Source: Hyphococcus sp.
GTDB lineage: Bacteria; Pseudomonadota; Alphaproteobacteria; Caulobacterales; Parvularculaceae
Direction: 5' to 3'
Assembly (NCBI GenBank): GCA_021776415.1
Contig: JAJFFY010000057.1
Coordinates: 62,001-126,000 of the forward strand
Length of the DNA stretch: 64,000 nucleotides
A program made the position numbers and the translations under genes. Below are positions 1 to 64,000 of this stretch, piece after piece. Position 1 is the first letter of the stretch. Each line of letters opens with the position of its first letter. The notes beneath the pieces were generated by a model. That model saw only the letters and a list, made by a program, of their open reading frames with translations. It did no database searches and had not been told where the DNA came from.

Positions 1-2361
1 GTCGGTGCGCATCTGTGCTTCGCGGGCGATGTCGTTGTAAGCAGCAAGCATTGCGCTGGCGGCGCCGCGGGCGGCGGCGACTTCATCGCGCGCAGTGGCG
101 AGCGCTTCAGAAACCAGCGCCGCATCGGGCAGGTTTGCGCAGTCGTCAACCAGGCCGCGATGGGCGGTCTCAGTTTCGGCCTGATCTTCAGCAAGGCGCC
201 CTAAGGTTTCGTCAATCGAGCCGATCCGTGCTGCGGCGCGCTCATGCTCGCGCTCCAGTCCGGAAAGCGCGGCGCGTGCGGTATCGAGTGAGCGGCGCGT
301 ATCGGAGAACAGCTGGCGCGCTTCACGCTCGAAAGATTGGCTTGTCTTGAGGGCGCTGGCGGCTTCCTCATGGGCTTGTCGCGCGGTCTGTGCGCCGGTC
401 TCTGCGGCGCTGAAATCACGTTCAAGAACCAGCAACCGATTGCGTTGTTCGAGCCGGATGGCGGCGGCGGTTTTTGCATTGGCATGGGCGACAAACCCGT
501 CCCAGCGCCACAAATCGCCCTCGCGTGAGACTAAACGGCAGCCGGGCTTTAATGCGGCGCAAATACGCGCGCCTTCTTGCGGATCGACAACGCCAATAGA
601 AGCGAGCCGGCGTGTGAGTTGCGTGGGCGCGCGGACAAAATCGCTTAACGGGCGAATGCCGGGCGGCAACGTCGCGGGCGCCATCTCGCCTGACGTCTCA
701 CCAAGCCGCGACCAGTGGGCTGGCGCGGCATCGTCTGTCGCGGCCCCAAGGTCATCGCCAAGGGCGGCGGCGAGTGCGTTTTCATAACCGGGATCAACTG
801 AAATAAGCTCAATCAGCGGCTGCCATTCGTCGCTATCGTCCGTGGCCAGAACCTTGCGTAAGGCTTCACGCTCGGCGTCGATTTCGGTGAGGCTTTGCTC
901 GGCGCTGCGTAATGGTCCGCGTAAGGCGCCTTCACGGTCCTCGGCGCTGCTGCGCTCTTCTTCGGCGCGGTGGTGCGCGGCCTCGGCGGCGTGGACGGCT
1001 TGCTCGGCCGCTGCAAATTTCGCATTCGCCTCTTCCAGCGCGTGCGCCTGCTCCGGCGTCGGCTCGATCAGCTTGCGCTCGTCGTGGAAGGCGGCAATCT
1101 GGTTGGCTATTTTAGCAAGCCGGCTTTCAGCGCCGGCGATATTGGCGCCGAGGGTCTGGCGCCGGGCTTCAAATTCCGCAGCCTCAGCGCTTTTTTCGTC
1201 AAAGGCGCGCTCAATACGTTCAAGCGCTGTGGCGGCTTTGGCTTTTACAGCTTCGGCTTCCACAAGACGGTCGGCCTCGGATGTCTCTCGCGAGGTAAGC
1301 TCGGTCTGTTCAAGCGTCAGCGCCTCGGTGGCTTTCTCGGCGTCTTCGCGCAGGTCTTTTTCGCGTGCAATGTCTTCCTTCAGGCGGCCAATCTCGGCGC
1401 CAAGACGGTTGAGTTCTGCTTCCGCGCGCGCGGCTTCGTCATCGAGGTTTTCTCGCGCGACGGTAAGGCGGTGGAGCGCGGCGGCGGCTTGCGCTTCGGC
1501 GAGGCGCAAAGGCTCGAGCACTGCATGGGCTTCGGTCTGTGCAGTCGTTGAAGCGGCGGCAACGCGCACCGTCTCTTCGATCAGCCCGGCAATTTCGCTA
1601 AGACCGGCAGCGGCTTTTTCCTGCGCGTCTACGGCCTCGCGCCAGCGCAAATAACACAACATCGCCTCGGTGCGGCGAATGTCGCCAGAGACATTGCGAT
1701 AACGCGTCGCCTGACGCGCCTGGCGGGCGAGTGCGCCCTTTTGAGTTTCAAGTTCAGAGATGACATCGTCGAGGCGGTCGATATTTTGCTCCGCCGCACG
1801 CAAGCGCAACTCCGCCTCATGGCGGCGTGAGTGAATGCCGGTGACGCCCGCGGCCTCTTCCAGCAGGCGGCGGCGATTTTGCGGCTTGGCGCTGATAAGC
1901 TCGGCGACCTGGCCCTGTCGCACCAGCGCCGGCGAGTTGGCGCCAGTGGATGCATCAGCAAAGAGAAGCTGCACGTCTTTGGCGCGCACTTCCCTCGAAT
2001 TGATGCGGTAGAGCGACTGCGTGCCCTCGTCTTTGCGGATGATGCGGCGCGATACTTCCAGCACCGCATTGTCATTATATTCAGCCGGGGCCGTGCGATC
2101 GGTATTGTCGAGGGTTAAAATCACCTCCGCCCAATTGCGTGACGGCCGCATCGAGGTGCCGGAAAAGATCACCGCATCCATGCCCTCGCCGCGCAGCGCC
2201 TTGGCCGAGGTCGCGCCCATGACCCAGCGCATCGCTTCAAGCAGGTTCGACTTGCCACAACCATTGGGGCCGACAATACCGGTCAGCCCCTCGCGGATTT
2301 CAAAATCCGTCGGTTCCACAAACGACTTAAACCCGACTAGGCGGACATTGGTAAATTTCAC
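1..2361 (-). CDS. smc: Chromosome segregation protein SMC, N-terminal part (runs off the left edge of the window)
   Basis: Minus-strand reading from a GTG at 2361: MKFTNVRLVGFKSFVEPTDFEIREGLTGIVGPNGCGKSNLLEAMRWVMGA (Walker A), then long coiled coil. Not in the ORF track because it has no stop in the window. Confidence 0.93.
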   Translation of the reverse strand, partial: MKFTNVRLVGFKSFVEPTDFEIREGLTGIVGPNGCGKSNLLEAMRWVMGATSAKALRGEGMDAVIFSGTSMRPSRNWAEVILTLDNTDRTAPAEYNDNAVLEVSRRIIRKDEGTQSLYRINSREVRAKDVQLLFADASTGANSPALVRQGQVAELISAKPQNRRRLLEEAAGVTGIHSRRHEAELRLRAAEQNIDRLDDVISELETQKGALARQARQATRYRNVSGDIRRTEAMLCYLRWREAVDAQEKAAAGLSEIAGLIEETVRVAAASTTAQTEAHAVLEPLRLAEAQAAAALHRLTVARENLDDEAARAEAELNRLGAEIGRLKEDIAREKDLREDAEKATEALTLEQTELTSRETSEADRLVEAEAVKAKAATALERIERAFDEKSAEAAEFEARRQTLGANIAGAESRLAKIANQIAAFHDERKLIEPTPEQAHALEEANAKFAAAEQAVHAAEAAHHRAEEERSSAEDREGALRGPLRSAEQSLTEIDAEREALRKVLATDDSDEWQPLIELISVDPGYENALAAALGDDLGAATDDAAPAHWSRLGETSGEMAPATLPPGIRPLSDFVRAPTQLTRRLASIGVVDPQEGARICAALKPGCRLVSREGDLWRWDGFVAHANAKTAAAIRLEQRNRLLVLERDFSAAETGAQTARQAHEEAASALKTSQSFEREARQLFSDTRRSLDTARAALSGLEREHERAAARIGSIDETLGRLAEDQAETETAHRGLVDDCANLPDAALVSEALATARDEVAAARGAASAMLAAYNDIAREAQMRTD

Positions 2362-2481
2362 TGCGTTTTCCCGGCAAGCTGGGCCCCGGCGCATATATGC
2401 CCGGAAAGCCCTTTAACGTTTAATGACAATGATTGCCGATTCTGCCCTCAAGCCAACCACGGCGTGAGCGCCTGGGGAAAC

Positions 2482-3204
2482 TTATTCTCCCGCTTTTTCA
2501 ATCGCTTCGTCGAGCGCGGCAGACATATCCTCGACCGACGAGAAGTGCCGCACGGTTCCATTGACCACAAAGCTCGGAGTTGACCGGATATCATATTTAT
2601 TGCGCCCTGCATCCACATTCTCGTTCAGAAAAGTCAGCAGCTCCTGACGATTGATGCAAGCGTCAAGGTCATCTTCGCTCATCCCCGCCTGGGCGGCGAT
2701 TTTGATCAGTTCCGATCGCGGGTTTTCGCTGAATATCCAGCCTGTTCGCTGACGCGGATCTCCCTGGGTTTTAAACAGCGTGTCCAGGAGCAGGAAATAA
2801 GCGTCGATGCCGCCCTCATCAGCGGCGCATCGCGCCAGCATTGAGCCGGCAATGGAAAGGTTGGCTGGTGCGGTAGGGAATTCCCGAAACACGAAACGCA
2901 CCTTGCCGGTGTCGATGTAATTTTCTTTGATCGCCGGATAGACCTGTTCATGGAAGGTCGCGCAATGGGGGCAGGTGACGGAAGCGTATTCGATCACCGT
3001 CACTGTTGCGTCGGCGCTGCCGCGGGTCATTTCTGCAAATGCGCCGGTGGCGCTGTTGTCAATAGTCTCGGCTCCGGCGCTGCCTGTGGGCTCGTCGGAA
3101 GAGGCGCCGCCACAAGCAGCCAGCGCGAGCGCGGCTGCGCCAATAACAATATAGGCAGGGCGGAAAGGGAGGGCGGAAAACAACATCACGGGCAGGCCTT
3201 TCAT
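2482..3204 (-). CDS. DsbA-family thiol:disulfide interchange lipoprotein
   Basis: Lipobox-like LALAACGG; thioredoxin-fold motif EYASVTCPHCATFHEQVYP; start chosen at MKGLPVM. Confidence 0.88.
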   Translation of the reverse strand: MKGLPVMLFSALPFRPAYIVIGAAALALAACGGASSDEPTGSAGAETIDNSATGAFAEMTRGSADATVTVIEYASVTCPHCATFHEQVYPAIKENYIDTGKVRFVFREFPTAPANLSIAGSMLARCAADEGGIDAYFLLLDTLFKTQGDPRQRTGWIFSENPRSELIKIAAQAGMSEDDLDACINRQELLTFLNENVDAGRNKYDIRSTPSFVVNGTVRHFSSVEDMSAALDEAIEKAGE

Positions 3205-3313
3205 TAGTTGGCGACGGCGGGGCAACGCCGCAGGAAATCGGCGCCGGCGCGTTCACGCCGGATTTACAGCAAAATCGCGTAAGGCGGCGCCCGGCGCAAG
3301 CCCTCAAATGGCG

Positions 3314-3793
3314 TTATTTACCGCCATTTTTACGGTTTATCGCAGCGCGAAACGACGAAAGCGCCGTCCCCAGCACAGCGTCATCGGCTCCGCCAGGAGG
3401 GGGCTGGCCTTGCCCTGCCTGGGGCGGGGCCGGCGCCGCCGACTGGATAGCCGACTGGATGATTGTGATGCGGTCCACCGCGCCGGGCCCGAGATAGCGG
3501 TTTACCCGGGTCTTTATTGCGTCGGTCTGCATTTGCAACTGCGCGGCGGCGGCGCCGGAAGGGGCATGGATTTCCAGCGTTTTGCCAGGGCCGCGCCCGG
3601 CCAGCCGCCCGGGCCGGCACAAGGCGGCGATATCCGGCCCGGCAATATTCGGCCAGTGATCGCATAGGGCGGGGTCGGCATAGCTGGTTTTTTTCAACAG
3701 CTGTGAGAACACCGAAGCACTGGCGCGGCCGACATTGGGTGCGGCGCGGCGGACGGGTCTGGTGGTCTTAAAGGTCATGGCGGCTTTACGCAT
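3314..3793 (-). CDS. DUF721 / DciA-like protein
   Basis: 159 aa; typical DUF721 pattern; conserved position between smc/dsbA and mutY in alphaproteobacteria. Confidence 0.8.
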   Translation of the reverse strand: MRKAAMTFKTTRPVRRAAPNVGRASASVFSQLLKKTSYADPALCDHWPNIAGPDIAALCRPGRLAGRGPGKTLEIHAPSGAAAAQLQMQTDAIKTRVNRYLGPGAVDRITIIQSAIQSAAPAPPQAGQGQPPPGGADDAVLGTALSSFRAAINRKNGGK

Positions 3794-3821
3794 TGGCTCT
3801 GCGCCACCATACAGGCAAGCG

Positions 3822-4943
3822 ATGGCCTATGAAACGCGCGACGCGAAAAACATTTCCCAAACCCTTGGCAAAACACCTAGGTTGCAAGCCTCTAGGGCGA
3901 AAATTTCCCAAGCGCTGTTGCGCTGGTACGACGCGAATGCGCGCACGCTGCCATGGCGCGTCGGCCCGCATCAGAGCAAGGCTGGGTACAAGCCTGACCC
4001 CTATGCGGTGTGGCTGTCTGAAATCATGTTGCAGCAGACCACGGTGGCGAGTGTTGCGCCGCGGTTTTTGAAGTTTCTGGAGCGCTGGCCGGATATCGCC
4101 GCCATGGCAGCCGCGCCGCTTGACGATGTGCTCGGCGAATGGGCGGGGCTTGGCTATTACGCAAGGGCGCGCAACCTCCACAAATGCGCGGGCGTTGTCG
4201 CAGAACAACATGGCGGAGTATTTCCCTGTACGGAGGATATATTAAAGACACTCCCGGGGGTTGGCGACTATACCGGTGCGGCGATTGCAGCGATTGCGTT
4301 TGGCCGGCCGGCGGTGGTGGTTGACGGCAATATTGAACGCGTCGTTGCGAGGCTATTTGCGATTGACGAGCCCTTGCCGGGCGCCAAAGCACTAATCAAA
4401 CAGCGGGCCGGCGCGATCTGGCCGCAACGGCGGTCTGGTGATTTTGCGCAAGGGCTGATGGATTTGGGCGCTGGGGTCTGTAAACCCAAGGCGCCGTCCT
4501 GTCCTGCTTGTCCGCTGGTTGAGCACTGCGCCGCCTCCCGGCTGGGTCGCGCGCAAGACTTTCCTAACAAGCCAGCGAAAAAGCCAAAACCGTCACGCAA
4601 GGGCGCTGTCTTTGCGCTTGTCGATGCAAAAGGCGAAGTGCTGTTTGAGCGACGCCCGGAAAAGGGTCTGCTTGGCGGCATGCTCGGCCTGCCAGGAAAT
4701 CCGTGGACGGATAAATCAAATAAAGCTATGGCGCATGCGCCAGCAGCGACCAAATGGCGACGCATTGGCGAGGTGACGCATGTTTTCACCCATTTCCACC
4801 TGACGCTCGACGTCTATATCGGCATATCCCCAAAGGGTTTCCGCCGCACGCGCGAACAGCAATGGGTTGTGCCGAAGCAAGCGCGGCTTCCCACCGTCAT
4901 GAAAAAGGCGCTAGACTTGGCATTGAAAGAAAGAGGGGAATGA
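3822..4943 (+). CDS. mutY: A/G-specific adenine glycosylase
   Basis: WLSEIMLQQTTV, LPGVGDYTGAAIAAIAFG helix-hairpin-helix, C-x6-C-x2-C-x5-C iron-sulfur cluster, C-terminal NUDIX-like domain. Start at MAYETRDAK. Confidence 0.95.
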   Translation: MAYETRDAKNISQTLGKTPRLQASRAKISQALLRWYDANARTLPWRVGPHQSKAGYKPDPYAVWLSEIMLQQTTVASVAPRFLKFLERWPDIAAMAAAPLDDVLGEWAGLGYYARARNLHKCAGVVAEQHGGVFPCTEDILKTLPGVGDYTGAAIAAIAFGRPAVVVDGNIERVVARLFAIDEPLPGAKALIKQRAGAIWPQRRSGDFAQGLMDLGAGVCKPKAPSCPACPLVEHCAASRLGRAQDFPNKPAKKPKPSRKGAVFALVDAKGEVLFERRPEKGLLGGMLGLPGNPWTDKSNKAMAHAPAATKWRRIGEVTHVFTHFHLTLDVYIGISPKGFRRTREQQWVVPKQARLPTVMKKALDLALKERGE

Positions 4944-4980
4944 TATGAATTGTAACTTTTTAAAACCCACCACTCCCGCT

Positions 4981-5044
4981 CATTCCGGCGAAAGCCGGAA
5001 TCCAGTCTTTGGCTTATCTGGAACCCGGCTTTCGCCGGGATGGG
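4981..5044. repeat. REP-like imperfect inverted repeat (CATTCCGGCGAAAGCCGGAATCCAG ... CTGGAACCCGGCTTTCGCCGGGATG)
   Basis: Arms 4981-5005 and 5019-5043 are imperfect reverse complements and each contains an internal short palindrome (CCGGCGAAAGCCGG). Confidence 0.85.
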
Positions 5045-5058
5045 TTAATGTGCTCGCA

Positions 5059-5787
5059 ATGATAGGCTTGTTCCTTGTCACATTGGCGCCGGCAAACGCA
5101 CAACAACGTGAAGGCGGCTATTTATATCTTGTAACCACTGTGCGGGCCGCGCCGGGCAAACTTGAAGAATTGATAAATTGGTTCAGCGAGATGAAGTCTG
5201 AGGGTTACTATGATGACGCTGGCGGGTATCCGCCATTCGTTATGCGCCACTCGCAAGGAGATCAGTGGGATTTGCTTATGATTTCACCGATGGAAAGTAT
5301 GATGGCATACTATTCGAAAGCCAGTTCTGAGCGACGCTCTAGCGCCAATCGTAAACATAGTTCGCTAATCACAAAGCCAATCCCGTACCTAGCATTTTCT
5401 GAAGATATCTATGCGCTTGGCCCACCTCTCGAAGTGATTTCAGATGCGTACGAGGAAAATGATTTCTATCACATCGAAATGTTCCATTCGGCGCCGGGGA
5501 TGCTCAATGAACTCATCGGTCAACGGCGCATGGAAAACACTTATCTCGACGCGACCGGCCAGACCACCAACATGATTTTCCGGCGCGCCGCCGGCTCTGA
5601 TGTTGATGTCTTCACCATCGGCTTTCACAAAAACCTTGTGGCTTTCGCTGCGCCGGCGTTTGCAACAGATGAAGATAAAGAGCAGGCGGCAAAAGACGCA
5701 GGCTTTAAAGGCCGGTCCGATATTTCATTTTACCTGCGCTCATTGATTAGCGCTCATCACGACACGCTGGCGGTGAAAGTGGAGTAG
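5059..5787 (+). CDS. Exported protein of unknown function
   Basis: Signal peptide MIGLFLVTLAPANAQQ; the upstream in-frame extension to 4945 is the translated REP element, so a start at 5059 is preferred. Confidence 0.7.
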   Translation: MIGLFLVTLAPANAQQREGGYLYLVTTVRAAPGKLEELINWFSEMKSEGYYDDAGGYPPFVMRHSQGDQWDLLMISPMESMMAYYSKASSERRSSANRKHSSLITKPIPYLAFSEDIYALGPPLEVISDAYEENDFYHIEMFHSAPGMLNELIGQRRMENTYLDATGQTTNMIFRRAAGSDVDVFTIGFHKNLVAFAAPAFATDEDKEQAAKDAGFKGRSDISFYLRSLISAHHDTLAVKVE

Positions 5788-5886
5788 TGGATTGAAGTTT
5801 GCGCCACAGGATCAAATTTTATCGGTAGGCTTTAACATTTCGGCAATAATCATTTATTGATTGTTGCGTGGTAAAACTAGTCTGTT

Positions 5887-6894
5887 ATGGATGGATTCGG
5901 CTCTATATCTGCGTTTCCCGCGCGCCAGATTTTGGCGGTGACGGGAATTCAGGCCAAAGGCCTCGACCGGTTGGTAAATGATCCGGGCGCGGCCCTGCGC
6001 CAGCTTGGCGAGCAATCGTTAACCGCGCGCGCAGATGACGCCAATCATAGTCAACGCCCGGCGCCGATCGCGACCGCGAGCGACCGCTCGCTTTCTGGTG
6101 CGCTGGTGCGCAGCGCTATCGACGCCGCGCGCGGGGGCGCAGAACAGCCTGCCGCCGCACAAAAGCCTGAGCAAACACCGGCGCCGGAAGCCAACGCCAC
6201 GCAAGCCAGCGCTGCCAATGCTGAGGCCAATGCTGACGTCGAGGCTGCTGAGGGGCTGGAAAAAGCCCGCGTGAATTTCGCCGATCAGACGAAGGCCGCC
6301 AGTGAAGACGCGACAGTGGGCCATGACGAAGAGCGCGGGTTCGGCGAGCTGTCGGCGGAAGAAGAAAAAGCCGTTCAGGAATTGAAGGCGCGCGACCGCG
6401 AAGTCCGCGCCCATGAGCAAGCCCACAAGAACACCGCAGGCCGTCATGGCGGCGCGATTTCCTTTTCCTTTCAAAAAGGTCCCGACGGCCAGCAATATGC
6501 AGTAGGCGGCTCAGTGCCGATCGATATGTCTGCGGAAGCCAGCCCCGAGGCGACCATCGCCAAGATGCGCATCGTCGCTGCCGCGGCGTTGGCGCCGGCG
6601 GACCCGTCCGGTCCGGATCGCGCCATCGCCCAGGCTGCGCAAGCCCAGATCATTCAGGCAACCGCCGATGCCCGGGCCGAGCGCCAGGCCGAGGCTGATG
6701 AGCTGCGCCAGGGCGATGAGACCGATGAGGCAGGCGCCCGCCTTGAGTTGTCAGAGGCCGATGAGCCCAGGCCCGACGCGTCAGCTGTCGCAGGCAAGCT
6801 CGCCATTGGTGCGCTAGATAGTCCGTATAAAGTCATTGGAGTAGTAGACTTTAATGCACTTGGCGAGCGCCACGAGAAGAGCATGACCGCGTAA
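5887..6894 (+). CDS. Putative metalloprotease of the CJM1_0395 / SprA-related family
   Basis: VRAHEQAHKNTAGRHGG (HExxH-like) and ISFSFQKGPDGQQYAVGGSVPIDMS...IVAAALAPADPSGPDRAIAQAAQAQI, characteristic of the SprA-related family. Confidence 0.8.
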   Translation: MDGFGSISAFPARQILAVTGIQAKGLDRLVNDPGAALRQLGEQSLTARADDANHSQRPAPIATASDRSLSGALVRSAIDAARGGAEQPAAAQKPEQTPAPEANATQASAANAEANADVEAAEGLEKARVNFADQTKAASEDATVGHDEERGFGELSAEEEKAVQELKARDREVRAHEQAHKNTAGRHGGAISFSFQKGPDGQQYAVGGSVPIDMSAEASPEATIAKMRIVAAAALAPADPSGPDRAIAQAAQAQIIQATADARAERQAEADELRQGDETDEAGARLELSEADEPRPDASAVAGKLAIGALDSPYKVIGVVDFNALGERHEKSMTA

Positions 6895-7112
6895 AACCCA
6901 TTGCCAGCTCAGCAAACTCGCGAAGGAGTGGGCGGGGCTTGCATGCGCCGGATATGTTTTGGACTGTGGCGATCGTATCCCAATTTCATGGTTAACGCGG
7001 GTGCAAACTTCGCTTTGATTTATTTCAAGTTTGTGCTAAATTCGAATCAACCAAGCCTTGAAGTATTTTTTGCAAGTAGTGCTTGGTGTAAGACTGGCGG
7101 CGGGCGCCATGT

Positions 7113-7132
7113 CTAATTATTGTGATAATTAG
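7113..7132 (+). promoter_or_regulatory. Perfect hairpin CTAATTAT-TGTG-ATAATTAG abutting the ribosome-binding site
   Basis: 8-bp perfect arms with 4-nt loop immediately 5' of AGGGGGAG and the ATG at 7139/7142. Confidence 0.55.
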
Positions 7133-7138
7133 GGGGAG

Positions 7139-7720
7139 ATGATGTTTAATATTAAATCAGTAGCGTCAGTGATGGCGCTTGCATCTGCAATGATTTTTGT
7201 ACACACGAATACTGCTCAGGCGGCAGTGTTCGCGACCACAGCGGATACGCAAAATGTTACTTTTTTTGGGTCGGGCATACTTACCGGCGCGCCGGATAAT
7301 GGCGGCGCATTTTTGAGTAACACATTCGATCCTCCGTCCCTGCTGGGTTCAATAACCTTTGGGTTCGGCGTGTCGTTCTTTGATGGCGCCGGCGTCGATT
7401 TTGAACTTATTGATGTAGGCCAAAGTAGTAACGAAATGTACGACGTCGCTCTCAGCGCCGACGGTATATCCTTCTTTTCACTCGGTGTGTTCACAACGCT
7501 AATCAACGGGATCGACATTAACGGGGCGTTTGCCGGTCCTTTCTCGTTCATTCGCGTAACCAATACATCATTAGTGAACTCGGCGGATCTGGATACGGCG
7601 CAAGTGTTTTTCACCGCGCCCGAAATTCCCATCCCAGCGGCTCTTCCATTGTTTTTGAGTGGAATGGGTTTGGTCGGCTTCTTCGGGAAGCGGCGTAGGA
7701 AGAACTTAGTCCAGGCATAA
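7139..7720 (+). CDS. Secreted protein with PEP-CTERM/VPLPA-like C-terminal sorting signal
   Basis: Signal peptide ...ANTAQAA-like; C-terminus EIPIPAALPLFLSGMGLVGFFGKRRRKNLVQA (motif + TM + basic tail). Confidence 0.8.
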   Translation: MMFNIKSVASVMALASAMIFVHTNTAQAAVFATTADTQNVTFFGSGILTGAPDNGGAFLSNTFDPPSLLGSITFGFGVSFFDGAGVDFELIDVGQSSNEMYDVALSADGISFFSLGVFTTLINGIDINGAFAGPFSFIRVTNTSLVNSADLDTAQVFFTAPEIPIPAALPLFLSGMGLVGFFGKRRRKNLVQA

Positions 7721-7730
7721 TCTTCCGCAC

Positions 7731-9254
7731 TTAAAGTCGTCTCTGTGCGAGTTCTGCAAACTCGCACAGCAGAGGCCGCGTCTCGCGCGGGTCGATTATG
7801 TCCTCAACGAGAAATTGCTCCGCGGTGCGGAACGGCGAGGTAACGCGTGCGAGCCGCGCCTTGATTTCGGCAAGCGCAGCGATGGGGTCGTCCGCTTTTT
7901 CAAGCTCTGCTTTATAGGCGACCTCAACGCCGCCCTCCATAGGCAGCGAGCCCCAGTCGCCCGACGGCCAGGCGAAGCGATATTGGAACCGCGTATGGTC
8001 GGACATCGCCGCACCGGCGACGCCGTAAGCCTTGCGAATGATCACGCTGGCCCAGGGAACCGACGCTTCATAGACAGCATTCATCGCCTCAACGCCGCGG
8101 CGGATGGTGGCCGCGCGTTCCGCCTCCAGCCCGATCATGAAGCCGGGATTGTCCACCAAATGAATGACTGGCAGGCGAAACTGCTCTGCAAGCTGAATAA
8201 AGCGTTTGGCTTTTTCCGCCGTATCCGCCGTCCATGAACCGCCAAGGAATGTCGGGTCCGACGCCAGGACTGCCACTGGCCAGCCGTCAAATCGTGCAAA
8301 AGCCGTAATCACCGCGCGGCCCCAGCGCCGGCCCATCTCAAACACCGCCCCCTTAGCGGCGAGCATCTCGAGAATTTTGCGCATGGAATAAGCTTCGCGT
8401 GAATTTTCCGGCACGGCGGAAAGGAGTTTTTCGTCTTTGCGGTTTGGTCTGTCATGGGGCGTTGTGCGCATCGCCCGCGCGCCTGTATGCGCAGGCAGGT
8501 AGGAGAGAAACGCGCGCGCCATCTCGAAAGCTTCATCCTCGCTTGCCGCCTCGTCGTCGATGACGCCATTGCGGGCGTGGATGTCGGCGCCGCCTAATTG
8601 CTCCTTGTCGAGAGCATCACTACCGGCGCCCATGCCTGCGACGACTGCCGGGCCGGCGGTGAAAATCTGCGAAACGCCGCGCACCATCACTGAATAATGG
8701 CTCGCGACCATGCGTGCCGCGCCGAGCCCTGCTGTGGGCCCGAGCGCCAGCGCCACGACCGGCACGGTTTTCAAATTTTTGACCACATGCTCCCAGCCGG
8801 GTACGAAGGGTACGTAAGTGAAGCCCATATCTTCGAGCATTTTGACCGAGCCGCCGCCGCCGGTGCCGTCGATCATACGGATCAGCGGGAGCGTTAATTC
8901 GTGGGCCATCTGTTCGGCCTGGGCAAATTTGCGGTGGATCGCCGCGTCCGCCGCGCCGCCGCGCACGGTGAAATCATCGGCGCTGGCGACCACGGCCTCG
9001 CCATTGATCCGTCCACGGCCGAATATAAAATTCGATGGTGAGAAATCGGCAAGCTCGCCGTCCGCATCATAGGCGCCCTTGCCGGCGATCTTGCCAATCT
9101 CGCGGAAAGAATTTTTATCGAGCAGGCGGCGCAAACGCTCGCGCGCATCAAGCTTGCCGCGCGCCTTCTGGCGCTCAAGCTTTTCCGCCCCGCCCATCTT
9201 CTCGGCAAGGGCCTGGCGGCGTTTGAGTTCTTCGCGTTGTTTGTCCCAGGTCAT
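7731..9254 (-). CDS. Acyl-CoA carboxylase carboxyltransferase (beta) subunit
   Basis: Tandem crotonase-like carboxyltransferase domains; RGRINGEAVVASADDFTVRGG, HLVDNPGFMIG; start chosen at MTWDKQREELKRR. Confidence 0.88.
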   Translation of the reverse strand: MTWDKQREELKRRQALAEKMGGAEKLERQKARGKLDARERLRRLLDKNSFREIGKIAGKGAYDADGELADFSPSNFIFGRGRINGEAVVASADDFTVRGGAADAAIHRKFAQAEQMAHELTLPLIRMIDGTGGGGSVKMLEDMGFTYVPFVPGWEHVVKNLKTVPVVALALGPTAGLGAARMVASHYSVMVRGVSQIFTAGPAVVAGMGAGSDALDKEQLGGADIHARNGVIDDEAASEDEAFEMARAFLSYLPAHTGARAMRTTPHDRPNRKDEKLLSAVPENSREAYSMRKILEMLAAKGAVFEMGRRWGRAVITAFARFDGWPVAVLASDPTFLGGSWTADTAEKAKRFIQLAEQFRLPVIHLVDNPGFMIGLEAERAATIRRGVEAMNAVYEASVPWASVIIRKAYGVAGAAMSDHTRFQYRFAWPSGDWGSLPMEGGVEVAYKAELEKADDPIAALAEIKARLARVTSPFRTAEQFLVEDIIDPRETRPLLCEFAELAQRRL

Positions 9255-9342
9255 GAGGGAATGTTGTAGAGCGAACGCGCTATTGGTAAAGCGCCCTGCG
9301 CAGGCGCCATGATAGATGTAACGACTGCAAGCGGGCGCTTGC

Positions 9343-10203
9343 CTATTCGTCAGGCGTCCAGCCGGTGAGGCCGTCGATCTTGCGGCGGCGCTTTTCTTTC
9401 TCGGAGAGGGCGTAGTCGCCGCCGAACGCCGCCGCCTCCCATGAGCCATAGGCCGGGTTCGGCAGCATCAGCCAGTCGCGGCCCCAATGTGCGCTGTGCG
9501 CTTCATAGACCGCGCGGCGCTCTCCCGACGAGCCGCTATAGTCGTCGGTGAAGTCGCCGAAATTATCACCGAGAAGAAGCAGGACGCGATAGTCTTTCGC
9601 AACCGCGGCGCGGCGCGTTCCCTTGCGCGAGGTCCAGTCGGGCTGTTCGTTCCTTGTCATCAAGGTGTCTACAGTGTCGCTCATGGGAAAGCCCAGGGCC
9701 GCAAGGTTGTTTGCCGTGCCCTGCTCGGTCACTGCATCGCGATTGGTGACATAGAAGACTGTAACGCCGCTGGCTGCCGCCGCCTGCGTGAAGGCGACGG
9801 CGCCGGGAACCGCGCCCGCCGACCCGTTATTGGCGTAAGCATTCCAGCTTTCGGAAGAATAGACGCCGCCGGTTTTGATCAGCCCTGCCTGATAGGCGGA
9901 ATTGTCGAGAACGGTTTCGTCCGCATCAAGAATGATCGCCGGCGGCAGGTCGCCGAAATCGCCGCCCTGAACATCCGGCACAGCGGTCCAGGCGGGATCG
10001 GCAAGCGCCTCCGTGAGGCGAATGGACGCAAGCGCATAAACGCCGTCCGTCGCCGCCTTGTATTCCACCGCCTGTTGCATCCACAGCGTCGCATTGAGGC
10101 GATCGTCAGGCGCCGGCCCGCCGGCGCAACCGGCGAGCGCCATGAACAGCGCTGCGGCGAGAGGCGCGGCCATGCGTATTGTGTTTGCGGATTGTTGATT
10201 CAT
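9343..10203 (-). CDS. HAD acid phosphatase, lipoprotein e(P4)/class B-like family
   Basis: Lipobox FMALAGCAGG; DADETVLDNSAYQ motif; LLLGDNFGDFTDDY. Confidence 0.88.
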   Translation of the reverse strand: MNQQSANTIRMAAPLAAALFMALAGCAGGPAPDDRLNATLWMQQAVEYKAATDGVYALASIRLTEALADPAWTAVPDVQGGDFGDLPPAIILDADETVLDNSAYQAGLIKTGGVYSSESWNAYANNGSAGAVPGAVAFTQAAAASGVTVFYVTNRDAVTEQGTANNLAALGFPMSDTVDTLMTRNEQPDWTSRKGTRRAAVAKDYRVLLLLGDNFGDFTDDYSGSSGERRAVYEAHSAHWGRDWLMLPNPAYGSWEAAAFGGDYALSEKEKRRRKIDGLTGWTPDE

Positions 10204-10216
10204 TGGCTGTCTCCCG

Positions 10217-10870
10217 TCATTTTGCTTGACGCCGTTGGCGCGCAAGCATTTCCTTCCCGTCCATCTTCTCGGCAGCGTTTTCTTTCTCGTACGATAGGTG
10301 CTTATCGATGAAGTATTGCACTCGCAGTCCACTCATTACGATGTCCATTATATTCTTCACGACCGCCTCATCCTCGAAATCCGAGCAACCTTTGTAGTAT
10401 ACAAGCTTTTTCCAGCGGTCGCCTGTACGCACTTCAATGATGTGGGTGCTTGAGTCAGTTAGCCAGCGACCGCATTCAACAGAGCTTGTGTACTTATCCT
10501 GCAAGTCAAAGAAACCGGCGTCTTCGAGTTGGTCCAAGAGATCATAAAAGGTGTTTTGTTCGGTTTTTGTATGGTCATAGAAAAACGTGTTTTCAAAATA
10601 CGTCATCGTCGGCGAAGCATGTTTGGTGCGAGGGCGTTCTTTTGGAAACCGTCGATAGGGCCGTGAACCTCTAAAAACGATGCCCCCATCTTCGTATGCA
10701 TAAATGTCGACAATTGGACATCTGCCGTAACAAAATGTCGAACTATAACTAACGATGGGCGATTCGTGATAGTAAGCGTCCCATACCTTCTCGGTTGGGG
10801 CGCAACCGGCGGCGCCAGAAATAACTAGAGCGATGATCGTCACTAAGCGGCGCATAATGTCTTTATACAT
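10217..10870 (-). CDS. DUF6438-type lipoprotein
   Basis: Lipobox ISGAAGCAP; YSSTFCYGRCPIVDIYAYEDGGIVFRG resembles the CxGxCPxY motif of DUF6438. Confidence 0.65.
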   Translation of the reverse strand: MYKDIMRRLVTIIALVISGAAGCAPTEKVWDAYYHESPIVSYSSTFCYGRCPIVDIYAYEDGGIVFRGSRPYRRFPKERPRTKHASPTMTYFENTFFYDHTKTEQNTFYDLLDQLEDAGFFDLQDKYTSSVECGRWLTDSSTHIIEVRTGDRWKKLVYYKGCSDFEDEAVVKNIMDIVMSGLRVQYFIDKHLSYEKENAAEKMDGKEMLARQRRQAK

Positions 10871-10917
10871 GAATTGCGTGCGGCGTTCGACCTTTCTGCC
10901 GGAATAGATCGGCGGCT

Positions 10918-12156
<1,239 letters not shown>

Positions 12157-12783
12157 TCAACACATGGCCGGTGAAGAGTCCGCATACAACATATTGTGGA
12201 TAGGAGCGAAGCTCTTGCGATGATGTGGGGTGACGCCGTGTGCTTTGAGTGCTTCGCGGTGCCTGGCGACGCCATAGCCTTTATTTCGTTCCCACGCATA
12301 GGCGGGAAATTCGCGGGCAAGCTCGCGCATCATCTGGTCGCGGGTGGTCTTGGCGATAATCGACGCGGCGGCGATGGAGAAGGATTTTGCATCACCCTTG
12401 ATCACCGTATAGGCGGGCACAACGAGCCGCGGCTTGATATTGCCATCGACAATGCACGCCGCCGGTCGCACCGGCAGGTTCGCCGCCGCGCGGGCCATGG
12501 CCAGAAGCGTCGCCTGCAAAATATTGATGTCGTCAATCTCATCGACGCTGGCGACGCCGACCCCGACGGCGGAAGTCTTCCAGATTTCCGTAGCGATTTG
12601 CGTGCGGCGCTTTTCGGTGAGGGTTTTAGAATCGCGCAGGCCCGCCGGCATTGTCGCCGGATCCAGCACCACCGCAGCCGCGACCACCGGCCCCGCCAGC
12701 GGCCCACGCCCGGCCTCGTCAATCCCGGCGATGAGGCCGGGGATTTGGTCTTCAATTTCAAAGCTGGGTATCTGGGCGGGCAT
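12157..12783 (-). CDS. rnhB: Ribonuclease HII
   Basis: GLIAGIDEAGRGPLAGPVVAAAVVLD, VDGNIKPRL, IIAKTTRDQMM. Confidence 0.94.
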   Translation of the reverse strand: MPAQIPSFEIEDQIPGLIAGIDEAGRGPLAGPVVAAAVVLDPATMPAGLRDSKTLTEKRRTQIATEIWKTSAVGVGVASVDEIDDINILQATLLAMARAAANLPVRPAACIVDGNIKPRLVVPAYTVIKGDAKSFSIAAASIIAKTTRDQMMRELAREFPAYAWERNKGYGVARHREALKAHGVTPHHRKSFAPIHNMLYADSSPAMC

Positions 12784-12888
12784 CGGTAAATCCATTTCGA
12801 TACCGCAATTATCCCCCGAGTCGCGCCCGACGCAAAAGGCGCGAGCGCCATCCAACTGCGCCTGGGGAAAACCGGTTTAGCCGCCCGC

Positions 12889-14088
12889 CTATTCAAACAA
12901 ACCCAGCTGCCCGGACACCTCTGATGGGACGCGAAATTGCGATAAGTCCAGGCGTGAGCGCTCGCGGTCAAAGCCGAGGCGGGCGCGGGCCGCCTGGTTG
13001 CGCTGGCCGATGAGCAGCGCATAGGGCGTTTTAATCTCGCCGCCGCGGCTCCAATAGGGATCGTAATCCTTGCCGCCATTCATATCGCGAATATGGCGCA
13101 TGATGCGCCGTGCGCGATTGGGCGCATAGGCCTCCAGCCATTCCTGGAACAAAGGCGAGACCTCAAGCGGCAGGCGGATGATGGTGTAGGCGGAAAAGGT
13201 GGCGCCGAGATCGGCGGCTTTTTCCATGATGGCTTCCATTTCATCGTCATTGAGCCCGGGGATCATCGGCCCGGTCATGATGCCGGTCTCGACGCCGGCG
13301 TCGGCGAGCCGCTTGATTGCCTCAAAGCGTTTGGGCGGGGAAGAGGCGCGCGGCTCCATGGAGCGGGCGAGCGCCTTGTCTTGCGTGGTGATCGAGACCA
13401 TCGCCCGGGTGAGGTTCTTGTCCGCCATCGGCGCCAAAATATCGAGATCGCGGGTGATGAGATGGGCTTTGGTGAGGATCGTCACCGGATGATTAAAGCG
13501 CGCAAGCGTTTGCAAAATGCCGCGCATGATCAGGAATTTGCGCTCTATCGGCTGGTAGGGATCGGTGTTGGTTCCAATAGCGATAACGCGCGGTCTGTAA
13601 TGTTTATTCGACAGCTCATTTTGCAATAGTTTCGATGCGGAGGGCTTGGCGAACAGCCGGGTCTCGAAATCAAGCCCGGCCGACAGGCCATGATAGGCGT
13701 GGGAGGGCCGCGCAAAACAGTAAATGCACCCATGCTCGCAGCCGCGATAGGGATTGATCGAGCGGTCAAACCCGACATAGGGCGAAGTGTTTTTGTTGAT
13801 GATTTTTTTCGGCCGCTCCAGCGTCACCTCGGTGCGCAGGGGCGGCAGTTCTTCGCCGTCATTGACCGGGTCCAGCATCTGGCTGGCGTCCCAGCCGTCA
13901 TCTTGCGTCTCGCGGCGTTCGCTTTCATAGCGGCCAGAAGCGTTGGACCGCGCGCCGCGCCCTTTCCCCGGGAGGGGCGGTCCCTTGGGCGAAGGGCTGT
14001 CCTCAGTTGGGCTCGGAGGACGAAGGGAAAGATGCGCGGCGCGGGCCATGAGCAAAGCTATCACTACGACAGAACAAATCAAGAACAA
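12889..14088 (-). CDS. PA0069-family radical SAM protein (SplB-like)
   Basis: PYRGCEHGCIYCFARPSH cluster motif, TILTKAHLITRDLDIL. Exact start uncertain (extra Pro-rich N-terminus). Confidence 0.88.
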   Translation of the reverse strand: MFLICSVVVIALLMARAAHLSLRPPSPTEDSPSPKGPPLPGKGRGARSNASGRYESERRETQDDGWDASQMLDPVNDGEELPPLRTEVTLERPKKIINKNTSPYVGFDRSINPYRGCEHGCIYCFARPSHAYHGLSAGLDFETRLFAKPSASKLLQNELSNKHYRPRVIAIGTNTDPYQPIERKFLIMRGILQTLARFNHPVTILTKAHLITRDLDILAPMADKNLTRAMVSITTQDKALARSMEPRASSPPKRFEAIKRLADAGVETGIMTGPMIPGLNDDEMEAIMEKAADLGATFSAYTIIRLPLEVSPLFQEWLEAYAPNRARRIMRHIRDMNGGKDYDPYWSRGGEIKTPYALLIGQRNQAARARLGFDRERSRLDLSQFRVPSEVSGQLGLFE

Positions 14089-14181
14089 ACTTTCACCAAC
14101 TCAGGAAAAGTGCGCGAATTGGCGGCGTGCGGTGCATTGCCGGCGCTTTGAGACAGTTGAAACAGGCTCTAAGAGGAGGCC

Positions 14182-14874
14182 ATGATTTCGATCGTCATCC
14201 CCGCCCTTAACGCAGCATCGCGCTTGCCTTTGTGCCTTGATGCGCTTGTCGCGCCGGCGCTGGACGGGCTGGTGAAAGAGGTGATCGTCGTCGATGGCGG
14301 CTCAGACGACGCCAGCGCAGCGATCGCCGATGGTTTTGGCGCAACCGTGTTGACGGCGCCGCCGGGCCGGGGCGGGCAGCTCGTGGCTGGGGCAGCAGTG
14401 ACCAGAGGCGCGTGGTTGCTGTTTCTCCATGGCGATACGGTTCTGGAGGAGGGCTGGGCGGATGAGGCGCGCCGGTTCATTTCCGGCGATGATGCAAATG
14501 CGCGCGCCGGTGTTTTCACGCTGCGTTTTGATGCGGCGGGGCTGGCTCCTCAGCTGCTTTCAGCCGGAGCGATGTTGCGCACGCAGTTGTTTAAAACTCC
14601 GTATGGGGATCAGGGATTGCTAGTCTCGCGGGCGCTTTATGACGCTGTCGGCGGCTATAACGACATGCCGCTATTTGAAGATGTCGATATCGTCCAGCGC
14701 ATCATCGCCCATGAAGGCCGCAGCGCGCTCCATGTCTTCAAATCCAAAGCCGTGACCGATGCGGCGCGTTATCAACGTCGCGGCTATTTTCGGCAGGCGG
14801 CGACAAATCTGTGGCGCTTGTTGCGCTATCACACCGGCGCGACGCCGGAAGATCTCGCGAAATCCTATCGCTGA
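14182..14874 (+). CDS. TIGR04283-family glycosyltransferase
   Basis: MISIVIPALNAASRLPLCLDAL...EVIVVDGGSDDAS...GRGGQLVAGA, LLFLHGDT. Confidence 0.85.
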   Translation: MISIVIPALNAASRLPLCLDALVAPALDGLVKEVIVVDGGSDDASAAIADGFGATVLTAPPGRGGQLVAGAAVTRGAWLLFLHGDTVLEEGWADEARRFISGDDANARAGVFTLRFDAAGLAPQLLSAGAMLRTQLFKTPYGDQGLLVSRALYDAVGGYNDMPLFEDVDIVQRIIAHEGRSALHVFKSKAVTDAARYQRRGYFRQAATNLWRLLRYHTGATPEDLAKSYR

Positions 14875-15479
14875 TGCGCGGAACCGTCATCATATTTGTC
14901 AAGGCGCCGCGCGCCGGCAAGGTCAAGACGCGGCTTGGCGCCGGCATTGGCATGGGCCGGGCCGCGGCATTGTTCCGTATCATGACGGAGCGGACCATTG
15001 CCGAGGCGGTCAAGGGAGGCTGGCGAACATGTCTTGCGGTTGATCCGCCCTCGGCGGTAACGGGTTGGAACATTGTGTGGCCGCCGCGCCTGCCGCGTAT
15101 GGCGCAAGGGCCGGGCGATCTCGGGACGCGTATGGCGCGCGCCATTAGGGCGGCGCCCCAGGGGCCGGTTCTCATCATCGGCGCCGATGCGCCGGGTTTG
15201 CGCGCCAGCCACCTGCGCCAGGCTTTCAAAGCGCTTGGCCGCGCCGGCGCTGTGTTCGGTCCGGCCGAAGATGGCGGCTATTGGCTGATCGGCTTATCGC
15301 GGCGGCGGGCCGCGCCGGGTTTGTTCGAGAATGTTCGTTGGTCAACCAAGCATGCGCTCGCCGACACGATGAAAACTTTGCCGCAATATTATCAGACCGA
15401 AATGCTGGAAAGCCTTCAAGACATTGATGTTGCAAAAGATTTATCAGCGTTTGGCGCCCGTTCAACGATGTCCCGATAA
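14874..15479 (+). CDS. TIGR04282-family (DUF2064) glycosyltransferase
   Basis: MRGTVIIFVKAPRAGKVKTRLG, VLIIGADAPGL, FGPAEDGGYWLIGL; start overlaps the upstream stop (TGATG). Confidence 0.85.
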   Translation: MRGTVIIFVKAPRAGKVKTRLGAGIGMGRAAALFRIMTERTIAEAVKGGWRTCLAVDPPSAVTGWNIVWPPRLPRMAQGPGDLGTRMARAIRAAPQGPVLIIGADAPGLRASHLRQAFKALGRAGAVFGPAEDGGYWLIGLSRRRAAPGLFENVRWSTKHALADTMKTLPQYYQTEMLESLQDIDVAKDLSAFGARSTMSR

Positions 15480-15597
15480 ACGATACGTTGACCGTTGCGG
15501 TCAGGTTTTGCAACATGTCGATAGCTTATCGGTTGTGTAGAGTTCAGACCCCCGCGACAAACGATAAAGGCTGCTTTCAATTCAGGGACAGATTGCC

Positions 15598-17211
15598 ATG
15601 ATCAAGCACACAATATTTATCAGCGTATTTGTATCTATACTGAGCGTGGCTCAAGTTCTATTGCCCGCCGCGCAGGCTCAGGCGGAACCGGCTCGCCTCG
15701 GAAAACTGGAGTTTCAAAATTCCGGCGCCGCGAAAGCGCAGGCGGATTTTATTGACGGCGTCCTTTATTTACATAGCTTCGAATACGCCCCGGCGAGGGC
15801 GGCCTTCCAGCGCGCGCAAAAGATCGACCCCGATTTTGCCATGGCCTATTGGGGTGAGGCGATGACCTACCATCATGCCTTGTGGGCGGAGCAATGGCCT
15901 GAGGATGGCCAAGCCGTGTTGATGAAGCTGGGCGCGACGCAAGAGGCGCGCGAGGAAAACACGCCAACCAGGCGTGAGCAGGGTTTTATCCGCGCGGCTG
16001 AAACCGTGTTTGGCATGACCGAGGCTTCCCATGGGCGCAGCAAGCTTGAACGTGATGTGCTTTATCGCAATCAAATGCGTGAGCTCTATGAGCGTTACCC
16101 GGGTGATCCGGAAATCGCTGCATTTTACGGGCTGTCCATTCTGGGCGTGGGAAGCGCCAACCGGGATTACGCGACATATATACGCGCCGCCGCGGTGATT
16201 ATGCCGGTATGGAACGCCAATCGATCGCATCCCGGCGCCGCGCATTACCTTATTCATTCGCTCGACGATCCCGTGCACGCGATTTTAGGTCTGCCGATGG
16301 CGAATGCATACATCAAAATTGCGCCGGATGCGGCTCATGCGCAGCACATGACCTCGCATATATATACAGCGCTTGGGTTATGGGATGATGTCGTTGCGGC
16401 CAATCTGCGCGGATTTGCTGTTGAGTCAGCAAAGACAACCGACACAGATGTCATGAGCAAAGAGGAGAGGCATTACACCTATTGGCTCCATTATGCGCGC
16501 CTTCAGCAAGGGTGCCTGGCGGATGCGGAAATATTGCTCGGGAAAATGCGCGATCGTCTTAACAATAATGCCGATGGGCGCGAGCGCGCTTATTATGGCG
16601 CGATGGTTGCGCGCTACATGTTTGACGCCGAGGACTGGAATGCGTTCGACAATTGGTCAGCGCCGGAGGGCGTGGATATTCCGACCGTACATTATAATTT
16701 TGCCCGCGCCTTCGCTGCGATCAAACGCGGTGATCTCAAGGTGGCGAAACAGTTTTATAAAAAACTTCGCGCTGGCGGCGAGGGCAATCCCGAAATTTTT
16801 ATCAGGCAAGAGGAGGTGGATATTTTGCACCTCGAACTTGATGCAATGTTTGCGCTGGCCAAGGGCAAAAATAAATCCGCCGAAGCGCTGATGCGCAATG
16901 CTCATGCGAGCGCTCAGACGATGCCGTTTAAATATGGCCCTCCGCGCCTCTCTAAACCAACCGGAGAGCTTCTGGGCGACGTGCTGTTGGAGCTCGGCAA
17001 AACGGAAATGGCGGCGCAGGCCTATCAAGATGAGTTGGCAAATTCCCAGCGGCGGACAAACAGCCTGCTCGGGCTGGCGCGCGCGGCGGCGGCGCATGGT
17101 GACCAACAGACGTCGCAAGAGGCATATGGGGAGCTCGGCGATATCTGGCATGATGCCGATCCATCGCTGCCGATGCTGGAAGAGGTTCGTGACGCGATAG
17201 GGGATGATTAG
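15598..17211 (+). CDS. Secreted tetratricopeptide-repeat protein
   Basis: 537 aa, signal peptide, YAPARAAFQRAQKIDPDFAMAYWGEAMTYHH; conserved large TPR family. Confidence 0.75.
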   Translation: MIKHTIFISVFVSILSVAQVLLPAAQAQAEPARLGKLEFQNSGAAKAQADFIDGVLYLHSFEYAPARAAFQRAQKIDPDFAMAYWGEAMTYHHALWAEQWPEDGQAVLMKLGATQEAREENTPTRREQGFIRAAETVFGMTEASHGRSKLERDVLYRNQMRELYERYPGDPEIAAFYGLSILGVGSANRDYATYIRAAAVIMPVWNANRSHPGAAHYLIHSLDDPVHAILGLPMANAYIKIAPDAAHAQHMTSHIYTALGLWDDVVAANLRGFAVESAKTTDTDVMSKEERHYTYWLHYARLQQGCLADAEILLGKMRDRLNNNADGRERAYYGAMVARYMFDAEDWNAFDNWSAPEGVDIPTVHYNFARAFAAIKRGDLKVAKQFYKKLRAGGEGNPEIFIRQEEVDILHLELDAMFALAKGKNKSAEALMRNAHASAQTMPFKYGPPRLSKPTGELLGDVLLELGKTEMAAQAYQDELANSQRRTNSLLGLARAAAAHGDQQTSQEAYGELGDIWHDADPSLPMLEEVRDAIGDD

Positions 17212-17302
17212 TTTAGACGCTGCGCTCGGCTCCTCTGCAACATCGCGTTGACTTCAAGCCTTGGCGCAGGCCAGTGTTCTCCCGGGACTGGGAGTACCTA
17301 TC

Positions 17303-18454
17303 ATGAAATGGATTGGCTATATTGGACTGGCGCTGATTGTTATCGGCGCAGTCGTATTTTTCGGAGTGATGCCGCAGCGTTTTGATGCGACCCATAATGC
17401 GGTAATTCCACATGAGGCTTACGCCATCAGTGATGACGCGCGGGCTCTTCATGCAACCATTCCAGTCGCCGATCTGCATTCCGATATGCTGCTCTGGCAG
17501 CGTGATCCGGCCAAGCGCCATAAACGCGGCCACACAGATTTGCCGCGGCTTCGCGAGGGCGGTGTTGCGCTGCAGGTGTTTACCGCGGTCACCAAAACAC
17601 CGCGCGGCATAAATCTGGATGAGAACAGCGCCGATACGGATGGCTTAACTGTGCTGATGGTGGCGCAACGCTGGCCAATCGCGACCTGGAGCTCGATCTA
17701 TGAACGCGCGGCCTTTCAGGCGGGGCGCCTGGATGCTTTGGAGGTGCGCGCCGGCGGTAGGTTCATCTTTGCAAAGAACAAGGAAGATTTACAAGCCGCT
17801 CTCGACAGCGGCGCCCTTGCAGGGATCTACGGCATAGAGGGCGCGCACCCCTTAGAGGGTGATCTAGGCAATATTGACCGGCTTTATGATGCGGGATTGC
17901 GGGTGATGGGGCTGCAGCATTTTTTCGACAATGAGCTCGGCGGCTCGCTGCACGGGATCAGCGGCGGAGGGTTGACGCAATTTGGTCGCGACGCCGTCGA
18001 TAAGGCGGTCACGAAAGGCATGATCATCGATGTGGCTCATTCATCGGAAGCCGTGGTGCGCGATGTGCTGGCTCGGACCGATAGGCCCGTCATCGTTTCT
18101 CATACCGGCGTCAAAGGTCATTGCAACAGCCCGCGTAATATTTCCGATCCGCTGATGAAGCAAATTGCCGATGCCGGCGGGCTGATCGGCGTCGGGTTCT
18201 GGGAGAGTGCGATCTGTCAGCCGACGCCGCAAGGCATCGCCGGGGCGATTGCCTATGCGGTTGATCTTCTGGGGGCGGAACATGTGGCGCTCGGCTCAGA
18301 TTTTGACGGCACAGTAACCGCGCCCTTCGACGCTGCCGAGCTGGCGGCGTTGACGCAAGCGTTGATGGATGCGGGTCTTGACGATGAAACAATCCGCGCT
18401 GTTATGGGCGCCAACGCCGTGCAGTTTTTTCTGGAAAACCTGCCAGCGGAATAG
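17303..18454 (+). CDS. Membrane dipeptidase, peptidase family M19 (paralog 1)
   Basis: N-terminal TM anchor; VADLHSDMLLW, VIVSHTGVKGHCNSPRNISD, VALGSDFDGTVTAPFD. Confidence 0.9.
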   Translation: MKWIGYIGLALIVIGAVVFFGVMPQRFDATHNAVIPHEAYAISDDARALHATIPVADLHSDMLLWQRDPAKRHKRGHTDLPRLREGGVALQVFTAVTKTPRGINLDENSADTDGLTVLMVAQRWPIATWSSIYERAAFQAGRLDALEVRAGGRFIFAKNKEDLQAALDSGALAGIYGIEGAHPLEGDLGNIDRLYDAGLRVMGLQHFFDNELGGSLHGISGGGLTQFGRDAVDKAVTKGMIIDVAHSSEAVVRDVLARTDRPVIVSHTGVKGHCNSPRNISDPLMKQIADAGGLIGVGFWESAICQPTPQGIAGAIAYAVDLLGAEHVALGSDFDGTVTAPFDAAELAALTQALMDAGLDDETIRAVMGANAVQFFLENLPAE

Positions 18455-18457
18455 GGC

Positions 18458-18652
18458 TTACAGCGCTGCGCAGATTTCCGCCGCCGCAAAGCACTCGTCA
18501 AACAAGCCGACATCGGCAGTCATGATCGCTGCGGGGATGGCGACCGCCATAGCGATTGCGCCAACCAGGACGTAGAAAACAGCGCGCACCGTCTTTGGTC
18601 CAAATGTGATTTCCGGGACCGCAAAGTCCTCCGGATGCGAAATGGCCGCCAT
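18458..18652 (-). CDS. Small single-TM membrane protein (64 aa)
   Basis: MAAISHPEDFAVPEITFGPKTVRAVFYVLVGAIAMAVAIPAAIMTADVGLFDECFAAAEICAAL; AGGAG RBS upstream and promoter-like elements at 18727-18756. Confidence 0.6.
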   Translation of the reverse strand: MAAISHPEDFAVPEITFGPKTVRAVFYVLVGAIAMAVAIPAAIMTADVGLFDECFAAAEICAAL

Positions 18653-18726
18653 GACATTACTCCTAACACCCCGTTCTTCCGCGGATATGATCGCTTGGCG
18701 AACGGCGCAGTCACAAAACTGTCACA

Positions 18727-18756
18727 CTAATATGCGCACTTATTGCGCAATGTCAA
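18727..18756 (-). promoter_or_regulatory. Sigma70-like promoter (TTGACA - 18 nt - TATTAG on the minus strand)
   Basis: -35 TTGACA (18756-18751), -10 TATTAG (18732-18727), reading towards the 64-aa ORF. Confidence 0.6.
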
Positions 18757-18780
18757 GAGAAAAGCGCAAAATTTGCGCAT
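18733..18780. promoter_or_regulatory. Array of four TGCGCA-type motifs over the promoter
   Basis: TGCGCA 18733-18738, TTGCGCAA 18743-18750, AAGCGCAA 18762-18769, TTGCGCAT 18773-18780; spacing about 11-19-11 bp. Confidence 0.6.
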
Positions 18781-18882
18781 ATGGCAGCGCCAGCACATGG
18801 GGCTTGAGGCCAAATGACAACAGGGCGCCGATAATTCCGCGAGTTTTGCGGGGTAGTTCTCTTCGTCGAGATTGGCTGCACA

Positions 18883-18908
18883 CGCTGTATTAATACATTA
18901 ATACAGCG
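18883..18908. promoter_or_regulatory. 26-bp inverted repeat CGCTGTATTAAT-AC-ATTAATACAGCG
   Basis: 12-bp perfect arms with a 2-nt centre, in a non-coding stretch. Confidence 0.65.
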
Positions 18909-19038
18909 CTGCTATTGGGGCGCATACTTGATAGCGTTTTTGCGCGTAGCGGGGTGCCGAGTTAAGTCTTGCTGCACAGCCGTGCGTATCGAAAAACCAG
19001 TCTATTTTCGGCGGAACCACGCACTTCAACTCAATATG

Positions 19039-19620
19039 TCAGGCCTTGCCGCCCCGCCGATAGATGCTCATCGTCGCCCCTGTCGATGTGATGTCCGCTT
19101 TCAAGAGCGTCAGGTCTTTCGGCATGGCGCCCTCGCCAAACAGGCGCTTGCCGGCGCCGACAATGACGGGAAATGTCCAGATTCTGAATTCATCGATTAA
19201 ATCATCGGCAAGCAAGGTTTGGATCAATTGCCAGCTGCCGTGAACTTGCAGCAAAGGACCGTCTTGGTTCTTGAGGCGAGAGACTTCTTCTGTGATATCT
19301 CCCGACAGGATCACAGAGTTGTTCCACTCAAGTTTCGTCAGCGTGGAGGTGGCGACAAATTTTGTCGCCTTGTTCATCGGGTGCTCGCCGCCGGCGGCGG
19401 AAAAATGCGGTGCAAATATTTCGTAGGTTTTTCGGCCGAGCAAAATATCGTATGGCGCGGCCATTGCCTCTTTGGCAACCTGCTCCATTACGCCGTCCCA
19501 ATGCGGCTCCGCCCAGCCGCCATGCCTAAACCCGCCCGATGGGTCTTCCTCGGGCAATTTAGGCGACTGCATGACGCCATCAAGGGTTTGAAAAGTTAAA
19601 ATAGCGAGGTCTCGTTTCAT
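19039..19620 (-). CDS. Dihydrofolate reductase / RibD C-terminal domain-family protein
   Basis: MKRDLAILTFQTLDGVMQSP, ILLGRKTYEIFAPHF, FPVIVGAGKRLFGEG. Confidence 0.88.
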   Translation of the reverse strand: MKRDLAILTFQTLDGVMQSPKLPEEDPSGGFRHGGWAEPHWDGVMEQVAKEAMAAPYDILLGRKTYEIFAPHFSAAGGEHPMNKATKFVATSTLTKLEWNNSVILSGDITEEVSRLKNQDGPLLQVHGSWQLIQTLLADDLIDEFRIWTFPVIVGAGKRLFGEGAMPKDLTLLKADITSTGATMSIYRRGGKA

Positions 19621-19790
19621 TAGGTTTCCTTGCGTAGATTTCTGTTTCGCTCGCGTCGTCTTCGATGCCGTATTCCTTGGCGCGGCTAAAGCCATTTTTT
19701 GAAGGAAAAATCATCCGCAAGGTGCGCCGAGTCTTGCCACGGGCCTGTTATCTCCGGCCCGCATTTTCCTTTGCTGTGCAAAGAGATGGC

Positions 19791-20579
19791 CTACCCCTTC
19801 TTCGGCGCCGGTTGCGGTCTTGTGAAAACCCATTCGTCGTCGGAGGAAAGGGGTTTTGAATACTTGTAGCCGCCAACCTTGAATTTCTTGAGGTCGCCGG
19901 CCTTCTCGATGCGGTTTTCAATCGCCCAGCGCGCCATCATGCCGCGCGCCTGTTTGACGTATAACATAATCGCGCGGGTCTTGCCGTCTTTGACCTCTTT
20001 GAAGTTGACCATGATGAACGGCGCGGCGAGCGCTTTTTTGTCTACGGCTTTTGCGTATTCGTTTGAGGCGAGGCAGACAATGGTCGGGTCGTCATGGGCT
20101 TTGACCGCTTTGTCGAGGGCGGCGGCGATGACCGGACGCCAGAAGGCATGGAGATTGGCCCCGTGCGGATTTTTAACCCGCGAGCCCATTTCAAGCCGAT
20201 AGGGCTGGATCGCATCGAGTGGGCGCAGCAACCCGTATAGGCCGGAGAGAATGCGTAAGTGGCTTTGCGCAAATTCGAGATCGGCGGGGTTAAGGCTGTT
20301 GGCGTCGAGCCCGCGATAGACATCTCCAGCGAAGGTCAGAGCTGCTTGTTTGGCGCCGGGCGCCTTGCCGGAGGTCTTTAACGCTTGTAACCGCTGATAA
20401 TTCAAATCGACTAGCGTGTCGGAAATCCCCATCAGCTTTTTCAGCTCGGCGGGCCTCAGTTTCTTCGCAACCTCGGCTATCTCAGTGATTTCTTTCGCCA
20501 GCGCCGGCCGCGTCGCTTTGGGCGCACCCGGAACCGGGTCAAAATTCATCATCTTCGCTGGCGACAATAACATCAGCAT
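19791..20579 (-). CDS. yaaA: Peroxide stress protein YaaA (DUF328)
   Basis: MLMLLSPAKMMNFDP, LYGLLRPLDAIQPYRLEMGSRV, YVKQARGMMARWAIENRIE. Confidence 0.92.
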   Translation of the reverse strand: MLMLLSPAKMMNFDPVPGAPKATRPALAKEITEIAEVAKKLRPAELKKLMGISDTLVDLNYQRLQALKTSGKAPGAKQAALTFAGDVYRGLDANSLNPADLEFAQSHLRILSGLYGLLRPLDAIQPYRLEMGSRVKNPHGANLHAFWRPVIAAALDKAVKAHDDPTIVCLASNEYAKAVDKKALAAPFIMVNFKEVKDGKTRAIMLYVKQARGMMARWAIENRIEKAGDLKKFKVGGYKYSKPLSSDDEWVFTRPQPAPKKG

Positions 20580-20600
20580 AGGTAGTATCTTCCTTGTTGT

Positions 20601-22022
20601 TTAAAGCATCTTGCCGGGGTTCATAATTCCTTGCGGGTCGAGCGCGGCTTTTATCGCCCGCATCATCTCGAGTTCAACCGCGCTTTTGCGCTTGGCGAGC
20701 GTCGCGCGGCGGTGACGGCCGATGCCGTGTTCGGCGGATATCGATCCGTTGAACTGATCGATAATGTCATAGACCGCAGCCTCAATGCCGCTGCGTTTGT
20801 CGTCAAGCGCATGTTTGCCGGCGCCCTCGGGCCCAACCACGTCATAATGGATGTTGCCGTCACCAATATGGCCGAAGGCGACAATACGCGCGCCGGGTGC
20901 GAGGCGCTCGACGGCGGCGTCGGCTCTATCCAGAAAGGCGGGGATGTCGCTGGTCGCCACCGAGACGTCATGGCGCGCGCCCAGGCCCTCGCCGTTGATC
21001 GCCTCGGAAATCGAATGGCGGATGCGCCACAGCATTTGGGTTTGAGCCTCGCTCTGCGCAATCACCGCGTCATTGATGATGTCTTTTTCAAGCGCCGCCG
21101 CCAGCATCGCCTCAATCGCGCCGCCAAGCACGCCGGCCTGTACCGACGAGAACTCCATCAGCACATACCAGCGATGAGAGCTCTCCAGCGGATCGCGCAC
21201 GTTCGGAATATGTTTCAGCGCCAGATCAATGCAGCGCCGGCCCATCAATTCAAAACTGGTCGCGCCGCCGCCGGTCGTCGCTTGGGCATGAGCGAGCAGC
21301 GCGACGGCGCTCGCCGCATTGTCAACGCTGGCGCAAGCGGTGATTTTTTCTACCGGCTGCGGGAACAGTTTCAACACCGCGCCGGTAACGATGCCGAGCG
21401 TGCCTTCGCCGCCAATAAGCAGTTGTTTTAAATCATAACCGGTATTGTCCTTGCGCAGGCGCCGCAGCCCGTTCCAGACCTCGCCATTGGGCAACACCGC
21501 TTCGAGCCCCAAAACCAACTCGCGCATATTGCCATAACGCAACACATTGACGCCGCCGGCATTGGTGGAGATGACGCCGCCTATCTGGCACGAGCCCTCC
21601 GATCCGATGGATAGCGGAAACAAACGGCCCGCCTCCGCCGCCGCCGCTTGCGCGGCCGCGAGTGTGACCCCGGCGTCGAGCGTCATGGTGTTGTTCAAAG
21701 GTTCAATCTCGCGCACCCGGCGCATCCGTCCTAACGCCAGCAAGATCTCGTCGCCAAACGGGATCTGGCCGCCGACAAGGCCGGTATTGCCGCCTTGCGG
21801 GGTGATTGCGACATTGTTTTGCGCGCAGATTTTAACCACTGCGGAGACTTCACCCACGCTTGCCGGCGCGACGATCAGCGCCGCCTCACCGGGCCAGCGC
21901 TCGCGCCATTCCGACAGGAACGGCGCAGCGTCATCGCCGGTCACCACGCCCTTGGGGCCGACGGCGCGGCGGATTGCGTCAAGTGTTTCCTGGTCAGGGG
22001 CGGGGCGATTGGTGGTGGTCAT
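20601..22022 (-). CDS. FAD-binding oxidoreductase, GlcD / D-2-hydroxyacid dehydrogenase type
   Basis: VAITPQGGNTGLVGGQIP, GSCQIGGVISTNAGGVNVLRYG, AFGHIGDGNIHYD, SAEHGIGRHRR. Confidence 0.9.
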   Translation of the reverse strand: MTTTNRPAPDQETLDAIRRAVGPKGVVTGDDAAPFLSEWRERWPGEAALIVAPASVGEVSAVVKICAQNNVAITPQGGNTGLVGGQIPFGDEILLALGRMRRVREIEPLNNTMTLDAGVTLAAAQAAAAEAGRLFPLSIGSEGSCQIGGVISTNAGGVNVLRYGNMRELVLGLEAVLPNGEVWNGLRRLRKDNTGYDLKQLLIGGEGTLGIVTGAVLKLFPQPVEKITACASVDNAASAVALLAHAQATTGGGATSFELMGRRCIDLALKHIPNVRDPLESSHRWYVLMEFSSVQAGVLGGAIEAMLAAALEKDIINDAVIAQSEAQTQMLWRIRHSISEAINGEGLGARHDVSVATSDIPAFLDRADAAVERLAPGARIVAFGHIGDGNIHYDVVGPEGAGKHALDDKRSGIEAAVYDIIDQFNGSISAEHGIGRHRRATLAKRKSAVELEMMRAIKAALDPQGIMNPGKML

Positions 22023-22186
22023 GAAATCTACTATGGGGCCTGTCATTGCCGGCGCCTATAGCACCCGGCGATTAGCGGCGGATCGGGTGTTTTGGTCCGG
22101 GCTTTTGCGCGCCGCCACTATTGCTGATAATAGATGCGGTCGGGACTTTGTATTGGCCCGTTTAGGGGAAAATCGAGAGAGAGCAA

Positions 22187-23020
22187 ATGATCCAGATTGA
22201 AACATGCAAAACCGTACTTGCTGCTTGCGCCGCGCTTGGCCTGCTTGCCTGCGCGCCTGAGGCTGACACCGGGGCCGCTGAAACCACGACAAGCCCCGAG
22301 GCTGCCGATACGGCGCCGGCGGCTGTGGATTATGCAGCACTGGCTGCGGCCAGCGTCGCCAACCCATCGCGTCCCGACGCAGACGTGGCCGATGATGAAA
22401 TGCGCAAGCCGGTTGAGGTTTTAACCTTCACCGCAATGGAACCGGGCATGACGGTTTTAGAATTGGAGGCGGGGACCGGTTATTACACCGAGATGTATTC
22501 GCAGATTGTCGGCGAAGACGGCGAAGTGATTATGCAAAACCCGCAAGCCTTCGACAATTTTCTTGGCGATTCGGTTGATGTGCGCCTCGCTGATGACCGG
22601 CTTCCAAATGTTCGCTCCTCGCGCACCGATTTTGATGAGCTTGACGCCGCGGACGGCTCTGTCGACATCGCCACCTGGATATTAGGACCGCATGAACTTT
22701 ATTTCACGCCGGCAGGCAGCGAAGGTTTTGGCGAGGTTGATAAATCCTATAGCGAAGTGATGCGGGTGCTCAAACCCGGCAAAACTTTCGTCATTCTCGA
22801 TCATGCCGCGGCTGCGGGATCGCCCGAGACTTCTGGCGGTACGCTGCACCGGATCGACCCGGCCATCGTCAAGGGATTGGCGGAAGCGGCCGGTTTTGTT
22901 CTGATCGAAGAAAGCGACCTTCTGCACAACCCGGATGATAAATATGACATGGGCGTGTTCGATCCCGCGGTTCGGCGCAAGACCGATCGGTTCTTGTTGA
23001 AATATCAAAAGCCAGAATAG
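22187..23020 (+). CDS. Secreted (lipoprotein) class I methyltransferase-like protein
   Basis: Lipobox LGLLACAPE; TVLELEAGTGYYTEMYSQIVG; SYSEVMRVLKPGKTFVILDH. Confidence 0.8.
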   Translation: MIQIETCKTVLAACAALGLLACAPEADTGAAETTTSPEAADTAPAAVDYAALAAASVANPSRPDADVADDEMRKPVEVLTFTAMEPGMTVLELEAGTGYYTEMYSQIVGEDGEVIMQNPQAFDNFLGDSVDVRLADDRLPNVRSSRTDFDELDAADGSVDIATWILGPHELYFTPAGSEGFGEVDKSYSEVMRVLKPGKTFVILDHAAAAGSPETSGGTLHRIDPAIVKGLAEAAGFVLIEESDLLHNPDDKYDMGVFDPAVRRKTDRFLLKYQKPE

Positions 23021-23056
23021 TTTGCTACATAGTTTGCGGCGTCTGTGAGGGCGCTG

Positions 23057-24625
23057 TTATTCTTGTCGCTCGAATATCCGGCCGCCCCAGTCGAGGACGA
23101 AACCTTGTTGTTCGTCCGTACGGAAAACAAACAGCTGCGGCGGACCACCCCAAGGGTCGAAATCTGCAAGATAACCATCGCCGCTGATATATGTTAAAGG
23201 GCCGGAGAGGGCGCCGAAGATTAGTTTAAGGCCGCCATCATTGTGCGCCACCGACATTTTCCCGAGCCGCGGATCGACATAGTCGCCGATGAGTTCATTT
23301 GATGTGAATTTCGGCTCGCCAACAGGCGCTTGTTTCTCCATTTGCACGAGATAGCCAACCAGACGATCAACGAAGCTGATTTTTCGGGCATCAATTTCTT
23401 TGAGGCGGCGCGAGATGCGGTCGTCGATATCCGGTTTGCCGAGCATCATATCGTAAATTGTTGAGGCAAGCCGGTGGGTGACGACGCTGCCGAAGCCGAG
23501 CTCATTGGCTAACACCACGACGCCGAGCCCATGTTCGGGCATGAACGACATGTGTGTCTCGCCGCCAAAATGATGGAGCAATAGATCGCCATCATATTCT
23601 GCGCTGTAAAGGCCGAGACCATAGGCGAAGCGATTATATTCTGAATAGCTTGCCTTGAGCTGCGCTTGGCGCGCTTGGACCTGTTCAATGGCGCGCTGGG
23701 GGATGGCTTGCGCGCCGTCTATCATGCCGCCATTCAAATTGATAATGAGCCAACGCCCGAGATCGGCAACGGTAGAGACCGACCCGCCGGCAGCGTGCAT
23801 TTGGCTGTCGGTTTTTGTCTGCGTCATCTCATAGGCGTCGTTTTGCGCGCCGAGATAACTTATCGCCATCGGCCCTTTCATTGCTTCTTCCATTGATGTG
23901 AAACTGTTTGTCATGCCGGCGGGGGTGAAGACTTTTTGGGCAATGAAATCGCGCCAATGCGTTCCGGTTTTCGCGCCGATAGCATGAGCGGCCATGATCG
24001 GCCCGAAATTCGAGTAGCGGTACCTTGTGTCACTCATACGCGCGTAATCGTTGACATGCGCGACAATTTCCTTGTCCGGTAAATTGCCGGGAAAAGCTGT
24101 GCGGTAATTGAGGCCAGCGTCGAAATAAGGCTGGGTATGGGTGAGATGCGACCGGATGGATATTGCGGTTCCCGGGGCGCCCTCAGGAAGCGCAAGGTCA
24201 GGTAAATAATCCGCAATCGGCGCATCGAGCTCAATGGCGCCTTCTTCGTGCAAAACCGCGGCCGCGGCGCCAAGGAAAGATTTCGTGGTCGATTTTAGAT
24301 AATACCGCGTATCGGGCGCTGCTTTTGAGCAGTCTTCTAGTTCGCGAAACCCAAACCCGCGAGCATAGACAATGCGATGGCCTTTAACGATCACGATGCT
24401 TGCGCCGGGCGTTGCGTCTGCGTCTTGAAGAAATTGCTCAACACGCCGTTCCATTGCGCGCGAAACTATGCGCCCGTCCCGGATCCCTTCATCCTTGTTG
24501 ATCGCAGCACCGCCGCAGGCGTCTGCTGACGGATGCGCCGCATGCGCCGGGGGGGCGGTGATTGCTGCAAAGGCGCCCGAAAAAACGACAGCGACGAAAG
24601 TCCTGAAGGTCATACCAATCCTCAT
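23057..24625 (-). CDS. Serine hydrolase, beta-lactamase/penicillin-binding class C family
   Basis: YYLKSTTKSFLGAAAAVLHEEGAIELDAPIADYLP (SxxK), YRYSNFG (YxN), LLHHFGGETH. Confidence 0.88.
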   Translation of the reverse strand: MRIGMTFRTFVAVVFSGAFAAITAPPAHAAHPSADACGGAAINKDEGIRDGRIVSRAMERRVEQFLQDADATPGASIVIVKGHRIVYARGFGFRELEDCSKAAPDTRYYLKSTTKSFLGAAAAVLHEEGAIELDAPIADYLPDLALPEGAPGTAISIRSHLTHTQPYFDAGLNYRTAFPGNLPDKEIVAHVNDYARMSDTRYRYSNFGPIMAAHAIGAKTGTHWRDFIAQKVFTPAGMTNSFTSMEEAMKGPMAISYLGAQNDAYEMTQTKTDSQMHAAGGSVSTVADLGRWLIINLNGGMIDGAQAIPQRAIEQVQARQAQLKASYSEYNRFAYGLGLYSAEYDGDLLLHHFGGETHMSFMPEHGLGVVVLANELGFGSVVTHRLASTIYDMMLGKPDIDDRISRRLKEIDARKISFVDRLVGYLVQMEKQAPVGEPKFTSNELIGDYVDPRLGKMSVAHNDGGLKLIFGALSGPLTYISGDGYLADFDPWGGPPQLFVFRTDEQQGFVLDWGGRIFERQE

Positions 24626-24691
24626 GAAACTGAATACCGGAAGGCGCCATGTTCCTAAGAAAGGGCTTTGGAGTCTAGAACGCTTGTAACA

Positions 24692-25504
24692 TCATAGATG
24701 GAACAAGTTTCTGAGCACCGTGGGCGTCAAACCGGTTTGTTGTTGCATGGTGCGGGTCAAATGGCTCTGATCGGCAAAGCCGGCGGCGTAACTGGCTGCA
24801 CTTGCGAGGGCGCCGTGTTGCGTTAGGTGACGGATTGCCAGCGATAGCCGAGCTTGGCGGCGGCGTTCGACAATAGAGCAGCCAAAAAAGCGTCGGAATG
24901 ATCGTGAAAGGTGTACGCGGTGGACGCCGGCGTCACGGGCGATCGTCTCGATGCTCTCGTCTGTTTCGATGATGGCGTCATAGGCGCGCCCAAGCCAGCC
25001 AGGTCGCGCCGATGCGTCAGGCGTATCTTCAGATTGTATGAGCGCGACCAAAAGGTCAGCAGTGATCGTTTCCATTTCATCTTTATTAGTATTACTGCTT
25101 GCGGCAATATTCCGGGCAAGGAGCGCCCATTCCCGGCGAACGTCAGCGCCAGGGCTGAGCCGCCATTCTTGCGTATGAAAATGCTCGCGCAGACAAAACG
25201 TATCTGGATTGATATTGATTGACAGCAACAGAGCGCCGTCAGGACCGAACTCATTCGCGTGTGAAAAATTTACCGGTTTGAATTCCATCAACATCGCACG
25301 GGAGTCAAAATCGCCATGGCGTGTGGTTTCGCGCACCTGCCCGGAAAGAAGAACAGAGAGCTGAGCCACTTCATGGCGATGCATTTTCATGCGCACGCCA
25401 GGTGGGTAATAAACCAGCCGCCAAGCTGCGCTGATCTCAGCGCAATCGGGCGAGAGAGAACGAATAATGACGCCCTCATCATCTTTGATCAAAGTTTCCC
25501 GCAT
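24692..25504 (-). CDS. AraC-family transcriptional regulator
   Basis: C-terminal HTH: ETIARDAGVHRVHLSRSFRRFFGCSIVERRRQARL...AGFADQSHLTRTMQQQTGLTP. Confidence 0.88.
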   Translation of the reverse strand: MRETLIKDDEGVIIRSLSPDCAEISAAWRLVYYPPGVRMKMHRHEVAQLSVLLSGQVRETTRHGDFDSRAMLMEFKPVNFSHANEFGPDGALLLSININPDTFCLREHFHTQEWRLSPGADVRREWALLARNIAASSNTNKDEMETITADLLVALIQSEDTPDASARPGWLGRAYDAIIETDESIETIARDAGVHRVHLSRSFRRFFGCSIVERRRQARLSLAIRHLTQHGALASAASYAAGFADQSHLTRTMQQQTGLTPTVLRNLFHL

Positions 25505-25527
25505 TGACGGTCCAATCGCTCTTGCCT

Positions 25528-26481
25528 TTATCGCGGCGCCGCAGCGCGGGCCAATCGGTCGTTTATAGCATCGCCCAACCCTTGCATGGGGATGGGCGCC
25601 GCCGCAATTCCTTTCAGGCCACGTGTTGTTGCGATACGATCAAGCGTGCGCAGATAAGCAAAAAGATTGGCCGCCGCTTCGGTAATATCGCCGCTTGGGC
25701 TGAGATTGAGCGCATTTGGCCCTTCTGCGTTGGCTTTTCCAAAACCAAGGAACGCCTCGTCGGGCTCCGGCGCCGCCGCGTCGAGGCGCAAAGGCGCGCG
25801 CGGCGCATAATGGCTGGCGAGCATGCCGGGAGCCTGCGGGCTGTCTGTATGCGGTGCGTTTGAAACAGGCACGCCAACAACACGCGCAATCGCTTCGCCC
25901 GCAACGCCGCCGGGGCGCAATAGAAAAACCGCATCGCCCTCAATTTTCACAATCGTTGATTCAACCCCAACCAGACATGGCCCGCCATCAAGGATCATAT
26001 CAATCTTGTCGCCAAGTCCTTGCCGGACATGCTCGGCCAGTGTCGGGCTGATCGTTCCTGACAGGTTTGCGCTCGGCGCCGCGAGCGGACGATCGACGGC
26101 GCGGATCAAGCTTTGCGCGATTTCATGGTTCGGCGCGCGCACGCCCAGCGTGTTGAGCCCGGCGCTGGCGAGCAGAGAGATCGTACAATCGGCTTTGCGC
26201 GGCAGAACCAGCGTTAACGGTCCGGGCCAGAATGCGCTGGCGAGCTTCTTGGCGAGGGGCGGAAATTCCACATAACGCGCCGCCATGTCGGCATCCGCAA
26301 CATGAACGATCAGCGGGTTGAATTGCGGCCGGCCCTTGGCCGCAAAAATCCGCGCCACCGCAGCGTCACTGGTCGCGTCCGCCGCCAGCCCGTAGACTGT
26401 CTCCGTCGGCATGGCGACGAGGCCGCCTTTGCGAATAATGGCGGCTGCGTTGTTAACGTCAGTGTTGTTCAATATCGACAT
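25528..26481 (-). CDS. L-threonylcarbamoyladenylate synthase (Sua5 type)
   Basis: KGGLVAMPTETVYGLAADATSDAAVARIFAAKGRP, APSANLSGTISPT, C-terminal Sua5 domain. Confidence 0.93.
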   Translation of the reverse strand: MSILNNTDVNNAAAIIRKGGLVAMPTETVYGLAADATSDAAVARIFAAKGRPQFNPLIVHVADADMAARYVEFPPLAKKLASAFWPGPLTLVLPRKADCTISLLASAGLNTLGVRAPNHEIAQSLIRAVDRPLAAPSANLSGTISPTLAEHVRQGLGDKIDMILDGGPCLVGVESTIVKIEGDAVFLLRPGGVAGEAIARVVGVPVSNAPHTDSPQAPGMLASHYAPRAPLRLDAAAPEPDEAFLGFGKANAEGPNALNLSPSGDITEAAANLFAYLRTLDRIATTRGLKGIAAAPIPMQGLGDAINDRLARAAAPR

Positions 26482-26532
26482 TAGGCTGCTATATCAGCCT
26501 AACAGGAAATTTCCAGCGGCAATCATCTGCCG

Positions 26533-27123
26533 TTACAGTTTTCGCTTTAGATCGAGGGTCCGGTTGGTTTCCCATAGCTGCGTTTGTAGGTTTTGATAGG
26601 ACTGTTCCCAGAATGCGTGATCCTCTGTGATCATCTTCCAACGGAAGCGCATGTTGTAAGTTATGTCATTATTTGTTTCTGTTCCGTAGAATACGCCGAC
26701 GCCATCTTCGAACCGTCCACGAACCTGTTCGGTTAAATGTGGGTAGGCCTTGCCCATCCAATGAAACTGCCATTCATCTTTGTCGGGATCATAGGCTCGG
26801 ATCATAATGCCGTGCATGGGATGGGCGTTGAACGCGCCATATGTATCATTGATGACGACAAGACCGTCCAGCAGAACACGGTACTCAGTTTCCATGTGGT
26901 TTTCTAGCCACACGGTTTCGTCCGCCATGCGTTGTTGGAGGCTGTGACTTTCCACGGACCAAACGCCCTCAAGAAAATTGAAATTCTCCATGACGGGGCC
27001 GTCGGCAACGGTGAAATCTTCCTGGCGCGGCGGGTCAATGGCCATGGCCGTTGAGATTGGAACCAGGGTAAGAAAGGCTGCCGCGCCCGCGGTTAAATAT
27101 TTTCCGAAAGTATTATTGTTCAT
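26533..27123 (-). CDS. Exported protein of unknown function
   Basis: Signal peptide MNNNTFGKYLTAGAAAFLTLVPISTAMA; NFLEGVWSVESHS lipocalin/DUF1579-like opening. Confidence 0.65.
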   Translation of the reverse strand: MNNNTFGKYLTAGAAAFLTLVPISTAMAIDPPRQEDFTVADGPVMENFNFLEGVWSVESHSLQQRMADETVWLENHMETEYRVLLDGLVVINDTYGAFNAHPMHGIMIRAYDPDKDEWQFHWMGKAYPHLTEQVRGRFEDGVGVFYGTETNNDITYNMRFRWKMITEDHAFWEQSYQNLQTQLWETNRTLDLKRKL

Positions 27124-27184
27124 TGCATTACTCCCGAGCCAATTATTTGACCGCATAAGCTTAGAGCTTAGCTTGCGCTGCGTT

Positions 27185-27964
27185 TCAAAGCGGCTTGAAG
27201 GCTATGACGTCCGAGATAAAATCTCTTTTTCCGCCGATATCGCGATGGCGCCGAAGCAAAAAGGGCGCGGTTTGGCTGATCCAATATTTATGAATCGAAC
27301 CATTTTCTGAAGTTTCTTCTATCACCCAGCAATCGCAGCTGACGCCTGACGGTAAGCTCAGCTTTTCTTTTGCGACAACCTCGTAATTGGCTAGTACAGA
27401 AACGACACTACCGTTTTTTCGGGGTTGATCTTTTGGCATTCGAAATTTTGTTCCAACGTCAAGCGGCAATATGGCCGCCAGCGTTGGAGAAAAACCCAGG
27501 CTGTCGAAATATCCATTATTCTCCAGCGCGCCTGTAGAGTGAATAGGGTCGCCGCCATCAATAGGTATGCGGACCAAGCTATAGTTATCGGCCGAAGACT
27601 GCATATAAACATGTTCTTTACCCCATGCAAAATAGGGGCTGCTGAATGTTTCAATGCGGAGAGTTGCGGCGTCAATTGTGCGATGATCGACGATAACGCC
27701 TTGCGGCATTTCGATGATGTTGAGGACGCTTATTTTTTCGCCGCCTTGATCGATAAACTTTCTGACCTGGTTATAAAAACGACCAAAGGCGCTTGCATAT
27801 TCCACTTCATAAGGTTCGAATTCTGGCGTGTGTAATCTATTGTCGCCGGGCGTTATGAGTAACTCGGGGGGCGCCTGCGCGCGGGCGCCAGTGCTGACGC
27901 CAGCGCTGCATCCAACCGTTACGAGGGCCACTGCCAGCGTGCAAAGCTTTGCAACGCAATTCAT
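27185..27964 (-). CDS. Putative secreted lipoprotein of unknown function
   Basis: Lipobox-like LVTVGCSAG from start MNCVAKLC; KYWISQTAPFLLRR suggests a DUF3108-like fold. Confidence 0.65.
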   Translation of the reverse strand: MNCVAKLCTLAVALVTVGCSAGVSTGARAQAPPELLITPGDNRLHTPEFEPYEVEYASAFGRFYNQVRKFIDQGGEKISVLNIIEMPQGVIVDHRTIDAATLRIETFSSPYFAWGKEHVYMQSSADNYSLVRIPIDGGDPIHSTGALENNGYFDSLGFSPTLAAILPLDVGTKFRMPKDQPRKNGSVVSVLANYEVVAKEKLSLPSGVSCDCWVIEETSENGSIHKYWISQTAPFLLRRHRDIGGKRDFISDVIAFKPL

Positions 27965-28200
27965 TGTGGTTTTTCTGGTCACTGACAATAGCTCCCAATT
28001 ATCTAATGATAAGGTCTGTGCCTTCGTAGTGTACCGCGTAAGGCGTTATTTGCCTGCAGTAACGAGGCTGCGCCATATCAGATAGCGCGCCATTATCAAT
28101 TCCGCAAGTGATTGCGAAATATATTTCATAATATTATTTCCTCTGAGGACAATAAAGCAGCGGCGTGGGCGGCGTTGAAGTGATGCGGCTCCTTTGGAGA

Positions 28201-28698
28201 TTAATCTTTGGCGGTGCGCCCCCGCTCTGATAACGGGGATTTCAACAGAGCAAATCTCACATCCTGGACTTTTTGCTGCAGATCTCCGTCATGCCCGGAC
28301 ATCACATCCCTGATGCCCGCATCAATTATGGGTAACGCCTTTTGAACCTTACGGACCTCATTGCGGCCGCGTTTACTCAAACTTACAAGACTTTTTCTGC
28401 GATCGCTGGGGTCTTTGTATTTGCGAACACAGCCATGCTTTTCTAACAGCGCAATGCGTTGAATAAGAAGTTGATGAGAGTAACCGAGCGCGTCCGCCAA
28501 CTTCATCACCGGGGTTTCTTCATGCTCGGCGAGGAGCAGCATGAGAGAGGCGCAATGCGACGGAACAGTGATACCGGCTTGCTCAAAGATTGTATCGCTC
28601 TGGTCGCTGATCACAAGACGCAGCCGGTGTAAGTGGCGAGCAAAAAATGTCATGCCATACGCATCAAAATTAAATTTCAAAGCAGCGTTTCTTGCCAT
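28201..28698 (-). CDS. MarR-family transcriptional regulator
   Basis: MKLADALGYSHQLLIQRIALLEKHGCVRKYKDPSDRRKSLVSLSKRG winged helix. Confidence 0.88.
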   Translation of the reverse strand: MARNAALKFNFDAYGMTFFARHLHRLRLVISDQSDTIFEQAGITVPSHCASLMLLLAEHEETPVMKLADALGYSHQLLIQRIALLEKHGCVRKYKDPSDRRKSLVSLSKRGRNEVRKVQKALPIIDAGIRDVMSGHDGDLQQKVQDVRFALLKSPLSERGRTAKD

Positions 28699-28844
28699 CG
28701 GATTTATATACCGGTAATTTCGAAATTTGTTGCATAATGCTAATGCGTTACGTTAGCAAGCTATCTGCCGACTGCGCTGGCGCTATGGCTATTGTCACGC
28801 CATATAGGGACAACAGCTATTATCTGTACCAAAGGATGCGACCA

Positions 28845-30644
28845 ATGACCTATTCCACCCCGGTCCGCGATATGCGGTTTGTTCTCGATCATATGGCGGG
28901 TTTTGGCGCGCTGGAAAAAACCGGCGGGTTTGACGACCTCTCTGATGATCTGGTCTCGGCGATTCTTGAGGAAATGGGAAAGTTTTGCGACCAGGTGATA
29001 GCGCCCCTCAATGAGGCGAGTGACACCGATGGCGCGGCGCTGGAAAACGGTGTTGTGCGTACGACGCCGGGCTTTGCCGACGCCTATGGCCAATATGTCG
29101 CCGGCGGCTGGAACGCGCTGGCGTTCCCGGAAAAAGTTGGCGGTCAGGGTCTGCCGACGACGCTGGCGGTGGCCATGGTCGATGCGCTCAACGGCGCCTG
29201 CATGAGTTTTGCGATTGGCACCACTTTGACCACCGGCGCCGTCAAGGCGGTGATGCATGCCGGGACGGACGAGCAAAAGCGGCTCTATCTTGAAAAGATG
29301 GTCTCTGGGGAATGGACCGGGACCATGAACCTGACCGAGCCGCAGGCGGGCTCTGACCTTTCCGGCATCCGCACCAAAGCCGAGCCGACGGAAGATGGCC
29401 GCTATAAAATCAGTGGACAGAAGATTTTTATCACCTATGGCGATCATGACATGACCGACAACATCATCCATCTGGTGTTGGCGCGGCTGCCGGATGCACC
29501 GGAGGGCGCTGGCGGCATCTCGATGTTTATCGTCCCTAAGTTTCACGTCGGCGAGGATGGATCGCTGGGTGCGCGCAACGATGTTCAGTGTGTCGGGCTC
29601 GAAGAAAAGATGGGCCTGCATGGCAGCCCGACTTGTGTGATGGCGTTTGGCGAGAACGGCGAATGCACCGGCACGCTGCTTGGCGAAGAGCATAAAGGTT
29701 TGCGCAACATGTTCGTGATGATGAACGCTGCGCGCCTAGACGTGGGCATGCAAGGCGTCGGCGTTGCTGAACGCGCCTATCAGCGTGCGCTTGCTTATGC
29801 GCAAGATCGCAAACAGGGGCGTCTGCCCGGAGTAAAGACCGGTGATCAGGTGGCGATTTTTGAACATGGCGACGTTCGCCGCATGCTTTACTCCATGAAA
29901 GCGCTGACCGAGGCGTCGCGCGCGATCTGTTACGCCAATGCGGTTGCCTATGACTTAGCGCGCTATGCGCCGGACGAAGACGCGCGCAAAGCCGCCGCCG
30001 CGCTTGAAGGTCTGTTAACGCCGATCTCCAAAGCGTGGTCCACCGACCGCGCCAATGATGTCGCCTCGCTCGGCGTCCAGGTGCATGGCGGCATGGGCTA
30101 TATCGAAGAGACCGGCGCCGCCCAGCATATGCGCGATGCGCGTATTGCTGCGATCTATGAAGGAACCAACGGTATTCAGGCGATCGATCTGGTTGGCCGC
30201 AAGTTGCAAGGCGATGGCGGCGCGGCGGCGCACGGGTTCATTCAAAAAGTTAAAGACGAGGCGGCGCTTGCCAAAGCCGCCAAGCGCCCGGAGGTCGCAG
30301 CGATTGGCGCAAGGCTCAGCGAGGCGGTCGATGCGCTGGAGGCGTCTACGGATTGGCTATTGGCCGCCGCCAAGCGCGATCAGGAAGACGTGCTTGCCGG
30401 CGCGACGCCCTATCTCAAACAATTCGGCAATGTCGCCGGCGGCTATTACCTCGCGCGCGGCGCTCTTGCGGCGGCCATCGCCGCCAATGAAGAGGGCGAC
30501 GGTCAGGGCTATTTCGAAGCCAAAATTGCCATCGCAAAATTCTTCGCCGACAATTATCTGGTCGAAGCGGCAGGCCTGACGCCGACCATCACGGCGGGGG
30601 CGGCAAGCGTCGCGCGGATCGATCCGGCTTTGTTGGGCGGGTGA
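28845..30644 (+). CDS. Acyl-CoA dehydrogenase (FadE12/DmdC-like, about 600 aa)
   Basis: MNLTEPQAGSDLSGIRTKAEP, KIFITYGDHDMTDNIIHLVLARLP, GMGYIEETGAAQHMRDARIAAIYEGTNGIQAIDLVGRK. Confidence 0.92.
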   Translation: MTYSTPVRDMRFVLDHMAGFGALEKTGGFDDLSDDLVSAILEEMGKFCDQVIAPLNEASDTDGAALENGVVRTTPGFADAYGQYVAGGWNALAFPEKVGGQGLPTTLAVAMVDALNGACMSFAIGTTLTTGAVKAVMHAGTDEQKRLYLEKMVSGEWTGTMNLTEPQAGSDLSGIRTKAEPTEDGRYKISGQKIFITYGDHDMTDNIIHLVLARLPDAPEGAGGISMFIVPKFHVGEDGSLGARNDVQCVGLEEKMGLHGSPTCVMAFGENGECTGTLLGEEHKGLRNMFVMMNAARLDVGMQGVGVAERAYQRALAYAQDRKQGRLPGVKTGDQVAIFEHGDVRRMLYSMKALTEASRAICYANAVAYDLARYAPDEDARKAAAALEGLLTPISKAWSTDRANDVASLGVQVHGGMGYIEETGAAQHMRDARIAAIYEGTNGIQAIDLVGRKLQGDGGAAAHGFIQKVKDEAALAKAAKRPEVAAIGARLSEAVDALEASTDWLLAAAKRDQEDVLAGATPYLKQFGNVAGGYYLARGALAAAIAANEEGDGQGYFEAKIAIAKFFADNYLVEAAGLTPTITAGAASVARIDPALLGG

Positions 30645-30718
30645 GGCGCCGGCTTCGTCCTGGAAGTGGAAGTCGAGCAGTCGAAAGAGTTGGTCCCCTT
30701 CGGCGCAAAAACGGTCGT

Positions 30719-31348
30719 TCATCGCGCGGGTTGCTCCGTGGCTGCAAGCGCCGCCGCTGCTGCGAGCTTGTGTTTGGCCTGCCAAGGCGGCCCGATTGAT
30801 CGACCCATCGCCAAAAGTAAAGCGTTGATGTCCTCGCAGCCGAGCACCGTTGCCGCGTCGTGAAACACGCGCTCGCGGTCGTACCAAGAAACGGACCAGC
30901 CGCGCGCTTCGGCTGCCGTCGCGAGGGCCTCGCGATACATGACGGTGTCGGCGACGGTCTGCGCGCGGTTGTCCTTGATGCGTTCCTCAACTGTCGGCGG
31001 AAGCTTGGGACATACGCGGATCGCGATGCGCGTAATCGGCATCGGCGCCGCCGCGGCCAGCGCTTCAAGGCTCGCGCGCGCACCGCGCGCTGCGGCAACC
31101 CGCACGCGCTCGACAAGTTCAACTGCCTCGTCGAGCGAAATCTCTCGCGCCCACTGGCTGTTTTTGTAACGACCCACCGCCCACGACCCTTCATGGTGAT
31201 GCGGGTGCGTTGGCAATTCGCTTGTCGTTAGGTCGATGCGGCGGCGATCAAGGAGCTCACCGTCAGACGCGACCGTAACGAGCACCGCCGAGTTGCCATG
31301 TTCGGTAACGCCAACGGTCGCAGTTCGCTGCGTTCGTCCTCTCGCCAC
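30719..31348 (-). CDS. Uncharacterised protein, possible RNase H/actin-like fold N-terminus
   Basis: 209 aa; ATVGVTEHGNSAVLVTVASDGELLDRRRIDL followed by helical SLDEAVELVERVRVAAARGARASLEAL. Confidence 0.6.
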   Translation of the reverse strand: MARGRTQRTATVGVTEHGNSAVLVTVASDGELLDRRRIDLTTSELPTHPHHHEGSWAVGRYKNSQWAREISLDEAVELVERVRVAAARGARASLEALAAAAPMPITRIAIRVCPKLPPTVEERIKDNRAQTVADTVMYREALATAAEARGWSVSWYDRERVFHDAATVLGCEDINALLLAMGRSIGPPWQAKHKLAAAAALAATEQPAR

Positions 31349-31668
31349 GCCTTCCTCCCCTTGGGACTTGTCAGATTCGCGCTTTGGGATTTAGCATAGG
31401 CGAGGAATTCGGTTTAGGAAATATCCGGCATTGGGTGATTGTGTTGAAAAAGTTGGGGGTCAAATTTCGCGGCGCAACAATTTGGCACAAGATTGCTTGG
31501 CAGCGATTCTTTTTGCAACAAATTCAGCGCTGAGATTAATAATGATGACTGAATACATCATCCTTATACGCGCAATTAACCAATTTGCAGTTTTTCAACA
31601 CATCGGGTAGGGGCGGACTTTCGGTTGTATTCGACCTTTGTCCGTTTCTGCCTCTTTGCTCGGCTCTC

Positions 31669-31866
31669 CTAAAACTCAAACCCCAGCGCATCAACTTCCT
31701 TGCGATACCATCGCGCAATCATATCGCGGGTGGCATCGGAATAATGCGTGCGGTAGTCTTTGTCGTCGCGGAAGCCTGAGCGCAGTCTTGGCATTTCCAG
31801 CAAACCGTTAAGCCCGATGGTCTTGCAAACCTTTTCGAGGCCATCGGACTTAACGGTTTTTCTGGG
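31669..31866 (-). pseudogene. Truncated C-terminal remnant of a sulfotransferase-like gene
   Basis: Minus-strand frame (not in the ORF track): PRKTVKSDGLEKVCKTIGLNGLLEMPRLRSGFRDDKDYRTHYSDATRDMIARWYRKEVDALGFEF*, preceded by an in-frame TGA. Confidence 0.6.
31802..31859. repeat. Inverted repeat AAACCGTTAAGCCCGATGG ... CCATCGGACTTAACGGTTT (19-bp arms, one mismatch)
   Basis: Arms 31802-31820 and 31841-31859. Confidence 0.85.
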
Positions 31867-31987
31867 TCAAAAATGCGTGAACACGCAGGGGCTGGAGCCG
31901 ATTGGCGCGATAGGATACGCTCGCCGCCAGCTGCCGCCGTAACGTTCGGTTCCGGCCAGAAAAACCAGCAAACAGGGGCGCGCCGTA

Positions 31988-33211
31988 ATGAATAGAGCAC
32001 TTCTCACCTTCCTTATCATACTGGGCCTGATTATACCGGGCCTGTCGATTTTGGCGCCGGGGCTCGCCGCTGCTGAGCCGTCCGACCGGGCCATAGAGCT
32101 GGCGCGGCAAATGATTATTGTTGACGGGCATATCGATGCGCCCTCGACCATTGCCAATGATGGCGGTGATGTCGCTGCGGGCGACAAGGTCATCGACTTT
32201 GATTATGCGCGCGCCAAAGCTGGCGGGCTCGATGCGCCGTTCATGTCGATCTATGTCGCGGCCGCTTATGAGGGCAAGGGCGGCGCGAGGGCGCGCGCCG
32301 ATATCCTGATCGGTCTGATGGAGGGCGTCGCCGTTCAGCACCCGGACAAGTTTGAGATCGCTTACTCGCCCAAAGACGTGCGCCGCATCGCCGGCGAGGG
32401 CAGGGTCGCCCTGCCGCTGGGGATGGAGAACGGCTCGCCGATTGAAGGCGATCTCGATACGCTGAAACATTTCTACGATCGTGGCATCCGCTACATCACT
32501 CTGGCGCATTCCAAATCCAACCATATTTCAGACTCATCATATGACGAGAACGAGAAATGGGACGGGCTGTCGCCATTCGGTTTTGAGGTCGTCCGTGTCA
32601 TGAATAATCTCGGCATTATGGTCGATGTCAGCCACATCACCGATGCGGCGATCGAAGATGTTTTGTCGGTTGTGCGCGCACCGGTAATCGCATCGCATTC
32701 CTCGCTACGACACTTCACGCCCGGTTTTCAACGCAACCTGTCGGATGAGTTGGTTGTGAAGATTGGCGAGAATGGCGGCGTCATCATGATCAATTACGGA
32801 TCGCCGTTTTTGACCGAGGAAGCCAACATATATTCAGCACCGCGCGATGCGGCGCGCGAAGCGGAAGAGAAAAAAACCGGCCGCGCAATGACGGACAAAG
32901 AGCGCTCCGCTTTCAACGACGCCTGGCGCGAGACCCACCCCTTTCCGTTTGCCGGGCTCGATGATGTCCTCAATCACATTGACCGCGTTGTGGAGCTTGC
33001 CGGCGTCGAGACTGTCGGCATCGGCTCGGACTATGACGGCGTCGGCGATAGCCTGCCTGTGGGCCTCAAAGATGTCTCAAGCTATCCGGTACTGGTCCAG
33101 GGGCTGATCGACCGCGGCTATGACGAGGCGGCGATCGAAAAAATCCTCGGCGGCAACGCGCTCCGGGTCTGGGAAGCGGCGGAAAAGGCGCGCAAACGCC
33201 GCTGGCGGTAG
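31988..33211 (+). CDS. Membrane dipeptidase, peptidase family M19 (paralog 2)
   Basis: IIVDGHIDAPSTI, GIMVDVSHITDAAIEDVLSVVRAPVIASHSSLRHFTPGFQRNLSDEL, VGIGSDYDGVGDSLPVGLKDVSSYP. Confidence 0.92.
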   Translation: MNRALLTFLIILGLIIPGLSILAPGLAAAEPSDRAIELARQMIIVDGHIDAPSTIANDGGDVAAGDKVIDFDYARAKAGGLDAPFMSIYVAAAYEGKGGARARADILIGLMEGVAVQHPDKFEIAYSPKDVRRIAGEGRVALPLGMENGSPIEGDLDTLKHFYDRGIRYITLAHSKSNHISDSSYDENEKWDGLSPFGFEVVRVMNNLGIMVDVSHITDAAIEDVLSVVRAPVIASHSSLRHFTPGFQRNLSDELVVKIGENGGVIMINYGSPFLTEEANIYSAPRDAAREAEEKKTGRAMTDKERSAFNDAWRETHPFPFAGLDDVLNHIDRVVELAGVETVGIGSDYDGVGDSLPVGLKDVSSYPVLVQGLIDRGYDEAAIEKILGGNALRVWEAAEKARKRRWR

Positions 33212-33339
33212 CTTGTCATTCGGTCGGGGCTGAAAAAGATTATTTGATGACCAAACCCGTCCGCATGACGGGAAATGATCAACAAGTGATCTGATTTTTG
33301 CCATTTGCCGGCCCAGTTCAGACCTTAGGCAACTGGGAT

Positions 33340-34272
33340 ATGACCGGCATCGGCCCCATGGAGTGGATAAAACTGGCGATCTATTACGCCAGCTATCTGT
33401 ATTTTATCGCGGCGCCGCTGGCGCTGTGGCTGGTCGTGCGGCGTCGCGGTTTTGCGCGTTATGCATGGGCGGGGTTTGCAACGGCAATTACCCTGCTTGC
33501 CTATGCGCGTTTTGTTGAACCGCGTATCTTGTTGACGGCGGAACATGAGATTGCGCTCGATCGGTGTTTTGAGCGCGCCGGTGCGGTTCGCATCGCAGTC
33601 TTTTCCGACACCCATAACGGGCTATTTGCCAACGCCATGCCGATCCGCCGTATCGCCGCGGCGGTGAATTCGGCGCACCCCGACATGGTGCTCATGTCTG
33701 GCGATTATATTTATTTCCTTCATCCGGATCGCTTTGATGAGACCTTCGCGGCGTTCGCCGATATCAAGGCGCCGGTCTTTGCAGTTCTCGGCAATCACGA
33801 TCTCGGCCTGCCGGGACCGGATTTGAGCGCGCCGTTGAACCAAGCCTTGCCGGCGCTTGGCGTCCGGCTGATCGACAATCAGCCATTAACGCTCTCCAAC
33901 AGCGGCTTTGCGATTGAACTGGTCGGGCTATCGGAGCAATGGGCGGGGCGCCAGAAGCTGTCGCTGCTCGAAGCCCCGTCGCCGCGCCCGCGCATCGTCC
34001 TCACCCATAACCCGGCGACTTTGCATGACTTTCGGCCCGGCATGCATGCCGATTTACTGGTCGGCGGCCACACCCATGGCGGGCAGATCCAATTGCCTGT
34101 TCTGACATGCCTGATGACCGGTGTTTGCGGCGACATTGCTTATGGGTTGCGCGAAGAACATGGCGTGCAGATCTTTACCACCTCCGGCGCCGGCATGGTC
34201 GGTCTGCCAATGCGGTTTCGCGTGCCGCCGCGCGTGGATGTTTTGAATATCTCCTGGCGGCGTTGCGGTTAG
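33340..34272 (+). CDS. Metallophosphoesterase
   Basis: RIAVFSDTHNG, DMVLMSGDYIY, FAVLGNHDLG, LTHNPATL, LLVGGHTHGGQI; N-terminal membrane segments. Confidence 0.92.
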   Translation: MTGIGPMEWIKLAIYYASYLYFIAAPLALWLVVRRRGFARYAWAGFATAITLLAYARFVEPRILLTAEHEIALDRCFERAGAVRIAVFSDTHNGLFANAMPIRRIAAAVNSAHPDMVLMSGDYIYFLHPDRFDETFAAFADIKAPVFAVLGNHDLGLPGPDLSAPLNQALPALGVRLIDNQPLTLSNSGFAIELVGLSEQWAGRQKLSLLEAPSPRPRIVLTHNPATLHDFRPGMHADLLVGGHTHGGQIQLPVLTCLMTGVCGDIAYGLREEHGVQIFTTSGAGMVGLPMRFRVPPRVDVLNISWRRCG

Positions 34273-34374
34273 ACTGCGTTCACTGTCTGTCGAATCGGGG
34301 ACGCAGTCTAGATTGTTTAGTGGTCGCGTGCTCGAACCCAAAAACCGCCCACACTTTTTGTGAACACGCTCTAG
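34270..34374 (-). repeat. RIME-like two-hairpin intergenic element, copy A
   Basis: The reverse complement aligns over its length with copies B and C (AGAGCGTGTTCACAAAAAGTGTGGGCGGTTTTTGGGTTCGAGCACGCGACCACTAAACAATCTAGACTGCGTCCCCGATTCGACAGACAGTGAACGCAGTCTA). Confidence 0.85.
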
Positions 34375-34594
34375 TAGCCGGCATTTAATTCAAATTATTC
34401 TATGATCTTTACCAAGATTAATTCTTGTTATTCTTCGGGCGCGGCGCCATGTTGCACTCAACCGGAAGCTGTTTCAATAAACCAAGTAACAGCGCCGGAA
34501 TTTAATGTGGTCTATCAGTATCGTCAAAATAGACAGGGCGAAGAGGGCCGGAAATAGATTTTGGCTGCTTGCAGATTAGTGTGGAAGTTTCGAG

Positions 34595-34831
34595 ATGGAA
34601 CTGTTGGAAAGGATCAAACGGCATGTCGATGAAATGGGCGTCGGATGCGTGGTGGTCGGCGATCATGTGGCGATCTATCAGACCCGAATAACGCGTCGGG
34701 CGGACGGCGCCCTGCAGCACTCTGAGACAGTTCAGCGCGTCCGCTCAATGCAAGAGGCCTGCAGCGTCCTTGGTTGTGATTGCCGCGGCTGCGATAGAGA
34801 GGATGAGGCGGAAAGTCCGATGATAGATTGA
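34595..34831 (+). CDS. Small hypothetical protein (78 aa)
   Basis: MELLERIKRHVDEMGVGCVVVGDHVAIYQTRITRR; Cys-rich tail CDCRGCDRED; intergenic position only. Confidence 0.4.
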   Translation: MELLERIKRHVDEMGVGCVVVGDHVAIYQTRITRRADGALQHSETVQRVRSMQEACSVLGCDCRGCDREDEAESPMID

Positions 34832-34889
34832 TTGCATGGGCCGCGCAGCCGTTTAAGGTCGCATCAGCGCCGCATCAGGAGAATCGCCC

Positions 34890-35771
34890 ATGCCGTCTTT
34901 AAAAGACAAAACCCTTTTCATCACCGGCGCCAGCCGCGGCATTGGTCTTGCGATCGCCAAGCGGGCGGCGGCGGACGGCGCCAATATCGCTGTCGCGGCG
35001 AAAACCTCAGAACCCCACAAACACCTGCCGGGCACGATTTATACGGCGGCGGAGGAAATTGAGGCCGCCGGCGGCAAGGCGCTGCCGTTGATCGTCGATG
35101 TGCGCAACGAGCAATCCGTCATCGAGGCGGTTGCGAGAACCGCCGAGGAGTTTGGCGGCATCGACATCTGCATCAACAACGCCTCGGCGATCTCGCTCAC
35201 CGGGACCGAGGCGACGCAGATGAAGCGCTATGATCTGATGCACCAGATCAATGGTCGCGGTACTTTTTTGACATCAAAAACCTGCATTCCTTTTCTAAAG
35301 AAGTCCGACAACCCTCATGTATTAAACCTGTCGCCACCGCTCGATATGAGCGCCAAATGGTTCGCCGGTCATGTCGCTTATTCGATGGCGAAGTTTAACA
35401 TGTCCATGTGCACGCTCGGCATGGCGGAAGAATTCAGACATGACGGCATTGCGTTTAACGCCTTGTGGCCGCGCACGGCGATTGCGACCGCGGCGGTCAA
35501 ATTCGCCCTTGGCGGCGACGCATTGGTGAACGCCTCGCGCACGCCGGAAATTATCGCTGACGCCGCGCATATGATTTTTACCAAGCCGGCGCGCGAATGC
35601 ACCGGTAACTTTTTCATCGACGACACGTTGCTTTACGAGAACGGCGTAACCGACTTTGAGAAATACCGGGTCGATGCCTCGAACAAGTTGTTTATCGATT
35701 TCTTCGTGCCCGACGACGCGACCCCGCCGCCGGGCGTGGCTGAGACCCTGACCAACAACATCCTTGGTTGA
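34890..35771 (+). CDS. SDR-family oxidoreductase (HSDL2-like)
   Basis: MPSLKDKTLFITGASRGIGLAIAKRAA, CINNASAISLTGT, LNLSPPLDMSAKWFAGHVAYSMAKF. Confidence 0.9.
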   Translation: MPSLKDKTLFITGASRGIGLAIAKRAAADGANIAVAAKTSEPHKHLPGTIYTAAEEIEAAGGKALPLIVDVRNEQSVIEAVARTAEEFGGIDICINNASAISLTGTEATQMKRYDLMHQINGRGTFLTSKTCIPFLKKSDNPHVLNLSPPLDMSAKWFAGHVAYSMAKFNMSMCTLGMAEEFRHDGIAFNALWPRTAIATAAVKFALGGDALVNASRTPEIIADAAHMIFTKPARECTGNFFIDDTLLYENGVTDFEKYRVDASNKLFIDFFVPDDATPPPGVAETLTNNILG

Positions 35772-35777
35772 GCGCCG

Positions 35778-36617
35778 ATGCGCGTCGCATCTTTGCAGAT
35801 TTACCCGGTCAAGGGCGCGCGCGCCGTCAATTGCGATCAGGCGATAACAAATGCGCGCGGCTTTCACCATGACCGGCGCTGGCTGGCGACCGACGCTGAC
35901 GATAGGTTTCTGACCCAGCGCGAATGCCCTTCATTGGCGCAGTTGATGGCGATCCCCGGTGGGGAGGGCCTGTCTTTGTCGTTCGAGGGTCGCGACGAGT
36001 TTAACGTCGCAACGCCAGAAGATGGCGAGCGGCGTAGCGTTACGATTTGGAACGACCGGGTCGAGGCGTTGCATGCGGGCGTCGCTGCCGATGCCTGGCT
36101 GTCAGATGCGTTGGGCCGCACGGTGCGGTTTTATTTTATGGATGGCGCCGCAATGCGTGACACCTCCGGGCGGTGGGGCGCGCCCGCGCCGGTCAGCTTC
36201 GCTGACGGCTATCCGTTTTTAATCACCACCACGCAGTCATTGGAGGCGTTGAACCAGGAGATCGCCCGCAATGGCGGCGCGCCCGTCGGCATGGAGCGGT
36301 TTCGCCCCAACATCGTCATCGACGCAGATAGGCCGTGGGCGGAGGATTTTTGGAAAGTAATTAAGATCGGCGAGGTCGTGATAGATCTCGTCAAGCCTTG
36401 CGTGCGTTGCGTGGTGACGACAAAAGACCAGGCGACGGGCGAAAGCCTTGGCAAAGAGCCGCTAAGAAGTCTCGGCAAAATCCGCCGCTCCGCCCACCCA
36501 AACCTTTCCGGCGCTCTATTCGGCTGGAATGCGTTCCCGCGCGATGGCGTCGAGATTAAAACTGGCGATGTGGTTGAGATCGTCGAGCACCGTCCTGAGG
36601 GGTGGCCGCTTGGCTAA
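35778..36617 (+). CDS. MOSC domain-containing protein (MOSC N-terminal + MOSC)
   Basis: MRVASLQIYPVKGARAVNCDQA, RFRPNIVIDADRPWAEDFW, KPCVRCVVTTKDQATGE. Confidence 0.9.
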   Translation: MRVASLQIYPVKGARAVNCDQAITNARGFHHDRRWLATDADDRFLTQRECPSLAQLMAIPGGEGLSLSFEGRDEFNVATPEDGERRSVTIWNDRVEALHAGVAADAWLSDALGRTVRFYFMDGAAMRDTSGRWGAPAPVSFADGYPFLITTTQSLEALNQEIARNGGAPVGMERFRPNIVIDADRPWAEDFWKVIKIGEVVIDLVKPCVRCVVTTKDQATGESLGKEPLRSLGKIRRSAHPNLSGALFGWNAFPRDGVEIKTGDVVEIVEHRPEGWPLG

Positions 36618-38110
36618 GATGCCGCTCCTGCCGTTCGCCGCATCAATGCCTCATACCAGGCCGCGGCGCCCGCGAGATTTTCAATCTTCACCCGCTCATC
36701 AGTGCCGTGAATGCGCTGTAAATCATCCGGCGTATAGATGAATGGCGTGAAGCGGTAGTTATCGTCGGCAATGTCTGCATAATGGCGGCTATCCGTACCC
36801 TGAAGGGTGAGCGCCGGGGCGAGAACGATATCGCCGAAGATTGCCGTCGTTGTCGCGGCGATGGCGCGATAACCTTCACCCGATGCTGAAGATTGCGGGC
36901 TCGGCTCGCGCCCGCCGGCGATCTCGACCGTGACCCGGTCGTCATTGATCAGCTTGACCGCTCGGTCGCGCACGGCCTCGACATTATCGCGCGGATGGAT
37001 GCGATAATTGACGATTGCGGTCGCCTGTTGCGGCAGAATGTTGGACTTCTCCCCGCCTTTGATGATGGTCGGCGCCGTCGTCGTGTGCAGCGAGGCGGCC
37101 GTCAGCGCGTCGCTCTTCAGCTGACCCTTCACCAGCGGCCCGGTCAGCCATAGGTTGGTCATGATCAGGCGGCGAGAAAACGGCATCTCGCCGGCGAGCG
37201 CGTGCAAAAACGCAATCACATTATCATCAAGCTTTAAGGGGTAGGGATTGTCAGTCACCGCAAGGACCGCGCGCGCAAGAATGCTGACGGCGGTGTCGGG
37301 CGCCGGGGTTGAGGAGTGACCGCCCTGACCGCGCGCGGTAAAGCGCAGCGTCACCGAGCCCTTCTCGGCGGTGGAGATCAGGGCGACCGGCTTTTCAATC
37401 CCCGGAACAATCCCTTGCGCCAGGCCAGAGCCCTCATCAATAGTCCAGGCGAGGCTGACGCTGCGGGCCTTCAGATGTGCGGCAATCGCGCCGGCGCCTT
37501 TGTCGCCGCCAAGCTCTTCGTCATGGCCGAACAGGAAATAGATGTCGCGCGCCGGCGCGAAGCCTTCGCTTGCAAGCCGTTCGGCTGCTTCCATCAGCGC
37601 GATGAGTTGGCCTTTGTTGTCGAGCGCGCCGCGACCCCAGACCGAGCCATCATGTACGGCGCCGGAAAATGGCGGCCGCGTCCATTCATCTTCCGTACCC
37701 GTCTCAACCGGGACAACATCTAAATGGGCGATAAAGCCGATAGGTTTTTGCGGGCTGGTATTCGCGCCAGTGTCCGCGCCAATGTTCGTGCCTGGCCATT
37801 TATAGATCAGCGAGTACTCGCCGACGATCTCGCGCTCCATCGCCGCATGCGCCGCCGGGTAGGCCTCGCTCAGAAATTTCGCAATCCCGGCAAAAGCCTG
37901 CGCATCGGGTGTTGCTTCAAGACTTTTTGACACCGTCGGTATCCGGATCGCGGTTCCAAGCCGCGCGGCGATAGCCTCGCCGTCATAAGCGGTAAAGTCG
38001 GCGGGCGCGGCAGCCGTTACAGAGCCGCCGCCCATCAGCATGGTGCGCGCAACCATAACCAATAACAGCGCCGCGAGCCCGCCAATGACGACAATCAAGA
38101 AATTTTTCAT
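36614..38110 (-). CDS. M20-family metallopeptidase (PM20D1/carboxypeptidase S-like)
   Basis: GFIAHLDVVPVETGTEDEWTRPPFSGAVHDGSVWGRGALDNKGQLIALMEAAE, GQGGHSSTPAP. Confidence 0.92.
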   Translation of the reverse strand: MKNFLIVVIGGLAALLLVMVARTMLMGGGSVTAAAPADFTAYDGEAIAARLGTAIRIPTVSKSLEATPDAQAFAGIAKFLSEAYPAAHAAMEREIVGEYSLIYKWPGTNIGADTGANTSPQKPIGFIAHLDVVPVETGTEDEWTRPPFSGAVHDGSVWGRGALDNKGQLIALMEAAERLASEGFAPARDIYFLFGHDEELGGDKGAGAIAAHLKARSVSLAWTIDEGSGLAQGIVPGIEKPVALISTAEKGSVTLRFTARGQGGHSSTPAPDTAVSILARAVLAVTDNPYPLKLDDNVIAFLHALAGEMPFSRRLIMTNLWLTGPLVKGQLKSDALTAASLHTTTAPTIIKGGEKSNILPQQATAIVNYRIHPRDNVEAVRDRAVKLINDDRVTVEIAGGREPSPQSSASGEGYRAIAATTTAIFGDIVLAPALTLQGTDSRHYADIADDNYRFTPFIYTPDDLQRIHGTDERVKIENLAGAAAWYEALMRRTAGAAS

Positions 38111-38219
38111 AGCAAAAACCCGCACCCCTATTTGCACCAGATATTAGGCTTCCTTATAGACCGCGCCGCAGCGGCGGTCGAGCTTGCCGCAGGGGCGCAG
38201 ATCGGCGATAGGTAGCGTA

Positions 38220-39161
38220 ATGACAACCTTGCTGTTCTCCCATCCCATCTTTCAGCGCCATGAAGTCCCGCCCGGACATGTGGAACATGCCGGTCGCTAT
38301 GCGGCGGTTGATCAGGTGCTACAGGCAGAGGTGTTTGCAGCGCTGGACCGGCGCGCCCCGCCGATGGCGACGCGCGAACAGATTGAGCTTGTGCACTCTG
38401 AGCAATACCGGCTGGCGATTGAGGAGGCCGCGCCCAAATCCGGGCTCGCACAACTCGACGCCGACACGTTTATGGGACCGTCCTCACTGGAGGCGGCGTT
38501 GCGCGCCGTGGGCGGCGCCTGCGCCGCAGTCGATGCGGTGTTTGCCGGCGAGGTGCAAAACGCTTTCGTTGCATCGCGCCCGCCGGGCCATCATGCCGAG
38601 CCGGAGCGGGCGATGGGGTTTTGCCTGTTCAACACCGCCGCCATCGCCGCCGTCTATGCGCGCACGCACCTTGCAATGCTGGGGGGCGCCAAGCGCGTCG
38701 CCGTGCTCGACTTTGACGTCCATCACGGCAACGGCACGCAAGCTGCGTTCTGGAACGATGAAAATGCGTTCTACGCCTCGTCGCATGAGTGGCCGCAATA
38801 TCCGGGCACCGGCCTCGCGACGGATCGCGGCGCATTCGACAATATCGCCAATACGCCGCTCGCGCCCGGCGAGGGCGGCGAGGCGTTCCGCCGCGCCTGG
38901 GGAGAATAACTTCTGCCGGCGCTGTCCGATTTCGACCCCGATTGCATCATCATTTCCGCCGGATTTGACGCCCATCACGCCGACCCGGTAGGCGGGCTCA
39001 TGCTCCATGAGGACGACTTTACCTGGATCACCGCCGAGATCGCGGCAATTGCGTCAGACAAGGCCTGCGGGCGGCTGGTTTCGGTGCTGGAGGGCGGCTA
39101 TGACCGCTCAGCGCTGGCGGCAAGCGCCGCCGCTCACGTTAAAGCCTTGATAGCGGCTTAA
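38220..39161 (+). pseudogene. Histone deacetylase-family (acetoin utilisation/HDAC-like) gene interrupted by an in-frame TAA
   Basis: SRPPGHHAEPERAMGFCLFN, VAVLDFDVHHGNGTQ up to GEAFRRAWGE-TAA (38907-38909), then the same frame resumes LLPALSDFDPDCIIISAGFDAHHADPVGGLMLHEDDFTWIT...LVSVLEGGYDRSALAASAAAHVKALIAA to TAA at 39161. Confidence 0.85.
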
Positions 39162-39204
39162 AAACTGCGCCATAAAGCGCTCCCACTAGGGCTAGAAAGA
39201 ATTC

Positions 39205-39801
39205 ATGACAGGCCGGATCATTACCGTTCGACACGGGCGCCCAAATCTCTCGCGTGATCTGAAGATCACGTCGGCGGAATATGGCGACTGGTGGGCGCGT
39301 TACGACCGCGCCGGGTTGCACCCTGATGAGCGTCCGCCGCAGGGCCTGATTGATCTGGCGGGTGCGGCGCATACGGTTTTATCCTCAACCCTGCCGCGCT
39401 CGATAGAGACCGCGCAACAGGCGACCGGTGGCGCACGCGAAGTTCCCGCCGATGCAATCTTTGTCGAAGCGCCGCTGCCGCCGCCGCCAGCGCCGTCGTT
39501 TTTGAAACTCAGCCCGGCGGCATGGGGCGTCATCTCGCGCAGCTTCTGGTTTTCAGGCTACGCGCCCGGCGGCATTGAGACCCATTTCGAGGCTTGGGAC
39601 CGTGTACGGAACATCACCGCGCGGCTGTCGCGCCACGCCCATGACGGCGACGTGATGGTATGCGCACACGGCTACCTTAACTGGATGATCGACCGCCGCC
39701 TGCGCCGCGAAGGTTGGCTGCAAACCAGCAGAGCCGGCGGCAACCGCTACTGGTCATGGCGAATTTATGAGACCCCACGCGCGCCGGAGAAGACGGCCTA
39801 G
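39205..39801 (+). CDS. Histidine phosphatase (phosphoglycerate mutase-like) family protein
   Basis: GRIITVRHGRPNLSRD (RHG), HTVLSSTLPRSIETAQQ, VMVCAHGYLNWM. Confidence 0.88.
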   Translation: MTGRIITVRHGRPNLSRDLKITSAEYGDWWARYDRAGLHPDERPPQGLIDLAGAAHTVLSSTLPRSIETAQQATGGAREVPADAIFVEAPLPPPPAPSFLKLSPAAWGVISRSFWFSGYAPGGIETHFEAWDRVRNITARLSRHAHDGDVMVCAHGYLNWMIDRRLRREGWLQTSRAGGNRYWSWRIYETPRAPEKTA

Positions 39802-39837
39802 GGCGCGCGTGAGCTTAGCATAACTTGTTTTGCAGCA

Positions 39838-40170
39838 TTACTTTTGATCGGTTTTTAGAAACGCCGCCAATTTTGTTTGCAAGCTAGAAATCACATCCCG
39901 ATCTGGTTTGTAGAAAACCCAGTTCTTAATCTTCTTCTGTGTCACTAATCCGGCCTCAGCGAGCACTTTCATATGTGTTGTAACGGTTGGCTGAGAAAGG
40001 CCGATCTTTTCGGTGATGAATCCGACGCAGACGCCGTCCTTCACAAGGTCGCCATCTTCCTGAGGCGGAAAATGAGGGCGTGGATTGATTATCCAGCTAA
40101 GGATTATCAGGCGGTTTTCATTCGCCAGCGCTTTAAGCTGTACGATTGTTGACTCAAGGTCGGCAGTCAT
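39838..40170 (-). CDS. ArsR-family transcriptional regulator
   Basis: LKALANENRLIILSWI, IGLSQPTVTTHMKVLAEAGLVTQKKIKNWVFYKPD. Confidence 0.9.
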   Translation of the reverse strand: MTADLESTIVQLKALANENRLIILSWIINPRPHFPPQEDGDLVKDGVCVGFITEKIGLSQPTVTTHMKVLAEAGLVTQKKIKNWVFYKPDRDVISSLQTKLAAFLKTDQK

Positions 40171-40205
40171 ATAGTTACTCTTCTATATAGAAAGGTGACT
40201 ATATG
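40168..40205. promoter_or_regulatory. Operator-like inverted repeat CATATAGTTAC-N16-GTGACTATATG between divergent arsR-like and phzF-like genes
   Basis: 11-bp arms with one mismatch; each arm contains the start codon of the adjacent gene; TATATA core between them. Confidence 0.65.
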
Positions 40206-41111
40206 ATGGCCCAAATTCCACAAAATGTCCAGGTGATTGGCGAGCATGCCGAGGCGCTAAGTTTCATCCACTGTGACGTATTTTCGTCCAGGCCCTATTC
40301 GGGCAACAGTCTGGCTGTCTTTCCAGACCGCGGCGCCCTCACAGCATCCCAGATGCTCGCAATCACACAGGAATTGCGGCATTTTGAGACGATTTTCCTG
40401 CGTCGCGACGGGGACTACATCTCTGCACGGGTGTTTGATCTGTTTGAGGAGCTGCCCTTTGCCGGGCATCCAATTATCGGTGCGGCCGGCACACTGCATA
40501 AGTTGTATGGCAAAACCGAACCACAAACATGGACATTCAAACTGATCGGGGATCGGATTGTTAATGTCGTAACCTACATGGATGGCAATGAGTGTTATGG
40601 GCGCCTCGATCAAGGCCGTCCGGATTTTCTTGCCGCGCCATCCGGTGATCACCGCGCCCTGTTTGCAAAGGCGTTCGGGCTAAGCCCGCAACAACTCGCC
40701 GATCTGCCTTTGGAGGTTATCTCGACAGGTTTGAAATATCTTGTACTGCCGGTTCGCGATGGGTTGGAGACGGCGCGGGTTGTCCGGCCTGACCTGGAAG
40801 ATCTTTTAGCCGAGATCGGCGCCGAGTACGCTTATGTTGTCGATGTTGAGCGCCTCGAAGGGCGACATTGGAACAATGACGGCGTTGTAGAAGACGTCGC
40901 CACCGGCAGCGCCGCTGGCGTTGTCGGCGCCTACGCCCTCAAGCATGGCCTGGCGACCAGCGGTCAATCCTTCATTTTGAAACAGGGGCGTTTTGTCGGC
41001 CGTCCGAGTGAGATCCATGTAACCGCCTATGGCGCCCCTGACGATGTTCAACGCGTGGAAGTCGCCGGCGCCGTCGCCTTTGTCGGCGATGGCAGGGTGC
41101 AAGCGCCATGA
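40203..41111 (+). CDS. PhzF-family isomerase/epimerase
   Basis: HCDVFSSRPYSGNSLAVFPD, LRHFETIFL, ARVFDLFEELPFAGHPIIGAAGTLH, GDGRVQA-type C-terminus. Confidence 0.92.
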   Translation: MMAQIPQNVQVIGEHAEALSFIHCDVFSSRPYSGNSLAVFPDRGALTASQMLAITQELRHFETIFLRRDGDYISARVFDLFEELPFAGHPIIGAAGTLHKLYGKTEPQTWTFKLIGDRIVNVVTYMDGNECYGRLDQGRPDFLAAPSGDHRALFAKAFGLSPQQLADLPLEVISTGLKYLVLPVRDGLETARVVRPDLEDLLAEIGAEYAYVVDVERLEGRHWNNDGVVEDVATGSAAGVVGAYALKHGLATSGQSFILKQGRFVGRPSEIHVTAYGAPDDVQRVEVAGAVAFVGDGRVQAP

Positions 41112-42064
41112 CGGCTTTGCGCGTTGTGGGGCCCGATGAAATTCGCCCCCATCTCGATATCAAGGCGCTGATTGAGCCTATGGAAGAAGCTTTCCGAGCA
41201 ATTTCCGAAGGTAGGGCGCAAGCGCCGGTTTATGTATTGCACCCGAACGATCTCGCCGACATTCATGTAAAGTCTGCGGCGATGGCGGGCTATCCCATCT
41301 TCACCGTCAAAATGGCGGGATGGTCGCAAGTCCTGGCGGATCGTGGCGAGCCGGCTTCAAGCGGAATGATTGCTGTATTTGATGCTGAGACCTGTCGGCC
41401 CATCGCAATTTTGCAAGATAATCATCTTATCTCGGACTATCGCACCGCCGCCGCTGGCGCATTGGTCGCAAAAACCCTGGCGCGCGAAAATGCAACAAGC
41501 GCGGCGATTATTGGCGCCGGCGTTCAGGCCCGTTTACAGGCCCAGGCAGTCTGTCATGCGCGCGCCATTGAGACGCTACATGTCTGGGGACGCAATCATG
41601 AAAACTGTGTGACGCTAAAAAAACACCTTTGCCGCGAGCTACCTAACGTCACCATAAAAATCGCCGACAGCACTGAGCATGCGGTGCGAATGAGCGACAT
41701 TATTATTGTAGCGACAACGGCAAAGGCGCCAATCATCCAGGCGGACTGGCTGTCCCCCGGACAACATCTCACCTCTGTAGGGTCTGACGATTCGATGAAA
41801 TGCGAAGTATCGCCAGCGGCATTGGCGAAGGCTGACCTTATTGTCGTTGATGAAATATCTGCTGCTCGAAGCTACGGGAACATCCATCGTAGCCTGAGTG
41901 AGCAACAGTTTGATCCGGAGACAGAGCTGGTTGAGATCGGCGCGATACTCAATCGGAACCACATTGGCCGCGTCTCGCCTGAAGATATCACAATTGCAAG
42001 CCTCGTTGGTCTAGGCGTTCAAGATCTGGCCGCCGTCAACGCGCTTTACAAGAAATTGTTCTGA
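41108..42064 (+). CDS. Ornithine cyclodeaminase / mu-crystallin-family protein
   Basis: DNHLISDYRTAAAGALVAKTLARENATSAAIIGAGVQARLQAQAV; GQHLTSVGSDDSMKCEV; 4-bp overlap with upstream gene. Confidence 0.92.
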   Translation: MTALRVVGPDEIRPHLDIKALIEPMEEAFRAISEGRAQAPVYVLHPNDLADIHVKSAAMAGYPIFTVKMAGWSQVLADRGEPASSGMIAVFDAETCRPIAILQDNHLISDYRTAAAGALVAKTLARENATSAAIIGAGVQARLQAQAVCHARAIETLHVWGRNHENCVTLKKHLCRELPNVTIKIADSTEHAVRMSDIIIVATTAKAPIIQADWLSPGQHLTSVGSDDSMKCEVSPAALAKADLIVVDEISAARSYGNIHRSLSEQQFDPETELVEIGAILNRNHIGRVSPEDITIASLVGLGVQDLAAVNALYKKLF

Positions 42065-42097
42065 ATGGGCGCTTAAGAAGTTTTACCCGCACCAACC

Positions 42098-43276
42098 TCA
42101 AACCACTTGCCCGGCGGCCCAGCCGCTTGACCATGCCCATTGGAAATTATAGCCGCCTAGCCAGCCGGTGACGTCGACTGCTTCGCCGATGAAATAGAGG
42201 CCGGGCGTGCTTTGCGCTTCCATGGTTTTGGAGGAGAGGCCGTCAGCAGCGATGCCGCCGAGGGTGACTTCCGCGATACGGTAGCCTTCCGAGCCGACCG
42301 GTTTGACGCGCCAGTGATGGACTGCGTCGGCGAGGGCTTTGAGGCGCGCATCGGAATATTCACCGATCTTGCCTTGGGCTCCTGCGCGCACCGCTATGGC
42401 CTCGGCAAGGCGTCGGGGGAGGCTGTCTGATAACGCCGTATGCGGAGCGAGCTTGCCGCGGGACTGGCGCGCATCGCGTAGCGTTTTGAAAATATCGATA
42501 TCGGGCGCAAGGTCGATTTCAATCTCGTCGCCTTCGCGCCAATAAGAGGATATCTGCAAGATAGCCGGTCCTGAAACGCCGCGATGAGTGAATAACAGCG
42601 CCTCGCGAAACGCCGCTTTGCCGCATTTGACTTCAGCTTGCACCGAGACGCCGCTGAGCGCTTTGGTCTGGTCCAGCAAGTCTTGCGCAAACAGCAGCGG
42701 GACCAGCGCCGGGCGGGTCTCCATAATCGCGAGGCCAAATTGTTCGGCGATGCGATAAGCGAAATCCGTCGCGCCCATCTTCGGGATTGATTTGCCGCCC
42801 GTGGCGACTGCCAGGGCGTCGCATTGGAACTGTCCGGCGGTGGTCGTGAGCTGAAAGCTGTCGCCATGTTTGGCGATGTCCTCTACCGAAACGGACAAGC
42901 GCAGATCGACACCAGCCTCGTGGCATTCGCCCACCAGCATCGCAACGATCTGCTTTGCCGACTGATCGCAAAAAAGCTGGCCAAGTGCTTTTTCGTGCCA
43001 GGCGATGGCGTGGCTGTCGACCTTGGCGATAAAATCAGCGGCGGTGTATCGCGACAGCGCGGATTTGCAGAAATGCGGGTTTTGCGACAGAAATTTGCCG
43101 GGGGCGGTGCGGGTGTTGGTGAAATTACAGCGCCCGCCGCCGGAAATGCGGATCTTCTCGCCGGGGGCTGAGGCATGATCGATCAGCACGACGCTGCGCC
43201 CGCGCCTGCCCGCCTCAATCGCGCATAACAGCCCCGCAGCGCCAGCGCCAATAACTGCCACATCAAATTTTTTCAT
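42098..43276 (-). CDS. NAD(P)/FAD-dependent oxidoreductase, HI0933/YhiN/BaiN-like
   Basis: FDVAVIGAGAAGLLCAIEAGRRGRSVVLIDHASAPGEKIRISGGGRCNFTNT. Confidence 0.92.
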   Translation of the reverse strand: MKKFDVAVIGAGAAGLLCAIEAGRRGRSVVLIDHASAPGEKIRISGGGRCNFTNTRTAPGKFLSQNPHFCKSALSRYTAADFIAKVDSHAIAWHEKALGQLFCDQSAKQIVAMLVGECHEAGVDLRLSVSVEDIAKHGDSFQLTTTAGQFQCDALAVATGGKSIPKMGATDFAYRIAEQFGLAIMETRPALVPLLFAQDLLDQTKALSGVSVQAEVKCGKAAFREALLFTHRGVSGPAILQISSYWREGDEIEIDLAPDIDIFKTLRDARQSRGKLAPHTALSDSLPRRLAEAIAVRAGAQGKIGEYSDARLKALADAVHHWRVKPVGSEGYRIAEVTLGGIAADGLSSKTMEAQSTPGLYFIGEAVDVTGWLGGYNFQWAWSSGWAAGQVV

Positions 43277-43388
43277 GATGCGGGGTTTATTGGGTTATGG
43301 CGCGGGGTCAATGGGGCGGGGTTAGGGGGCGGGGTTATGGCTCACGTGTCAGGACAGCGGATTACGACGCCATCCTGACACGGAGTAG

Positions 43389-43931
43389 TTACGCAGCTTT
43401 GGTCAACACCACCGGGAAATCAATATCGGTATGGGCGACATGATTGATGTAGTTGGTGAAGATATTGGCGACCACATTGGCGCTGGTCTCGACAATTTGT
43501 CCATCATTGAGGCCAGCATCGCGGGCGGCTTTGAGGTCGTCATCGTTGACCCAGCCGCGTTTTTCGATCACTGCGACCGCGAAGGTCAAGATCGCCTGAA
43601 GGCCCGCATCCGCAGATTTGCCGCGTAGGCGGGCTTCGATTTCTGCGCCGTCAACTTTCAGGCTTTTCGAGATCGCCGTATGTGCAGAAGCACAATAGTC
43701 ACAACCATTAGCGCCGGCGGCGGTCAGGGCGATTGCGTCGCGGGTCGCGGCGTCAAACTCGCCCTCGGCCAAATTTTCGTTAAGGCCCAACAGCGCCTTT
43801 AGCGCCGCTGGCTGATTGCCGACAACGCGGTAAAGGTTCGGCGTCATGCCGACTTTGGACTTAATGGCGGTGAAAAGCTCGGCCTGCGCCGGGCTCGCAT
43901 CCTGATCGGTGATTTGTTTCAGTCTCGACAT
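43389..43931 (-). CDS. Carboxymuconolactone decarboxylase/AhpD-like protein
   Basis: ANGCDYCASAHTAISK (CxxC-x3-H active site). Confidence 0.9.
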   Translation of the reverse strand: MSRLKQITDQDASPAQAELFTAIKSKVGMTPNLYRVVGNQPAALKALLGLNENLAEGEFDAATRDAIALTAAGANGCDYCASAHTAISKSLKVDGAEIEARLRGKSADAGLQAILTFAVAVIEKRGWVNDDDLKAARDAGLNDGQIVETSANVVANIFTNYINHVAHTDIDFPVVLTKAA

Positions 43932-44074
43932 TTTATTTCATCCTTTTCTCCGGGTGGTTTTGCCCGCCCGCTTGTTGGTTTTTCGTTGGTCGCCCGGATA
44001 ATCGTCGCGGGCTATCTTCTGGTTGGTCGTTCTGGCCGCTCCTTGACCGGAACAACGATGCTGCATATAATGTT

Positions 44075-44088
44075 ACAGACCGGTCCGT
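44075..44088. promoter_or_regulatory. Operator-like palindrome ACNGACCGGTCNGT upstream of a TetR gene
   Basis: ACAGACCGGTCCGT between divergent ahpD-like and tetR-like genes. Confidence 0.5.
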
Positions 44089-44138
44089 CAATAATTAATT
44101 CAGGACCAATCGGTAACAAATATGTGAGGACCAAAATC

Positions 44139-44705
44139 ATGGCGCGACCAAGAGGGTTTGAGCCGGACGACGCGCTGGCGGCGATCAAGGATGTGTTCTG
44201 GCGGCGCGGTTTTGATGCGACCTCGCTGCACGATATCGAGCAGGCGACCGGGCTGAAGAAACAAAGCCTTTATCGTCTGTATGGCGACAAGCGCGGCATG
44301 TATTTGAAGGCGCTTGAGCATTACGCGGCCCATGAGGCCGCCGAGGCGATGGCGCTGCTTGAAACGGGCGGGACGGCGCGAGCGCGGTTTGCGCGGTTTT
44401 TTGGCCATGTGGTCGATACCGCTGTCGCCGGCGATCGGCGAGGGTGTTTTTTCTGTAACGCCAGCATCGATCAGGCGCCGAGCGATGAGAGCGCGCGCGA
44501 GGCGGTGATGCACGGCATGGAGGAGGTGCGCAGCTCGTTTGAAGTCGCGCTTGGCGCGGCGGATGGCGAGGCCGCGCCCGCCGACATCCGACAAAAAGCC
44601 TCCGGGCTGCTGGCCGCCTATCTCGGGCTCAGAGTCATGGTCCGCGCCGGCTTCGACGCGGCGGCGTTGCGCGCCGGCGTAGAGGACGCACTGGCGGGGA
44701 TTTAG
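44139..44705 (+). CDS. TetR/AcrR-family transcriptional regulator
   Basis: MARPRGFEPDDALAAIKDVFWRRGFDATSLHDIEQATGLKKQSLYRLYGDKRGMYLKAL HTH. Confidence 0.93.
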   Translation: MARPRGFEPDDALAAIKDVFWRRGFDATSLHDIEQATGLKKQSLYRLYGDKRGMYLKALEHYAAHEAAEAMALLETGGTARARFARFFGHVVDTAVAGDRRGCFFCNASIDQAPSDESAREAVMHGMEEVRSSFEVALGAADGEAAPADIRQKASGLLAAYLGLRVMVRAGFDAAALRAGVEDALAGI

Positions 44706-44774
44706 GCGGCGTCCACGCGCGCGCTGTTCACGTAGATTACTTGCAAAATACCGCCCCCTATCGCACAAGGCACC

Positions 44775-45020
44775 ATGGCAAAAAAACCAAACGACATCGG
44801 CGATCTCTCCTTTGAAAAAGCGCTGGCTGAGCTTGAGGAGATTGTCCGCAAGCTTGAAAGCGGCGCGGCGGAACTTGAGGCATCGATCGAGCTTTATGAG
44901 CGCGGCGCGGCGCTCAAAGCCCATTGTGAGGCGAAGCTGAAATCGGCGCAGGAAAAGATCGAGAAGATCGTCGTTGGTGAAGGCGGCAAAGCTCGGACCG
45001 AACCGGCGAGCTTTGATTAA
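44775..45020 (+). CDS. xseB: Exodeoxyribonuclease VII small subunit
   Basis: LSFEKALAELEEIVRKLESGAAELEASIELYERGAALKAHCEAKLKSAQEKIEKI. Confidence 0.95.
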   Translation: MAKKPNDIGDLSFEKALAELEEIVRKLESGAAELEASIELYERGAALKAHCEAKLKSAQEKIEKIVVGEGGKARTEPASFD

Positions 45021-45844
45021 ATGGCGTCGTTTGGTCTCAGCAACGCCAATATCTTCATATAGCTCTGCGGAAACACTCGCTGCACGAATGAGATAAATTT
45101 CGCGTCGCCGCCGACGACGACGCGGCGCTTTTTCTTTGCCGTTCCGGCCAGAATAATGTCGGCGGCTTTTTCAGCGCTCGTAATCGCGGCTTTGTTGAAA
45201 CGTTTTTCCATCTCTCCGCGGTTCTCCAGATCCTCGGGAAGGGCATCGAGTTGCGCATTGCGAACGATGCTGGTTGCAATCCCGCCCGGATGCACCGACG
45301 TCACCGAGACGCCCGTGTCCTTCAATTCCTCTGCAAGCGCCTCAGAAAATCCGCGTACGGCAAATTTTGAGGCGCTATAGTGGGTTTGGCCGGGATAGCC
45401 GATCAGGCCGAACAGGCTGGAGATATTGACGAGGCCGCCTTTAGTCTCATTGAGCTGCGGCAGGAACGCTTTTGCCAGCCGCACCACGCCCCAGAAGTTA
45501 ACGTCCATAATCTGCTCAAACGAGGACAGCGGCGAGGCCTCAAACGAGCCGATACGGGTCAGACCGGCGACGTTGAAGAGATAGTCAGCCGCGCCAAGGC
45601 TCGCGCGGATAGTCTCGGCATATTGCGCAATCGCGTCGGCGTCCGCGACATCAAGGCGGTCAAAGCGAATGCGATTGGAGGCTTGATCGCCGATCAACCG
45701 CTTGGTCTCATTCAGGCCATCCGCATCAATGTCCGAAAGCGCCAGCGCCGCCCCGCGCGCCGCCAGATCCAGCGCCAAAGCCCGCCCGATCCCCGAGCCG
45801 GCGCCGGTGATCACACAGAGTTTTTGTGAAAATTGGTTGGTCAT
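45017..45844 (-). CDS. SDR-family NAD(P)-dependent oxidoreductase
   Basis: KLCVITGAGSGIGRALALDLAARGAALALSDID, LVNISSLFGLIGYPGQTHYSASKFAVRGFSEAL. Confidence 0.93.
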   Translation of the reverse strand: MTNQFSQKLCVITGAGSGIGRALALDLAARGAALALSDIDADGLNETKRLIGDQASNRIRFDRLDVADADAIAQYAETIRASLGAADYLFNVAGLTRIGSFEASPLSSFEQIMDVNFWGVVRLAKAFLPQLNETKGGLVNISSLFGLIGYPGQTHYSASKFAVRGFSEALAEELKDTGVSVTSVHPGGIATSIVRNAQLDALPEDLENRGEMEKRFNKAAITSAEKAADIILAGTAKKKRRVVVGGDAKFISFVQRVFPQSYMKILALLRPNDAI

Positions 45845-45856
45845 GGGGCTTTGTGA

Positions 45857-47011
45857 CTATTCTTCAATAACGAAACTGAACTGCGCCATTCGGTTTGTGC
45901 GACAGGCGGGGTGATCGACCGAGGGCGCCTTAAGCCGCCATGAGCGTATGTTGTTACGGACCTTTTTGCTGAATGCATTGGCCGGGACTTCGGCGAGTAT
46001 TCGCGGGTTATGAACAACGAGATCATCACCAAGGTCATACACCACCATTACCGCGCCGATATACCCCCTATATAGCGGTGTGTTTGGATATTTCGGCGGT
46101 ATTCTTTTCTCCCATTCAACACCGCAATCGTCTGGGAGATTTGGGGAATATTCAAAATAATAACGTGGTTCCGCCCCAGCAGCATCGTACTTGCTCTGGT
46201 CTTCCGGTTTCTTGCTATGAGACCGGAACGCGGCTCCAGCGGCCGCATCCCAAGCGATGGCTTTAGCAAGTATGATGTCAAAAGTTTCAAAGTTTTTTTG
46301 TGGCGGGTAAAGCAGAATTACGCGCCCGAATAGGCCCGTTGCGGCCAGCACATCTTCGATCGTCCTTGGAAAGGAAACCAGGGTTGCAATGCCTTGCAGC
46401 AATAGCGCCTCGCCCATCTTGTCGATATTATCAGGCCAGAGAATGGCGATTGCCGCTTCGGCTTTTTCCGCAGCTTCTACGGCGCCGCTGTAGCGTTTTT
46501 TCTTTAATTCACCCTTTGCAAGGTCAAGCCACATTACAACATCAGTAGCGGTCGGTTCGCCAAATTCGGCCTCTAATGCGAGCAGCGCTTCACGCAATTC
46601 CTTGGCCGCACGGCTGCGTGTCTTGCCGGCAATATACTCCGCATAAGCCAGATACGCCCGGACTTCGCTTTGCGGCAGCTCGCCGATGCCGGCGTCCAAT
46701 AATTCTTGCGCTCGCCGTAAAGGCGCCCGCGCTGTTGCCGGGTCGGACAGCGCGATCAGGCGTCCGTAATTGAACGCCAGAGTGGCGGTCAGTTTATGGT
46801 CGCCAAGCGCGGCTTCGGCCGCCTCCCAGGCGGCCTTGCCATGTTCGATCGCCGCGGCTCTATCGCCGTTCGCCAGCGCTTCGGAATGAAGCTTATATTC
46901 GGCCATATAGTCCGGGGTCTCGGCGACGGATTGCGAAAATAAGCCGGCGGCGAGCACAGCGGCGCATGCCACGATTAAACGGGTAAGATCGGTTAGTTTG
47001 GGCTTAAGCAT
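45857..47011 (-). CDS. Secreted TPR-like protein with TonB C-terminal-like domain
   Basis: Signal peptide; tandem helical repeats; C-terminal RIPPKYPNTPLYRGYIGAVMVVYDLGDDLVVHNPRILAEVPANAFSKKVRNNIRSWRLKAP resembles a TonB_C domain. Confidence 0.7.
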   Translation of the reverse strand: MLKPKLTDLTRLIVACAAVLAAGLFSQSVAETPDYMAEYKLHSEALANGDRAAAIEHGKAAWEAAEAALGDHKLTATLAFNYGRLIALSDPATARAPLRRAQELLDAGIGELPQSEVRAYLAYAEYIAGKTRSRAAKELREALLALEAEFGEPTATDVVMWLDLAKGELKKKRYSGAVEAAEKAEAAIAILWPDNIDKMGEALLLQGIATLVSFPRTIEDVLAATGLFGRVILLYPPQKNFETFDIILAKAIAWDAAAGAAFRSHSKKPEDQSKYDAAGAEPRYYFEYSPNLPDDCGVEWEKRIPPKYPNTPLYRGYIGAVMVVYDLGDDLVVHNPRILAEVPANAFSKKVRNNIRSWRLKAPSVDHPACRTNRMAQFSFVIEE

Positions 47012-47378
47012 TCATGCTCCCCCGCATACGGCTGTAGCCCGCAACTACAGCCATCCCCGGCCCCCTGTTAAAAGCAGGCTATCTGAGAAAATCTTTGCTG
47101 GAAAGAGCTATCGTCATTGGTCGCAATCGGCCCCGCTTATTGTCGCGCGGCGGCAATCTGCATCCTGGCCGCCAAGGGGCGCGGTGTTTCCATAACGCTG
47201 CGCTAGTGGTGCAGCGCCACAACAATCAGCGCTAAATCGCCCTCAACTTGCCGCGATTTTACCCCAGAAGGGGTGGAGAATTTCGGCTGAGGCGCTAAAA
47301 CATCCGGCCACCATGTTGCGTTGCGCCATTAATGACGCTGCGCGCGGGGCTTTGGTAAGAACAGTAAGGGGATTTCCC

Positions 47379-49292
47379 ATGGTCGTTGAAACGCCGCTTT
47401 TGGACACCGTCAACTATCCGGCTGACCTTAGAAAGCTGGAGAAAAGCCAGCTGCGCCAACTCGCCGATGAGTTGCGCGCGGAGATGATTGACGCGGTCTC
47501 GCAGACCGGCGGGCATCTCGGCTCCGGGCTCGGCGTCGTCGAGCTGACCACGGCGATCCATTATGTGTTCAACACGCCGGACGACAAACTTGTCTTTGAC
47601 GTTGGCCATCAATGTTATCCGCACAAGATCCTTACCGGCCGCCGTGACCGCATTCGCACGCTGCGCCAGGGTGGCGGGCTGTCCGGTTTCACCAAACGCA
47701 GCGAGAGCGATTATGATCCGTTCGGCGCCGCCCATGCCGCGACCTCGATTTCCGCGGCCACCGGTTTTGCCGAAGCTTCAAAGCTGCAGGGCGGAAACGC
47801 CACCGGCATCGCCGTGATTGGCGACGGCTCAATGTCCGGCGGGATGGCCTATGAGGGTCTCAACAATGCCGGCCATCTCGGCTCGAAGCTGGTGGTGATC
47901 CTCAACGACAACGACATGTCGATCGCCCCGCCGGTCGGCGCCATGAGCGCCTATCTCGCCAGGGCGACATCCTCGGGCGTCTATCAGGGCTTCCGCTCGT
48001 TCGGTAAACAACTCGCCAAACGCCTGCCCAATGCGGTCTACAAGCAGATCGCCAAGGCCGAAGAATACAGCCGCGGCATGGTCTCCGGCGGGACTTTGTT
48101 TGAAGAACTTGGATTTTACTATGTCGGGCCGATCGATGGCCATAACCTCGATCAGCTGATCCCAGTGCTTGAGAATGTCCGGGATATGAAAGACGGGCCG
48201 GTGCTGGTCCATGTCGTCACCCGCAAAGGCGCCGGCTATCCGCCAGCGGAGGAGTCGGCGGATAAATATCACGGCGTTGCGAAGTTTGACGTCGTTTCCG
48301 GCAAGCAAAAAAAGGGCACGCCCAATGCGCCGGCCTATCAGAAGGTTTTCGCCAAGACGCTGATCAAGGAAGCTGAGCACGACGACAAGATTGTCGGCGT
48401 CACCGCGGCGATGCCGTCGGGCACCTCGCTTGATATGTTCGCGGACGTCTATCCGGACCGCTGCTATGATGTTGGCATCGCCGAGCAACATGCGGTGACG
48501 TTTGCCGGCGGTCTGGCGGCGGACGGAATGAAGCCGTTTGCGGCGATCTATTCGACCTTCCTGCAGCGCGCTTATGACAGCGTTGTCCACGACATTGCTC
48601 TTCAGAACCTGCCGGTGCGCTTTGCCATGGACCGCTCAGGGCTCGTCGGCGCTGATGGGGCGACCCATGCGGGCGCCTTTGACGTCGCCTTTCTTGGCTG
48701 CCTGCCGAACATGGTGCTGATGGCGGCGGGCGATGAGGCGGAGCTGGTGCGTATGACCTCAACTGCGGTCGCCTATGATGAGGGCCCGATCGCATTTCGC
48801 TATCCGCGCGGCGAGGGCGTCGGGGTGGATCTGCCGGAAATCGGCCAGCTACTTGAAATTGGCAAAGGCCGGATTGTACGTGAGGGAACCAAGGTTGCGC
48901 TGCTTGCCTATGGCGGGCGGCTTGCCGAAACCCTGAAAGCAGCCGACCTGCTGGAGGCGCAAGGCCTGTCGACAACGGTTGCAGATGCACGCTTCGCCAA
49001 ACCGATTGATCATGAGCTGGTGATGCAGCTGGTGCGCCATCACGAGGTGCTGATTACGGTTGAAGAAGGCTCACGAGGCGGGTTTGGCGCATTTGTGCTC
49101 CATTACCTAGCCGAGCAAGGCGCGCTTGATGCGGGGCTGAAAATCCGCACCATGACGTTGCCGGATATCTTTCAGGACCATGACAGTCCGGCGAAAATGT
49201 ATGACCAAGCGGGCCTTAATGCAGCGCAAATTGCCGCCCATGCGCGAGAGGCGCTGGGCATGTCGGCGGAGATTGTGAATTTACGAGGGTAA
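47379..49292 (+). CDS. dxs: 1-deoxy-D-xylulose-5-phosphate synthase
   Basis: [82 protein letters not shown]. Confidence 0.97.
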
Positions 49293-49543
49293 ATTGCTCG
49301 CTACGTGAACAAAACCACTAGCGACAACATAATTTGCCCATGGTTTTGCCGCATTCATGACACATTGTGGTTAATCCGCAATCGGAAGTTGTTTTATCCT
49401 TTTGGCTTCGTGTGCAGGCCAGGAAAACTGCCGATTATTTTGTAATAGCAACATATTTTTGTTGCGTTGCGGCTTGGCAGTGATGTAAACATTTAATTAA
49501 TGCCGGAATTGGCCGGCAGAGTTAAATTTTTTTGGGGGTTCGT

Positions 49544-50128
49544 ATGATGAATCTAAAACGGGCCGGTATTGCGGTCCTCTTTGCGGGCATGATGGCATTC
49601 AGCACGGCGAATGCTGCGACTATTACGACGGGCAGTGGTGCAGACGCTAACGGTAAGGTTGACGACACGCTGACCTCAACATGGGGCGGTGCTCTGCTAT
49701 TTACGTTTATTAGCCGTAGAGCAGCGTTTGACAGTGATGTCTTGCTACAAATGATGGGCGGCGGTGAAACGTTTGTGCTCGATAATAGTTTAGTGCCGGG
49801 CACCACATTTATGTCGGCCGGTCCTGCGATGGGCGCTGAAATCTGGTTTCGCCTTGCCATCACTTCTGGTGCAGGCGCAGGTGATGAGTTTTTCTCTGGT
49901 GACCTTACACGCAATGTAGATGGTTATGTTCACGCTATGATTACTGCCTTGGGCGGCGGCATCTTCGAGGTTGGCTTTGAAGATCTGACAGGTCCTTTTT
50001 CAGGCATTGAGCCAGATTATGATGACTTCGTCTTCACGGTTCAGGAAGTTCCGATCCCTGGTGCAGCGATCCTTCTGCTTTCGGGTCTTGCCGGTCTCGG
50101 TTTTGCTGGACGTAAGAAGCAAGCCTAA
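49544..50128 (+). CDS. Secreted protein with PEP-CTERM-like C-terminal signal (second copy)
   Basis: Start at MMNLKRAGIAVLFAGMMAFSTANAA; C-terminus EVPIPGAAILLLSGLAGLGFAGRKKQA. Confidence 0.8.
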   Translation: MMNLKRAGIAVLFAGMMAFSTANAATITTGSGADANGKVDDTLTSTWGGALLFTFISRRAAFDSDVLLQMMGGGETFVLDNSLVPGTTFMSAGPAMGAEIWFRLAITSGAGAGDEFFSGDLTRNVDGYVHAMITALGGGIFEVGFEDLTGPFSGIEPDYDDFVFTVQEVPIPGAAILLLSGLAGLGFAGRKKQA

Positions 50129-50155
50129 TCGCTAGACACAAATAGTCTACTTTTC

Positions 50156-50187
50156 AGAAAACCCCGCTTTCCGGCGGGGTTTTTTGT
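50156..50187 (+). terminator. Rho-independent terminator
   Basis: AGAAAACCCCGCTTTCCGGCGGGGTTTTTTGTT: GC stem plus T-run. Confidence 0.85.
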
Positions 50188-50314
50188 TGCGCAAAAATGT
50201 AACCCACGCGACGCTTCCCTATGGCGCTACATTCCTTGCATTCGTATGCGTCCTTTTCTAGCGAGCCATGGCGGCTCGTTTGACCGCTATACTGGAGTGC
50301 GATGGATCTTATAG

Positions 50315-51061
50315 ATGACGCGGCTTGATCAATATCTTATGGATGCCGGCCGCTTTCAAAGCCGGGCGCGAGCGCAGGCTGCGATCCGCGCGGGGCTGGT
50401 GCGGGTCGGCGGCGTGGCTGCCCAAAAGCCATCGCAAAAAATCGCCCTCGGCGCGGTTGTCGAGATTGACGGCGATGTCCATCCTTACGTCTCGCGCGGC
50501 GGGGTCAAGCTTGCCGCTGCGCTCCGCGCGATGGAGATCGATCCCGCCGGGAAAACCTGCCTCGACCTTGGCGCTTCAACCGGTGGCTTTAGCGATGTCT
50601 TGTTGCGGCGTGGCGCGGCGAAGATCTATGCGGTTGATGTGGGGACCGGGCAGCTGGAGCGGAGGATCGCCGCCGATCCGCGGGTGGTTAACCTGGAGCG
50701 AACCCACGCCAAGGATCTGTCGCCGGCGCTGATTGCAGAGCCGGTCGAGCTTATTGTCTGCGATGTCAGCTTCATCTCCTTGAAAAAGGCGCTGCCGCCG
50801 GCCCTGGCGCTTGCCGCGCCCGGCGCGCAGCTCGCAGCACTGGTCAAGCCGCAATTTGAAGTTGGGCGGGCGCAAATCGGCAAGGGCGGGATCGTCAAGC
50901 CGGGGATTGAGAATACGGTCGGTGTTGCGCAATCGATTGGCGAATGGATCGCCGCCCAGCCCGGCTGGCGCTGGACCGGCTATATGAAAAGTCCGATCAG
51001 CGGCGGCGACGGCAATAGCGAATTTCTGCTCGGGGCGGTTAAATCCGTACAGGAAGTATAG
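50315..51061 (+). CDS. tlyA: TlyA-family rRNA methyltransferase / hemolysin A-like
   Basis: S4 domain RLDQYLMDAGRFQSRARAQAAIRAGLVRVGG; CLDLGASTGGFSDVLLRRGAAKIYAVDVGTGQL. Confidence 0.94.
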   Translation: MTRLDQYLMDAGRFQSRARAQAAIRAGLVRVGGVAAQKPSQKIALGAVVEIDGDVHPYVSRGGVKLAAALRAMEIDPAGKTCLDLGASTGGFSDVLLRRGAAKIYAVDVGTGQLERRIAADPRVVNLERTHAKDLSPALIAEPVELIVCDVSFISLKKALPPALALAAPGAQLAALVKPQFEVGRAQIGKGGIVKPGIENTVGVAQSIGEWIAAQPGWRWTGYMKSPISGGDGNSEFLLGAVKSVQEV

Positions 51062-51298
51062 GAAATACTGGCCGTTAGTGATGAAGCGCGACCGTTCAAT
51101 GCGTCGCATTCGCACCTGGTGGTTTCCAGCAGGCGTCTGATTTTGCAGCTATTTTTCCCTTCCCGGTTGTTCATATTAAATCTTTGACTAAGCGCTTTGA
51201 TTGCACGCAATCTTGTTCTAGCTTTCAAGGATCACGCGTCAGCGGGCGGCGCGCCAGCGGGCGGCGACCGTCTCCGGCATATTGTGGGGAGACAGGCT

Positions 51299-53761
51299 AT
51301 GACGATTAGATTTTCAAAAACCATTGCATCTGCTTTGGCGCTTCCGGCGATGATCGCGGCGAGCGCAACCAGCGCTTACGGCGCCGATATCGCCTATGCA
51401 TGGGCCAACAGGCAGGCAAGCGCGACTTACACGCCGGATTCAAATTACGCTTTCAATGATGGCCAGCCAGTGCAGGTCACCAGGCGGTCGCAGGGGCGCT
51501 ATCGCGTCGCCTTTGGCCGCGTCGTCGGCGCGGGCGCTAATGTTCAGGTGCAGCTCTATGGCGCCGACGCCGGCTACTGCAACACGCAAGGCTGGAGCAA
51601 CGGTACTGTGGATGTGCGCTGCTATAATGCCGGCGGGTCGCCGGCGGACCGGCGGTTTGTGATCCTTGCGATCAAGGCGACGGCGGGTGAGGAAGCTCAG
51701 ATTGCCTATGCCTGGCTCAGCAATCAAATAGCGGCAAGCTACAGCGCGGCGGGCGGCTATAGTTTTGGTCCGGGCGATATGAATGTCACGCGCACCACTG
51801 CGGGCAACTACCGCGTAAATCTCGCGAATAATGTCCGTAACCGTCATATTTCTCTGGCGACCGGCTATGGGACCGACGCACGATGCGACACCACGTTGAA
51901 TACGCGCGGGCGGGTTCAGGTTACCTGCATCAATCCAAGCGAGGCCCTGGTTGATGCGCGCTCATCGGTGTTGTTGTTGCGCGAGGGGATTGCGCGCATG
52001 TCGATGGCGTTCAATGTTTCATTTGACGGCGAGCTTGGCGCCGCGCATGGCCTCGCCAGCGACGGCTCCGCGCAAAGCGTTCAGCGTATTTCTGAAGGCC
52101 GCTACCGGGTTGTGATCGGGCCGGAGGCCAATCCCGGCGGCCATGTTCAGGTCTCGGCGATTTTGACCAGAGCCCATTGCTGGCCGGAGGGCTGGGGCGG
52201 CGGCGCGGTGACGGTGCGGTGCGCGCGCAATGGCGCGCTGACCGATGCCGGCTTTGGCGTGGTTGCGATAGCGCGCGGCGGCGCAAGGGCGGCGACCATC
52301 GTTGCGCCGCCTGTGGTTCCGGCGCCGACCGGGCCGGCTTTGGAGGGGCCAAAGGGCGGCGTCGTACCCCCGCCGGTCATTCTCGCTCCCAGCGGGCCGA
52401 TTGGAAATAATATACCAGACAGCGGCGTGATCCTCCCGCCGGTGATTGCTCTTCCGACTATTCTCCGCGTTGAAGAAGAAGCCTATGCGCCGAACCGCAC
52501 AGGGCCGGGTGCGAGCGTCGCCTATAAGCTCGCCGGCAAAGGCTCAGTGGTTGATATCAATTACGAGATCATCGACGGGTGGGCTATTGCCGAAGGCGAT
52601 ATCATTCTTGGCCGTCATGATGCGATGACGCGCGCGGAAACCGAACGGCGCAGTTGCAGCGGCGACATCTGTTCGGTGCAATCACCGCTGATCCGTCGCT
52701 CGGGCGAGAACTATCTATGGCCGGGCGGGGTCATTCCTTATGAGATCGACAGCGCCTTTCCCGCTGCGGAGCGCCAGTCAATCCTTGACGGTATTGCCTT
52801 GGTCGATGGCGTCACCAACCTCATCGTCAAACCCCGCGCCGGGGAAAGCGATTATGTGCGCTTCAAGCGGGTTAATAATGGCTGTTCCTCGCCGGTTGGG
52901 CGCCAGGGCGGGCGTCAGGAAATCAAAATCAAGAAGGTAGATGACACTTGGTGTCCGCCGGGCGCCATCGCCCATGAGACCCTGCACTCCGCAGGCATCT
53001 GGCACGAACAAAGCCGCGAGGATCGCAATACTTTCGTGCGGATATTGAACAGCAATATTCGCAGCGGCAAAGGCCACAATTTTGATCGCCATATCAGCGA
53101 TGGAACCGATATCGCCGGTTATGATTATGGATCGATCATGCATTATGGCGCGACGGCGTTCGGCAAACTTGACGCTGCCGGCAACCCCAAGATAACGATC
53201 GAGGTGCGAACCCCTGGCGCTATCATCGGCAACCGCACAGCCCTGTCGGCGCGTGACATTTCCGGGGTCAATGGTCTTTATGCGAATGAAGATTGTATTT
53301 ACTTTAACCCGGATGCTGTGTCGGTCTCGCGCCAGTCGGGGTGGTGGCGACTGGATGAGCGGCTTGCCGACGGCCGCACGCATCAGATTATCAAAGCCGG
53401 CGACACCAGAACGGAGGCCAACCGGACTTTGGCGCTGGTGCGCAATTACCGGCTCGACCAGGTGTGTTTCGTTGGCCGTCCGGACGCGTCCGCGATGTAT
53501 TTCCTGTCCGCAGGCTCGGCGCCGTCAGGCGCCTATGGCGGCGAGGATTGTAATCCGATCGATCCGGCGGGCTCGCGCGTGGTCAAGGACAACGGCAAGT
53601 GGAAGATCGTTAAAGATACGTCAGCGGGGCGCGAAGCGATCATGCAATTCCCCAATCCGGGCGAGGCTTATCGCACGCTCGATATCTGGCGTCAGCGCAA
53701 CTTCCGGTTCAGCTGTTATGTCGGCCGCCCGGACCCGGCGGTGCGTTATTATCGCCGCTAG
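51299..53761 (+). CDS. Secreted astacin-like (M12A) metalloprotease with repeated flanking domains
   Basis: AIAHETLHSAGIWHEQSREDRNTFVRI (HExxHxxGxxHExxRxDR), SIMHYG Met-turn; three N-terminal repeats and two C-terminal repeats. Confidence 0.9.
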   Translation: MTIRFSKTIASALALPAMIAASATSAYGADIAYAWANRQASATYTPDSNYAFNDGQPVQVTRRSQGRYRVAFGRVVGAGANVQVQLYGADAGYCNTQGWSNGTVDVRCYNAGGSPADRRFVILAIKATAGEEAQIAYAWLSNQIAASYSAAGGYSFGPGDMNVTRTTAGNYRVNLANNVRNRHISLATGYGTDARCDTTLNTRGRVQVTCINPSEALVDARSSVLLLREGIARMSMAFNVSFDGELGAAHGLASDGSAQSVQRISEGRYRVVIGPEANPGGHVQVSAILTRAHCWPEGWGGGAVTVRCARNGALTDAGFGVVAIARGGARAATIVAPPVVPAPTGPALEGPKGGVVPPPVILAPSGPIGNNIPDSGVILPPVIALPTILRVEEEAYAPNRTGPGASVAYKLAGKGSVVDINYEIIDGWAIAEGDIILGRHDAMTRAETERRSCSGDICSVQSPLIRRSGENYLWPGGVIPYEIDSAFPAAERQSILDGIALVDGVTNLIVKPRAGESDYVRFKRVNNGCSSPVGRQGGRQEIKIKKVDDTWCPPGAIAHETLHSAGIWHEQSREDRNTFVRILNSNIRSGKGHNFDRHISDGTDIAGYDYGSIMHYGATAFGKLDAAGNPKITIEVRTPGAIIGNRTALSARDISGVNGLYANEDCIYFNPDAVSVSRQSGWWRLDERLADGRTHQIIKAGDTRTEANRTLALVRNYRLDQVCFVGRPDASAMYFLSAGSAPSGAYGGEDCNPIDPAGSRVVKDNGKWKIVKDTSAGREAIMQFPNPGEAYRTLDIWRQRNFRFSCYVGRPDPAVRYYRR

Positions 53762-53862
53762 AGCGTGATCAGGAAAAGTGGGCGCCGGTTTTCCGGTTCG
53801 ATCACGCGCCCACAAAATACCTAGAGCAGGATCTATTTCGACAAAATGTGATCCTGCTCTAG
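53759..53862 (+). repeat. RIME-like two-hairpin intergenic element, copy C
   Basis: GCGTGATC/GATCACGC outer stem with GGAAAA/TTTTCC inner pairing, then CTAGAGCAGGATC/GATCCTGCTCTAG perfect 13-bp stem. Confidence 0.9.
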
Positions 53863-53881
53863 AGGCGGGTAAGAGAACAAG

Positions 53882-53913
53882 GCGGGCGCCCGTTTTGGCG
53901 CCCGCTTTCGTTT
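53882..53913 (+). terminator. Rho-independent terminator-like hairpin
   Basis: GCGGGCGCC-CGTTTT-GGCGCCCGC followed by TTTCGTTT; 9-bp perfect stem. Confidence 0.65.
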
Positions 53914-54000
53914 GGCTTCAACGCCAAGCTGTCGCGGGTCCCTATACTTGAATCGGCCCGCAATCATGTGCAGGTTAGGGATGTCATTCGGAGGCTGAGT

Positions 54001-55071
54001 ATGGCGCCGCTCAACACCATGATCGCTAATAGTGTAAAGCACGCTGCTTATGCCGGCGCGCAGGTCGCGAGAATACTCTGGTATACCGGCCACTACGCCG
54101 CCGGCCGTCGGCTGATGGGCCCGCTCACCGAGCCGGGCGAGGCGCCTTATGCGGAGGAGTTTTTGCCGCTCGACCGTCAGCGGCTGAAGGATGCCTTTCG
54201 CGCAGCGTTTCGTCAGGACTGGAAAAATATCGAAGCCGGTCGCTACCGGATGCCGGCCGAGTTGCGCCGCATGCCATCGCTGCCGGGCCTGATAAAACAA
54301 AGCCGTGACTACCTGCGTGATTCCAAAAAAGTCGCCCGCCGCAAACATGCGCGCGGTCATTCAGAAGTGTTGACACGGACGAATACGAAAAAATATCCGC
54401 GTTACTTTTTGCAAAACTTTCACTACCAGACCGATGGCTGGCTAACCGCGGCGTCGGCCGAGCGCTATGACATGCAGGTTGAAACCTTGTTCACGGGCGC
54501 GGCCGGGCCGATGCGCCGGGCGAGCCTGCCGCTGATCGGCGATGCGTTGCGCGGTAAGGATGCAGCGAGCGCCGCACTGCTTGACCTTGGTTGCGGCGCC
54601 GGGCGCTTCCTCCAGGGCGTAAAAGAGAACTGGCCGCAATTGAGCGTGACCGCGCTGGATCTGTCACCGGCCTATCTCGGCAAGGCGCAGGCCGCGCTCG
54701 GCCGCTGGAACGATGTGCGCTATGTCGAGGCGAACGCCGAGGCGACCGGGCTGGAGGGTGGCGCCTATGATGTGGTGACGGCGATCTATCTGTTTCACGA
54801 ATTGCCGCCATTAGTGCGCGCGATAGTGGCCGCAGAAATTGCCCGCCTGTTAAAACCCGGCGGCGTTCTGATCCTTGCAGACACTATTCAACATGGCGAC
54901 GAGCCCGGCCTCGATATCTTGTTGGAAAATTTCCCGCGCGGCTTTCACGAGCCTTATTATGACAGCTATTGCCGCACGGATTTAGCGGCGTTGTTTGAAG
55001 TTGCCGGGCTCAAACAGGAAAATGAAACGCTTGCCTTCCTCACCAAGGTGTCGTGCTTTGTAAAAAGCTGA
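54001..55071 (+). CDS. Class I SAM-dependent methyltransferase
   Basis: LLDLGCGAGRFLQGVKENWPQLSVTALDLSPAYLGKAQ; YDVVTAIYLFHELPP; RLLKPGGVLILADT. Confidence 0.9.
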   Translation: MAPLNTMIANSVKHAAYAGAQVARILWYTGHYAAGRRLMGPLTEPGEAPYAEEFLPLDRQRLKDAFRAAFRQDWKNIEAGRYRMPAELRRMPSLPGLIKQSRDYLRDSKKVARRKHARGHSEVLTRTNTKKYPRYFLQNFHYQTDGWLTAASAERYDMQVETLFTGAAGPMRRASLPLIGDALRGKDAASAALLDLGCGAGRFLQGVKENWPQLSVTALDLSPAYLGKAQAALGRWNDVRYVEANAEATGLEGGAYDVVTAIYLFHELPPLVRAIVAAEIARLLKPGGVLILADTIQHGDEPGLDILLENFPRGFHEPYYDSYCRTDLAALFEVAGLKQENETLAFLTKVSCFVKS

Positions 55072-55083
55072 TCGCCCCACGCG

Positions 55084-55590
55084 TTAAGGCGTCTGCCGGG
55101 TTGCGACATAGCTGTAAAAGCGTTCGGCGTCGGGGTTGTTTTGATCTTCCATATAACCGCTCAGGACGCCATCTTCGACTTGCATGGTCAACATCCAGTT
55201 TTCCTCGCCGATAATATTGAAGGTGGCGTGGCTGTCTTTGGCGCTGATAAGTTTTAAGCGTGTGGTTGAATCAACTGAAAACGTCTCTTGGTTTTCGGAC
55301 TTTTTATAAAAGTCAAAACGATAAATAATTTCACCGTTAATGTCGCGCATAGTGAGAATTTCATAAGCGACAAGAGCGCCGCCTTTGACTTTGCGCCATG
55401 AGCCTATCATGGCGCCGCCCATGGCGGGATTCCATTGCACTTCGGTCGGATTTTCCGGATCGCGCAAATCGATCCAGTTGCCAGCCAGCCAAGAAAGATC
55501 ATCAAGTTTATAGTCGCCGGCAAAAGCACTGGCTGGCGCCAGGCATAAAGCGACAACAATGGCGACAAGGCGTTTTGAGAAAAAGTTCAT
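55084..55590 (-). CDS. DUF6265-like exported protein
   Basis: Signal peptide; LDDLSWLAGNWIDLRDPENPTEVQWNPAMGGAMIGSWRKVKGG. Confidence 0.75.
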   Translation of the reverse strand: MNFFSKRLVAIVVALCLAPASAFAGDYKLDDLSWLAGNWIDLRDPENPTEVQWNPAMGGAMIGSWRKVKGGALVAYEILTMRDINGEIIYRFDFYKKSENQETFSVDSTTRLKLISAKDSHATFNIIGEENWMLTMQVEDGVLSGYMEDQNNPDAERFYSYVATRQTP

Positions 55591-56043
55591 ACCAAATTCC
55601 AATCACAGTCAGTTTGTTACATAACTATCCCGCGCCTGATATTGTATTCTCATCTCACAAATTTAACGCGCTCTGTCGATGCCCATAACGTCAAAGTGTT
55701 ATCACGTATATGCGAGTGCGCTGTTATCGAGTTTGATCATCATGAGGCGCCAACCATGGTATTGAGTATTTCGTTGCGGGGGCTCATTTTTGTGGAGACG
55801 CAGATGTTTGGCAACCCCGACGCCCCCAGTGGAAAGCGTAAGCTGTAGTTGGGCTTTTGACCTTAAGTGAATGACAAAGATTCGCCAAAAACGGCCATTT
55901 CGCAACGATTGTCCAGTGTCGCACTTACTGCAGAAACGGTCATTCTAGCTGTTGGCTAAGTTGGGCGGATTACATTGAAAACGAGCAGTCGGCGATTTAC
56001 TGCTGCGATTTCGGACAGGGTGCGAGCACTCTTATTCAAGCAA

Positions 56044-57216
56044 CTAGACTGTGCTTAGAAGCACCCGCCGCAAATTTTCACCCATGATCGCTCTTACTTC
56101 TTCTTGAGAGAAACCATTATCGAGTAACGTTTGAGTCAAAAGTGACAGATCGGAACTGTCAAACGGCGTCGTGACGCTTCCATTAAAATCAGACCCTATC
56201 GCCACATGTTGAACCCCGACCAAGTTTACGACATGACGAATGGATTGAACAATTGCGTCAGTGCTTACTTCGCACATCGCGGCCTTCCAGAAGCCGATGC
56301 CAATGATGCCACCCCCATTTGCAATTGCCACAATTTGATCGTCAGACAGATTACGTGGATGTTCACATATCGCCTTGACACCTGTGTGAGATACAATCAC
56401 CGGGCGTTTTGTGATAGCAAGTAAATCGGTGATGGTATTTTGACTCGCATGAGCCAGGTCCCAAACAACGCCATAATCATCCCCTTTTCTGACAAGCTCT
56501 TTGCCAAGGTTAGTTAGGCCGTATTGTTCAACGCCTTGCGATGAGCCTGCGAACGCATTGTCAAATAGGTGCGCCATACCAAAAATTCGATATCCCGCTT
56601 CATAGAGATGGTCAAAATTATCGATATTGCCTTCCAATGCGTGGAGACCTTCAGTCGAAAGCATCGCGCCCACGATTCCAGGCTTTGTTGGCGTCGTAAG
56701 AAAGTCTCTAATTCGCTCATCTGTATTCAAAGCAATGAGCGCACCTTCAGCGCGAGATTCAAAACGCACCAGTTTCTCAGCTTGGTAAATTGCGCGATTA
56801 TATGATGAGAACCAGGTTTTAGGTGGTTGGGTTTGCAGAATGCTTTGTACATTTGTGACAATGCTCGAATCGTCGTTGTGAGTTCCCGGGCTCATCATTG
56901 ATTTTGTGATCGAAGAATAAACCACCAGGTTGACGCCGCCCTCGATCAATCTGGGAATATCAGAATGCCCATCCTTATTCCGACGAGTGATATCCAGTCG
57001 CCAGGCCAAGCTGTCATCATGAAGATCGGCGATGAACAACGATGCATGAAATTCCTGAGTTTCCTGCAATGGTTCGGTACTTGAAGTTTGTTCGACAGAA
57101 TTGACAGTTGAAAAAATAAACCCTGGAGCCCAAATAAATAACGCAACGGTAATCCCCCCCAAGACTATTAGTAGTAATGAAAAAATAAATTTGAATAGCT
57201 GTGTAATAAATCTCAT
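56044..57216 (-). CDS. Membrane dipeptidase, peptidase family M19 (paralog 3, AT-richer)
   Basis: N-terminal TM anchor; IADLHDDSLAWRLDITRRNKDGHSDIPRLIEGGVNL, VIVSHTGVKAICEHPRNLSD, VAIGSDFNGSVTTPFD. Confidence 0.92.
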   Translation of the reverse strand: MRFITQLFKFIFSLLLIVLGGITVALFIWAPGFIFSTVNSVEQTSSTEPLQETQEFHASLFIADLHDDSLAWRLDITRRNKDGHSDIPRLIEGGVNLVVYSSITKSMMSPGTHNDDSSIVTNVQSILQTQPPKTWFSSYNRAIYQAEKLVRFESRAEGALIALNTDERIRDFLTTPTKPGIVGAMLSTEGLHALEGNIDNFDHLYEAGYRIFGMAHLFDNAFAGSSQGVEQYGLTNLGKELVRKGDDYGVVWDLAHASQNTITDLLAITKRPVIVSHTGVKAICEHPRNLSDDQIVAIANGGGIIGIGFWKAAMCEVSTDAIVQSIRHVVNLVGVQHVAIGSDFNGSVTTPFDSSDLSLLTQTLLDNGFSQEEVRAIMGENLRRVLLSTV

Positions 57217-57571
57217 GTCGCGCCCCTTAGAAAAATGCATCCGTCATCCGTTTTCTAGGGTAGCTCGCCAGAACTATTAGGCAACAAAATGTGGCCTGGT
57301 TTATTGAAATAGTAGATAAAACGACCGGTAGCGAGGGTGAACAGATACGTTCAATCAGCTTGGTCGTGATAGTGCAATCTTAATGGCGCCTCGTTTCAAC
57401 GGCGTTGGGCATTTTCAGTCAGGCGCCAACGTCTAGGTTGGAGCGGGGCTTCGCCATTCGGTCTAGGACTCTGAAAGGCAATTTAGGGCCATGCTCAGCC
57501 GTTCAGTTTGCTACGCCGCCTTTTTTAACTCTTTCGAAAACGCGTTCAAAGTTTTGTCGCCTCGGCGCGCC

Positions 57572-58168
57572 TTACGCCGCTGCGCTGAGTTCCGCAGCGC
57601 GTTGATAGGCCGGCCGCGCCATGCAGCGTTCGGCGTAGGCTTCAAGGGTCTTGCTGTCCGGCAGCATATCGAATTGCTTAAGGAAACACGCCGACGAGCC
57701 GCACAATATATCTGCGGCGGAGAACTTATCGCCTAGCAGCCAGGGCCCTTCGCCAATTCCGTTCTCGAAGGTTGCGATCATAGAATCAAAACTGCCCCAG
57801 GCATTGCGCATTTGGTTCGGCTCCGCGCCGGAGAACTTCTCCGCCATCGCCGGCTCGATGACGCCGGGGGTGAACACCATCCACCAGTAATACGCCGCGC
57901 GCGCCGGGTCGTCCGTTGCCGGCGCGAGACCAGTATTGGGGTATTTATCAGCGACATACATTGCAATCGCCGCACTGTCGGCGAGCATCGCCTCGCCATC
58001 GGCAATCGCCGGGACCTTGCCCATGGGGCTGGCCTTGGCAAAGTCCGGGTCGCGCAGGCTGGATGGATTACGAATATCAATCAGTACACGCTCATAATCA
58101 ACGCCAGCTTCTTCCAATAGCCACAGCGCGCGCTGAGACCGGGTTTGCGGACACCAGAAAAGTTTCAT
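57572..58168 (-). CDS. Glutathione S-transferase family protein
   Basis: MKLFWCPQTRSQRALWLLEEAGVDYERVLIDIR, GKVPAIADGEAMLADSAAIAMYVADKYP. Confidence 0.92.
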   Translation of the reverse strand: MKLFWCPQTRSQRALWLLEEAGVDYERVLIDIRNPSSLRDPDFAKASPMGKVPAIADGEAMLADSAAIAMYVADKYPNTGLAPATDDPARAAYYWWMVFTPGVIEPAMAEKFSGAEPNQMRNAWGSFDSMIATFENGIGEGPWLLGDKFSAADILCGSSACFLKQFDMLPDSKTLEAYAERCMARPAYQRAAELSAAA

Positions 58169-59139
58169 TGTGGCAGCTCCAGTTGCGGCTCGAGGACGGC
58201 TTGCAAAAACGCATCAATATCGCTCGCGGTGCGATCCGGCGCTTCTTCCATGGGGATATGTCCGACACCGTCATAGATGATCACATCGGCATTGGGCAGG
58301 TGCTCATCAAATGTCTTGGCGGCGGAAGCAAAAATAAGCTGGTCTTCGGCGCCCCAAAGGATCAGCGTTGGCGCGGTGATCTCGCCGACACGGTCGGCAA
58401 AGTGGCGCTCGCGCTCCGTGATCCAGCCCAATGCGGCGGCGCGGCGATTGCCGGGCAAGCGCAAGAGCTCCCAATAACGGTCGATTGTCACCTCATCCAT
58501 CGCCGATGGCGCCGACACGGTCTGGCACACAGACTTCGCAACCAGGGACCGGGGCGTATAGTGTTGCATCAGCATCCGTCCGACAGGCGTGCCAAGAAGC
58601 CGAAAGCCGAGATTGAGCGGCGGCTCTTCTTCGCCTTCGCGGAGCGGCATGCCCGAGGCGTCAAGCAGGATCAGCGCATTGATGCGGGTCGGGTTGGCGA
58701 GCGCATAGCGCCAGGAAACCCAGCCGCCCATGGAGTTGCCAGCAAGCGTGAAATGGTCAAGGCCTAATTCCTCCGTAATCAGATCAAGCGCCTCGGCCAT
58801 GCCGGCATAGGAATAATCATCGCGCGGATGCGGGCCTGTAAGACCATGGCCGGGCTGGGTATAGGTGATGATGCGATAATCCTCGCTGAGGCGCGCCGTC
58901 AGCGGCGCCCAGGTATGGAGCGACGCCGATGTGCCATGCACAAGGATGATCGGCGCGCCATCCGGATTGCCCTCGTCGCGATAGTGAACCCGCAACCCTT
59001 CGGTATTTTCGGCAAACCGGGATTGTGCGTTGGTATATTTATCCGTCATCGCCGCCGGGTCCGTATCCGGCGTGCGTAACAGCCACAGAGCTGCAAAAAT
59101 CGCAACAATGGGCAGGGTCAATAAAAATAATTTTTTCAT
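58165..59139 (-). CDS. Alpha/beta hydrolase
   Basis: IILVHGTSASLHTWAPLTARL, FTLAGNSMGGWVSWRYA, VIIYDGVGHIPMEEAPD. Confidence 0.93.
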   Translation of the reverse strand: MKKLFLLTLPIVAIFAALWLLRTPDTDPAAMTDKYTNAQSRFAENTEGLRVHYRDEGNPDGAPIILVHGTSASLHTWAPLTARLSEDYRIITYTQPGHGLTGPHPRDDYSYAGMAEALDLITEELGLDHFTLAGNSMGGWVSWRYALANPTRINALILLDASGMPLREGEEEPPLNLGFRLLGTPVGRMLMQHYTPRSLVAKSVCQTVSAPSAMDEVTIDRYWELLRLPGNRRAAALGWITERERHFADRVGEITAPTLILWGAEDQLIFASAAKTFDEHLPNADVIIYDGVGHIPMEEAPDRTASDIDAFLQAVLEPQLELPQ

Positions 59140-59263
59140 GAGCGAGAGTTTAGCGCGCTATCAACGCGGTGTGAAATGGTAATCACAGGCGCGCACGGTA
59201 AGCGCATAGACGGCGGCCCTCGCGCCGGTTAGGCTCGTATTGATTTCACAAGGAGAGCACAGA

Positions 59264-60190
59264 ATGGATCGTGCAAAAGCCATGCGTAGCGCAATCATTG
59301 CCGCAGCTTCATTTATGGCGCTGCCATTCATGGCGACGCCATTGATGGTCTCGTCAGCCTGGGCGGGCGATCCGGTGATTGCAGATCCGACCAGGATTGA
59401 CCAGGATTATCCGCCCGCCGTGGCGGAGCTATTTATCGACAGCCACGGCAAACGTATGAACGGGCATATCTATCTTGCAGACGGTCCCGGCCCGCATCCA
59501 ACGGTCATCATGCTGCACGGATTTCCCGGTAATGAGAAAAACCTTGATCTGGCGCAGGCGATCCGGCGCAGCGGATGGAATGCATTGTTCTTTCACTATC
59601 GCGGCGCCTGGGGGTCTGAGGGCGATTTCAGTTTTACCAGCGGCATAGAAGATGTCGTCGCAGCGCTTGCGTTTTTGCGCGACCCGGCGAACCAGAAGCT
59701 GCGGGTTGATACCGATCACATCGCGCTCATCGGCCATTCCATGGGCGGGTTTATGGCGCTGCAGGGCGGCGCGGCGGATGAAGGCGTTAAATGTATCGCT
59801 GGCGTCGCCGCCGCCAATCTCGGCGACCGCGCGGCAATCGCTGAAGCCTCGCCGGAAGCGCTTGAAGGGTTCAAGCAATATTCCGATACGCTCGGCATGC
59901 TGAACGGTTTTTCCGGAGATGGCGCGATCGCGGAGCTTGCCAAAGCCGGCGCCAGTTTTGATCTTCTCCAGCTGGCTCCGCAGCTTGCCGGAAAAAGCAT
60001 CTTCCTGATCGGCGGCGAGCGCGACCAGGCGGTTGATATTTCGGTCTATGAAAGCCTGGTGGAGGCTTATAAAGCTGTACCCGGCATCGACTTGGCTGAA
60101 TTACGGCTTGATGCTGATCATTCATTCTCATGGCGCCGTATCCGGCTCGCGGGCGAGCTCGCCGGATGGCTTAACCAGTCCTGCCGCTAG
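59264..60190 (+). CDS. Secreted alpha/beta hydrolase (dienelactone hydrolase-like)
   Basis: Signal peptide; PTVIMLHGFPGNEKNLDLAQ, IALIGHSMGGFMALQGG. Confidence 0.9.
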   Translation: MDRAKAMRSAIIAAASFMALPFMATPLMVSSAWAGDPVIADPTRIDQDYPPAVAELFIDSHGKRMNGHIYLADGPGPHPTVIMLHGFPGNEKNLDLAQAIRRSGWNALFFHYRGAWGSEGDFSFTSGIEDVVAALAFLRDPANQKLRVDTDHIALIGHSMGGFMALQGGAADEGVKCIAGVAAANLGDRAAIAEASPEALEGFKQYSDTLGMLNGFSGDGAIAELAKAGASFDLLQLAPQLAGKSIFLIGGERDQAVDISVYESLVEAYKAVPGIDLAELRLDADHSFSWRRIRLAGELAGWLNQSCR

Positions 60191-60216
60191 GCCGCAGGCT
60201 ATTTCTGCTAAACAAG

Positions 60217-60264
60217 TTTGTGCACCTGCGAAATGTATTTGTGCACTGCATCAGTTATTGTGCG
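60217..60264. promoter_or_regulatory. Direct repeats TTTGTGCAC spaced 21 bp upstream of mddA-like gene
   Basis: TTTGTGCAC at 60217-60225 and 60238-60246; related TTATTGTGC at 60256-60264. Confidence 0.4.
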
Positions 60265-60379
60265 GGGTATGCAGAATATTCTCTTGATCGGCAATGTTTT
60301 ACTATTGCAAGGGTGCAAAATCCCGTAAGGGTCCCGCTCCGACAAGTTGCGTTATCACATATAGCAACGGGAGGGACCG

Positions 60380-61123
60380 ATGGGGATCATCGCGCTCATT
60401 TATAGTGTTGTCGTTTACCTGATGTTTTTTGCATCGTTTTTGTATCTCATAATTTTTATGGGCGGCGACATGACGTCGTTTGTAAGCGTTCCGAGCACAA
60501 TCGACACGGGTGGTTTGGCTGTGGCCGGGCCGGCGGCGCTAATTAATATCGGCCTTCTTCTGCTGTTCGCTGTGCAACACACGGTGATGGCGCGATGGGG
60601 CTTTAAGAAAGCGTTGATCAAATTCCTGCCCCGCGCCTTTGAGCGCAGCACCTATGTGCTTCTCACCGTTGTTGTGTTGGTGCTGTTGTTTCGGTACTGG
60701 CAGCCCATGCCGGCGGTGGTCTGGTCGGTCGATGCGCCGCTGTGGTCGGGACTTTTAACGGCGCTCTATTTCGCCGGCATCGGCCTTGTTCTCCTGTCGA
60801 CCTTCCTGATCAACCATTTCGAACTTTTTGGTCTGTTGCAGGGCTGGCTCGGGTTCAAAAAACAAGAACCGCCAAAACCCCATTTCGTCACACCGTCACT
60901 ATACAAATATATTCGCCACCCGCTTTATCTTGGCTGGATTATCGCGTTTTGGGCGACGCCGCATATGACGGTGGGGCACCTCTTGTTTGCGGGCATTTGG
61001 ACGAGCTATATTTTTGTTGCGGTCGGTTATGAAGAGCGCGACATGATCGCGCTGTTCGGCGATAAATATCGCCACTACATGGCCAAAGTGCCGGCGATCC
61101 TGCCGTTTGGCGGGTGGAAGTAG
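60380..61123 (+). CDS. mddA: Methanethiol S-methyltransferase-like membrane protein (NnrU/isoprenylcysteine methyltransferase superfamily)
   Basis: Multi-TM; LLFAVQHTVMARWGFKKAL, SLYKYIRHPLYLGWIIAFWATPHMTVGHLLFA, YEERDMIALFGDKYRHYM. Confidence 0.8.
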   Translation: MGIIALIYSVVVYLMFFASFLYLIIFMGGDMTSFVSVPSTIDTGGLAVAGPAALINIGLLLLFAVQHTVMARWGFKKALIKFLPRAFERSTYVLLTVVVLVLLFRYWQPMPAVVWSVDAPLWSGLLTALYFAGIGLVLLSTFLINHFELFGLLQGWLGFKKQEPPKPHFVTPSLYKYIRHPLYLGWIIAFWATPHMTVGHLLFAGIWTSYIFVAVGYEERDMIALFGDKYRHYMAKVPAILPFGGWK

Positions 61124-61144
61124 GCGGACGCTCGCCGCCGAGGC

Positions 61145-62242
61145 CTACCCGCATTGCGCGCGGTGCAACAGCGCGTGGTCCGCAAGCACCAGCGCCATCA
61201 TCGCCGCGCCGACGGGCACGCCGCGGATGCCGACGCATGGATCGTGACGGCCTTTGGTGGTGATTTCGGTCTCCGTGCCGGCGCGGGTGATGGTCTTGCG
61301 CGGGGTGGAGATCGATGAGGTCGGCTTGACGGAAAACCGCACGACGATGTCCTGGCCGGAGGATATCCCGCCGAGAATACCGCCGGCATGGTTGGAGAGG
61401 AAATGCGGGCGCCCATTCTTTATACGGATTTCATCGGCGTTCTCCTCACCGGTGAGCGCTGCCGCGCCCATCCCGGCGCCGATCTCAACGCCCTTGGCGG
61501 CGTTAATCGACATCATTGCGGAGGCCAGTTCCGCGTCGAGCTTGCCATAGACCGGCGCGCCGAGACCGGCGGGAACGCCGGAGGCGACGACCTCGACAAT
61601 TGCGCCCAATGACGAGCCGGCCTTGCGCGCGGCCTCTAACTTTTCTTCCCATAATTTTGCTGCAACCGGGTCCGGGCACCAAAACGGGTTGTTATCTATC
61701 TCTGCCCAGTCGAACCGGGTGCGGTCGATTTTATGCGGGCCGATCTGGGTGAGACAGGCGCGGATCGCAACGCCGGGATGGACGAGCGCCAGGGCTTTTT
61801 CTGCGACGACGCCGGCGGCGACGCGCGCGGCGGTCTCGCGCGCGGAAGAGCGGCCGCCGCCGCGATAATCTCGGAAACCATATTTGGCGTCATAGGTGAA
61901 GTCGGCATGGCCCGGGCGATATTTGTCGCGGATGTCGGCATAATCTTTCGAGCGCTGATCGACGTTTTCGATCTCCAGGCTGATCGGCGCGCCGGTGGTG
62001 CGCGGGCCATCGGTCGCGTCGTCTTCAAACACTCCGGAGAGGATTTTCACCGCATCGGGCTCTTTGCGCTGGGTGACGAATTTCGATGTGCCGGGTTTGC
62101 GCTTGTCGAGGGCGGATTGAATCTCCGACGCGTGCAGCAAAATCCCCGGTGGGCAACCGTCAATGACCACGCCAAGCGCGGGCCCATGAGACTCGCCCCA
62201 TGTTGTGATCCGAAAGACATGGCCGAAGCTGTTGAAGGACAT
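61145..62242 (-). CDS. aroC: Chorismate synthase
   Basis: [86 protein letters not shown]. Confidence 0.97.
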
Positions 62243-62256
62243 TTCGTTTTCCGCTC

Positions 62257-62362
62257 CGGAGCGCATGCACAAAAAGTGTGTGCGGTTTTTGGGTTCGCAT
62301 GCGCGACCACTAAAAAATCTAGACCATGTTCTATGATTCAATAATTTGTGAACGTGGTCTAG
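62257..62362 (+). repeat. RIME-like two-hairpin intergenic element, copy B
   Basis: GCGCATGC/GCATGCGC stem with conserved CACAAAAAGTGTGNGCGGTTTTTGGGTTCG core, then CTAGACCATGTTC/GAACGTGGTCTAG stem. Confidence 0.88.
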
Positions 62363-62448
62363 CGTCAAATTCTCAAGCCGCGTAGTTCTATCATGACGCA
62401 TCTACGGCGCAGAAGGGTTAATGCGCGCAGATATTGGAGATAATCGCC

Positions 62449-63111
62449 ATGGCCGCCGATGAATTGATCCCGCCCAGCCCCTCGGAGGAGGCCTATGCGG
62501 CCGACCAGGACCAGGGCGACGTCTTCACCGCCGATGATCCGATCGTGCTGTTCGCCGAGTGGCTGGCGCTGGCCAAGACCACCGAGCCCAACGATCCCAA
62601 CGCCATGGCGCTCGCCACCGTCGATGGCGACGGCCTGCCGGATGTGCGCATGGTGCTGTTGAAGGACGTGGATCAAGCGGGGCTGACTTTTTACACCAAC
62701 ATCCAAAGCGCCAAGGGTTGCCAGCTCGCCGTCTGCCCGAAAGCCGCGATCCTGTTTCACTGGAAAACCATTCGCCGTCAGGTGCGTTTTCGCGGGGCCG
62801 TTGTTCCGGTGAGCGATGAAGCGGCCGATGCTTATTTCAAGACACGCGCCCGCAGCGCCCGCATCGGCGCATGGGCCTCGGCGCAATCGCGCCCCATGGC
62901 CGGCAAGCTGGCGCTGGCCAAAGAAGTGGCGATCAAAGCTGCGCAATTCGGCATTGGCGAAGTTCCCCGTCCACCGCATTGGTCAGGTTACAGAATAATT
63001 CCGACACAGATAGAATTCTGGGTCAACCGCCCGTTTCGTTTGCACGATCGCAAAGTGTTTTTGCGCGAGAATGCTGGCGCGCTGTGGCGGACTGAGAGAT
63101 TGTACCCATAA
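62449..63111 (+). CDS. pdxH: Pyridoxamine 5'-phosphate oxidase
   Basis: [52 protein letters not shown]-terminal [22 protein letters not shown]. Confidence 0.95.
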
Positions 63112-63133
63112 AATTTAACGAAGGAGGCGCCCC

Positions 63134-63529
63134 ATGACATCCAAAGTTGAAACCTTCACGCCGCCGGATGTGATGGCGCCGATCGGGCCATACAGTCACA
63201 TTGCCAAGGCCAATGGCTTGATTGCGATTAGCGCAACCGCCGGGGTTGATCCGACGACGCAAAGCCTCGTTGGCGGTGATGTGGCGAGCCAGACGACCCA
63301 GATCATCAAATCCTTTGCGGTCATGCTGGCATCGGTTAATTCCGATCTTGGCCATGTCATGCATATCAATGTATTCCTCACCGACATGGCGAATTTTAAA
63401 GCGATGAATGCGGCCTACGCAGAAGCAATTGGGGAGCATCGTCCGGCGCGCACAGCAATCGCGGTAACGGCGTTGCCCAAACCCGGCGCTCTCGTCACCA
63501 TGAACCTGACGGCGGTGGAGCGCGATTGA
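63134..63529 (+). CDS. RidA-family protein
   Basis: MAPIGPYSHIAKANGLIAISATAGVDPTTQSLVGGDVASQTTQIIKSF, HVMHINVFLTDMANFKAMNAAY, RPARTAIAV. Confidence 0.92.
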   Translation: MTSKVETFTPPDVMAPIGPYSHIAKANGLIAISATAGVDPTTQSLVGGDVASQTTQIIKSFAVMLASVNSDLGHVMHINVFLTDMANFKAMNAAYAEAIGEHRPARTAIAVTALPKPGALVTMNLTAVERD

Positions 63530-63562
63530 GCACGGCGGTAAGCCTTGCGCAATTTGCCCGCC

Positions 63563-64000
63563 CTAATCGTCTCGCGTCATTGACCAGGTGATTTCGCCTA
63601 CGCCGCCGCCGCTGCTGGCTCTCAGCGTATAGCTGAGCGCATCTCCGGCGCACGTATAGCTGAGGCGGGTCGGCGCCGTCTCGGGGCGCAACACCTCTGG
63701 CGGCGGTGAGCGTCGGTCCATCAACATGCCGAAATTCGTCGAGACCTGAAACAGATACTCGGTGTAATTGCGCTCTACATTGAAAAAGCAAAGCTCGCCG
63801 GTTGTGCGGTCGGCGCAAAAGTTTGCATCCATGGTCAGCGACTGGGCGTCTTTAACCGTGCCCGTCAGGGACATGCCGCCAGGCTCAGTGTCATGACGAA
63901 AACGCCGCTCCCCTCGCTCGGAGAAGGCGCCATTGGCGTTGTTGGGCCGGGAAAATACCAGCGCGCCGTTGACCTCACGGCTGATAGTGCTCCACTCGAG
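63563..64000 (-). CDS. Hypothetical protein, C-terminal part (N-terminus outside window)
   Basis: Minus frame is open to the window end: LEWSTISREVNGALVFSRPNNANGAFSERGERRFRHDTEPGGMSLTGTVKDAQSL...ITWSMTRDD*. Confidence 0.6.
   Translation of the reverse strand, partial: LEWSTISREVNGALVFSRPNNANGAFSERGERRFRHDTEPGGMSLTGTVKDAQSLTMDANFCADRTTGELCFFNVERNYTEYLFQVSTNFGMLMDRRSPPPEVLRPETAPTRLSYTCAGDALSYTLRASSGGGVGEITWSMTRDD

Follow-up and report, generated by a model that had tools for sequence, protein, structure and literature searches.

A palindrome-containing promoter module ahead of a microprotein gene

The stretch of DNA analysed here (the window, 64,000 nucleotides) contains one copy of a promoter module that is apparently specific to the Parvularculaceae and that combines a sigma70-type core, one or two GCGCA-N5-TGCGC palindromes and a reverse Pho-box. 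Comparison with relatives shows that this is a genuine, conserved and family-restricted module for uncharacterised small envelope proteins, larger than the first-pass annotation of the window described, and that it defines a small, hitherto undescribed gene network. The elements in the window are the following.

17261–18454, plus strand: convergent membrane dipeptidase (Peptidase_M19), a conserved neighbour that marks positional orthologues
18458–18652, minus strand: 64-residue single-TM microprotein (MAAISHPEDF...FDECFAAAEICAAL), from homologues, hydropathy and AlphaFold
18660–18664, minus strand: Shine-Dalgarno AGGAG, 7 nt ahead of the ATG; similar AGGAGT in orthologues
18708–18725, plus strand: Pho-box-like 11-bp direct repeat CAGTCACAAAACTGTCAC, predicted at about −5 to +13 and reversed relative to the microprotein gene
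18727–18732, minus strand: −10 hexamer TATTAG, at an N18 spacer from TTGACA
18734–18748, no strand: spacer palindrome GCGCA-CTTAT-TGCGC, exact in 12/12 class-1 orthologues
18751–18756, minus strand: −35 hexamer TTGACA, from the sequence
18764–18778, no strand: upstream palindrome GCGCA-AAATT-TGCGC, centred near −50 and separated by 15 nt from its spacer counterpart

The two 15-bp palindromes lie 30 bp apart and are both exact; read on the minus strand, they are GCGCA-AATTT-TGCGC (upstream, 18778–18764) and GCGCA-ATAAG-TGCGC (spacer, 18748–18734), and the full order on that strand is upstream palindrome, TTGACA, spacer palindrome, TATTAG, GTGACAGTTTTGTGACTG, AGGAG and ATG. The first-pass annotation had recognised a sigma70-like promoter (TTGACA-N18-TATTAG, minus strand) ahead of a one-TM microprotein, with one set of TGCGCA-type motifs in the spacer and another upstream of the −35, and this arrangement is confirmed. 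Its description of four TGCGCA motifs forming two pairs has to be revised: as GCGCA-N5-TGCGC is its own reverse complement, each supposed pair is one dyad operator, and each palindrome is best read as the site of a protein dimer. Exact TGCGCA occurs at 18733, as reported, and at 18744 and 18774 instead of 18743 and 18773, while the copy assigned to 18762 is AGCGCA at 18763. Alternative −10 hexamers overlap TATTAG (ATATTA, 18728–18733, at N17, and CATATT at N16). No sigma54 −24/−12 element of the TGGCAC-N5-TTGCA kind was found near the promoter, where only loose GG-N10-GC matches occur in unsuitable places.

The 64-residue reading frame is real: an orthologue search, as proposed in the first-pass annotation, recovered same-genus orthologues of 48–84% identity, in which both the start and the convergent neighbour are conserved. 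Its hydropathy peaks at residues 21–46, and the AlphaFold model consists of one long helix (19–46) with low-confidence tails and nothing informative beyond the TM segment; the protein is thus predicted to have a short N-terminus, a single TM helix and a C-terminal tail. Most homologues conserve Y27, P40, A42 and a Cys-containing tail, usually with two cysteines in the pattern FxECF..A..C, and the family has no match among the Pfam and NCBIfam models. The neighbouring genes (peptidase M19, RibD_C, YaaA, FAD oxidase, glycosyltransferase and others) bear out the earlier statement that no regulator gene is adjacent, and none was seen beside the promoter copies examined. About 105 bp upstream of the palindromes, at 18883–18908, the window also contains a perfect 12-bp inverted repeat, CGCTGTATTAAT-AC-ATTAATACAGCG, which has imperfect counterparts at some of the orthologous loci (upstream in L007 and L025).

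A reverse Pho-box-like repeat over the predicted start site

The third element of the promoter, the reverse Pho-box-like repeat over the predicted start site, had been missed. The PhoB box consensus is an 11-bp direct repeat of the CTGTCAT-N4-CTGTCAY type. On the gene strand the window repeat reads GTGACAGTTTTGTGACTG (18725–18708), and on the opposite strand it matches this consensus at 12/14 positions (two mismatches); four relatives (G016, G021, G022 and G043) match it at 14/14 in the same place, G021 with CTGTCATAAATCTGTCAT. All zero-mismatch Pho-boxes in eight relatives sit at microprotein or exported-protein promoters of the module. Across the module the repeat takes the form TGACA-N6-TGACA (CTGTCAT-N4-CTGTCAT on the other strand), with two to four units at 11 bp that lie downstream of the −10 at microprotein genes or across the spacer at exported-protein genes.

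In sequence and in their 11-bp period these repeats, which number as many as four in tandem at exported-protein promoters, are like PhoB-bound Pho boxes. They differ from the boxes of PhoB-activated promoters in being reversed and overlapping the −10 and start site; at the microprotein promoter of the window the box lies downstream of the −10, unlike the classical Pho regulon layout, in which it has the orientation of the gene and precedes the −10 by about 11 bp. Because of the reversed orientation and the overlap with the −10 and start site, the box is presumed to block rather than to activate. One PhoB orthologue over the curated cut-off is present in each of 10/10 genomes, and the oprP-like/pstSCAB/phoU operons of the window's genome and G021 start with CTGTCAT-type repeats in gene orientation, so that the genus uses this box and its PhoB plausibly reads the same CTGTCAT word. 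The PstS-type phosphate-binding protein (PF12849) is absent from six of eight same-genus genomes (G004, G022, G043, G016, G008 and G015), all of which keep PhoB, and the phosphate logic may therefore differ.

Promoter conservation exceeds protein conservation

Homologues of the 64-residue protein were found in 14/40 relatives, all of the same genus, and further ones through the promoter search. The first-pass annotation had named loss of the motif pair upstream of orthologues as a result that would refute it, and the pair proved to be conserved there. All 12 class-1 orthologues, a set picked for protein similarity, have an exact spacer palindrome, and the upstream palindrome scores at least 9/10 in 10/12 (exact in nine, 9/10 in one); over all microprotein loci chosen in this way, the upstream palindrome reaches at least 9/10 in 18/20. 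In class-2 paralogues (MYETxQSVRRPFLYVV...GGIFDECFGASC) the upstream palindrome persists, as do the TGACA repeats for the most part, but 7/8 of them and nearly all exported-protein promoters have lost the spacer palindrome or never had it. With few exceptions among 47 distinct promoters, 6–9 bp (most often 7) separate the upstream palindrome from the −35, also where there is no spacer palindrome. Per-column information reaches 2 bits in the half-sites of the spacer palindrome, is low at most of its central positions and drops almost to zero in the flanks outside it; since an intact spacer palindrome was one of the grounds for choosing this set, the test on loci chosen by protein similarity is the unbiased one.

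In several genomes the gene beside the convergent peptidase M19 encodes a very different 46–48-residue one-TM protein with the whole promoter intact; conservation is thus stronger in the promoter than in the protein. This rigid promoter code persists where the proteins have diverged to 27–60% identity or changed length, and it offers a handle for finding and ordering unannotated microproteins.

The module also extends beyond the "only a small single-TM protein" of the first description, as the same promoter precedes both the paralogues and an unrelated family of exported proteins of about 117 residues, whose homologues occur in 33/62 of the Parvularculaceae genomes (consensus ...GEPYQVxADVxGYEGLPCWAVDVRVKxRxPNGxxGGYVPYTVxFLDGEPIAL...). 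Exported-protein promoters carry up to four 11-bp repeats at roughly −30 to +10 (upstream 300 bp of L211–L240; L145 and L146). The exported protein is absent from the window's own assembly (G000; 3.3 Mb, 85% complete) and has no accepted match in Pfam or NCBIfam. Its AlphaFold model (pLDDT 84.6) gave no PDB match with E < 0.001 in a fold search, only weak ketosteroid-isomerase-like or Nudix look-alikes. The promoter thus links several types of tiny protein and one exported family that are not covered by the database models searched.

The significance of the module lies in the arrangement of its motifs and not in their frequency. TGCGCA shows no enrichment in the window (41 copies against an expected 51), and the two copies of GCGCA-N5-TGCGC in 64 kb (0.9 expected) are unremarkable by count. 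Twin palindromes, searched for with gaps of 12–18 nt, occur in 16/398 genomes of the order, with gaps of 14–18 nt and all in the window's family (four genera); there were none in the other families among these 398 genomes and none in reversed controls. A palindrome 5–9 nt ahead of TTGAC is present in 33/62 genomes of the family, compared with one in the reversed control, and the new matches precede tiny one-TM proteins or exported proteins of about 117 residues, apart from some that lie inside genes. The combined module, defined as a palindrome (at least 9/10) plus a TGAC-N7-TGAC repeat around TTGA, stands ahead of 14/20 microprotein genes and 17/30 exported-protein genes, both sets having been picked for protein similarity, and ahead of 0/295 other genes and in 0/10,000 shuffles. 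A scan of the window's own genome, suggested earlier as a way of defining a regulon, did not do so: it returned 29 palindromes, nearly all of those examined lying inside genes, and the twin arrangement at this promoter only. Elsewhere in that genome (L079 about 1440–1760, G000:C98), intergenic near-repeated units with TGCGCACTTTTTGCGCA and GTGACCCAATT... were observed that are not upstream of a microprotein.

Candidate binders and a two-input model

NmpR and SpdR, two regulators with which the palindromes can be compared, both carry Fis-type helix-turn-helix domains. A literature search by palindrome sequence returned one relevant bacterial paper, on NmpR of Myxococcus xanthus, an NtrC-like response regulator and sigma54 activator that works in hypoxia, has oxygen-use target genes and binds GCGCA-N5-TGCGC at paired sites 14–15 nt apart (PMC11841059). 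The consensus is identical here and the gap is 15 nt, and NmpR sites too are mostly intergenic; however, NmpR acts at sigma54 promoters of oxygen-use genes, whereas the promoters here are of the sigma70 TTGACA type with microprotein and exported-protein targets, and because they are not sigma54-type they are not standard NmpR targets. SpdR of Caulobacter crescentus, an alphaproteobacterial response regulator, binds CTGCGAC-N5-GTCGCAG (PMC4830024), which shares the dyad and the half-site/N5/half-site geometry but differs in half-site sequence, in occurring as single sites and in its targets. Given the NmpR match in consensus and spacing and the SpdR geometry, a Fis-type response regulator is the leading class for the palindrome binder.

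We slightly favour a two-input promoter in which the palindromes are bound by such a Fis-type response regulator and PhoB blocks the start site. Response-regulator dimers (NtrC/NmpR-like or SpdR/RegA-like) would occupy the palindromes and act on sigma70 polymerase, the upstream dimer in contact with RNA polymerase and the dimer at the spacer site serving as a brake that tunes or closes the promoter. Phosphorylated PhoB on the reverse Pho-box would block initiation when phosphate is scarce, so that synthesis of the microprotein would require both the right first signal (possibly oxygen or redox) and sufficient phosphate. The product probably acts in the inner membrane, its cysteine tail lying on the outer side; a role as a small accessory subunit or modulator is a guess. 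The module predicts two inputs, and an NmpR-type operator sequence may serve at sigma70 promoters. In its widest form, which we put forward tentatively and regard as somewhat doubtful, the model becomes a family-wide regulon: an NtrC/NmpR-like regulator rewired from sigma54 to sigma70 and PhoB would jointly gate microproteins and exported proteins, and in the cell envelope phosphate status would be coupled to a signal of the oxygen or redox type.

The first-pass annotation considered the promoter to be tightly repressed through the palindromes. The near-fixed distance of 6–9 bp from palindrome to −35, with or without a spacer site, suggests a polymerase-contacting activator and suits an activator at least as well as a repressor; from sequence, activation and repression cannot be told apart. 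It is possible, if on present evidence unlikely, that the binder is a conventional repressor of the Lrp/AsnC, TetR, XRE or MarR type that acts cooperatively at both sites, PhoB perhaps acting separately. Sites 30 bp (about three turns) apart are a classical layout for cooperative repression, conservation within the class-1 promoters is highest at the spacer palindrome, and a 5-N5-5 dyad is compatible with Lrp-type proteins too. Against such a repressor, the spacer site is missing from 7/8 class-2 paralogues and from nearly all exported-protein promoters, where the upstream site is nevertheless present at its fixed distance, and the exact consensus and spacing are those of a Fis-type response regulator. 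The 11-bp repeat could similarly be bound by another OmpR/PhoB-family regulator, the module then being unrelated to phosphate. The PhoB profile has 32–61 matches per genome (receiver-only and partial matches included), so many paralogues exist, and the lack of PstS in most genomes tested and the reversed box point the same way; we nevertheless think this reading improbable, as every genome has one PhoB orthologue over the cut-off, the pst operon has the same CTGTCAT-N4 unit and relatives match the consensus exactly.

Two further explanations concern the palindromes themselves. The upstream palindrome might be an intrinsic terminator whose role is to shield the microprotein gene from the gene preceding it: a scanner lists GCGCAAATTTTGCGC-TTTTCTC as terminator-like, and many copies have a T-run after the palindrome. 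The stem is very short, though, a second palindrome lies inside the promoter, where a terminator would be senseless, and copies without the T-run (e.g. GCGCCGGACTCTTGAC and GCGCATGGAGATTGAC) keep both the palindrome and its −35 spacing while the upstream genes differ, which makes this explanation very improbable. That the motifs are meaningless and kept by chance or genome kinship has a negligible probability: two palindromes in 64 kb are not rare in themselves, but the half-sites are invariant where centres and flanks vary (in a set partly chosen for an intact spacer palindrome), the same module recurs before unrelated protein families and in other genera, and the combination is missing from all control genes and shuffles. 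As far as sequence allows, this last reading is already refuted.

NtrC-family regulators of the window's genome

NtrX was considered as binder and rejected, as the ntrY promoter of the window's own genome has CAAC/GTTG elements and no GCGCA dyad; ntrY is an NtrX target in Brucella and Sinorhizobium (PMC9223101). The NtrX motif reported for R. sphaeroides, GCA-N9-TGC (PMC9223101), belongs to an NtrC-family regulator and shares the CA...TG symmetry of the palindromes, but its spacing differs from that of GCGCA-N5-TGCGC. An autoregulated transcription-factor gene carrying the palindrome was sought as a clue to the binder, and none was found. Among the stretches read, the window's genome contains NtrX, which has no GAFTGA loop, and one other NtrC-family regulator; nothing links either of the two to the palindrome. 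An NtrC-family response regulator at L242:922–2394 (G000:C76) has a GSFTGA loop instead of GAFTGA, and receiver proteins of similar length are present in most relatives tested.
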